DNA from: a virus
Strand: one strand, 5' to 3'
Length of the DNA: 38,163 nucleotides
Virus record (IMG/VR): IMGVR_UViG_3300034198_013112
Coordinates: 1 to 38,163 of that record
Numbering within the stretch: position 1 is the stretch's first letter; the number at the start of each line of letters is the position of its first letter. Positions 1-38,163 of this stretch are shown here, piece by piece. The position numbers and the translations under genes were made by a program. The notes under the pieces are model-generated. The model made no database searches and was not told where the DNA came from. It was given only the letters and a program-made list of their open reading frames with translations.

Positions 1-8
1 AAAAAGTA

Positions 9-1430
9 ATGGATTTTAATAGTCAAACCCCATATGATGTATTGTTAGAGAGATGGTCAGCAGTCATTGATCACCCAGAATTGGCATCAATCGATGACAT
101 TCACCGCAAGAGAACTACTGCTGTTCTTCTTGAAAACCAAAAGAAAGCTCTTATGGAACAACGCCTTCTAAACGAAGGACCATCTAACTCAATGGGTGGT
201 GGTTTCAGTGTTTCACAGGCTGCTGCATCATCTGGTGCTCTCGCTGGTTACGACCCAATTCTAATCAGCCTAGTTCGTCGTTCAATGCCCAATGTCGTTG
301 CATACGATGTTGCTGGTGTTCAACCAATGACCGCACCAACTGGTCTTATCTTCGCAATGCGCGCTCGCTATGACGGTCAATATGGCCCAGAAGCAATGTT
401 CGATGAACCAATTGCTTCGTTCGCAGGTGCTTCTGGTGGTACTGGTATTGCTGGTGGAGATACTGCATTCGGTTATACCTACACCAATCCACTGGGTGGT
501 GGTACTGGTTGGACTAGCTTCCCATCAAGAAAAAATAACTTTAACTACTTCCGTGGTTTCTTGACTGGTCAAGCTGAAAATCTTTCTGGACCTGGTTCTA
601 CCACATCAGCTGGTGTTGCAACTGGTTTCCGCGAAATGGCATTCAGCATCGAAAGAGTCGCTGTAGAAGCTCGTACTCGCGCACTCAAGGCTGAATATAC
701 AACTGAACTTGCACAAGACCTCAAGGCAGTCCATGGTCTTGAAGCTGAAGCAGAACTTGCTAACATTCTCTCTGTTGAAATTCTTAACGAAATCAACCGT
801 GAAATCATCCGCGCAGTCTATGCTTCTGCTAAGGCTGGTGCACAACAAACAGAACTTAGCAAAGCTGGAGATTACGATCTAGTTGCAGATTCTGATGGTC
901 GTTGGTCAGCAGAACGCTTCCGTGGTCTTATGTTCCAAATCGAACGCGAAGCAAACACCATTGCCAAGGAAACTCGTAGAGGTAAGGGTAACTTCATCCT
1001 CTGCTCATCTGATGTTGCATCTGCTCTTGCAATGGGTGGATTCCTCAACATCTCACCAGCACTTAACAACAATCTCCAAGTAGACGATACTGGAAATGTC
1101 TTCGCTGGTGTTCTTAATGGACGCATGAAGGTATTCATCGATCCATTCGTTCCAGCTGGAACTGATTTCGTATGCGTTGGTTACAAGGGAACTTCTCCAT
1201 ATGACGCTGGTATGTTCTATTGCCCATATGTTCCTCTACAAATGGTCCGTGCAGTCGGTGAAAACACCTTCCAGCCCAAGATTGGCTTCAAGACTCGTTA
1301 TGGTCTTGTTGCTAACCCCTTCGCTACTGGTCGTGAAACTGGTACTGTTGGTCAAGGACTCGGTGATGGCTTGAATGCATACTACCGCCTATTCCGCGTA
1401 CTTTCACTTAATGGTCAAAACGGTAACTGA
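9..1430 (+). CDS. 23: Major capsid protein gp23, prohead precursor
   Basis: This 473-residue protein forms the hexameric lattice of the phage head. It matches the T4 gp23 family along its length: an N-terminal helical pro-region, a Gly-rich middle (about 135-165), and the C-terminal run with KIGFKTRYGLVANPF (about 424-438). T4 gp23 is 521 residues and loses its first 65 to the prohead protease, which cuts after (L/I)xE. Here LNE at 54-56 is the only well-placed match, so a mature form starting at Gly57 is inferred. Pro-heads and the protease gene are not in view. Codons are more GC-rich and regular than in neighbouring genes, as expected for a very highly expressed gene. The start at 9 lies just inside the window, so its promoter and most of its leader are missing. 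A strong terminator follows directly. I am very sure of the family. Confidence 0.95.
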   Translation: MDFNSQTPYDVLLERWSAVIDHPELASIDDIHRKRTTAVLLENQKKALMEQRLLNEGPSNSMGGGFSVSQAAASSGALAGYDPILISLVRRSMPNVVAYDVAGVQPMTAPTGLIFAMRARYDGQYGPEAMFDEPIASFAGASGGTGIAGGDTAFGYTYTNPLGGGTGWTSFPSRKNNFNYFRGFLTGQAENLSGPGSTTSAGVATGFREMAFSIERVAVEARTRALKAEYTTELAQDLKAVHGLEAEAELANILSVEILNEINREIIRAVYASAKAGAQQTELSKAGDYDLVADSDGRWSAERFRGLMFQIEREANTIAKETRRGKGNFILCSSDVASALAMGGFLNISPALNNNLQVDDTGNVFAGVLNGRMKVFIDPFVPAGTDFVCVGYKGTSPYDAGMFYCPYVPLQMVRAVGENTFQPKIGFKTRYGLVANPFATGRETGTVGQGLGDGLNAYYRLFRVLSLNGQNGN

Positions 1431-1453
1431 TAGGTTACTGACTAAATAAAGCG

Positions 1454-1486
1454 AAGGATCGGTGAAAACCGATCCTTTGTTATTTT
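1454..1486 (+). terminator. Rho-independent terminator after gene 23
   Basis: A 10-bp inverted repeat, AAGGATCGGT (1454-1463) and ACCGATCCTT (1468-1477), closes a GAAA loop. It is followed by the T-rich tract TTTGTTATTTT. It sits 24 nt after the gp23 stop and just before the next late promoter, so it isolates the capsid transcript from the tail gene. Confidence 0.9.
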
Positions 1487-1493
1487 ATAAATA
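1486..1493 (+). promoter_or_regulatory. T4-type late promoter TATAAATA
   Basis: This is an exact match to the T4 late promoter consensus TATAAATA, which is recognised by RNA polymerase carrying gp55. T4 late transcripts start about 6 nt after the last A of the box, which falls at 1499, the A of the next gene's ATG. The predicted mRNA therefore has no 5' leader. The box overlaps the T-tract of the preceding terminator. Confidence 0.85.
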
Positions 1494-1498
1494 CATTC

Positions 1499-2056
1499 AT
1501 GGGATACAATAATATTCCGACAGACATAAAGAATTATTTGCCAGGAGAATTTCTGACAGATAGTGATTTTCAACCATCAAATACTAATTTTTTAACTGGT
1601 AATAAATCAATTTTTCTTTTAAGTAGATGTCCAAACATAGCATTTTTCTGTCAAAGAGCCAATATACCATCTGTTTCGGCTGGTGTATCAATTCAAAATA
1701 ATCCAAATGCAATTCAAATCCAAAGACCAGGAACTGAAATAACTGAGGAAGATCTTCAAATTGGTTTTGCTGTTGATGAAAATATGTCAAATTGGTTGGA
1801 AATTTTTAGATGGATAAAAGATATAAGTGTATATGGAACCTATATTGAACTATTGAGAGAAAATCAAAAAGTATCAGATGCTATACTTCTGGTATTAAAT
1901 AGCGCATATAGACCAATAATTAAAGTAAAATATTACGATATATTTCCAACATATCTTGCTGGAATAGATTTCGACACATCATTGCCAGATACTGATAATA
2001 TCATTTCTTCAGTTACATTTGCTTATAATTATTTTGATATTCAATTGCTTTCATGA
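1499..2056 (+). CDS. Tail-tube-fold structural protein (gp19/gp54/gp3-like)
   Basis: A 185-residue protein of the type found in T4-like and other marine myophages as a tail tube, tube-cap or tail-completion subunit. Seen: an N-terminal fold with ANIPSVSAG (about 54-62), the RPGTEITEEDLQIGF stretch (about 76-90), and DENMSNWLEIFRWI (about 93-106), a pattern typical of tube-fold proteins. T4 gp19 is 163 residues. I cannot tell gp19 from its paralogues gp3 and gp54 by eye. The late promoter at 1486-1493 supports a virion role. No Shine-Dalgarno sequence precedes the ATG, and the predicted transcript starts on it. The stop codon lies next to the -10 box of the uvsY promoter, whose -35 box is inside this gene. 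Confidence 0.6.
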   Translation: MGYNNIPTDIKNYLPGEFLTDSDFQPSNTNFLTGNKSIFLLSRCPNIAFFCQRANIPSVSAGVSIQNNPNAIQIQRPGTEITEEDLQIGFAVDENMSNWLEIFRWIKDISVYGTYIELLRENQKVSDAILLVLNSAYRPIIKVKYYDIFPTYLAGIDFDTSLPDTDNIISSVTFAYNYFDIQLLS

Positions 2057-2062
2057 TATAAT
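2034..2062 (+). promoter_or_regulatory. Sigma-70-type promoter for uvsY-uvsW
   Basis: TTGATA (2034-2039), a 17-bp spacer and TATAAT (2057-2062) preceded by TGA. The predicted start is about 7 nt past the -10 box, at 2069, which is the uvsY ATG. The -35 box lies within the end of the tail gene. No SD-like sequence separates the box from the ATG. Confidence 0.7.
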
Positions 2063-2068
2063 TGTGGT

Positions 2069-2506
2069 ATGACTTTAAATGAAATTAAAAGATTAGTGGA
2101 AGAAGATCTAGACATAGATGAGACTGAACTTGGTAAAGAATCTCTTAGATCACCCCAACTTCATAACAAGTATCTGTGTTTTCTTCTAGATGAAAAAAAT
2201 AATCTACATGCAATGGAAAGCTATTTAAAATCCTTGGAAAAGGATAAATGGCTTTATTATGCTGGAAAAATGAGCGAGGAACAACTCAAAGAAAAAGGCT
2301 GGGAACCTTTTGATTTAGCTATAATCAAGCAAGATGTTGATCGTTTTATTGAATCCGACAAAGAATATGCGGATAAAATGCTTAAATTCAATCAACAAAA
2401 AGAAAAGGTAAATTACCTTGAAAATGTAGTAAAAATAATGTCTAATCGGGCATGGAATGTTAAATCTGCCATAGAATGGATTAAATTTACGCAAGGAATA
2501 TCATGA
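2069..2506 (+). CDS. uvsY: UvsY-like recombination mediator
   Basis: UvsY loads the UvsX recombinase onto gp32-coated single-stranded DNA during recombination-dependent replication and repair. This 145-residue protein is close to T4 UvsY (137). It shows the same plan: an acidic N-terminus with a short LVEEDLDIDETEL segment, the LDEK region, WLYYAGKMSEEQ (about 76-87, matching T4 LDYYSGR), a Lys-rich helix, and a closing IEWIKFTQG (T4 has a similar IKSRGFAIKHI segment). Its position directly before uvsW strengthens the call, because both act in the same pathway and are neighbours in T4. The stop overlaps the uvsW ATG (ATGA). Only the sigma-70-type promoter at 2034-2062 is visible upstream, which suggests early or middle expression. 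Confidence 0.82.
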   Translation: MTLNEIKRLVEEDLDIDETELGKESLRSPQLHNKYLCFLLDEKNNLHAMESYLKSLEKDKWLYYAGKMSEEQLKEKGWEPFDLAIIKQDVDRFIESDKEYADKMLKFNQQKEKVNYLENVVKIMSNRAWNVKSAIEWIKFTQGIS

Positions 2507-3975
2507 TTGAAGTTGAAAAGGTAAATGAAAGTTTCTTAAAAGTGCATTGCACTGAAGATATTGCAAAGGAACTTTCTTCTTTTTTTACATTCAAGGTACC
2601 AAATCATGAATATACGCCAGCATTCAGAAAGAAAAAATGGGATGGAAAGATTCGTTTATTCAACCTCGCCAGTAGAACAATATACACTGGTTTAATTTCA
2701 TATGTTGAAAAATTTTTTAATGACAGATCATATCCATATGAACTTAAAAATTTCAATGAAATAATTCCAGATCAAAATATCCGTGATTGGTTAAAGATAC
2801 AAAAAATATATTCAAATAAAAAAGAACTAGTGCCTCATGATTATCAAATAAATGCAGTGGTTGAGGCACTTACAAATAAAAGGATACTTCTTTTATCTCC
2901 AACTGGCAGTGGAAAATCTTTAATAATTTATCTTTGTTTAAAATATTTACTTGAAAACAATTCAAAAAGATATTTAATAGTTGTTCCAACTACTGGTCTT
3001 GTAACTCAAATGCTGAATGATTTTGCGGATTATAGCAATAGAGATCCATCATTTTTACGCCAGATTCATACTATATTTGCTGGACAAGAAAAAAACACAA
3101 ATAAAAAAGTGGTGATATCCACATGGCAAAGTATATTCAGAGAATCTGAATCATTCTTTGATTCTTTTGAAGGTGTATTTGGAGATGAGTGTCATTTATT
3201 TAAATCAAAATCATTAACTTCATTACTTAGAAAAATGAAGAATACTCCATATAGAATAGCTACCACTGGAACTCTTGATAATACACAAGCACATAAATTA
3301 ATAATTGAAGGTCTTTTTGGTAGATCATATTCAGTGACTACTACAAAAACCTTGATTGATAATAATATTTTATCTCAATTAACAATCAATAATATATTAT
3401 TGAAATACTCAGAATCATCATCGTCTAGAATAAAAAAAGCAAAATATGCTGATGAGATTGAGTGGATTATTTCAAATAAAGATAGAAATGATTTTATTGC
3501 AAATCTGGCTTGCAATATAAAGGGAAATGTTCTAGTTCTATTCAATTATGTTGAAAGACATGGAATACCTCTATATGAACAAATAAAAAATAAATCTATA
3601 AAAGATTCATTTATGATTCACGGAAAAACAGATATAGAGCAGCGCGAATTAATAAGAAATATTGTAAATAAACATGACAATAGTGTTCTTGTTGCTTCAT
3701 ATGGAACATGCAGCACTGGAATAAATATTAAAAATATTCATGCAATAATATTTGCATCTCCCTCAAAATCAGTAGTTAGAGTTCTACAATCAATAGGTCG
3801 CGGTTTGAGAAAATCGGAAACTAAAGATAAGGTTGTTGTATATGATCTTGGTGATGATTTAAGGTACAAATCATACCGCAATCATACTTTAAGACATATG
3901 GATGAGCGTCTAGCCATATATAATAAAGAGAAGTTCAATTATAGAGTAGTTAATGTAAGACTAGGAGAACCATGA
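2503..3975 (+). CDS. uvsW: UvsW-like superfamily 2 DNA/RNA helicase
   Basis: UvsW unwinds branched recombination intermediates and R-loops, and switches replication from origin-dependent to recombination-dependent initiation. The protein has 490 residues (T4 UvsW about 500). An N-terminal DNA-contacting domain (1-105, with FRKKKWDGKIRLF at 41-53) comes first. Helicase motifs follow: Walker A SPTGSGKS 132-139, DECH 228-231 (motif II), TGTL 255-258 (motif III), and QSIGRGLR 429-436 (motif VI). FRKKKWDGKIRLF is a signature of UvsW-type proteins. The gene is coupled to uvsY by ATGA and its own stop overlaps the next gene's start. All catalytic motifs are intact. Confidence 0.93.
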   Translation: MIEVEKVNESFLKVHCTEDIAKELSSFFTFKVPNHEYTPAFRKKKWDGKIRLFNLASRTIYTGLISYVEKFFNDRSYPYELKNFNEIIPDQNIRDWLKIQKIYSNKKELVPHDYQINAVVEALTNKRILLLSPTGSGKSLIIYLCLKYLLENNSKRYLIVVPTTGLVTQMLNDFADYSNRDPSFLRQIHTIFAGQEKNTNKKVVISTWQSIFRESESFFDSFEGVFGDECHLFKSKSLTSLLRKMKNTPYRIATTGTLDNTQAHKLIIEGLFGRSYSVTTTKTLIDNNILSQLTINNILLKYSESSSSRIKKAKYADEIEWIISNKDRNDFIANLACNIKGNVLVLFNYVERHGIPLYEQIKNKSIKDSFMIHGKTDIEQRELIRNIVNKHDNSVLVASYGTCSTGINIKNIHAIIFASPSKSVVRVLQSIGRGLRKSETKDKVVVYDLGDDLRYKSYRNHTLRHMDERLAIYNKEKFNYRVVNVRLGEP

Positions 3976-4697
3976 ACAACGAAATTAAAATTTTTAAACT
4001 AGTCAGTGGTGAAGAAATCATAGGAACTCTTGAGAATACTGGAGAAAATACTCTCACAATCAGTAAACCTATGATTTTTTATACATCCACAATGTTGGAT
4101 AACAAGGGAACTCCTTATGAGATGACCATTTTACGCGACTGGATGGCTAGATCGGAAATAAAAGTCGCTGAAATTCCAATACATCAAATTTCTGTTTCAT
4201 TTGTCCCAAATGAAAAAACACTTGAATTATATTCACTTGAATTGACCAAAGGTTCAATGTCTGAAGAGATTGTAGATGGTAACAATTTATTCAATTCAAC
4301 TGAAGATAAAATGCAAATATTTGATGAAATTCTTGATGATTTTATCAATAATATAAATGATTTGATGGAAGGTGATATTCCTCAAGATCTTCCACCACCA
4401 ACAAAGAAAAAGAAAAAGAAAAAGCAAAGATCAAATCCACAAATAGATCCAGCAAATCTAGCCAATCTTATGCCAGATGAATTGAAGGAAAGACCAATGA
4501 TTTACCTTTCAATGGTAATTCCTCCAGAGGCAATAATGAATTTAATAACTTCGGGTGTTTTGGAACCAGAACAACTTCTTGCTATGATAGATGAAGTCAA
4601 GAAAAAGAAGAAATTCACTGGAGATGAAAAAGGCCGAAAAGATTTCGGCAATAAGTTCAGTGATTGGAATCCAGATCCAAAATCAGATGATTATTGA
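3972..4697 (+). CDS. Unknown protein, possible Sm-like N-terminus, Lys-rich linker
   Basis: I do not recognise this 241-residue protein by name. The N-terminal 90 residues (IKIFKLVSGEEIIGTLE..., then a run of alternating beta-type segments) look like the small beta-barrel of Sm/LSm-type proteins seen in T4-like marine phages; this is an inference from pattern only. An acidic stretch (about 100-137) is followed by PPPTKKKKKKKQR, with seven lysines in a row (about 143-149). A C-terminal part has helices around residues 180-215 and ends with an acidic, charged tail. It overlaps uvsW by ATGA, so it is probably co-translated with the recombination genes. An RNA-binding role is possible but not shown. 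Confidence 0.55.
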   Translation: MNNEIKIFKLVSGEEIIGTLENTGENTLTISKPMIFYTSTMLDNKGTPYEMTILRDWMARSEIKVAEIPIHQISVSFVPNEKTLELYSLELTKGSMSEEIVDGNNLFNSTEDKMQIFDEILDDFINNINDLMEGDIPQDLPPPTKKKKKKKQRSNPQIDPANLANLMPDELKERPMIYLSMVIPPEAIMNLITSGVLEPEQLLAMIDEVKKKKKFTGDEKGRKDFGNKFSDWNPDPKSDDY

Positions 4698-4804
4698 GAT
4701 GTCTTCTATAGTTACTTTAAGTACAGTATTATATAAAGACTTTGTCCCTTTCTCTCTCCTCAAGAGGAATTATATCTACAACCACAAAACTGTCAAGTAA
4801 AAAC

Positions 4805-4832
4805 TTGTAATTTTATGGAGAAATGCTATAAT
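4805..4832 (+). promoter_or_regulatory. Extended -10 sigma-70-type promoter for gene 55
   Basis: TTGTAA (4805-4810), 16 bp, then TATAAT (4827-4832) with an upstream TG at 4824-4825 (extended -10). The predicted start is about 4839, the first G of GGAG, giving a leader of about 10 nt. The -10 box overlaps an in-frame ATG at 4831, so that ATG cannot be in this transcript and the start of gene 55 must be the ATG at 4849. Confidence 0.75.
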
Positions 4833-4848
4833 GAGTGAGGAGTTTTAC

Positions 4849-5412
4849 ATGTCTGACGAAGTGATTGAAAAAGAATTAAAAAAATTAAAACATTATGTCG
4901 ATAATACAAAGTTTTTGGAAGAGATGTCTGCATGGAAGAAGGAAGTAAACCATGCAGAAAAGAAAGGGAAAGATAGACCACCTGTAAGCACATATATCGC
5001 TGAATGCTTCATAAAGATAGCCGAGCATTTAGCGCAAAGACCTAACTTCATAAATTACCCATTCAAGGAAGATATGGTCGGTGATGGAATAGAAAACTGC
5101 ATAGCATATGCACACAATTTCGATCCAGAGAAATCAAGCAATCCTTTCTCTTATTTTACACAAATAATATACTATGCATTTCTCCGTCGAATAGAACGAG
5201 AGAAGAAACAATCGTACATAAAGTATAAATGCATACAAATGAATGATGTTGATGGAAAATTCGTTGAGTGGCTTAAAGGCAACCAGGGATCATCAACATT
5301 TTCTGAGTTCCTACAAAATACATTTTTTCTATCTGAACATGATATAGAAAAAATGGAAAAAAAGGAAAAGCTCAAGAAAAAACGCGGCAAGAAACCAAAG
5401 AATAAATCATGA
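4849..5412 (+). CDS. 55: Late-transcription sigma factor gp55
   Basis: gp55 is the phage sigma factor that directs host RNA polymerase to TATAAATA late promoters, working with the sliding clamp gp45 and co-activator gp33. The protein has 187 residues (T4 gp55 has 185). Conserved features are present: FINYPFKEDMVGDGIENC (about 67-84) and AHNFDPEKSSNPFSYFTQ (about 87-104) correspond to the T4 segments around MIADGIEASIKGLHNFD and YKNPHAYITQ. A basic region and a Lys-rich C-terminal tail follow. I chose the ATG at 4849 because GAGGAG lies 6 nt upstream, and because the -10 box covers the alternative ATG at 4831. The stop overlaps gene 47 (ATGA). The late promoters in this window are its expected targets. 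Confidence 0.92.
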   Translation: MSDEVIEKELKKLKHYVDNTKFLEEMSAWKKEVNHAEKKGKDRPPVSTYIAECFIKIAEHLAQRPNFINYPFKEDMVGDGIENCIAYAHNFDPEKSSNPFSYFTQIIYYAFLRRIEREKKQSYIKYKCIQMNDVDGKFVEWLKGNQGSSTFSEFLQNTFFLSEHDIEKMEKKEKLKKKRGKKPKNKS

Positions 5413-6470
5413 AAATCGCTATTATCAGTGATACCCATTTTGGTGTACGAAATGATTCTCCGTTCTTTCTGAACTACTCTTTGAGTTATTTTGAAAATGT
5501 TTTCTTTCCATATCTTGTGGAAAACAATATACGGAGCGTCATTCATATGGGTGATTTGCTTGACCGTCGCAAGTATGTCAATTTTAATACATTGGCTCAA
5601 GTTAGAACTAGGTTTATAAACAAATTCGTAGAACATGGAATAGATCTCCACATCACACTGGGAAATCATGATGTGTTCTTTAAAAATTCAAATGAAATCA
5701 ATTCCATAAAGGAATTGTTTTCTGTTGGCTATTCAAACATACACATCTATGAAGAACCAACTGATGTGGTATTTGATGGAATGTGCATCGGTATGGTTCC
5801 ATGGGTCACAGCAAATAATTTTGATGTATGTGTAGACTATGTTCAGAATAACTCATGTTCAATACTCTGCGGTCATTTCGAGATTAATGGATTTGAAGTG
5901 ATTAGTGGAATACGACATGAAGGTGGTGTTGAGTCATTCATATTCAACAATTATGACAAGGTTTTTTCTGGACACTTCCATCTCAAGCAAACTCACAAGA
6001 ATATTCATTATCTTGGAACACAGTATCAGTTGTCATTTGCAGATGTGGGAAGCAAAAAAGGATTTCATGTTTTTGATACCTCCACACGCGATGTTGAATT
6101 CATAGAAAACAAGAACAATATATTCTTTGTCCTGAGATATGATGACTCATCTGAGTCATTCATTAAGAATTTGAGCAAAGTCAAGTTTGATAAGTATGCC
6201 AATGGATTCATTAAGATTGTAGTTGTTAATAAGAAAAATCCAAAGATATTTGATGCTTTTATCGATGCATTGAATAAAGTTGGAATCCAACAATTGCAAA
6301 TAATAGAAGACAATAGCATTTCATCGAAACTTGATGATATGGAAGTGGATGTAAGTGAAGACACTATAACCATAATCTCAAAGGAGATAGATGCAATGAG
6401 TGATGTACAAGATAAGAATAAATTGAAGCTCATAATCAAGGATCTTTACATGGAGAGTCTTAGTCTATGA
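5409..6470 (+). CDS. 47: Recombination nuclease subunit gp47 (Mre11/SbcD-like)
   Basis: This is the nuclease half of the gp46-gp47 complex, which resects DNA ends for recombination-dependent replication and helps degrade host DNA. The protein is 353 residues (T4 gp47: 339). The metallophosphoesterase motifs are complete: SDTHFG 7-12, MGDLLDRR 47-54, LGNHD 84-88, CGHFE 154-158 and SGHFHLK 187-193, supplying the two-metal active site. The C-terminal 140 residues are more variable, as in the family, and would form the capping and gp46-binding part. It overlaps gene 55 by ATGA and a 38-codon ORF by ATGA. Order 55-47-46-45-44-62-regA is the T4 core order with the additional T4 genes missing. Confidence 0.95.
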   Translation: MKIAIISDTHFGVRNDSPFFLNYSLSYFENVFFPYLVENNIRSVIHMGDLLDRRKYVNFNTLAQVRTRFINKFVEHGIDLHITLGNHDVFFKNSNEINSIKELFSVGYSNIHIYEEPTDVVFDGMCIGMVPWVTANNFDVCVDYVQNNSCSILCGHFEINGFEVISGIRHEGGVESFIFNNYDKVFSGHFHLKQTHKNIHYLGTQYQLSFADVGSKKGFHVFDTSTRDVEFIENKNNIFFVLRYDDSSESFIKNLSKVKFDKYANGFIKIVVVNKKNPKIFDAFIDALNKVGIQQLQIIEDNSISSKLDDMEVDVSEDTITIISKEIDAMSDVQDKNKLKLIIKDLYMESLSL

Positions 6471-6583
6471 ATGATAAGAAAACAGCAGATGAATTATTGT
6501 TTGAAGAAGAAAAACCAGTTTTTAGGTCTATGGTAGTTGAAGGTGCTATTTTAAATGATATTGTTCAAAAAGATAAAGTTTAA
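6467..6583 (+). CDS. 38-residue acidic ORF between genes 47 and 46
   Basis: A short ORF starts in the 47 stop (ATGA) and runs into the first 29 nt of gene 46 in a different frame. It would encode MNDKKTADELLFEEEKPVFR and 18 more residues, ending in VQKDKV. The acidic ELLFEEEKP part could be a short binding motif. Small genes occur between 46 and 47 in T4-like phages, but I see no homology. The alternative is that it exists only to couple translation of 46 to 47. I rate it a plausible gene because it starts and ends exactly in the overlap pattern used throughout this operon. Confidence 0.5.
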   Translation: MNDKKTADELLFEEEKPVFRSMVVEGAILNDIVQKDKV

Positions 6584-8270
6584 AAATTTTGGATCGTTCG
6601 GAAACAATTGGACCGAAATTGATCTTGAAAAAAATCAGACAACATTGGTCTGCGGATCTAATGGAAGTGGAAAGTCTTTTGCCTTGTTGGACAGCATAAC
6701 ATTTGCTTTGTTTGGCAAGTCTTTTAGAAAGATAAATTTAACTCAATTGAACAATTCCATCAATAAAAAGAATTGTGTTGTTGAGATAGATTTCAACATA
6801 GACAAGGATGAGTATAAAGTAATTCGTGGGCTTTCACCAAAAGTATTTGAAATTCATAAGAATGGTAAGATGATAAATCAAGATGCCAAGAACTTGGATT
6901 ATCAAGAGGTTTTGGAAGATCAAATACTAAAAATGAACTATAAGACATTCACACAGGTTGTGATTCTTGGTAGCTCCTCGTTCATTCCATTCATGCAATT
7001 GACTGCGGCTGATCGTAGAGCTGTAATAGAAAATATTCTTGATATCAATATATTCAGTACCATGAATATTGTCTTGAAGACCAAGATGACGATTGCTAAG
7101 GAAAATGTCACAGATATAATGAATAAAATTGAATTACAGGAACAAAAAGTCCAATATCAGCAAAAAATAGTGGATAGTCTTGTATTGAGAATAAACAACG
7201 ATGTGAAGAAGATACAGGATGAGATAGATGAACATAGTACTCAGGAAAATGAACTACTACAAAGCATATCAAGATTGAATGAAGAGAAATCTTCCATAAT
7301 ACTTGTTGATGTAATTGGAAAAGTCAAAGAAGAATTTAAAAAGAATGATTCCATGATATCTCAGTATTCCTATAAGATGTCTGATATTGAAAAAGAGGTT
7401 AGGTTTTTTGAAAAGACTGAGAATTGTCCAAAGTGCAAGACAAAACTTTCTGCTGAACTCAAGGTTGAGAATATCAGCAACTTGAACAAGAGTATAGAGG
7501 ATCTTGAGAATACTATAAACACTTTAGCAAAACAGAATGAAGAAAAGCAGAAAATAATAGATTTAAATTCCGAAAATATGGAAAAGATAGCAAATATAGA
7601 TTCTAAGATAAGAGAATTGCAATCATCTATAAAAGAGATGAAATCTCTGGTTTCTTATAAAATGAAACAATTGAATGAATCTAGTAAGATTGAATTGGAT
7701 CTTGTACGCGAAAAAACAACTCTCAAGACAGAAAAGGAAATGCTTGTGAAGCTGAAGGCAGAACTTGCGGAGTTAAAGGATGATGTATCCTATCTCAAGT
7801 TAGCTGGAGATATACTGAAGGATAATGGTGTAAAGATCAAGATAATCAAGCATTATCTTCCAGCAATGAACAAGTATATAAACAAGTATCTCAGGGCCAT
7901 GGATTTCTTTGTTCAATTCAATATAGATGAGGAATTTAATGAAGTCATAAAAAGCAGACATAGGGATGAATTTAGCTATATGAATTTCAGTGAAGGTGAG
8001 AAAATGAGAATTGATCTTGCATTATTACTAGCATGGCGTGATATAGCAAAAATGAAAAATAGTGTTAATTGCAATTTGCTGATTCTGGATGAAATATTCG
8101 ATTCATCACTTGATTCAGTTGGAACTGATGAAGTGTTGAAATTATTGAATGCGCTTGGTAACAAAGCAAATGTTTTCGTGATAAGCCACAAAGCAGATCA
8201 AATTGTAGATAAGTTTTCAAATACCATGACATTTGAAAAGAAAAATAATTTCAGTAAACTAGTAACCTGA
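6555..8270 (+). CDS. 46: Recombination nuclease ATPase gp46 (Rad50/SbcC-like)
   Basis: gp46 is the ATPase partner of gp47. The 571-residue protein (T4: 560) has the complete SMC/Rad50 layout: Walker A GSNGSGKS 34-41; a first coiled coil (about 185-290); the zinc hook CPKC 291-294, which dimerises through a shared metal; a returning coiled coil (about 300-410); the ABC signature FSEGEKMR 478-485; and Walker B LLILDE 508-513 with a following D-loop (SSLDSVGTDE). The final part has a histidine switch candidate in VISHKADQ. The start at 6555 has GAAGG about 12 nt upstream. The frame overlaps the small ORF 6467-6583. All catalytic motifs are intact. Confidence 0.95.
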   Translation: MILFKKIKFKNFGSFGNNWTEIDLEKNQTTLVCGSNGSGKSFALLDSITFALFGKSFRKINLTQLNNSINKKNCVVEIDFNIDKDEYKVIRGLSPKVFEIHKNGKMINQDAKNLDYQEVLEDQILKMNYKTFTQVVILGSSSFIPFMQLTAADRRAVIENILDINIFSTMNIVLKTKMTIAKENVTDIMNKIELQEQKVQYQQKIVDSLVLRINNDVKKIQDEIDEHSTQENELLQSISRLNEEKSSIILVDVIGKVKEEFKKNDSMISQYSYKMSDIEKEVRFFEKTENCPKCKTKLSAELKVENISNLNKSIEDLENTINTLAKQNEEKQKIIDLNSENMEKIANIDSKIRELQSSIKEMKSLVSYKMKQLNESSKIELDLVREKTTLKTEKEMLVKLKAELAELKDDVSYLKLAGDILKDNGVKIKIIKHYLPAMNKYINKYLRAMDFFVQFNIDEEFNEVIKSRHRDEFSYMNFSEGEKMRIDLALLLAWRDIAKMKNSVNCNLLILDEIFDSSLDSVGTDEVLKLLNALGNKANVFVISHKADQIVDKFSNTMTFEKKNNFSKLVT

Positions 8271-8276
8271 TAAATA
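8269..8276 (+). promoter_or_regulatory. Late-type promoter GATAAATA (one mismatch)
   Basis: GATAAATA matches the late box at seven of eight positions and overlaps the gp46 stop codon. The last A is 6 nt before the ATG at 8282, the same spacing as at 1486-1493, so the predicted transcript again begins at the start codon. There is no Shine-Dalgarno sequence in the gap. Confidence 0.6.
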
Positions 8277-8281
8277 TTTTT

Positions 8282-8599
8282 ATGGCAATACCAGAAAAAC
8301 TAAAGTATAGAGGAAATTACAGACAATATGATGAGAGAGGATATGAATTAATATATGATGTTGGCGATGTTGTTGTTTTTAATGGTCAGCAGTTTGTTTC
8401 AATTACGAGAAATAAAGGGCAGATACCAACGAAGAGGAGTTCGGGTTGGAAGGAGTTGACTGCTGATTTTGAAAATTATCATTATCAGGACTCAATTCCA
8501 TTAAATGCAAATGTTGGAGATAGATGGGTTGACAGATTGACTGGAAAAATGTATACTTACATAGAAGACAAAAATGGATTTCATTGGGTAGAATTTTAA
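8282..8599 (+). CDS. Small late-type protein, possible carbohydrate-binding fold
   Basis: A 105-residue protein I cannot name. Its first half, YRGNYRQYDE...YDVGDVVVFNGQQFVS, has the pattern seen in short carbohydrate-binding modules of the ChiC/CBM5-12 kind (aromatic residues around a VGDVV.FNG.QF core), which phages often carry on virion proteins. The second half has a similar beta-type pattern with NANVGDRWVDRLTGKMYTY. The late-type promoter right at its start codon suggests expression with structural genes, although it sits inside the replication block between 46 and 45. A virion accessory role is inferred. No signal peptide or membrane segment. Confidence 0.5.
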   Translation: MAIPEKLKYRGNYRQYDERGYELIYDVGDVVVFNGQQFVSITRNKGQIPTKRSSGWKELTADFENYHYQDSIPLNANVGDRWVDRLTGKMYTYIEDKNGFHWVEF

Positions 8600-8776
8600 A
8601 TGGATAAGAACAATAAGAACAATTCAGGTCCAAGACCTCGTACTGATCGTGGAACTTTTAGCAAGGAAAAGAATGGTGAGCGTCACCGCTGGAAGCAGAA
8701 CATGAAGGATCTGAAGTATTCAGATCCAGATGAAGACGATGACATGTTGGACATCGTTGACGACAGTAAAGATTAA
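8600..8776 (+). CDS. 58-residue protein with acidic tail before gene 45
   Basis: A short ORF starts on the base after the preceding TAA and ends 11 nt before gene 45. The protein begins MDKNNKNNSGPRPRTDRGTF, has a basic middle (KEKNGERHRWKQNMKDLKY) and ends in an acidic tail (DPDEDDDMLDIVDD). A split basic/acidic layout fits a small protein that contacts nucleic acid or polymerase, but this is only an inference. T4 carries small genes and rpbA here; this is far shorter than RpbA (129 residues) and does not look like it. Its exact fit between two genes argues it is real. Confidence 0.65.
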   Translation: MDKNNKNNSGPRPRTDRGTFSKEKNGERHRWKQNMKDLKYSDPDEDDDMLDIVDDSKD

Positions 8777-8787
8777 AGGAACATACT

Positions 8788-9477
8788 ATGAATACCGTGA
8801 CACAAATCAATCTTAGCAAGACTACTTTGGCGATTCTTAAGAATTTTGCCACATTGAATTCAAATATTCTCGTTAGTCCTGGAAATACAATCAAGACAAT
8901 TACTCCATCTATGAATGGCATGGCTGAAGCCAGCGTAGAGGAAACTTTTGAAACTGAGTTTGGTATCTGGGATCTTAGCAAGTTCCTTGGTGTAATCAGT
9001 CTTTTCACAAATCCAACCTTTGAGTTTGAGGAAAAGTCTGTTCGTATTCGTGGAAGCAATGATACGGTTGTGAACTACTATTATTCAGAACCAAGGCTTC
9101 TTACTACACCGACGAAGTCTGTTAATATGCCAGAAATCAGCATTGAGACAAATCTAACGCAGGATATGTTTTCTGAGCTAACCAGAGCTAGTTCTATTCT
9201 TCAGTTGCCAGATATTTCATTCCAAAACCGTGGAGATGACATTTATGTAGTGGTATCTGATCGAAATGATCCAACCAGCAATAACTGCGAGATCAAACTT
9301 GACGGTTCTGCTAATGGTGCCCAGTTTAATTTTAATTTCAAGATGGACAATATTCGACTTCTTCCAGGAAATTACAAGATCTCCTTCGCCAAGAACATCG
9401 TAGGTCGTTTTGAGAATGAAAATATTTCCCTGACTTATTGGTTTGCAATGCAGCCCAACTCCTTCTATAATGGTTAA
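8788..9477 (+). CDS. 45: Sliding clamp gp45
   Basis: gp45 is the trimeric ring that tethers the phage DNA polymerase and also activates late transcription with gp55 and gp33. The protein has 229 residues against 228 in T4. It shows the family's features: an N-terminal LSKTTLAILKNFATLNSNIL helix-strand unit, FETEFGIWDLSKFLGVISLF (about 53-72), and the C-terminal LPGNYKISFAKNIVGRFENE region. AAAGGA is placed 7 nt before the ATG. It precedes gene 44 by 2 nt and so follows T4 order. A late-type box at 8269 can transcribe this gene too. Confidence 0.95.
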   Translation: MNTVTQINLSKTTLAILKNFATLNSNILVSPGNTIKTITPSMNGMAEASVEETFETEFGIWDLSKFLGVISLFTNPTFEFEEKSVRIRGSNDTVVNYYYSEPRLLTTPTKSVNMPEISIETNLTQDMFSELTRASSILQLPDISFQNRGDDIYVVVSDRNDPTSNNCEIKLDGSANGAQFNFNFKMDNIRLLPGNYKISFAKNIVGRFENENISLTYWFAMQPNSFYNG

Positions 9478-9479
9478 AC

Positions 9480-10427
9480 ATGAACAACAATCCACTTGAA
9501 TTCCTGTGGGTCGAAAAGTATCGACCCAAGACAATTAATGATTCGATCCTCCCATCGTCCTTGAAGCAGACCTTCAAGGACATGGTTGCTAAAGGACAAC
9601 CACAAAATCTTCTTCTTTCTGGAACGGCTGGTACTGGAAAGACAACTATTGCAAAGGCTCTTTGCCATGAGTTTGGAGTTGATTGGATCATCATCAACTG
9701 CTCCGAAGATGGTAATATTGACACACTCAGAACAAAGATTAGGCAATTTGCCAGCACTGTCTCCTTCTCGGAAGCCAAGAAAACCGTTATTCTTGACGAG
9801 TTTGATTATAGCAATGCCCAGAGTATTCAACCAGCCTTGCGCGGAGCCATAGAGGAATTCTCCGCAAATTGCCGATTTATCATTACTTGTAATTACAAGT
9901 CTCGTATTATTGAACCTATTCATTCTCGTTGTACTTGCATTGACTTTACCGTTCCACAGGATGAAAAGAAACAGATCTGCACCCAAATGTACTCTAGATG
10001 TGAGCAGATTCTTAAGAATGAGGGAGTAAAGTATGATGGACAAAGTCTAGCCAAACTGATTACCAAGCATTTCCCTGATTTTCGTAGAGTATTGAATGAA
10101 CTTCAGAGGTATTCTGTGTCTGGAATGATTGATCAAGGTATCTTGGTCAATGTAGCAGATACAGAGATCAAGAATTTGGTTGAGAGTATGAAGAAGAAGG
10201 ACTTCCAAACAGTTCGTAAGTGGGTGGCGGCAAATGTCCATATGTCCCACAGCGACATCTTCAGGAAGATCTACGATAGTCTAACAGAGGTTCTTAACAA
10301 GCAATCGATCCCACAAGCAATTATTGTTATTGGGGAGTATCAATACAAGGCTGCTTTTGTTGCTGATCAGGAAATCAATATGGTAGCTTGTCTTGTAGAA
10401 TTGATGATGACATGTGAGTTTAATTGA
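9480..10427 (+). CDS. 44: Clamp loader large subunit gp44
   Basis: gp44 is the AAA+ ATPase that, as a tetramer with one gp62, opens and loads the gp45 clamp on primed DNA. It has 315 residues (T4: 319). Motifs: VEKYRPKT 11-18 (box II), Walker A GTAGTGKT 48-55, Walker B VILDEFD 103-109, sensor 1 ITCN 135-138, and the SRC motif 149-151 (HSRCTCID), which supplies the arginine finger. A C-terminal collar domain follows (about 230-315). The stop codon shares a base with the gp62 start (TGATG), so the two subunits are probably translationally coupled as in T4. Confidence 0.96.
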   Translation: MNNNPLEFLWVEKYRPKTINDSILPSSLKQTFKDMVAKGQPQNLLLSGTAGTGKTTIAKALCHEFGVDWIIINCSEDGNIDTLRTKIRQFASTVSFSEAKKTVILDEFDYSNAQSIQPALRGAIEEFSANCRFIITCNYKSRIIEPIHSRCTCIDFTVPQDEKKQICTQMYSRCEQILKNEGVKYDGQSLAKLITKHFPDFRRVLNELQRYSVSGMIDQGILVNVADTEIKNLVESMKKKDFQTVRKWVAANVHMSHSDIFRKIYDSLTEVLNKQSIPQAIIVIGEYQYKAAFVADQEINMVACLVELMMTCEFN

Positions 10428-10804
10428 TGGAACTGAATGATTTTTTCAATTCTATAAACAAGACAAAGAAAGATATCGTAGGTAAGGACGAAAAAGCCGA
10501 AAGAGCCTATATCCCATATGTTATCAATAAATCGATGTCTTATCACAAGGATGTAGTTTTTCATGCCAATTTTATGAATCTAATGCCTATTCTAGACAAG
10601 AAAATGCAGTATGATTACTACTTGTACGGCATTTCCAAGGGTTCTAGATATGGTAAATGGCATAAGGACGAGGACAGCCGTATAGAGCCTATAATGGCAT
10701 TTTATGGGTATTCTAGGGCTAGAGCCAAAGAAGTATCAAAGATCCTCTCAGACAGCCAAATAGAAGCCTTACATAAGGTTTTAAATAGGGGTGGAAAACC
10801 ATAA
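10427..10804 (+). CDS. 62: Clamp loader small subunit gp62
   Basis: gp62 is the non-ATPase subunit of the clamp loader. The protein has 125 residues, shorter than T4 gp62 (187) but like the short forms of distant T4-like phages. Recognisable segments: MELNDFFNSINKTK at the start, YIPYVINKSMSYHKDVV (about 28-44), and MPILDKKMQYDYYLYGISK (about 53-71), followed by a KWHKDEDS loop and a C-terminal helix pair. I chose the ATG at 10427, which overlaps the gp44 TGA, over an upstream TTG at 10424. Assignment rests on family pattern plus position between 44 and regA. Confidence 0.88.
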   Translation: MELNDFFNSINKTKKDIVGKDEKAERAYIPYVINKSMSYHKDVVFHANFMNLMPILDKKMQYDYYLYGISKGSRYGKWHKDEDSRIEPIMAFYGYSRARAKEVSKILSDSQIEALHKVLNRGGKP

Positions 10805-10807
10805 AAC

Positions 10808-10815
10808 TATAAATA
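10808..10815 (+). promoter_or_regulatory. T4-type late promoter TATAAATA before regA
   Basis: An exact consensus box that begins a few bases after the gp62 stop. The predicted start is about 10821, giving a leader of about 19 nt that carries GGAG (10830-10833) 6 nt before the regA ATG. In T4 regA is an early gene in the 45-44-62-regA operon, so a late box here would add late expression to read-through from upstream. Confidence 0.78.
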
Positions 10816-10839
10816 ATTTATATTTTTATGGAGTAAAAC

Positions 10840-11244
10840 ATGTCTGAAGATGATGATATTTTTGATGGATTGGGAGTTGAGATAAAATTAAAGAATAAGG
10901 AAGACTTTCTAAAGGTAAAGGAAACTTTGACCAGAATAGGAGTTTCCTCTAAAAAAGACAAGAAACTATTTCAATCTTGTCATATCCTTCACAAGAGGGG
11001 TCGCTATGCAATCATGCATTTCAAAGAGATGTTTCTTCTAGATGGATTGGATAGTGATATATCCGATGATGATACGGCTAGAAGAAATACAATTGTCCGA
11101 TTGCTTGTTGAATGGGGTCTTATAGAAGCAGTAGATCCAGAGGAATACAAAGAACCACAACTTTCTCTGGCTAGACTTAAGATCATTCCACACAACCAAA
11201 AGAAAGAATGGCAATTGATTCCAAAATACCATATCGGTAAGTGA
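10840..11244 (+). CDS. regA: RegA translational repressor
   Basis: RegA binds the initiation regions of early phage mRNAs, including its own in T4, and blocks their translation. The match is clear: KNKEDFLKVKETLTRIG (about 18-34), KDKKLFQSCHILHKRGRYAIMHFKEM (about 39-64), RRNTIVRLLVEWGLIE (about 81-96) and EWQLIPKYHIGK at the end all have close T4 counterparts. At 134 residues it is longer than T4 RegA (122), largely because of an acidic N-terminal extension, MSEDDDIFDGLG, which T4 lacks. GGAG stands 6 nt before the ATG. It closes the 55-to-regA block; the glycan island begins straight after it. Confidence 0.97.
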   Translation: MSEDDDIFDGLGVEIKLKNKEDFLKVKETLTRIGVSSKKDKKLFQSCHILHKRGRYAIMHFKEMFLLDGLDSDISDDDTARRNTIVRLLVEWGLIEAVDPEEYKEPQLSLARLKIIPHNQKKEWQLIPKYHIGK

Positions 11245-11252
11245 TATAAATA
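11245..11252 (+). promoter_or_regulatory. T4-type late promoter TATAAATA before the glycan island
   Basis: An exact late box overlapping the regA stop codon. The predicted start is about 11258, which is the first G of GGAG (11258-11261), so the leader would be 13 nt and begin with its Shine-Dalgarno sequence. It is the only clear intergenic late promoter until 24897, so most of the glycan genes may depend on it. The genes that follow are nearly all overlapping. Confidence 0.82.
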
Positions 11253-11270
11253 TATGTGGAGATTTATATC

Positions 11271-12113
11271 ATGGAATATATGCAGGCAATTGGTGCTCCA
11301 TTTTTAGTAGAATATTCGTCAAATTCTAATTTAAAACCTAAAAAATTTGAATGGACTGTTGAGAATGCTCCATTTAAAGTTTTTATAGACTCGGCTATTC
11401 CTCATGGCATCAATTACACAAAAAAACCAGGAGAAAAGAAAGTTGCATGGATCTGTGAGTCAAGATCCATATTTCATTCTTGGTCAGTCCCTCGCAACAT
11501 CTTTGATCAACTTCTTCCTCAGATGGAAGAGGCGTATGATGCGATTTTCTTTGCGGATAAGGAATACTGTAAGAAAAGCAAAAAATTACATTTTGCATTT
11601 GCTGGTAGTAACTTACCTTGGGTAAAAGAACATAAAATCTTTCCCAAAAGCAAACTGTGCTCTATGTTTGCATCAAGCAAACGAATGACTCAGGGCCATC
11701 AACTGCGTCATCAAATTGCAGAAGCATTGAGAAATAAAATTGATGTATTTGGTGGAGCAGCAAACACCCAGAGAGTTGGAGATAACGGTTCTCCGTGGCC
11801 AGATAAAAGCGGTCAAATAAATGATTATATGTTTCAGATTGTCATAGAAAATGATAAATATGAAACTTATTTTACAGAAAAATTAACAGACTGTTTTGCA
11901 ACAGGAACTATTCCAATATACTGGGGAGCACCAGATATTGGAAAATATTTTAATACAGATGGTATGATTATAATAAATGATGAAATTGATTTACAAAAAA
12001 TGACACCAGAATATTATAATAGTAAATTGGATGCGATTAAAGATAATTTTGATCGTGTTCATAAAATGCAAGGATCCGATGACATTTTATATGAACTAAT
12101 ACAACAGCTATGA
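11271..12113 (+). CDS. GT10-family fucosyltransferase-like glycosyltransferase
   Basis: A 280-residue protein with the acceptor-end signature of GT10 alpha-1,3/4-fucosyltransferases: FTEKLTDCF (201-209) then GTIPIYWGAPDI (212-223), followed by the ING-like stretch MIIINDEIDL. The middle segment SMFASSKRMTQGHQLR (131-146) matches the family's SxK...GHxLR region used in GDP-sugar binding. Such enzymes move fucose (or a related 6-deoxy sugar) from a GDP donor to a glycan. I chose the ATG at 11271, 9 nt after GGAG; a GTG at 11256 lies upstream of the predicted transcript start. The late promoter directly upstream suggests action late in infection. GDP-mannose 4,6-dehydratase, which makes the precursor of GDP-fucose, is encoded at 23862. 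The stop overlaps the next gene (ATGA). Confidence 0.8.
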   Translation: MEYMQAIGAPFLVEYSSNSNLKPKKFEWTVENAPFKVFIDSAIPHGINYTKKPGEKKVAWICESRSIFHSWSVPRNIFDQLLPQMEEAYDAIFFADKEYCKKSKKLHFAFAGSNLPWVKEHKIFPKSKLCSMFASSKRMTQGHQLRHQIAEALRNKIDVFGGAANTQRVGDNGSPWPDKSGQINDYMFQIVIENDKYETYFTEKLTDCFATGTIPIYWGAPDIGKYFNTDGMIIINDEIDLQKMTPEYYNSKLDAIKDNFDRVHKMQGSDDILYELIQQL

Positions 12114-12781
12114 AAACTCCATTAGTAACATTTTTTGCCGATATAGAAAATCGCACATATTATAGTGATCATGCAAAAAGATTTGTTAAAAATTGTAAAG
12201 ATTTAAATATGCCTTTTATAGTGAGAGAATTGCAAAATAAAGGTGATTATAGAATGAATTGCCTTTCAAAGCCAAAATTTCTTTACGAAATGATAAAGGA
12301 AATAAATGTTCCTTTTGTTTGGATGGATGTAGATTCTATTATGCATAAGCAATTAACTGTTTTTGATGATTTAGCACCTAATTGTGATATTGGATTAGCT
12401 TTTACAAAGCTCCCAAACAATGGCGATAAATCAATATCTCTTCCAAAAGCATCTCCGATTTTTATTAATAATACTTCAGCAGCAATTCAATTTTTATGGG
12501 AATGGGTACAAGCTGCAAATGAAGCCAAAGTGAAAAATACTCCAGTATTTGATCATGAAATTTTAGCATCATTATTTGTTCATAATATAAGTAAACTTAG
12601 ATTTGGTTGTTTACCACCAAGTTATTGCATTTGGCCTGGTGAAAACATAGATGGTGAAAAACATATAACGATGGGAATTGCAGATGGAACTTCAAAAGAA
12701 GAAACTCTGAAAAGAATGGGATTTGATGATTGGGCTATTAAATATCAAACTGTTGGAAATAAATTTGTGGAGATGCAATGA
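12110..12781 (+). CDS. GT-A glycosyltransferase, single domain
   Basis: A 223-residue protein with a DVD motif at 73-75 in FVWMDVDSIM, the usual metal and nucleotide-sugar site of GT-A enzymes. It starts MKTPLVTFFADIENRTYY and has NCLSKPKFLYEMI at about 50-62. The same arrangement occurs at nearly identical positions in the N-terminal half of the next protein (12778), so the two are paralogues. The later IFINNTSAAIQFLWEWV and FDHEILASLF segments resemble GT77/nucleotide-diphospho-sugar transferase proteins. The sugar and acceptor are unknown. Overlaps both neighbours by ATGA. Confidence 0.7.
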   Translation: MKTPLVTFFADIENRTYYSDHAKRFVKNCKDLNMPFIVRELQNKGDYRMNCLSKPKFLYEMIKEINVPFVWMDVDSIMHKQLTVFDDLAPNCDIGLAFTKLPNNGDKSISLPKASPIFINNTSAAIQFLWEWVQAANEAKVKNTPVFDHEILASLFVHNISKLRFGCLPPSYCIWPGENIDGEKHITMGIADGTSKEETLKRMGFDDWAIKYQTVGNKFVEMQ

Positions 12782-14016
12782 AAACACCATTTTTAACTTT
12801 TTATTATGATATTGATGAATCTCTTTATTATGAAAAATCTGCAAATAACTTAAAAGAACAGATTGAATCGTTTGGTGGAAACTTAATTGTAAAAAATCCA
12901 AAATTAACTTCTTCGTATAATTTAAATTGTTTATATAAACCACAAATAATTCTTGAAACTCTAAAATCAATAGAATGTCCATTGATTTGGATTGATGCTG
13001 ATTGCGATATTAGAGAAATTCCTCTGGAATATGATTCTATATCTAAAAATGTAGATATTGTTTGTGTTCTCCGTGAAGAACAGAAAATTACTCCACATTC
13101 AGCTGTGATTTATTTTAATTATAATAAAAATGTAATTAATTTTTTAGAAAAATGGATAAATGAATGTAAAAAATTTATAAACAATCAATATTTTAATGAT
13201 GGAGATCATTCTATTTTTATAAATCTTATAAAAAATGAAGATCTTAATATTGGATTGATTTCTCCTTTAATGGCTTCTGTTCTTTATTCAAATTCAAAAA
13301 TAAAAATTAAAATTAGTCCAGGTGGATTTGAAACAGAAGAAAAAAAGAAAATGAAATATGTTACATTTTTAAATAGTGGTTGTATTGATATTTGTAAAAA
13401 TATGATCAAATCCGCTGAAAATGTAGGAATAAATTCAGATGATTTTTTTATAGCATGTTTGGATAAAAATGCATATGAAGAATTTAAAAATTATAAAAAT
13501 TGTTTTTTATGGTGTGATCAAAAAATAAAAGAATATCAAGATTGGACTTTTGATCCAAATAGTGGTTTTAGGAGTATTGTTAAAAATAAATGGGCTATCA
13601 TTAAACATGTTTATGAAAAACATCAAAGATTGTGTTGGGTTGATACCGACATAGTATTCAAGAAAAATCCATCTGATGGATTAAAGAATGATGAAAAAAT
13701 TTTATTTCAATGTGATAGACCAGGTAGCTGGATCTGTTCTGGATTTATGGTATTTAATAACTCAATTGAATGTCAAAATTTAATAAATGAATGTGCAAAT
13801 AATCAAACCGAAGATGATCAATTATTGATAAACCATATCGGATTGACAAAATACCACGAACATATAGCTTTACTTTCAACAGAACAGTTCCCAAATGGCC
13901 ACATTTATTATAATGTTGGTATAAAAGATCAAGCATATATTGTTCATAATAATCATATGGTTGGTATTCAAACAAAAATTAATAAGTTTAAAGAAGAAAA
14001 TTTGTGGTTTATTTAA
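12778..14016 (+). CDS. Bifunctional glycosyltransferase, two GT-A domains
   Basis: This 412-residue protein joins two different GT-A domains. Residues 1-185 repeat the layout of the preceding gene (MKTPFLTFYYDID start, NCLYKPQIILE at 50-60, WIDADCDI with DAD at 73-75). Residues 192-412 form a second unit of nucleotide-diphospho-sugar transferase (GT77-like) type, with WVDTDIVF (DTD 289-291), WICSGFMVFNN (about 317-327), and DDQLLINH (about 345-352). The linker around 186-191 is EEKKKM, which could mark an old start codon. Two transfers by one chain are inferred. It has very low GC even for this phage. Confidence 0.7.
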   Translation: MKTPFLTFYYDIDESLYYEKSANNLKEQIESFGGNLIVKNPKLTSSYNLNCLYKPQIILETLKSIECPLIWIDADCDIREIPLEYDSISKNVDIVCVLREEQKITPHSAVIYFNYNKNVINFLEKWINECKKFINNQYFNDGDHSIFINLIKNEDLNIGLISPLMASVLYSNSKIKIKISPGGFETEEKKKMKYVTFLNSGCIDICKNMIKSAENVGINSDDFFIACLDKNAYEEFKNYKNCFLWCDQKIKEYQDWTFDPNSGFRSIVKNKWAIIKHVYEKHQRLCWVDTDIVFKKNPSDGLKNDEKILFQCDRPGSWICSGFMVFNNSIECQNLINECANNQTEDDQLLINHIGLTKYHEHIALLSTEQFPNGHIYYNVGIKDQAYIVHNNHMVGIQTKINKFKEENLWFI

Positions 14017-14031
14017 AAAAGAGAAAATAAA

Positions 14032-14892
14032 ATGGCTTTATTCGGTGAACATTTAAGACCAAAAGCAGTATATCCAGTATACCCACCATACCATACTGGT
14101 TATTATCAAGAAGAATATTTTTATCACAGATGGAATGAAGATAAAAAATCTTGCGATAGGCAGTATATTGATATTTTTTGGACAAACATTTATTGCAATG
14201 GTTCTCATGTTGGACAAAGAGGTCCAAATATTCAACAGGAATTAATTAATAAACTTGACCCAAATGGTAAATATTTTACTATATGTCAACATGATGATGG
14301 TCCATTTGAACAATTACCGCAAGATACTATTATTTTTGCTTCTGGTGGAAATAGAAAATATGGAAATATAATAGCATTACCTTCAAATTGTTCTAAAATT
14401 CCAATTACATATACTGAACTAGAAACAAGACCATTATTAGCATCATTTGTTGGATCAAATACACATCCAATTCGGCAAAAAATGTTTGATATATGTAAAA
14501 ATAATGAAAAAATATTCATTTATTTGAAAGGATGGAGTCCTGTGGTAAATGAAAATGAATTTAATTTATTTACTAAAGTCACATTAAATAGTGTATTTAC
14601 ATTAGCCCCAAGGGGTTATGGTAAAAGTAGTTTTAGACTATACGAAGCCATGCAATTAGGATCAATACCTGTTTATATAAGCGATGATCCATATTTACCA
14701 TGGAATGATGAATTAAATTGGAATGAATTTTGTGTATTAATTCCAGAAAAAAATATAGAAAATTTAATTGATATTTTAATGTCATATTCAGCAGAACAAA
14801 TTGAAATAATGCGTAATAAAATGAAACAAGTATGGGAAACACATTTTTCCCTAGAAGGAATGTATCAACAAATAATAAGGAGACTCATGTGA
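14032..14892 (+). CDS. Exostosin-family (GT47-like) glycosyltransferase
   Basis: A 286-residue GT-B-type protein. The C-terminal half carries the exostosin signature: FTLAPRGYGKSSFRLYEAM (189-207) followed by GSIPVYISDD (210-219), where the Arg/Glu pair binds the donor nucleotide sugar. The N-terminal half has a plausible acceptor domain with YIDIFWTNIY (45-54) and YFTICQHDDGP (81-91). A stand-alone phage protein of this size lacks the membrane anchor of eukaryotic exostosins, as is common in bacteria and viruses. AGAG is present upstream of the ATG. The donor is not predictable. Confidence 0.78.
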   Translation: MALFGEHLRPKAVYPVYPPYHTGYYQEEYFYHRWNEDKKSCDRQYIDIFWTNIYCNGSHVGQRGPNIQQELINKLDPNGKYFTICQHDDGPFEQLPQDTIIFASGGNRKYGNIIALPSNCSKIPITYTELETRPLLASFVGSNTHPIRQKMFDICKNNEKIFIYLKGWSPVVNENEFNLFTKVTLNSVFTLAPRGYGKSSFRLYEAMQLGSIPVYISDDPYLPWNDELNWNEFCVLIPEKNIENLIDILMSYSAEQIEIMRNKMKQVWETHFSLEGMYQQIIRRLM

Positions 14893-15644
14893 ATAAGTAT
14901 TTAATGGTATTGGCATCATATAATGACCAAAGACAACAATTTTTTGAACATTACATGAGTCCTAGAAACAAAGAATATTGCAATAGACATAATTTTAATT
15001 ATCTAGAATATAAAGGTAAATTTCAAAAATATAGAGATAATTATACTTGGCTTAAATTTACTATAGTTCGAGATTTAATAAATGATGGAACTTTGAAGGA
15101 TGGTGATATTCTCACACATCTGGATGCAGATATGTGTATTGTCAAACAAGATCAATCTTATGAGACTAAAAAATCATTTACTTATTCAATTGATTCTGGA
15201 AATTCACATTGTATGGGATCATATTCATTAAAAATAAATGATTGGTCTAAAGAAATGTTAGAATTACTTTTAAGTGAAAGTCGTTACGAAATTTTCAAAG
15301 ATAAACTTACATTACACGAAGCATTTAATAGATACACCAGTTTCTGGTCTGAATTCAGAGAACAGGCATCATGGTATTCTTTGGCTGGAATTAAAAGACA
15401 TTCATGGGAACCATTTTGGAATCTACCAAATAATGGATTTCATTCAGCCAAAGATGAATATACTGCATATAGTCTTGAAGAGTTGGAAGAACATGTTGAA
15501 GTTCTTCCAACAGCATGGAATGTAACTGAATTGGAAGGAGAAACACCACCAACATTTAATATTAACAAAGTAAAAGCAGATGATGTTATTATAAGGCATT
15601 TTGCTGGTGGCCAACCTTGGAGAGCAGATTGGTTTTTTAAATGA
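14889..15644 (+). CDS. GT-A glycosyltransferase (GTG start)
   Basis: A 251-residue protein beginning at GTG 14889, which overlaps the TGA of the exostosin gene. AAGGAGA (14877-14883) lies 5 nt upstream; ATG 14904 would sit too far from it, so the GTG start is preferred. Features: an N-terminal beta strand KYLMVLASYN, YTWLKFTIVRDLI, and the DAD motif 79-81 in THLDADMCIV, a metal-binding nucleotide-sugar site. Later segments (SHCMGSYSLKIN; REQASWYSLAGIKRHSWEP) have the look of a galactosyl- or GT34-type transferase, which I cannot narrow further. Ends with ATGA coupling to the next gene. Confidence 0.68.
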   Translation: MNKYLMVLASYNDQRQQFFEHYMSPRNKEYCNRHNFNYLEYKGKFQKYRDNYTWLKFTIVRDLINDGTLKDGDILTHLDADMCIVKQDQSYETKKSFTYSIDSGNSHCMGSYSLKINDWSKEMLELLLSESRYEIFKDKLTLHEAFNRYTSFWSEFREQASWYSLAGIKRHSWEPFWNLPNNGFHSAKDEYTAYSLEELEEHVEVLPTAWNVTELEGETPPTFNINKVKADDVIIRHFAGGQPWRADWFFK

Positions 15645-16615
15645 AAATTTTATACATCACAACAGATGAAAATAAAAATCTTCATGCTGCCGATAGAGCA
15701 CAGGGAGATTATATTGAAAATACTATTTTGCTTGGATTAAGAAAACTATTAGGTAAAGATTGTGTGGACTATCCACGAAAAAGAATTCTTTATCATGATT
15801 GGTCTGATGTCAAAAGAGATAGTCTTCATGGTAGAGGATTTTCCTTATATCATGAACCAATGGAAGATATTCCATCAGAATGTAGAAATCTAGATAATCA
15901 AACATTTGATGTTATTTTATATGGAACTGCATATGCATGGAATATGAAGGATATTCCAGAACTTGAGGCAAAAGCTAAAGTTAAATTTTATATTGATGGG
16001 CATGATTTATACGGTCATGCAACCAATAATCGTTATATTGAATTTCGTGGAGAAAAACTTATTGGAAATCAAGTTTCTCCTAGCTTTAAGGGGCAGATAA
16101 TTGAAGAGCAGGAACATGTTTATCCTACTGGTGTTGGGTTACCAGAAAGTAGAATAATACCTATCGATTTTTCTAGAAAACGCCAATTGATACAAAAAGC
16201 TTATCCTCGTCATGCTTTCTTTGAACCAGCATATGAAATAAATCGCAGCCATTATCTTTTTACAAATGAAAATGAATATTACTCTGACATGGCAAATTCG
16301 TGGTTTGGTTTGACATGCAAAAGAGGTGGTTATGATGCAATGCGTCATTATGAGATAATAGCAGCTGGGGCATTATTACTATATCGTGATTATCATCTAA
16401 AACCAAAATTATGCGCACCTGGAAATTTGCCAGCAATCAACTATACTTCGCGAGAAGAATTGATGAATATTATGAATTCTTTAGTTATAAATAATAGACC
16501 AACAGATGAATATATTCGTTTATTGGATATGCAAAGAAAATGGCTTGTGAATAATGCTACTACTGTAGCAAGAGCAAAATATGTATTGGAGATTTTAAAT
16601 CATTATGTCAAATGA
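15641..16615 (+). CDS. GT-B glycosyltransferase (group 1 type)
   Basis: A 324-residue protein with a GT-B outline. It opens MKILYITTDEN, has VILYGTAYAWNM and KVKFYIDGHDLYGHA in the N-terminal half, and the C-terminal part has WFGLTCKRGGYDAMRHYEIIAAGALLL (about 222-248), where the conserved Glu in the YEIIAAG segment would bind the donor. This layout resembles CgeB-like and group 1 glycosyltransferases. It overlaps the preceding gene by ATGA and the next by 11 nt. The substrate is unknown. Confidence 0.65.
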   Translation: MKILYITTDENKNLHAADRAQGDYIENTILLGLRKLLGKDCVDYPRKRILYHDWSDVKRDSLHGRGFSLYHEPMEDIPSECRNLDNQTFDVILYGTAYAWNMKDIPELEAKAKVKFYIDGHDLYGHATNNRYIEFRGEKLIGNQVSPSFKGQIIEEQEHVYPTGVGLPESRIIPIDFSRKRQLIQKAYPRHAFFEPAYEINRSHYLFTNENEYYSDMANSWFGLTCKRGGYDAMRHYEIIAAGALLLYRDYHLKPKLCAPGNLPAINYTSREELMNIMNSLVINNRPTDEYIRLLDMQRKWLVNNATTVARAKYVLEILNHYVK

Positions 16616-17351
16616 TAAATTGAATATAGATGAATTTACAATTTGCCTGCACTGTGGCTGTAATAGAGAATTGGTTAATCGCCAAATTGAAGCATTAGTA
16701 CCATTAGAATCAAAATACAATATTCATTGGAATAATAGAATAGATCGTTATCCTAAGATGTATCCTACTTATTCACAATTGATAAATCATTCAGTAGTTA
16801 CTTCACAAACTGAATGGGTGATATTAATCAATGACAGATGTTCTCCAACAGTAAATGAAATTGAAAAAATGTTAAATTTATTAAAAAATGGATTTGCATG
16901 TGTTCTTCTTTATAATGTAGGTTTTATGGGATTTTCTAAAGAACTTATCCGTAAAATAGGATGGTGGGATGAAAGATTCATTCAGGGGTGGGAAGATAGA
17001 GATTGGGTATGGAGAATTCAACAAAATAACCTTGCTTTATATGAAAGTCAGGAAAGCTCATATGATTATAGTTGGCGTTCTCCTTTGAACCACCCACCTG
17101 GAAAATGTGAAGAGGGTCATTTAAGAGCAAAATATGATTTTAATAACCCAATGTATGTTTTAAAAAATCTTCCAGAAGAAAAATATCAACACTGGGATCT
17201 GTTCATAGGTGATGAAAGAAAAGATATTAGTGATACTTGGATGACATGGGATAAATCTATTCTCGGTGTTGCTTATGATAGACCAAATTCTGGTCCACCA
17301 GGATCAGCCTTTATTGGAAATAGAAAGATTGTGGAAACTTATGCCAAATAA
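16605..17351 (+). CDS. GT2-like glycosyltransferase
   Basis: A 248-residue protein with a GT-A fold of GT2 type. WVILINDRCSPT (about 71-82) takes the place of the usual DxD segment (IND-R), and WWDERFIQGWEDRDWVWRI (about 119-137) is the classic GT2 ED-type acceptor/base motif. The C-terminal third (residues 150-248) is not recognised. It overlaps the preceding gene by 11 nt and the SDR gene by 11 nt. The exact reaction is unknown. Confidence 0.68.
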   Translation: MSNDKLNIDEFTICLHCGCNRELVNRQIEALVPLESKYNIHWNNRIDRYPKMYPTYSQLINHSVVTSQTEWVILINDRCSPTVNEIEKMLNLLKNGFACVLLYNVGFMGFSKELIRKIGWWDERFIQGWEDRDWVWRIQQNNLALYESQESSYDYSWRSPLNHPPGKCEEGHLRAKYDFNNPMYVLKNLPEEKYQHWDLFIGDERKDISDTWMTWDKSILGVAYDRPNSGPPGSAFIGNRKIVETYAK

Positions 17352-18312
17352 AATATTAATTACAGGTGGATTTGGATTTATTGGTGCACATTGCATCGAA
17401 AAATGGAAATCACTTGGATGGGATATAACTGTAATTGACAATCTGTCCTCGAATGCTATAAATGAAGAACATAAACTAGCAGAAAATATTAATTTTATCA
17501 ATGAAAATATTCTTGATGTAGAAATAGAAGAATTGCCAAAATATAATTTGATTTTACATTTGGCTTCTCCTGTCGGCCCAGTTGGTGTATTAAAGCATTC
17601 TGGTAGAATGGCGCGTATAATTTTAGATGATATCTATTGGGCAATAAAGGCTGCTAAGAAAAGTGAATGTCCATTGGTGTTTATTTCAACATCTGAAATT
17701 TATGGATATAGAGAACATAAGAGTTATTTACAGGAAAATGATGATAAAGTTCTCCACGGTGAATTTACTGTTAGAAATGAATATGCTATTGCAAAATTAT
17801 TATCTGAAATAGTATTGTCAAATCAAGCAAAAATTGATCCAACATTTAAATATCAAATAATCAGACCATTCAATGTAACTGGTAAATATCAATTACCAGA
17901 TGGTGGATTTGTTTTACCAAGGTTTGTATCTCAGGCATTAAACAACGAAGATATAACAGTATATTATTCTGGGCAACAGCTCAGAGCTTTTACATGGGTC
18001 AAGGATATCGTAGATGGAATCTATCTGGCAGCAAATGCAGAAGCATCTAAATGGAATCAAGAATGGAATATTGGAAATGAATTAAATGAACAAACAATTC
18101 TTTATTTGGCACAGAAAGTTAAAGAATTTACAAAAAGTTCATCTAAAATTATTCATATTGATCCAAAAGAATTACATGGCTCTTTGTTTTCTGAAGCTCC
18201 AGAAAAAATACCAAATAGTGATAAAATTAAAAAAGAACTTGGTTGGAAACCAACAAAATTTGTTGATGATGTAATATCAGAAGTAGTAAATTTTTATAAA
18301 ACTGGAAAATAA
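17341..18312 (+). CDS. NAD-dependent nucleotide-sugar epimerase/dehydratase (extended SDR)
   Basis: A 323-residue extended short-chain dehydrogenase. GGFGFIG 9-15 binds NAD; SPVGPVG (76-82) and FISTSEIYG (114-122) follow; the catalytic pair is Y148 and K152 in NEYAIAKLLSE, and TWVKDIVDGI lies in the substrate region. The family includes UDP-glucose 4-epimerase, UDP-glucuronate decarboxylase and GDP-fucose synthase. Which sugar it handles cannot be decided by eye, though the island contains a GDP-mannose dehydratase and a fucosyltransferase-like enzyme. I use ATG 17341 because the longer reading frame upstream lies within the preceding gene. Confidence 0.78.
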   Translation: MPNKILITGGFGFIGAHCIEKWKSLGWDITVIDNLSSNAINEEHKLAENINFINENILDVEIEELPKYNLILHLASPVGPVGVLKHSGRMARIILDDIYWAIKAAKKSECPLVFISTSEIYGYREHKSYLQENDDKVLHGEFTVRNEYAIAKLLSEIVLSNQAKIDPTFKYQIIRPFNVTGKYQLPDGGFVLPRFVSQALNNEDITVYYSGQQLRAFTWVKDIVDGIYLAANAEASKWNQEWNIGNELNEQTILYLAQKVKEFTKSSSKIIHIDPKELHGSLFSEAPEKIPNSDKIKKELGWKPTKFVDDVISEVVNFYKTGK

Positions 18313-18314
18313 AA

Positions 18315-19034
18315 ATGAATAAAATTGCTATTATTGGTTGTGGTGAAATAGGAAGTAGTCTGAAAAAGATATATGATGAAAATCAAAACTATGAAATAAA
18401 AGTAATTGATTTGGCTTTAGGATTAACTGATGATATAACAAATGTTGATGTTTTAAATATTTGTATTCCTTATAGTAAAAATTTTATAAAAATTGTTAAA
18501 AAATATATAAAACAGGCTAAACCAAATTATACTGTTATACACTCCACAGTTGCTCCAGGTACTACTGAAAAGATAGGAAATAAAGTATGTCATTCGCCAG
18601 TGAGAGGACTACACCCCAATCTAGATTTAGGATTAAAAACATTTGTAAAATACATTGGATGTAATGATTCTGGAATATCAAAAAAATATCAAGAACATTT
18701 AAATGAACTTGGTATTTCTTCGTATATTTGTCAAAATAGTAAAACAACAGAATATGCAAAATTATTAGATACTACTTATTATGGAATTTGTATTGCGTAT
18801 CATTCCGATGTTCTAAAAATATGCCAAACAGAAAATTTAAATTTTGATGAAGTGATGACTATTTACAACAAATCATACAATGAAGGGTATAAAAAATTAC
18901 AAAAAGAAAATGTAATACGACCTGTTTTATATGGTACAGATAAAATAGGCGGTCATTGTATTGTTCCAAATGCTAAAATATTAAAACAATTCATGAATAG
19001 TGATTTGATAAAATCTATTTTAAAATACGAGTAA
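18315..19034 (+). CDS. Short nucleotide-sugar dehydrogenase-like protein
   Basis: A 239-residue protein with a Rossmann fold: IIGCGEIGSSL (6-16) at the N-terminus, VIHSTVAPGTT (74-84), which is the strong UDP-glucose/GDP-mannose dehydrogenase-type motif, and GGHC (212-215) with the possible catalytic Cys215. True UDP-sugar dehydrogenases have about 400 residues with two Rossmann domains and a sugar-binding helix; this one ends soon after GGHC, so the second NAD/UDP domain is missing. It could be a compact relative with altered function, such as a reductase or a partial enzyme. It has no strong Shine-Dalgarno sequence. Confidence 0.6.
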   Translation: MNKIAIIGCGEIGSSLKKIYDENQNYEIKVIDLALGLTDDITNVDVLNICIPYSKNFIKIVKKYIKQAKPNYTVIHSTVAPGTTEKIGNKVCHSPVRGLHPNLDLGLKTFVKYIGCNDSGISKKYQEHLNELGISSYICQNSKTTEYAKLLDTTYYGICIAYHSDVLKICQTENLNFDEVMTIYNKSYNEGYKKLQKENVIRPVLYGTDKIGGHCIVPNAKILKQFMNSDLIKSILKYE

Positions 19035-19038
19035 AAAT

Positions 19039-19635
19039 ATGACTATTGATTGTGATCTTTCAACATGGAAGGGTTATTTTTTTGATAACTTAATTCAAAA
19101 AATGAAATATGATTCATATCTTGAATTAGGTATAGGTGAAGGTAATACCTGGAGATATGTTAATTGTGATAATAAAGTTGGTGTTGATATTGTAATTCAA
19201 GGTGAAAATATTATAAATTGTACAACGGATGATTTTTTTAAAACAAACCAACAAAAATTTGATATTATCTATATTGATGCAGATCATAATAAATTACAAG
19301 TTTGGAATGATTATATTTCTGGATTTGATTGTTTAAATGAAAATGGAATTATGTTTTTTCATGATGTAAATCCTCCAAATGAGAAATCTACTGCTTTTAC
19401 TGGATGTGGTAATGTTTATGATTTTTGGATGAATCTTTGTGATAACTATAAAGATCTTTACACAATTAGTGGTAGATCTGGCGGGGAAGAAGATACACTT
19501 GGAATAATTATTAAAAAATCACATAAAATTAAAAAAATATATCCATATGACCGAAAATGGAAAGATTTTGATAAAAATAAGTATATTTACAACAAAGAAA
19601 TAAAAATTGATAACTTAATTGGATTATTACAATGA
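19039..19635 (+). CDS. Class I SAM-dependent methyltransferase
   Basis: A 198-residue methyltransferase of the Methyltransf_24 kind. YLELGIGEGNTW (about 27-38) is the SAM-binding loop; IIYIDADHN (about 75-83) is motif II; GIMFFHDVNPP (about 104-114) carries a likely metal-binding His/Asp pair. In sugar clusters such enzymes O-methylate glycans or process sugar nucleotides; the target here is unknown. The stop overlaps the next gene by ATGA. Confidence 0.75.
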   Translation: MTIDCDLSTWKGYFFDNLIQKMKYDSYLELGIGEGNTWRYVNCDNKVGVDIVIQGENIINCTTDDFFKTNQQKFDIIYIDADHNKLQVWNDYISGFDCLNENGIMFFHDVNPPNEKSTAFTGCGNVYDFWMNLCDNYKDLYTISGRSGGEEDTLGIIIKKSHKIKKIYPYDRKWKDFDKNKYIYNKEIKIDNLIGLLQ

Positions 19636-20615
19636 AAACTGTAGCTTTTTATCAACCGTTCATGAATGAACGCGGTACTTGCGTGGCAATGTTTGATTAC
19701 GCACACTACAATCAAACATTATTAGGTAATAAATCAATATTCATTTATGATTCTAAAGATAAAAGAAACGAATCAAAAGGTCTTAAAAGAATCATGGATA
19801 ATTTTGACACATATGATATATCATGTGCAAATTATGACAATGATAATACACAAGAACGAGTTAAAAAAATAGATGAAGCTTTAGAAAAAGCAAATGCAAA
19901 ATATATTTATTTGTGCAAATCTGGATATAATGATGGAGTTATTCCTACAAAAGCTAAAAGTCTAGTGCATATTATGGGAATGGTTGATCCTGTTCATAAG
20001 CATGGTGATGTATGGGCTTATGTTTCTTATTTTTCTAATAATGTATGTGGGCAAGGAAAAGAGATTGTTTTGCCTTATATGGCAGTTCTTCCAGATGTTG
20101 ATGAAGATTTGAGAAATCAAATTAATATTCCAAAGGATGCTATAGTAATAGGAAGACATGGTGGATTAGACACATTTGATATTAATTGGGCTAGACATGT
20201 TGTTTTTGAAGTGGTAAGACAAAAGCAAGATATTTATTTCTTATTCTTAAATACTCCCAAGTTTATGGAACATCCAAGAGTTTTATTTTTAGATTCAATT
20301 GTAGATCCTAAAATAAAAACAATGTATATTAATACATGTGATGCTATGCTTCATGCTAGGGATGTCGGTGAAACATTTGGAATGGCATGTGCTGAATTTT
20401 CAATTAGAAATAAACCAGTAATGACATATTCAAATTCAAGAGAAAGAAATCATATAGAAATATTGGGAAATAAAGGATTATATTATGATTCACCACAAAG
20501 TCTTTTTAATCTACTGATGAATTTCAAACCAAATAAAGAAATTGACTGGAATTGCTATAGAGATTATTCTCCAGAAAAAATAATGAAAATTTTTGATGAG
20601 GTTTTTTTAAAATAA
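19632..20615 (+). CDS. GT-B glycosyltransferase (GT1/GT4 type)
   Basis: A 327-residue GT-B protein. The N-terminal half starts MKTVAFYQPFMNERGTCVAM and has a HIMGMVDP loop; VIGRHGGLDTFDINWARH (about 173-190) is the start of the C-terminal Rossmann domain; CDAMLHARDVGETFGMACAE (about 238-257) is the signature of group 1 transferases, with the donor-binding EFGMA-like Glu. It belongs with the island's other transferases; donor and acceptor unknown. Confidence 0.78.
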   Translation: MKTVAFYQPFMNERGTCVAMFDYAHYNQTLLGNKSIFIYDSKDKRNESKGLKRIMDNFDTYDISCANYDNDNTQERVKKIDEALEKANAKYIYLCKSGYNDGVIPTKAKSLVHIMGMVDPVHKHGDVWAYVSYFSNNVCGQGKEIVLPYMAVLPDVDEDLRNQINIPKDAIVIGRHGGLDTFDINWARHVVFEVVRQKQDIYFLFLNTPKFMEHPRVLFLDSIVDPKIKTMYINTCDAMLHARDVGETFGMACAEFSIRNKPVMTYSNSRERNHIEILGNKGLYYDSPQSLFNLLMNFKPNKEIDWNCYRDYSPEKIMKIFDEVFLK

Positions 20616-20618
20616 CTA

Positions 20619-21236
20619 ATGTATAATTTATTTCAATTTTTATTTAATAATAAAATTACATCATTTTTAGATCTTGGTGCAAATGATGGAGATTTTTCTT
20701 GGGCAATAAAATCTGTCTTTCCAAATATGAAATTATTTGCAATTGAAGCAAATCCTAATTGTGAACAAGATTTAAAAAATAAAAATATTTCCTATATGAT
20801 TTGTTGTTTGAGTGATACGAAGAAAAATATAGATTTTTTTGTATCCAAAATAGGTGATGGAAAAAATACAGGCTCATCTTATTTTAAAGAAAAAACAGAA
20901 TATTATAGTGAAGGAAATTATAATATTTTAAAAACTGAAACAAAGACACTAGATGAAATTTTTGATGATACCTACAAGTTTGAATTTATAAAATTAGATA
21001 CACAAGGATCTGAGATTGATATAATAAAAGGTGGAATAAATCTAGTTAAAAAAGCAAAATATATGATGTTAGAAGTTGCTATATTAGAATATAATGAAGG
21101 TGCTCCATTGAAAGATGAAGTTTTTTCATATCTAAAAAGTATTAATTATCTTCCAGTAACTAAGATTCATGAGCATAAATATAGTGACGGAAGAATCTTT
21201 CAAGAAGATTGGATATTTCAAAATAAAAATTTTTAA
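20619..21236 (+). CDS. FkbM-family methyltransferase
   Basis: A 205-residue FkbM-type SAM-dependent methyltransferase, a family that O-methylates sugars and related hydroxyls. FLDLGANDGDFSW (about 17-29) is the SAM motif I; LFAIEANPNC (about 39-48) is motif II; FIKLDTQGSEIDIIKGG (about 126-142) is the most diagnostic FkbM segment. It has no Shine-Dalgarno sequence before the ATG at 20619, which lies 3 nt past the preceding stop. Confidence 0.85.
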   Translation: MYNLFQFLFNNKITSFLDLGANDGDFSWAIKSVFPNMKLFAIEANPNCEQDLKNKNISYMICCLSDTKKNIDFFVSKIGDGKNTGSSYFKEKTEYYSEGNYNILKTETKTLDEIFDDTYKFEFIKLDTQGSEIDIIKGGINLVKKAKYMMLEVAILEYNEGAPLKDEVFSYLKSINYLPVTKIHEHKYSDGRIFQEDWIFQNKNF

Positions 21237-21258
21237 CTATTAAAGGTGATAAAATAAT

Positions 21259-23859
21259 ATGGAAAAAATAGTGATAACTGGTGGTCTTGGTTATATTGGT
21301 TCTGAGCTTTGCAAGCTATATTCGGGCGAAGCACGATTTAAAAATATTACAGTAGTAGATAAGCGTTTTGTCTCTGAGCGCGTAAAGCAGTTAAGAGAAT
21401 GGGGTATTAATTATATCCAGGCTTCTATTCTTGATGAAAATACTATCTCATCTATTATTAGTGATGCTGATATTGTGATTCATCTCGCTGGAATAACTGA
21501 TGTTGCTTATGTAAAAACACAATCCAACGCAGAGCAAGATGCTGAAATAAAAGAAACTGGAATTGATGGAACTAGAAATATTATCAAGCATGTCAAGAAA
21601 GAATGTAAGATTATATTCCCATCAACCCATGTTGTGTATGAAGGATTTTCTGAAACTAAAACAGATATTCCAGAGTCAGAAGCACCATGTCCAGTTTTGA
21701 CTTATTCTACTGGAAAAGTTCAATCTGAAATTGATTTATTTGCATCAGATAGAAATTTTGTTATTCTTCGTTTGGCATCAGTATATGGTTATTCTACTGA
21801 TACCATGCGTATAGGAATTATGCCAAATCTATTTTCTAAGATTGCATCACAAGATGGAACTATTAAATTGTTTTCTGGTGGAGTTCAATTGAAGAGTCTT
21901 GTTCCTGTTTTTGATGTGGTTAGATGCATGAAATTCATGGCTGAAAAAACACAAATTAATCGTGAAATTTTCCATGTAGCTAAAGAAACTGTAACCGTCA
22001 AAGAAGTAGCGGAATTGTGCAAAGAAATAAATCCAAAATTAACTATAATTGAAACTGCCGATGAAATTCCAAATCTGGGATATACTATCTCAAACAAGAA
22101 ACTTCTTTCAACTGGATTTGAGTTTAGATACAATCTAAAAGAATGTCTTGAAGAAATGATTGGAAATTGGTCAAAGAAAGATATTAATCCAGCATTAGAA
22201 TACCTTGACAAAGGTGGAAAAGAGTTCATTGATTCGCGTGGAAAAATTCTAAATTACGAATTGACAGAACCAATCAATCTTATAGGATATATTGAATCAA
22301 AGAAGAGTACAGTTCGTGCCAATCATTATCATCCGATTCAAGAACAAAAATGTTTGCTGGTAAAAGGACAATATATCAGTGTAATTAAAGATCTTTCTAC
22401 CCCAAATGCTCCAATCGAAACTCGCGTGGTAAATGCTGGTGATATCGCTATAATAAAACCAAATGTTGCGCATGCCATGGTATTTACAGAAGATTCAATT
22501 TTTCTAAATTTGGTACGAGGTGAAAGAGAACATGAAAATTATGGAGTAACGCACACATTGCCATATACATTGGTGGATGAAGAGATGCGAGTAAAATTAC
22601 TGGAGTGTTATGCAACTTCCTGTAGATCTTGTAAAAACAAACATCTTGAGCGTGTAGTTTCTCTTGGAAATTCACCATTGGCTAACAATTTAAAAAATAG
22701 TGCTGATGAAGCAACTGAGATGTATCCTCTTGAAATGAATTATTGTCCAAAGTGTCATAATTGTCAATTATCTGTTGTTGTTCCTCCAAAGAAAATGTTC
22801 GACAATTATCTTTATGTTTCTTCTACTGCTTCTTCATTTAGAAAGCATTTTGAAGAAGCAGCTGAAAAATATATTTCTAGATTTAATTTAAATGAGAATA
22901 GTCTTGTTGTTGATATAGGAAGTAACGATGGTATTGCATTGAAACCATTAATGGAAAAGGGTATTAAAGTTGTTGGAGTTGAACCAGCAAAAAACATAGC
23001 CAAGCTTGCAAATAAAAATGGAATCAACACAATTAATGATTATTTTAACTCAAAAGTTTCAAATAAAATTTTAATGAAACACGGAAAAGCTAAAATAGTA
23101 ACAGCTTCTAATGTATTTGCACATTCGGATGAATTAAAAAATATTGCTTTAAATGCATTGAATTTATTGGAAGACGATGGAGTTTTCATCATAGAAGTTC
23201 AGTATTTGCTTGATACGATAAAAGATCTTACTTTTGATAATATTTATCATGAGCATGTTAATTATTGGAGTGTTACTGCACTGAAAAATTTCTTCCAGGG
23301 TTTGGGGGCATTTATTATAGATGTAGAACACATTGATACTCATGGTGGATCAATTAGAGTTTATGTTGCTAAAAATGATCAAAATGTGTACCATAAACTT
23401 TTGTCTTCTCACAATAATTCAGTAAAAACATTTATAGAAAATGAAGAATCGTTTGGTCTAACTAAATTCTGCACATATTTTAAATTTGGAAAAGATGTTG
23501 AGAATATCAAAAATGTTGTCAGAAATAATTTTGATAAAATAAAGAAAAAATATGGTAATATTGCAGGATATGGTTCTCCAGCCAAAGCAACAACATCATT
23601 GAATTATTTTAAAATTGATAATTCTTATATTGACTATACAATAGAAGATAATCAATTGAAAAATGGAAAATATATTCCAGGTGTTGATATTGCAATTAAA
23701 GATAAAGAATATATGAAGAATAACATGCCAAAAGCAATCGTTGTTCTTGCCTGGAATTTCTTTGATCTAATAAAGAAAAACAATCAAGAATTGGTAGATT
23801 CTGGTATTGATTTTATTAATATCAAAGATCTTTATGATTCAAATTTTAATGTAGATTGA
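21259..23859 (+). CDS. Three-domain sugar enzyme: SDR epimerase, cupin, C-methyltransferase
   Basis: This 866-residue protein joins three enzyme units found separately in bacterial deoxysugar pathways. Domain 1 (1-300) is an extended SDR: GGLGYIG 8-14, PSTHVVYEG 121-129, catalytic YSTGK 149-153. Domain 2 (310-445) is a cupin with [10 protein letters not shown] 355-364 and H405 as likely metal or catalytic residues, like sugar 3,5-epimerases or ketoisomerases. Domain 3 (450-866) is a TylCIII/NovU-type C-methyltransferase: a zinc site (C455, C458, C496, C499), SAM motif VDIGSNDG 551-558, and the C-terminal [14 protein letters not shown] segment of the Methyltransf_14 type, which carries the sugar-binding part. 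These enzymes put a methyl on a 4-keto sugar carbon, giving a branched sugar. It is directly followed by gmd. AAAGGTGAT precedes the start. Confidence 0.82.
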
Positions 23860-23861
23860 AT

Positions 23862-24896
23862 ATGAAGGCATTAATAACAGGTATCTCTGGACAGGATGGG
23901 TCGTATTTAACCGACCTACTCCTGTCCAAAGGATATGAAGTTCATGGAATTATCAGAAGATCATCTTCATTTAATACAGCAAGACTTGAACACCATATTC
24001 AAAATCCAGAAATTTATAATAAAAAATTATTTTTACATTACGGAGATTTGACTGATTACACTACAATTGAAAAATTGATGAATAGGTGTAACCCAGATGA
24101 AGTTTATAATCTTGCAGCGCAAAGTCATGTTCGTGTTTCTTTTGATTCACCAGTATATACTGGGGAAACTGTTGGTATAGGAACACTTAATATGCTTGAA
24201 GCAACAAGAGCGTATGAAAATAATACTGGTAAAAAAATTAGATATTATCAAGCATCTTCCAGTGAAATGTATGGAAAGGTTCTTGAGATACCACAGAAGG
24301 AAACAACTCCATTTTATCCAAGATCTCCGTATGCATGTGCCAAAGCATATGCTCATTATCTAACGGTAAATTATAGAGAAAGCTATGGATTACACGCTTC
24401 ATGTGGAATACTATTCAATCATGAAAGTCCCAGAAGAGGTGAGACATTTGTTACTAGAAAAATCACTAGAGCTGTTGGTAGAATATACCAAGGATTGCAA
24501 AAAAAGCTGTATCTTGGAAATTTAGATGCACAGAGAGATTGGGGATTTGCTGGTGATTATGTAGAAGCAATGTGGCTGATGTTGCAACAGGATCAACCAG
24601 ATGATTATGTAATAGCAACTGGAATAACAACATCTGTTCGTGAATTTTGCAAAAAAGCATTTGAACGGTATAATATGAATTATGAACAGTATGTAGAAAT
24701 AGATTCAAAATATTATAGACCATCAGAAGTTGATATTTTACTTGGAGATTATAGTAAAGCTAAAGAAAAATTAAAATGGCAACCCAAAGTAAACATAGAT
24801 CAACTAATTAATATGATGGCAGATCATGATTTTCAACTAGGACGAAGAGATTTCATCATAGATGTACATGATCGTAAATTAAACCCTACAATGTGA
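23862..24896 (+). CDS. gmd: GDP-mannose 4,6-dehydratase
   Basis: Gmd turns GDP-D-mannose into GDP-4-keto-6-deoxy-D-mannose, the branch point to GDP-fucose, GDP-rhamnose, GDP-perosamine and branched sugars. The protein has 344 residues, normal for the family. [11 protein letters not shown] (6-16) is the characteristic Gmd NADP site; [10 protein letters not shown] (32-41) contacts the cofactor; SSSEMYG 132-138 and Y157-K161 (SPYACAK) form the catalytic set; [17 protein letters not shown] is a conserved family segment. I use ATG 23862, 2 nt beyond the previous stop. No GDP-fucose synthase is obvious nearby; the SDR at 17341 or the fused SDR upstream could take its place. Confidence 0.95.
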
Positions 24897-24904
24897 TATA
24901 AATA
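24897..24904 (+). promoter_or_regulatory. T4-type late promoter TATAAATA before the GT2-TPR gene
   Basis: An exact late box immediately after the gmd stop codon. The predicted start is about 24910. The leader is about 12 nt and carries AAAGG (24909-24913), 8 nt before the ATG at 24922. Confidence 0.83.
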
Positions 24905-24921
24905 TAGTAAAGGTATTCACT

Positions 24922-26115
24922 ATGCATAACTTATGTCTTTCGATGATCGTGAAGAATGAATCTCATATCATTCTTGAATGTCTAAACTCTATATACAAAG
25001 AGATTGATTATTGGGTAATCGTTGATACTGGATCAACGGACAATACCAAGGAAATCATTACAAATTTCTTTAAGGAGAAAAATATTCCAGGCGAACTTCA
25101 TGAACGCCCATGGATATCATTCGGCCATAATAGAACAGAAGCACTTGATCTATGTAAGGGTAAAGCACATTATGCATTTATGATCGATGCTGATGATTAT
25201 CTGGTTGGTTCTCTTGGTTTTAAGCCAGATTTAAATATTGATGGATACATTCTCAGGATGGGTCGAGAAGAATTTTCTTGGTGGAGATCCCAGATATTCA
25301 AACTTGAATCCAACTGGAAATATGTTGGTGTTCTTCATGAATATGCTACTTGTGAAAAGCCAGATCCAGTTTTAGCAAAACTTGGTGGTAATTATAGAGT
25401 TGTTGCTCGTACTGCTGGTGCTAGAAATATTGGTATAACTCCAATAGAAAAATATACAAGAGATGCAGAGGTTCTGGAAAAAGCCCTTGAAATGGAACCA
25501 GGAAATGTCAGATATCAGTTTTATCTGGCACAATCTTATTTTGATTCACAGCAATGGGAAAAGGCAGAAGAGGCATATAGAAAACGAGTGGAAATGGGTG
25601 GTTGGGAAGAAGAAGTTTACTATTCCTACTATAGAATAGCAGTAACCAAATCCATGATGAATGACCCATGGCAAGAAATAATGTCTGCATTTTTAGATGC
25701 ATTTAATGCTCGTCCAAGTCGAGCAGAACCATTATTCCACATAGCACAAATTTATAGAATGAAGTTCAACAAACCAGCCTTGGCATATCTGTTTGCTAGA
25801 ATGGCTTCCGAAATTCCATATCCAGGAAATGATATTCTCTTTGTTCCTGATATAATCTATAAATTTGGTATTTTGGACGAGGTTGCTTCGACTGCATATT
25901 ATGCTGGAAATCCACTCGTTGGACATGCAGCCTGCATGAAGTTATTGAAGGAAAATCGTGTTCCAGCTTCTGAAGTCGAAAGAATTCAAAGAAATCTTCA
26001 GCAGTATGAACAAATAATAGCACAAATGCAACAGATAGCACATCAGCAACATAAAGAAGAAAACGAAAAACCAGAGCCAGAAAAGAAAAAGAAAAAATTC
26101 AAAGAACGAAAGTGA
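24922..26115 (+). CDS. GT2 glycosyltransferase with TPR repeats
   Basis: A 397-residue protein. Residues 1-170 are a GT2 domain: LCLSMIVKNE (4-13), VDTGSTDNT (34-42) and MIDADDYL (87-94) are the nucleotide-sugar and metal-binding segments. Residues 175-300 contain TPR-like repeats (KALEMEPGNVRYQFYLAQSY; EKAEEAYRKRVEMG) that could hold an acceptor protein. The tail is Glu/Lys/Gln-rich and ends PEPEKKKKKFKERK. It has its own late promoter and a terminator right after it, so it is a single-gene late unit just before the fibre genes. Such architecture fits a protein glycosyltransferase acting on virion proteins, which is inference. Confidence 0.8.
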   Translation: MHNLCLSMIVKNESHIILECLNSIYKEIDYWVIVDTGSTDNTKEIITNFFKEKNIPGELHERPWISFGHNRTEALDLCKGKAHYAFMIDADDYLVGSLGFKPDLNIDGYILRMGREEFSWWRSQIFKLESNWKYVGVLHEYATCEKPDPVLAKLGGNYRVVARTAGARNIGITPIEKYTRDAEVLEKALEMEPGNVRYQFYLAQSYFDSQQWEKAEEAYRKRVEMGGWEEEVYYSYYRIAVTKSMMNDPWQEIMSAFLDAFNARPSRAEPLFHIAQIYRMKFNKPALAYLFARMASEIPYPGNDILFVPDIIYKFGILDEVASTAYYAGNPLVGHAACMKLLKENRVPASEVERIQRNLQQYEQIIAQMQQIAHQQHKEENEKPEPEKKKKKFKERK

Positions 26116-26119
26116 ATTT

Positions 26120-26145
26120 AGGCTCCAGTAAAATGGAGCCTTTTT
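26120..26145 (+). terminator. Rho-independent terminator closing the glycan island
   Basis: GGCTCCA (26121-26127) and TGGAGCC (26134-26140) form a 7-bp stem with a GTAAAA loop, extended by A-T at the base, and are followed by TTTTT. It begins 5 nt after the GT2-TPR stop. Confidence 0.88.
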
Positions 26146-26147
26146 CA

Positions 26148-26155
26148 TATAAATA
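26148..26155 (+). promoter_or_regulatory. T4-type late promoter TATAAATA before the first fibre gene
   Basis: An exact late box just after the terminator. The predicted start is about 26161, four nt before the ATG at 26165, leaving an almost absent leader with no Shine-Dalgarno sequence. Confidence 0.83.
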
Positions 26156-26164
26156 CTGAAATAA

Positions 26165-28639
26165 ATGGCTTTTAATTTTCCATCAAATCCAATAATCGGA
26201 GCTAGTTATTCACATGAAGATGTGACATGGGATTATAACGGTTATGCATGGGAAAAAAGATGCTGTGGTATTACTGGTGGATTGACTGGTAGTGGTTTAG
26301 GACCAACAGGGCCAACAGGACCAACAGGTCCAACAGGACCAACAGGACCAACAGGACCAACAGGACCAGTTGGTCCAACTGGAACATTTACGGGATTTTA
26401 TGTTTCAAATTTAAATGGATTTAGTGGTGGTATTACATTAGCGGCTGGATCAAATATATCCATAACTTCAAATCAAAATATAATAACAATAAATTCTGAA
26501 TCTATGTATGGGGTTAGTGGTGCAATTTATGCATCTAATCTTGCAACAGGTCTTTTATATGGTGGTCTTCTTACAATAAATGCTGGAAATTCAGCATGGT
26601 TTGATATAACAGCTGGTCATGGGCAAATTCATTTTGCTGGGGCTTCATTGACGGCAGATCCAGCACCTACATTGACTTATGTTTATTGGCCTGGGCAGAC
26701 TGGAGTGACTTTATCTGGTCTTACAATGCAAGATACAACATGGTTGTATGTGGATAATACTGGATCTTTAAAACAAAGATCAGGTTATTATACTGATGAT
26801 CAAATAGAAAATAATATTATAATTGGTGCTCTTGTTCATCCAAGTCGCTCTTATATAAATCTTGCAAGAACCATTCCAAATGTCGCATATGCAACTGATA
26901 AACAATATGAACAGTTTATTCGAGGATTTGGGCCTATTAAGACATCTGGGCATACAATTCAATTAAATGGTGCAAATTTAAAATTGAATCGTACATCTGG
27001 CACGGCATTTATGCTTGGTAGAAACTACAAAAATGATCCAAATAATCCAAGTATAGTTTCTGATATTGCAAAGACTGATTGTTTATTTTATCGCTATTAT
27101 AGGAATGGATCTGGTGGATTTACTACAGTAATCAATCAAACAGCCATAGATCCTACAAAATATGATGATGGTACTGGAATTCTTAACACAGTTCCACTTG
27201 GAAAATATACAATTCAGCGTATTTTCTTTTATCCAGGAACAACTGATATTTTAGGTGTTTATTATGGTAGATCCACATATGTTTCTATAGCGGAAGCAGC
27301 AGCAAATTTGAATTTTGAGGATTTTACTGAAATTGACAATTCGAAGACAAATGCAGTTTTATGTGGTTATTTGATTGTAAAGGCTGGTGCTACAAATTTA
27401 TCAAATACAAATGATGCAACATTAATACAGGCTGGAAGCTTTAGATCTACTACAAGTGGTGGTGGATCTATTGCAACAAAATTGGACGATTTGAGTGATG
27501 TCACTATAATAACAGTAACTGATGATGATGTTCTTATTTACGATACAGCATCAACACAGTGGTTGAATACTCCTATTAAACACATAGCAGTTTCTTCATA
27601 TAATGGAAGAACTGGTGCTGTTCAAGGAGTATCTGCTGCTGTTGCTGGAACAGGTATATCGGTTTCTGGATCAACGGGTACAGTAACAATATCAAATACT
27701 GGCGTATTATCATTCAATGGTTCAACTGGAGCAATTGTAGGTGTTTCTTCTATAAATGGATTTACTGGAGCAGTTTCAATAACATATGCTCCAGCAGCAA
27801 CAATAACATCAAGTAATTCAAGTTCCACTGCATATCCAATATTTGCATTTGGGCCTGGAAATACTGGTCTTTATATGGATAATGTGACCACTCCATTGTC
27901 ATATGTTCCTTCATCGGGAACCATGACCGCAAGAACATTCACAGCAACTTCTGGAGTCTTGAGTTTATCTTTGAATGCACCTTCTGGTGTAATTTCGGTG
28001 AATGATGGTTCTGATATTTCTGCATTCGGTTCATATAACATATCTCATAATGGTACACAACCATTTGATATTTCATCCATTGTCGGAGTAAATGTTTCTG
28101 GAATATTCAGCGTAACAGATCCAACCAATACTTATACATATACTTTCCCACAGACAAACGGATCAAATGGTCAGATGTTGACCACCAATGGAGCTGGAAC
28201 TCTTTCTTGGAATACACCAGTAAAATTAGATGCGGCTCAGACATTCACCGCTACACAAAAATTCAGTGCTGGAATAACAGTTGGAAGTGGAGCTACATTT
28301 AATTCATATGTCAGTGCTGATACTGGATATAGAGTAACTGCATCTGCAATCAATAACCAAACAGGGACTACATATTCTCTGCTTTCAACTGATGATGGAA
28401 AAATAATTGTAGTAAATAGTGGATCTTCTCATACATTAACTGTTCCCTCTGGATTACCCATAGGATTTAACTGCACTGTCATTCAAATAGGTGCGGGTCA
28501 AGTTGGAATTACAAAAGGTTCTGGAGTTACTTTGAACAGTTTTGGTAGCAAATATAATCTTGCTGGTCAACATGCAGCTGCAAGTATCATAGGATATACC
28601 AGTAATATCTTCAATGTTGCTGGAGGATTGACTGGATGA
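26165..28639 (+). CDS. Collagen-like tail fibre or spike protein 1
   Basis: An 824-residue virion protein. It opens with NFPSNPIIGASYSHEDVTWDYNGYAWEK, the F-P-x-N-P...W-x-x-N-G-x-x-W module found at the start of many phage fibre proteins. Nine GPT/GPV triplets follow (46-72), a collagen-like trimerising stalk. The middle (about 100-430) has beta-rich segments. Residues 479-545 hold repeated NGxTGAV units shared with the gene at 29534. The end (about 735-824) with DDGKIIVVNSGSSHTLTVPS and IGAGQVGITKGSGVTL is a common phage C-terminal module. It has a late promoter and ends with ATGA coupling. Host receptor or glycan binding is inferred. Confidence 0.82.
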   Translation: MAFNFPSNPIIGASYSHEDVTWDYNGYAWEKRCCGITGGLTGSGLGPTGPTGPTGPTGPTGPTGPTGPVGPTGTFTGFYVSNLNGFSGGITLAAGSNISITSNQNIITINSESMYGVSGAIYASNLATGLLYGGLLTINAGNSAWFDITAGHGQIHFAGASLTADPAPTLTYVYWPGQTGVTLSGLTMQDTTWLYVDNTGSLKQRSGYYTDDQIENNIIIGALVHPSRSYINLARTIPNVAYATDKQYEQFIRGFGPIKTSGHTIQLNGANLKLNRTSGTAFMLGRNYKNDPNNPSIVSDIAKTDCLFYRYYRNGSGGFTTVINQTAIDPTKYDDGTGILNTVPLGKYTIQRIFFYPGTTDILGVYYGRSTYVSIAEAAANLNFEDFTEIDNSKTNAVLCGYLIVKAGATNLSNTNDATLIQAGSFRSTTSGGGSIATKLDDLSDVTIITVTDDDVLIYDTASTQWLNTPIKHIAVSSYNGRTGAVQGVSAAVAGTGISVSGSTGTVTISNTGVLSFNGSTGAIVGVSSINGFTGAVSITYAPAATITSSNSSSTAYPIFAFGPGNTGLYMDNVTTPLSYVPSSGTMTARTFTATSGVLSLSLNAPSGVISVNDGSDISAFGSYNISHNGTQPFDISSIVGVNVSGIFSVTDPTNTYTYTFPQTNGSNGQMLTTNGAGTLSWNTPVKLDAAQTFTATQKFSAGITVGSGATFNSYVSADTGYRVTASAINNQTGTTYSLLSTDDGKIIVVNSGSSHTLTVPSGLPIGFNCTVIQIGAGQVGITKGSGVTLNSFGSKYNLAGQHAAASIIGYTSNIFNVAGGLTG
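26300..26380 (+). repeat. Collagen-like GPT tandem repeat, nine 9-nt units
   Basis: Nine consecutive 9-nt units, mostly GGACCAACA with a few third-base changes, encode seven Gly-Pro-Thr triplets, then Gly-Pro-Val and Gly-Pro-Thr. The near identity of the units suggests recent expansion by slippage; it is a coding repeat and not a CRISPR array. Confidence 0.95.
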
Positions 28640-29073
28640 TAATTCCAAGTTTTTTACCAGGAATGATCAGCCCAATATTGCAAATTCAGACTGCTGCGGG
28701 TGGTGGTGGGTCTGATGTGACTCCTGCTGCTGTAAATTGGGGAGATATAAGTGTTGCTGGTACTAGATACACCACTCAACAAATAACTTCTATTTCCTCC
28801 TCCATAACAGTTCAACTAACTGCATCGGGTACTCCAGGTACTAGATTATGGTATAAGATAGATACAACAGGACCAATTTATACTACGGGTACCCCTACAT
28901 CGTATGGGTTTACGCAGATAACATCCTTTCCAATAAATATAACTGTTAATAATAATGAATATCTTTCATTTGGAATGGCTTCTGCTGTCAATAGAGGATC
29001 TTCATCCACTATAACTGTAACCAATACCAGTGATTCGAATACAGTTCTTGATACCTTTTTAATATCATTTTAA
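28636..29073 (+). CDS. Small virion protein of unknown role
   Basis: A 145-residue protein. The start is MIIPSFLPGMISPILQIQTAAGGGGSDV, a short hydrophobic part and a Gly-rich linker, then a Ser/Thr-rich beta-sandwich-like part (TTQQITSISSSITVQLTAS...NNNEYLSFGMAS...STITVTNTSDSNTVLDTFLIS). This pattern is common in small phage fibre-associated proteins. It overlaps the preceding fibre gene by ATGA and is followed by a late promoter. I do not recognise a family. Confidence 0.6.
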   Translation: MIIPSFLPGMISPILQIQTAAGGGGSDVTPAAVNWGDISVAGTRYTTQQITSISSSITVQLTASGTPGTRLWYKIDTTGPIYTTGTPTSYGFTQITSFPINITVNNNEYLSFGMASAVNRGSSSTITVTNTSDSNTVLDTFLISF

Positions 29074-29076
29074 TGG

Positions 29077-29084
29077 TATAAATA
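29077..29084 (+). promoter_or_regulatory. T4-type late promoter TATAAATA before 29100
   Basis: An exact late box 3 nt after the preceding stop. The predicted start is about 29090, within GGAG (29089-29092), so the leader is about 10 nt and begins with its Shine-Dalgarno sequence, 7 nt before the ATG. Confidence 0.83.
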
Positions 29085-29099
29085 TCTCGGAGAAATTAT

Positions 29100-29534
29100 A
29101 TGCCAGCAGCAAGATACGACATATACGCCGAACAAGGCTCGACCTTCAAACTTCATTTGCAGTACAAATATACTGGGGGTACTGGAATTGATTTGGCAAA
29201 TTTTTCTGGAGAAATGCAAGTTCGTCGGTCATCTAAGGATGATAAAGTTGTATTATACCTGTCAAATTCTGGTTTAACTGGTGGTGGAATTACTGGAGAA
29301 TTTACACCTGGAATAGATGGTATTGCTGGTATTGGCGGTATAAGTTTCAATACCTCAATTGCTGGTTTGACTGGATCTACTGGTGGAATATTGATCAAAA
29401 TAGATAAAACAACTATGAAAAATGTGCCAGCAGGAAAACATTTTTATGATTTTGAACTAACAAATACAATAAATGAAACCTCACGATTATTTGAAGGGAC
29501 TTTTGAAGTTTCTAGAGAAATAACGAGATCTTAA
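29100..29534 (+). CDS. Small fibre-associated structural protein
   Basis: A 144-residue protein beginning [23 protein letters not shown], a pattern (YDIYxEQGxTF) I have seen at the start of small structural proteins next to fibres in T4-like phages and cyanophages; [18 protein letters not shown] is the usual next segment. Two Gly-rich loops ([32 protein letters not shown]) interrupt the beta structure, and the C-terminal FYDFELTN...[13 protein letters not shown] closes it. A role in fibre attachment or assembly is inferred. Its stop shares a base with the next ATG (TAATG). Confidence 0.65.
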
Positions 29535-32500
29535 TGGCCGAAGAAAAAACAATACTTGTAGTAACACAGTTAAAAGAAACTGATTCTGAGATTACACCAA
29601 ATAATCTCAATAATTTAGTTGTCAATAATCAAGCTTCATCTACAGTATTGATTGCACAACCATTAGGTCCAGCAACCGCTGGAGGTGTTGGTCCACAGGG
29701 ATTGCAGGGAGTAACTGGAGCCACAGGACCAACTGGAAATAATGGTATAGATGGTTTATCTGGATTTGGATATACTGGTATTGTAATTGAAAATGGATTT
29801 TTAAAGATCAGGCCAGTTGATAATTTTGGTATTGCTGGTGCGACTTTAATTCTTGGATATGTAATTGGTGCTACTGGTTCTGTTGGTGCCACAGGTGCCA
29901 CAGGTAATATTGGTTTTACTGGTTCAACTGGTGCCACAGGTGCCACAGGTGCTACTGGTTCAACTGGTTCAACTGGTGCCACAGGTGCCACTGGTCCTGT
30001 TGGTGATTATGTAATATCAATTTCTGGTTTAACTGGTATTAACAATCTTTATGGTGGTCCTGGAATTGTGTATGAGATAACAGGAACTACTCATGCATTT
30101 AGAATAAATTATGCATTTGCTGGATATACTGGATTGACTCTAGCCACAGTGACGACTGCTTCCACAAGTGATAAGGTTTTATTACAAAGAAAACCAAATG
30201 ACAAGATGGAATTGATTACTGTTGGTAATCTTCTTAATACTGCATATGCAAATGCTCCAACTGATATACCAGGAACATTATCATCAACATATAAATTTGC
30301 ATTTTTTGATTCTTCTGGAAATCAATATACATCTTCATTTACAAATGTAAGTGATCAGGTAACACAAAATACTGTAAAATCTTTGAATGGTGCTACTGGA
30401 AATCTAAGTGCTGTCACATCAATTAATGGATGTACTGGAGCAATTGGAATAACTGGCACTATAAACGAAATTGAAGTCACAGGCCCATGCCCTACTATTG
30501 TAATTGGATTACCAAATTATGTTGTAATTCCAAATTTAAATATAACTGGAGGAATAACTGCTCCAAATATAGTAACATCTGTCAATGGTCAAACTGGTGC
30601 TGTTACAATTAGTGCTGGTGTGACTGGAATTGTTGCTGGAACTGGAATAATAGTATCAGGTCAAACAGGCAATATCACCATAACAAATAATGGTGTTCTT
30701 TCAATCAATGGTTCAACTGGTGCAATAACCAATGTAGCAAGAACAAATACTTCTCAATCCTTTTCTGGAACTCAATTATTTCCAACTGGAATTTCTGCGA
30801 CAAACGCTACATTTACTAGTGGTGGAAGTGTTGCTTTTGCTGGACCAGTAATTGCAACTAATACATTTCAAATCAATAATTCAACTGGAAAATTAACACT
30901 TGCTTCCCCTGGTATATCTGATTATGGAAAATTAGAAATACAGAATATTGATGTAATATCAGAAATAATTTCCACATCAACAATAATTCCAAATGTAAAT
31001 CAATCTACAAATTTAACACATACATTACCAACTACAAGTGGTAGTCTTCTTAACACAAATTCTTCATATGTAAGTTCATTCAACGGTAAAATTGGTGCTG
31101 TTCAAGGAGTATCTGCTGCTGTTGCTGGTACTGGTATATCTGTATCTGGTGCTACTGGTAGTGTGACAATTACAAATACTGGTGTAAGATCATTTAATGG
31201 TTTAACTGGAGCAGTAACTGGTGTATCTTCTGTAAATGGCCAGACTGGTGATGTTACTATTTCCAGTACTTCTGGTACTGGTGTGACTGGAATTGTTGCT
31301 GGCACTGGAATTTCAATATCTGGACAAACTGGTAATGTTACAGTAACAAATACTGGGATTCTTTCAATAAATGGATCTACTGGCGCAATAACAAATGTTG
31401 CTTTTACAGATAACGCAAATAACTTTTCAGTAGAACAAGTATTTAATGCTGGGCTTGTAACAGATTATGTTACAACAGATGCAAATACACAAGTATTAAC
31501 TTTATCAACAGGTGCAGATAACTTTAGTCGTATTACTATTCATGGCACAGAAGAATATGAGACTATTGATTATGTCACTAATAATTTTATTTTGTCGCAA
31601 TATAAACGCCCTGGTATTGCTGGTATTACTTTTTTGTTTGCTGATAATAATGGGTATTCAAGATATTTTAATATTTACAAGGATAACAGTTTAGATGACA
31701 CTGCATGGATAGTAGAGGGTGCAAGTGATGATGCATTTGGAACTCCATTAAATATAGATGATAAACTTATCATAAATTTTCCTTATCTTAAATTTATTTC
31801 TAATGGGGCAACATTTACTGGAAATATATACGCTCCAAATATCGTAACATCCGTCAATGGTCAAACTGGTGATGTTACAGTGACTGGTTCTGGAAGTACT
31901 AATAGCATTACAGAGACTATTGATTTTTCTGAAAATACCAACAATCTGGCATTTACAATTATTGGTTTAAATACCTCAAATAAAATCTACTCAATCGATC
32001 ATATCGTTGGTAAAACTGCATCATTGCAAAATCAATCTGGATCTGTTGTTGTGTCTGGTACTGTTCAATCTGCTACAACATATTGGAGTGGAATAAAAAA
32101 TGGTGATGGAACAACAGGTTCATTTGTAAATCCAATAAACAGATATGCAGATATTGTAATATCTCCACCATTTACCAATGGATATACGGCTGGTTATCTT
32201 TCAGGATTGAATTTAACTGTATTTGGTGACAACAATATCTACACCAGACTTTTTGGAAGCGGAATATCTGGTGATGGATTTACCGCAGGAGTTGTTTTTG
32301 GTGGTGGAGTGACTTATACTTTAACTGGTCTAACTCTATTCCACACAGAAAGTACATATGTTATCAAAACAATAACTGGAAAATCGTGGGTTTCTGCCGA
32401 TTCATACATAACATGTAAATGTCTCGGTCTTACGACAGCGGACCATGATGCAGAAGATGCCATCCTAGAAGGTGTTAAGTTTGAGATAAATAATATAGTA

Positions 32501-32581
32501 GCAGGAGATGGATTCGATATTATCGGTCATGCTCCTGATGGAACATATGGAAAATACAAAATTAAATGTTTGGGACAATAA
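29534..32581 (+). CDS. Collagen-like tail fibre protein 2
   Basis: The largest protein in the window, 1015 residues. Residues 1-50 form the attachment part ([19 protein letters not shown]). Collagen-like stretches occur at about 52-75 ([16 protein letters not shown]) and 112-156 (GATGSVG to GPVG). The middle is built from repeated [28 protein letters not shown] and [10 protein letters not shown] units, several also present in the fibre at 26165. The last 200 residues (about 790-1015) form a separate end domain with two Cys in TCKCLG and [17 protein letters not shown] receptor-binding fibre is inferred. Different ends with common stalks suggest modular exchange. Confidence 0.82.
29867..30001 (+). 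repeat. Collagen-like GAT/GST tandem repeat
   Basis: Forty-five codons of Gly-X-Thr/Y triplets ([13 protein letters not shown] through GATGPVG), in 9-nt units such as GGTGCCACA and GGTTCAACT. Several exact 9-nt copies are adjacent, suggesting repeat expansion and contraction. It encodes the second stalk of fibre 2. Confidence 0.93.
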
Positions 32582-32592
32582 GGAGATACTAG

Positions 32593-34092
32593 ATGGGTGT
32601 TAATATCAAGAGTGGAAATAATTCAGCTGGTTTAGCAAATGTCAGTTCCACATATGAACTTCAAGTAACCACACCACAGGAACAGGCAAATGCTGGTTTT
32701 GTTCAACTCAGTTCCGAAATAGATGATGGAACTGTTCTGGGAACACGAACCAATCTTGCATTAGAAGCTTCTGACGATTATCGTCTTCGTGTTGGTGTTG
32801 ACCAGACTCTTTTTAATATGTCTTTTGAAGGTACGACTGTTCCCAGTGGACATTTCCAGCAAGTCACTGCTACTGCCACTGTTACGCAACTTAGTAACTT
32901 TATGATCGTCAACGGTGGTTCTTCCACCACTTCTGGACAGGGTGCTTATATCCGCACATATCGTCACTTTCCGTCATTCGGAACATATCCGACTTATGTC
33001 GATATGTGGATTCGTGAAGTAACTCCAACTGCTGTAAATGCTATTTCTGAATGGGGTCTTTTGTATCTTACAGCAGTTGCAACACAGACTCCACTTGACG
33101 GTGTATTTTTCCGTAGACTTTCTGGTGGTGGTCTTCGTGCAGTCATCAACAATAACGGTACTGAAACCGAATATACAATAGATGTAACCAATGTTCCTTC
33201 CCGTGATGGTATAGGTGTTTATGATCCAACGGAAGTCAGTCATTATCTGATTGCATTCCACAACGATGTCGTTCGTTTCTGGATCAATGATATATTGGTT
33301 GCAACAATTGATTGTCCCAATAATCAGGCAGCATTCATTTCGGGTACAAACATTCCCCTTGGCTTCCGTGTTCTCAATATTAATACCGTAACTCCATCTG
33401 CTCGTCAATTACAGATTGGTTTCTTGAATGTAGGTATAGGAGATCAGAATACCAGTAAACCATGGTCACATGCAATGGTTGGTGGCGGTCAAGGTGCATA
33501 TCAGACTCAAGTTGGTTCTGCCGTTGGTCCAACTGTTACTCGCGGTGCTGCACCAGCTGGTTGGGTTACTTCTGGTACTGCCCGTGCTGCTGGTTCATGG
33601 GTTGCAACATCTGGTCCTGCTACAGCAACATTGGGTGGAATGTTTGTCACACCAGCAATGTCAACATTGACTTCCGATGCTGATTATCCGATCTTTGCAT
33701 ATCAGGTTCCTACTGGTACTGCCACACTTCCAGGAAAGACATTATATGTTACTGGTATTCGTGTTGGTGAAGGGTATATCAGTACCGCTACACCAGTTCC
33801 TATGCAATTGACATATATCGTCACTGTTGGAGGAACAGCAGTAGCTACATCTTCTGCTGATTCAACAATTCAAGTTGCTCCCCGTGGTATTGTGGTGGGT
33901 AGTCATGGATTCCCCGCATTACCTACTGGTGTAACTGGTTCTGTATCAGCAGGATTTGAAGTAAACTTTAATTCTCCTTTAGTTTATCCAGCTGGTAGTT
34001 ATTTTACTTTTGTAGCTAGACCATTTGGTACTGTTGCAGCAAATACACTAGTAGTTTCGAGTAGTCTTTCAGTCAATGGATATTTTGAATAA
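32593..34092 (+). CDS. Phage virion structural protein, fibre cluster
   Basis: A 499-residue protein. The N-terminus GVNIKSGNNSAGLANVSSTYELQVTTPQ and the AGFVQLSSEIDDGTVLG segment occur in structural proteins of diverse phages. Residues 80-275 (FNMSFEGTTVPSGHF to LQIGFLNVGIGDQ) look like a lectin-type beta sandwich. The second half (about 300-499) is Ala/Gly/Thr-rich with KTLYVTGIRVGE and a YPAGSYFTFVARPFG ending. AAGGAGAT stands upstream of the ATG. GC content is noticeably higher than in the glycan island and codon use resembles gp23, which suggests high expression. It is probably an abundant decoration or fibre protein. Confidence 0.7.
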   Translation: MGVNIKSGNNSAGLANVSSTYELQVTTPQEQANAGFVQLSSEIDDGTVLGTRTNLALEASDDYRLRVGVDQTLFNMSFEGTTVPSGHFQQVTATATVTQLSNFMIVNGGSSTTSGQGAYIRTYRHFPSFGTYPTYVDMWIREVTPTAVNAISEWGLLYLTAVATQTPLDGVFFRRLSGGGLRAVINNNGTETEYTIDVTNVPSRDGIGVYDPTEVSHYLIAFHNDVVRFWINDILVATIDCPNNQAAFISGTNIPLGFRVLNINTVTPSARQLQIGFLNVGIGDQNTSKPWSHAMVGGGQGAYQTQVGSAVGPTVTRGAAPAGWVTSGTARAAGSWVATSGPATATLGGMFVTPAMSTLTSDADYPIFAYQVPTGTATLPGKTLYVTGIRVGEGYISTATPVPMQLTYIVTVGGTAVATSSADSTIQVAPRGIVVGSHGFPALPTGVTGSVSAGFEVNFNSPLVYPAGSYFTFVARPFGTVAANTLVVSSSLSVNGYFE

Positions 34093-34370
34093 TGGCACTT
34101 GTAAAGAATATAAGCACAGAGTATGGAGTCTATGCTTCTTATTGGAAGATAACTGAGATTTCATTGAATCTTGATGGAAGTTGTGACTTTGTATTATCTG
34201 GTTATTTAAATAAAGAAACTAGAAATGGAAATCTTCTTCATCTTAAGAAAATAGAATTTCACATAGATCAACCAACAGTTGTTCAATATTTTCCTAGTGG
34301 AGTTGATCTTGCACAGGTTTATGCTTATCTCAAGACAACTGGTGAATTTGGTGGAGCAGAAGATATTTGA
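34092..34370 (+). CDS. Small unknown protein after the structural gene
   Basis: A 92-residue protein, MALVKNISTEYGVYASYWKI... followed by a beta-rich stretch (DFVLSGYLNKETR) and a helical end (GVDLAQVYAYLKTTGEF). This outline is common for small proteins beside fibre genes in phages, but I do not recognise a named family. It shares a base with the preceding stop (TAATG). The -35 box of the dut promoter overlaps its stop codon. Confidence 0.6.
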   Translation: MALVKNISTEYGVYASYWKITEISLNLDGSCDFVLSGYLNKETRNGNLLHLKKIEFHIDQPTVVQYFPSGVDLAQVYAYLKTTGEFGGAEDI

Positions 34371-34394
34371 CATGAAAATTAAATATGATATAAT
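34367..34394 (+). promoter_or_regulatory. Sigma-70-type promoter for dut
   Basis: TTGACA (34367-34372), 16 bp and TATAAT (34389-34394) preceded by TGA. Both hexamers are exact consensus. The predicted start is about 34401, the A of the dut ATG, so the transcript has no leader. It marks the switch from the late fibre block back to early-type genes. Confidence 0.82.
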
Positions 34395-34400
34395 TACATC

Positions 34401-34940
34401 ATGAATTTTTTAGAAAAAATAGTAAAAATATACAAATTATATCCAGATGTTCAAGACATATCGTTTGCTACTCAGCAATCGGCGTGTTTTGATATTTCCG
34501 CATATCTGCCATATCAAGCATCTGTCAGAGGTTATACCAAGGCAAATGATCCAATTGAAATGCTGAATGTTCAGGATACAGATGGAAAAAATTATATTGA
34601 AATTCCATCTGAGTGGAGAGTAATGATTCCAACTGGATTGATATTGGATATTCCAGAATATCATTGTATAAAGATCTATTCTAGGTCTGGTCTTTCCACC
34701 AAGAAGGGATTGAATCTCATCAATTCTGTTGGTATAATTGACTCCGATTATGTGGAGCAGTTGTACATTCCAATTTACAATAATTCTCAATCCAAGGCTA
34801 GAATCTACAATGGTGACAGAATTGCGCAAGGAAAATTGGAAATACTAGAATCTGCCCAGTACACATATATAAATGAAAGACCAACCAGAAAAAGTGATCG
34901 TGATGGTGGGTTTGGATCTACTGGAATTTCAGAAGGATAA
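34401..34940 (+). CDS. dut: dUTPase (dUTP pyrophosphatase)
   Basis: dUTPase hydrolyses dUTP to dUMP, which keeps uracil out of DNA and feeds thymidylate synthesis. All five motifs of the trimeric family are seen in this 179-residue protein: SACFDISA 27-34 (I), YSRSGL 93-98 (II), GIIDSDY 111-117 (III), GDRIAQ 138-143 (IV), DRDGGFGSTG 166-175 (V). An insertion of about 25 residues between motifs I and II (TKANDPIEMLNVQDTDGKN) makes it longer than the usual 150. T4 itself uses an all-alpha dCTP/dUTPase (gp56), so this is a non-T4 solution. It heads a short operon with the DUF1599-like gene and gene 43A. Confidence 0.95.
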   Translation: MNFLEKIVKIYKLYPDVQDISFATQQSACFDISAYLPYQASVRGYTKANDPIEMLNVQDTDGKNYIEIPSEWRVMIPTGLILDIPEYHCIKIYSRSGLSTKKGLNLINSVGIIDSDYVEQLYIPIYNNSQSKARIYNGDRIAQGKLEILESAQYTYINERPTRKSDRDGGFGSTGISEG

Positions 34941-34943
34941 ACA

Positions 34944-35423
34944 ATGACAAATAGTGAACTTTTCGAAATGCACAAAAAACTGTGTGATTCTGCTCTTAAA
35001 CTGATGCAGAAAAAGAATCATGATTATTCAGGTAAGAGTGGCAAGGAACCATTCGCTAATTTCACCCGTGCCGAAGCCATGGGAATCACTACAACAGAGA
35101 AGGGAATGCTTGTTCGTATGCTCGACAAGATCAGTCGCCTTTCATCGTTTGCTGATTCTGGTGAATTCAAGGTAGAGGATGAGAAGCTTGAGGATACCAT
35201 AATTGATATCATCAATTATTCTGTTCTTCTATACGCATATGTTCAGCAAAAGAATACGAAGAATACTGGACAGATGGATCTTCAATACGATATAATGGAG
35301 CTTCGAGTACCACATTTATTTGATGAATATATCAACGATATTCAGGCAAGATATGGAATGGATGCTCCATTGTATTCCAAGGGAAGTGTTGTTCGAGGCG
35401 CGGAAGATCCAAAACGAGTATGA
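34944..35423 (+). CDS. DUF1599/nucleotide-modification-associated-like protein
   Basis: A 159-residue all-alpha protein. The stretch MQKKNHDYSGKSGKEPFANFTRAEAMGI followed by KGMLVRMLDKISRLSSF, an acidic loop and EDTIIDIINYSVLLYAYV is the pattern of the DUF1599 proteins, distant relatives of MazG-type nucleotide pyrophosphohydrolases. The D-Y-S and E-D-x-x-x-D residues are probable metal contacts. A nucleotide-pool function fits its location between dUTPase and DNA polymerase. AAGGAT is placed before the start. It overlaps gene 43A by ATGA. The exact substrate is unknown. Confidence 0.7.
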   Translation: MTNSELFEMHKKLCDSALKLMQKKNHDYSGKSGKEPFANFTRAEAMGITTTEKGMLVRMLDKISRLSSFADSGEFKVEDEKLEDTIIDIINYSVLLYAYVQQKNTKNTGQMDLQYDIMELRVPHLFDEYINDIQARYGMDAPLYSKGSVVRGAEDPKRV

Positions 35424-36895
35424 ACTTCTACACAAATGTTTTTTATGATGGCTCCAAGATCCTGTATCGTGGAGTCAATGATGGTAATTCTGTCGATGAA
35501 GTACTCGACTATGAATCATGTCTTTACATCCCCACTGGAAAGGGTACCAAGTTCAAGACAATCGATGGTCGATATGCAGAGAAGATCTGCTTCGGCAACA
35601 TCTATGAAATGAACGATTTCAAGCGCACATACGAGAATGTATCTGGGTTTGATATTCACGGTGATATTGGTATTGAATATCAATTCATTTCATCTAAGTA
35701 TGGTACTGAATGCGAGTATAATTTCTCTCAGATCAACATTCTATACATTGATATCGAAACTACATGTGAGTCTGGGTTTCCAGAGATTGAAAACCCGCAG
35801 GAACAAGTGATTGCCATTACATGCATGATGAATGGAATGAAGCATGTATTCTGCCTTGGTGAATTCTCATGCAATGATGCCAATACAGTGGTGAAGTCTC
35901 ATGAAGATGAGAAGGAAATGTTCTATGACTTCATCAAATACTTCAAGAAACAGGCTCCCCATGTCATCAGTGGATGGAATATTCGATTCTTCGATATTCC
36001 CTATCTAATCAATCGAATTGAGTATCTTGATGATTCTCTATTGGATATCAAGGAACTTTCACCATGGGGAATCATCAAGGGGAAGATGGTAAATAAAGGT
36101 GGAAAAGAATACACCGTATATGACATTGTGGGAGTATCCACGCTAGATTATTATGAAGTCTACAAGACTTTTACATATGTCAATCAAGAGTCATATAAGC
36201 TCGACCACATTGCATGGGTAGAGCTTGGTGAACGCAAGATTTCGTATGATGAGTACGATAGCATTTCTGACTTCTACAAGAAGAACTTTCAGAAGTTCAT
36301 TGAATACAACATCAAGGATGTTGAACTAGTTCAGCGACTTGAACAGAAGATGCGCTTGATTGAATTGTGCGTTGCACTGGCTTATTCCGCAGGAGTAAAC
36401 TATGCAGATGTCTTCTCTCAGGTTAAGACATGGGATATCATCATTTACAATCATCTGCTCAAGAGAAATATCGTGGTTCCACCCAAAAAGCACCAGGAAA
36501 AAACAGATCAGTATGCTGGCGCATATGTCAAGGAACCATTGATCGGTATGCATAAGTGGGTTGTATCATTTGATATTTCAAGTATGTATCCCTCTACGAT
36601 CATGCAATACAATATCTCACCAGAGACTCTAGTAGATCATTTTGATGTAAATATCAAGGTAAATGACATTGTAGCACCTAGCGAGAACATGAAGAATCTG
36701 CTACAATCTGTGAAGGAAAACAAGTGCTCAATCACTGCGAATGGCACATGTTATACGAACGAAAAGCATGGATTTCTTCCAGAATTGATGGATAAGATGT
36801 ACAAGGATCGAAAGATGTTCAAGAACATGATGATTGAATCCAAGAAGAAGCTTGAAGCAATCAATAATGAAATCAACAAGCGAGGCATCAAGTGA
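35420..36895 (+). CDS. 43A: DNA polymerase gp43, N-terminal half (exonuclease and motif A only)
   Basis: A family B DNA polymerase of T4 gp43 type, but ending at 491 residues where T4 has 898. Present: N-terminal domain; the complete 3'-5' exonuclease (DIE 111-113, SGWNIRFFD 184-192, YNIKD 296-300); and palm motif A (SFDISSMYPS 383-392). The chain stops soon after the first fingers helix (PELMDKMYKDRKMF 454-467). Motif B (NxxYG) and motif C (DTD) are absent, and the stop codon is the start of the next gene (GTGA), with no trace of them in the 1.2 kb after it. Natural split gp43A/gp43B genes are known from Aeromonas T4-like phages. The C-terminal half should lie outside the window. Confidence 0.92.
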   Translation: MNFYTNVFYDGSKILYRGVNDGNSVDEVLDYESCLYIPTGKGTKFKTIDGRYAEKICFGNIYEMNDFKRTYENVSGFDIHGDIGIEYQFISSKYGTECEYNFSQINILYIDIETTCESGFPEIENPQEQVIAITCMMNGMKHVFCLGEFSCNDANTVVKSHEDEKEMFYDFIKYFKKQAPHVISGWNIRFFDIPYLINRIEYLDDSLLDIKELSPWGIIKGKMVNKGGKEYTVYDIVGVSTLDYYEVYKTFTYVNQESYKLDHIAWVELGERKISYDEYDSISDFYKKNFQKFIEYNIKDVELVQRLEQKMRLIELCVALAYSAGVNYADVFSQVKTWDIIIYNHLLKRNIVVPPKKHQEKTDQYAGAYVKEPLIGMHKWVVSFDISSMYPSTIMQYNISPETLVDHFDVNIKVNDIVAPSENMKNLLQSVKENKCSITANGTCYTNEKHGFLPELMDKMYKDRKMFKNMMIESKKKLEAINNEINKRGIK

Positions 36896-37431
36896 ATGTA
36901 ATTGACTATTACAAGGATTGGGAAGCACAGGCAATTCTTGCCGATCTCAATACCAAGCGAAATGATTTCACTGTGATTGCAAGTAATCTTGAAAATGATT
37001 TCAATATTGCAACACTAATTCGAAATGCAAATGCATTCATGGCTGCTGAAGTATGGATCTATGGTCGTAAGCAATATGATCGTCGTGGTACTGTTGGCAC
37101 TCATCATTACACAAACTTCAAGCATGTCAAGACAATTGACAGCGTTCATGATGCATTGAATCAACTTCGCATTCAACACGAAGGAAATATCAATATTGTA
37201 GGCATGGACAATATTCCTGGTGCCAAGGATATCACTAACTATGAATGGGATTGTGACATGCATACCGTGATGGTATTTGGTCAGGAAAAGAACGGTATTC
37301 CAACCGAACTTCTGTCTGTATGTGATGATGTAGTGTATATTCCACAGTATGGAAGTGTTCGTAGCCTGAATGTCGGAACCGCAAGTGGCATTGCCATGTA
37401 TGCATATTGCAGCAATCTTGTTTCAATGTGA
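36892..37431 (+). CDS. SpoU/TrmH-family RNA 2'-O-methyltransferase (GTG start)
   Basis: A 179-residue SPOUT enzyme, which puts a methyl on a ribose 2'-OH of tRNA or rRNA. The three motifs are complete: NIATLIRNANAF 38-49 (motif 1, with Arg44), FGQEKNGIP 129-137 (motif 2), and IPQYGSVRSLNVGTA 150-164 (motif 3), which form the trefoil knot for SAM. The GTG at 36892 overlaps the polymerase stop; no in-frame ATG is near, and GAGG is 7 nt upstream. It lies just before two tRNA genes, so phage or host tRNAs are plausible substrates (inference). Confidence 0.9.
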   Translation: MNVIDYYKDWEAQAILADLNTKRNDFTVIASNLENDFNIATLIRNANAFMAAEVWIYGRKQYDRRGTVGTHHYTNFKHVKTIDSVHDALNQLRIQHEGNINIVGMDNIPGAKDITNYEWDCDMHTVMVFGQEKNGIPTELLSVCDDVVYIPQYGSVRSLNVGTASGIAMYAYCSNLVSM

Positions 37432-37460
37432 TTGACAAACGATATGATGATTGATATAAT
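37432..37460 (+). promoter_or_regulatory. Consensus sigma-70 promoter of the tRNA cluster
   Basis: TTGACA (37432-37437), a 17-bp spacer and TATAAT (37455-37460): a perfect consensus promoter, directly after the SpoU stop. The predicted start is about 37467, inside AAAGGAGG, so the leader of the microprotein would be about 11 nt beginning GGAGG. It would also transcribe both tRNAs. Confidence 0.88.
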
Positions 37461-37477
37461 GATAAAGGAGGTAATGA

Positions 37478-37570
37478 ATGTCACGACCACAAACACGAAC
37501 CAAGTGTCGTCGCCGCCGCAAGATCGGCAGCAAGAAGCGACGAGCACGAAAGCTTGCTCTTAAGAATTGA
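37478..37570 (+). CDS. 30-residue Arg/Lys-rich microprotein
   Basis: A short ORF encoding MSRPQTRTKCRRRRKIGSKK followed by ten residues ending ALKN. Nine Arg and six Lys make up half of the chain, with a single Cys. AGGAGG (37466-37471) lies 6 nt before this ATG; an alternative ATG at 37474 in another frame is only 2 nt from it and gives an unrelated 28-residue product, so the basic frame is preferred. It sits between a perfect sigma-70 promoter and tRNA-Gln. Binding to RNA, DNA or ribosomes is a reasonable guess given the charge. No family recognised. Its GC content is higher than that of upstream genes. Confidence 0.7.
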   Translation: MSRPQTRTKCRRRRKIGSKKRRARKLALKN

Positions 37571-37575
37571 GCAGT

Positions 37576-37646
37576 TGCCCTGTGATGAAATGGTATCATA
37601 GGAGGCTTTGAACCTCCGCTTCTTGGTTCGAATCCAAGCAGGGCAT
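37576..37646 (+). tRNA. tRNA-Gln (anticodon UUG)
   Basis: A full cloverleaf of 71 nt: acceptor TGCCCTG/CAGGGCA, D-stem ATGA/TCAT, anticodon stem GGAGG/CCTCC with loop CTTTGAA (anticodon TTG at 37608-37610), variable loop GCTT, T-stem CTTGG/CCAAG with loop TTCGAAT. The U1-A72 pair is typical of tRNA-Gln. The 3' CCA is not encoded (TTT follows), so it is added afterwards. It reads CAA, a common Gln codon in these AT-rich genes. Confidence 0.93.
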
Positions 37647-37650
37647 TTAC

Positions 37651-37723
37651 GGCGCGGTAGACCAATGGCAGAGTCAATTGACTCAAAATCAATACAGTGT
37701 GGGTTCGAGTCCCACTCGCGCTA
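37651..37723 (+). tRNA. tRNA with Leu anticodon CAA, short variable loop
   Basis: A cloverleaf of 73 nt: acceptor GGCGCGG/TCGCGCT with G-U pairs at both ends, D-stem GAC/GTC, anticodon stem ATTGA/TCAAT with loop CTCAAAA (anticodon CAA at 37684-37686), five-nt variable loop ACAGT, and T-stem GTGGG/CCCAC with loop TTCGAGT. CAA reads UUG (Leu) and position 73 is A as in tRNA-Leu. Bacterial tRNA-Leu normally has a long variable arm; this one does not, so its true charging is uncertain. CCA is not encoded; the next gene starts 3 nt later. Confidence 0.82.
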
Positions 37724-37725
37724 TT

Positions 37726-38016
37726 ATGGAAATTGAAGACATCATGATGCGAAATCAGCAACTCATTCTAGAGAATGAAGCTCTTTGTCAGCAAATTGAA
37801 GATCTTAAAAATGGATTTGAAGGCTGTTGCTATGCATGTGAGCCTGTCGGTGAGATGAACAAGAAGTTGCGTAAAGAACGCGATGAGGCGAGGCGTTCCG
37901 TGTGCTGCCAATCCCTGCCGTCCGACTACAAGGAATGGAATCCGAGCGCGGTCGATTCCGCTCTAAGGCTAATCGCAGCGCAGCAGGGATGGGACTGCTT
38001 CAAGGATTACAAGTGA
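37726..38016 (+). CDS. Unknown 96-residue protein with N-terminal coiled coil
   Basis: The ATG at 37726 is 3 nt past the tRNA; a longer reading frame upstream is only the tRNA itself. Residues 5-30 (DIMMRNQQLILENEALCQQIEDL) form a coiled coil. A Cys pair follows (CCYACEP about 34-40), then a charged helix (EMNKKLRKERDEARR) and another Cys pair, then AVDSALRLIAAQQGWDCF at the end. Five to six Cys in a small protein is notable and might bind metal, unproven. GC content climbs sharply in the second half. No clear Shine-Dalgarno sequence. No family recognised. Confidence 0.6.
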   Translation: MEIEDIMMRNQQLILENEALCQQIEDLKNGFEGCCYACEPVGEMNKKLRKERDEARRSVCCQSLPSDYKEWNPSAVDSALRLIAAQQGWDCFKDYK

Positions 38017-38032
38017 ACAAGGAGAAAACACA

Positions 38033-38163
38033 ATGAAGACACTAATCGCAACAGCATTTATCGCAACGGCAGCACGCGCAGAACTCTGCACCTTTGAGAA
38101 TCTTCCTGCGCCGACATTTGCGGAATACAACACGCCGCAGACTGGCTTTTGGATTGATCCTCT
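38033..38163 (+). CDS. Start of a secreted protein (cut by window end)
   Basis: An ORF open to the window edge. AAGGAG (38019-38024) is 8 nt before the ATG. Its first 16 residues, MKTLIATAFIATAARA, are a classical signal peptide: a Lys, a hydrophobic core and an A-R-A cleavage site. The mature part starts ELCTFENLPAPTFAEY and continues with NTPQTGFW. Export to the host periplasm or outside is inferred. The FENL start resembles some secreted bacterial proteins of unknown function, but 27 residues are too few to name it. The GC content is far higher than in the rest of the window, suggesting transfer from a GC-richer source. Confidence 0.65.
   Translation, partial: MKTLIATAFIATAARAELCTFENLPAPTFAEYNTPQTGFWIDP

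Follow-up and report, generated by a model that had tools for sequence, protein, structure and literature searches.

The window analyzed here is a 38,163-b fragment of a viral genome (IMG/VR record IMGVR_UViG_3300034198_013112) that ends 1.27 kb past gp43A, the gene for the N-terminal half of a T4-type family B DNA polymerase (Table 1). The encoded protein is 491 amino acids long and comprises the exonuclease, palm motif A and the first part of the fingers. Pfam matched DNA_pol_B_exo1 at 108 bits, and the DNA_pol_B match was limited to positions 20 to 146 of 453; thus, motifs B and C are absent. The original prediction had described a gene holding the exonuclease and palm motif A that then stops and overlaps a SpoU methyltransferase, and both points were borne out, with an overlap of 4 nt at the gp43A stop codon. 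It had also noted that the missing fingers, motif C and thumb are not encoded in the next 1.2 kb; no second PolB match exists in the whole record. Because the record is a fragment that ends so soon after gp43A, the C-terminal half of this virus lies outside the searchable sequence.

Table 1. Features at the gp43A end of the window
Feature	Position	Strand	Basis
gp43A, N-terminal half of T4-type family B DNA polymerase	35420..36895	+	Pfam, PHROG 2062, alignments to RB69 and Aes120
SpoU/TrmH-like RNA methyltransferase	36892..37431	+	PF00588, 2.3e-27; GTG start
30-aa Arg/Lys-rich microprotein MSRPQTRTKCRRRRKIGSKKRRARKLALKN	37478..37570	+	29/30 identical in L002
tRNA-Gln (ttg), spacer gene	37576..37646	+	
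tRNA-Leu (caa), spacer gene	37651..37723	+	
PEP-CTERM-like protein gene, 5' end, cut by record end	38033..38163	+	

The end of gp43A falls at a known split residue, between palm motif A and motif B. Window gp43A matched PHROG 2062, a family of 502-aa half-polymerases, over its full length, and its alignment to the intact gp43 of RB69 runs to residue 502, inside the fingers. The gp43A of Aeromonas phage Aes120, compared directly, is split at the identical residue in the fingers, though the two proteins are only 29% identical. Among the closest IMG/VR relatives, which are 61 to 70% identical to window gp43A (L numbers are labels of the loci compared), gp43A ends at about the same place in L002 to L005 (61 to 66%) and in L015 (70%, C-terminal part only). 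The split gp43A and gp43B of Aeromonas phages 25, 44RR, Aes120 and phiAS4 and of Acinetobacter phage Ac42 likewise belong to PHROG 2062 and PHROG 1918. The window split is therefore a further case of the known gp43A/gp43B kind. The split alone is ordinary, since split gp43 with intervening genes is already known from Ac42. A second, different gp43 split site was seen in L010 (5532-8929), where the gene is divided after about residue 405 (S-SM2 numbering), before the fingers, and the gap holds a GIY-YIG-like open reading frame (6829-7617).

All of the genes that the original prediction listed after gp43A (a methyltransferase, a microprotein, two tRNAs and two further genes) were found, the last two as open reading frames downstream of tRNA-Leu. 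The methyltransferase is the first gene of the spacer before gp43B and directly follows gp43A in L002 and L004 as well. The microprotein (consensus MSRPQxRTKCRRRRKIGSKKRRARKLALKN) is extremely basic, and 29 of its 30 residues are identical between the window and L002 (12036-12128), whose gp43A share only 66% identity. Spacer tRNAs also occur in the relatives, and a PEP-CTERM-like gene is present in L002 to L004 and L015; the remaining spacer genes vary. The homologue of this gene starts 3.9 kb before gp43B in L002 and 6.3 kb before it in L004, which places the gp43B of the window virus, by inference, about 4 to 6 kb beyond the record. Genes for such PEP-CTERM-like secreted proteins, with a PAPSALALL...RRRR tail, lie in the gp43 spacer of these phages (L004 12087-12740 and L002 14172-14807) and of many other relatives, although exosortase sorting signals are typical of proteins from bacteria rather than phage. 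The L002 spacer also encodes a permuted tmRNA (RF04321, 74.6 bits; 16343-16655). Only tRNAs and this permuted tmRNA were recovered by Rfam in the window and the spacers of the relatives, with no intron at the gathering threshold.

In each of the five relatives that extend far enough, motifs B and C are encoded downstream by a gp43B gene of their own. The distance from the end of gp43A to gp43B is 6.6 kb in L002, where uvsX immediately follows gp43B, 8.0 kb in L004 and L015, 8.7 kb in L003 and 8.9 kb in L005; in other relatives, the halves are 0.2 to 4.4 kb apart. The closest relatives thus support the proposal that the two halves are encoded far from each other. This spacing had been presented as a departure from the Aeromonas pattern, which holds for the relatives, but there is a precedent in Ac42, in which seven genes separate the annotated gp43A from gp43B. 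Split gp43 genes (Petrov et al. 2010, cited in PMC2988022), including those with a seg-type gene, are already described; according to PMC2988022, 43A and 43B of Aeromonas phage 25 copurify as an active two-chain enzyme. By analogy with Aeromonas phage 25, window gp43A would assemble as one of two chains with a gp43B encoded several kilobases downstream, next to uvsX.

The gp43B genes of the relatives, outside the window, brought a second interruption to light. In 26 distinct gp43B genes, taken from viral contigs by a search for relatives and by patterns for motif B plus a stop, motif B (NSAYGAxG) is followed at once by an insertion of 5 to 10 nt. The layout is constant: the last Gly codon of motif B is followed by a stop, a second GGN and then the normal next codon. 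The insertion-free gp43B of L004 reads TAC GGT GCT ATT GGT AAT GCG, whereas the interrupted genes of L005 and L002 read TAC GGC GCA ATA GGT TAG GT AAT GCT and TAC GGC GCA GTA GGT TAG GGA AAT GAA. A stop follows the first Gly codon, hereafter the take-off codon, in all 26 genes (TAG in 20, TAA in 4 and TGA in 2), 19 of which were found by patterns requiring the stop. GGN precedes the resume codon in all 26 as well, and here the resume site was set by protein conservation alone, with GGN not forced. The insert length n up to the resume codon is 5 (14 genes), 6 (2), 8 (2), 9 (6) or 10 (2), so that all three frames are represented (n mod 3 is 2 in 16 genes, 0 in 8 and 1 in 2). The first open reading frame, or leader, is 44 to 48 codons long in most of these genes. 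The window virus would have a gp43B of one type or the other, with or without the insertion.

Several explanations were set aside. An alternative genetic code or a suppressor tRNA was rejected because inserts of 5, 8 and 10 nt shift the frame. Sequencing error was rejected because the same inserts turn up in metagenomes of independent origin and the GGN pair is never missing. Reinitiation after the stop, which would make this a third split, was rejected as well, since the gp43 frame has no conserved start codon at that point. A TAA/TAG motif-B pattern run against 85,000 prokaryote genomes had a single match, unrelated and due to chance, and no cultured phage with such an insertion was among the matches listed in nucleotide and endonuclease searches of a phage collection.

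The best reading of these sequences is a ribosome hop, as one type of event would cover all 26 genes and restore exactly the normal protein. The short insert would not be spliced out. Once the Gly codon occupies the P site and the stop the A site, the peptidyl-tRNA-Gly would detach, slide 5 to 10 nt and re-pair with the next GGN, and translation would resume at the normal next codon. The take-off and landing codons are separated by 2 to 7 nt; they are identical in 14 of the 26 genes, and the same isoacceptor is expected to read both in 19. The other seven pairs have a third-base mismatch and would need a nonstandard third-base contact for one Gly isoacceptor, which is a weak point of the proposed hop.

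We consider it unlikely that the stop is passed by ordinary recoding, in which inserts of 5 or 8 nt would call for a -1 frameshift and those of 6 or 9 nt for stop readthrough that adds residues past motif B. The -1 frame is indeed open (TTA GGN) in the former genes, and the frame of the latter is unchanged apart from the stop. However, two mechanisms would be required, with different events in different genes, and neither works for L156 and L158 (n = 10), whose landing frame has a TAA just ahead of the landing codon. Recoding would also put residues into the conserved motif B, it lacks an obvious slippery site at the take-off codon, and it leaves unexplained why, in every gene, the stop and the resume codon are each preceded by GGN.

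The insertions are linked to a homing endonuclease. In L002, L003 and L005, the gene immediately before the interrupted gp43B is of the GIY-YIG type. Counting either a relative of the L002 endonuclease or, in L138 and L147, a nonhomologous nuclease, we found an upstream nuclease in 18 of the 22 interrupted genes with sufficient sequence, as opposed to 0 of 56 genes that lack the insertion. For loci fetched regardless of insertion, the counts were 6/6 and 0/56 (P = 1.6e-8); corrected for relatedness, the association has a P value of about 0.03. The gp43B tree shows at least eight gains or losses of the insertion on well-supported branches. The nonhomologous nuclease of L138 (281-1060), upstream of a gp43B with n = 8, has weak similarity to Vsr and DUF559.

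Two close relatives, L129 and L072, differ by a 1.2-kb cassette that is present in L129 only and consists of the endonuclease, the 5' end of gp43B and the insertion. The flanks are 99.4 to 99.5% identical over 3.8 kb and 4.2 kb and 97% identical over a further 0.8 kb. Downstream of the insertion, the two gp43B genes differ by no amino acid change; the 5' end of the L129 gene differs from the L072 version. The comparison shows a presence/absence polymorphism of a mobile cassette in close relatives. The junction of gp43A and gp43B would be the insertion site of a homing cassette made up of the GIY-YIG gene and the first ~45 codons of gp43B, and we infer that the short sequence after the motif-B Gly codon would protect the gene from endonuclease cleavage. 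In L125 and L137, the insertion is kept beside an endonuclease remnant, and in L148 and L158, it is present where no endonuclease was found. The gp43B of L082 (3474-4622) is insertion free, with cassette-type sequence over its first ~100 nt and a weaker RNA stem, probably because the insertion was lost precisely and the stem then decayed.

The stem in question runs up to the take-off codon. Over the 90 nt before this codon, the mean folding z score is -4.5 in insertion genes versus -1.1 in the others, and the 108 nt that end with it fold with a mean of -44 kcal/mol, versus -20 kcal/mol in insertion-free genes. In the near-identical pair L108 and L072, the values are -50.5 and -24.9 kcal/mol. 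The main feature of the fold is a stem of 15 to 18 bp, with a 3' strand that reaches exactly to the first G of the take-off codon, and RNAalifold recovers this stem unaided. In a gapless alignment of the 26 sequences, the covariation score is 0.294 versus 0.161 in shuffled alignments (0/500), and changes on both sides of a pair occur in 68 cells versus 31 (0/500), far above any slid version. Both sides have changed in 9 to 13 of the 22 distinct sequences at pairs 11/105, 13/103, 14/102 and 23/93. As the patterns used to find loci constrained the 3' strand only, the way in which loci were selected does not account for its pairing to the 5' strand. In 31 insertion-free split gp43B genes, by comparison, the stem is 44% paired and covariation equals that of the shuffles. 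A covariance model built from the insertion genes scored 80 to 121 bits on its own set and no more than 69 bits on insertion-free genes, except for L082 (98 bits). Structure 3' of the landing site is no stronger than in insertion-free genes.

For the proposed hop, this stem suggests a driving force. At take-off, the ribosome would still enclose its 3' strand, which would come out as the slide proceeds, and the re-forming 15 to 18 bp would, by this zippering, pull the mRNA back and drive the peptidyl-tRNA to the landing codon. A repeat of this kind inside a homing cassette, near the presumed cleavage site, might instead act as DNA, either as an endonuclease target or as a recombination scar. 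We regard this as very unlikely because certain fixed positions often hold G-U pairs (UG in 15 of 22 sequences at 18/98; GU or UG in 4 to 5 of 22 at 12/104, 16/100 and 22/94) and the repeat is kept in four loci that yielded no intact endonuclease (L125, L137, L148 and L158).

The interrupted genes are conserved downstream of the stop. Past the insertion, the frame is open to the normal C terminus in every gene not cut by a contig end, and dN/dS downstream is 0.02 to 0.13 in the three pairs close enough to measure. It is highly improbable, therefore, that these alleles are dead polymerase genes, produced when cuts made by the endonuclease were repaired imprecisely, even though each has a stop within its catalytic domain and the inserts vary in length and sit at or near the presumed cleavage site. 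Dead genes would not be expected to recur with identical insertions in several independent metagenomes, to keep the insertion after loss or truncation of the endonuclease (L125, L137 and L148) or to maintain a covarying RNA stem. In addition, no second PolB or PolA was found in the 178-kb contig analyzed.

The insertions fall within a few nucleotides of a known group I intron site. In Aeromonas phages phiAS4, Aes508 and Aes120 and in E. coli phage G2285, the gene order is gp43A, GIY-YIG gene, gp43B, and gp43B contains an Rfam group I intron. Sequence and P1 pairing place this intron after the first base of the codon preceding the same Gly (GGA GCT T^TA GGT AAC in Aes120; GGT GCG T^TG GGT AAC in G2285). 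Among the insertion loci tested, RF00028 was not found at the gathering threshold; its matches were limited to L144 to L146 and L162. The gp43B of Aes508 (L145, 6417-7928) also has an annotated intein with a Vsr-domain open reading frame besides the group I intron, and this gene thus attracts several kinds of mobile element.

An intron so close by raises the idea of a micro-intron, in which the insert is cut from the mRNA and the ends are ligated, with the stem as a processing signal. T4-like phages encode RNA ligases, and the intron of the Aeromonas and E. coli T4-like phages occupies nearly the same place. Even so, we give this account scant credence: no Rfam intron reached the gathering threshold in the insertion loci tested, and the GGN pair with its adjacent stop is needed for a hop, not for splicing. 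As for the window itself, a truncated gene or an assembly error, with an intact gp43 elsewhere in the virus, is barely credible even for an incomplete fragment, because gp43A shares its end point with close relatives, PHROG 2062 and the Aeromonas phages and its 491 codons are free of stops and frameshifts; an assembly error at the gp43A end is ruled out by the same shared end.

Altogether, there is good reason to think that window gp43A is one half of a two-gene gp43 whose relatives carry, in gp43B, a cassette with a miniature bypass of the T4 gene 60 type. It is likely, too, that this is a mobile recoding cassette, widespread in environmental T4-like phages, in which a homing endonuclease splits the polymerase gene and a stem-driven hop of 5 to 10 nt replaces the protective intron. 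The gp43 split itself is known; the hop-bearing cassette, as predicted from sequence, would be a new form of gene-60-type bypassing. We do not claim membership in the gene 60 type as proven, because some features of gene 60 were looked for and found to be absent from the insertion genes: they have no gap hairpin, no stronger 3' structure and no KKYK in the leader peptide.

For the window, the meaning is modest: a gp43A with a partner several kilobases away. For the relatives, the hop, if true, would place gp43B beside T4 gene 60 as another natural family of programmed bypass linked to homing, the second in all and the first in which the hops are short. To our knowledge, T4 gene 60 has been almost the sole solid case of programmed bypass in bacteria and phage since 1988. 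The 26 natural alleles, with their varied hop lengths, frames, stops and covarying stems, would allow a direct test of what ribosome sliding needs at a minimum. A route by which an essential polymerase gene could split and stay split is suggested by the cassette as well: homing endonucleases enter a catalytic site, and a ribosome hop or an intron lets the gene tolerate them. Reviews have raised the question of bypassing in further T4-like genes (PMC3014915), with one from 2010 asking for such cases, and state that counterparts over shorter distances have long been presumed (PMC5009743). A literature search that covered few subscription journals found no prior report of bypassing in gp43 or in a second T4-like gene.

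Among split polymerases, the nearest counterparts of the cassette are those of the Aeromonas phages. Several of these have a GIY-YIG gene between the halves, as do the cassette-bearing relatives. In Ac42, seven genes stand between the halves; the relatives of the window differ from this group in the 6.6 to 8.9 kb found there. In the Aeromonas Tulanevirus phages and the E. coli Mosigvirus G2285, gp43B is interrupted within a few nucleotides of the same point, and a homologous endonuclease domain is encoded in the same place. The interruption itself differs: it is a group I intron, a self-splicing RNA of ~250 nt, in those phages, whereas in the cassette it would be a stop-bearing insert of 5 to 10 nt that is left untranslated.

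Among recoding systems, the closest is T4 39-mobA-60, in which, as in the cassette, a homing endonuclease splits an essential gene. In gene 60, the first open reading frame has 46 codons, a take-off GGA stands beside UAG, and the ribosome slides to a landing GGA; 5' structures that fold on ribosome exit promote the forward slide. A homing origin and the possible descent of the gap from a degenerate intron have both been published. Cassette gp43B shares with gene 60 a first frame of about 46 codons, a Gly take-off codon, a stop, a GGN landing codon and a 5' stem. The gene 60 slide covers 50 nt with a gap hairpin and KKYK, whereas that predicted for gp43B covers 5 to 10 nt with neither; the gene and the endonuclease family are different, and 26 alleles stand against one. 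The byp elements of Magnusiomyces capitatus mitochondria are likewise short untranslated inserts corrected by the ribosome. They are spread over many mitochondrial genes and are read by relaxed decoding without context signals, whereas the cassette would act in a single phage gene with a dedicated RNA stem and endonuclease.
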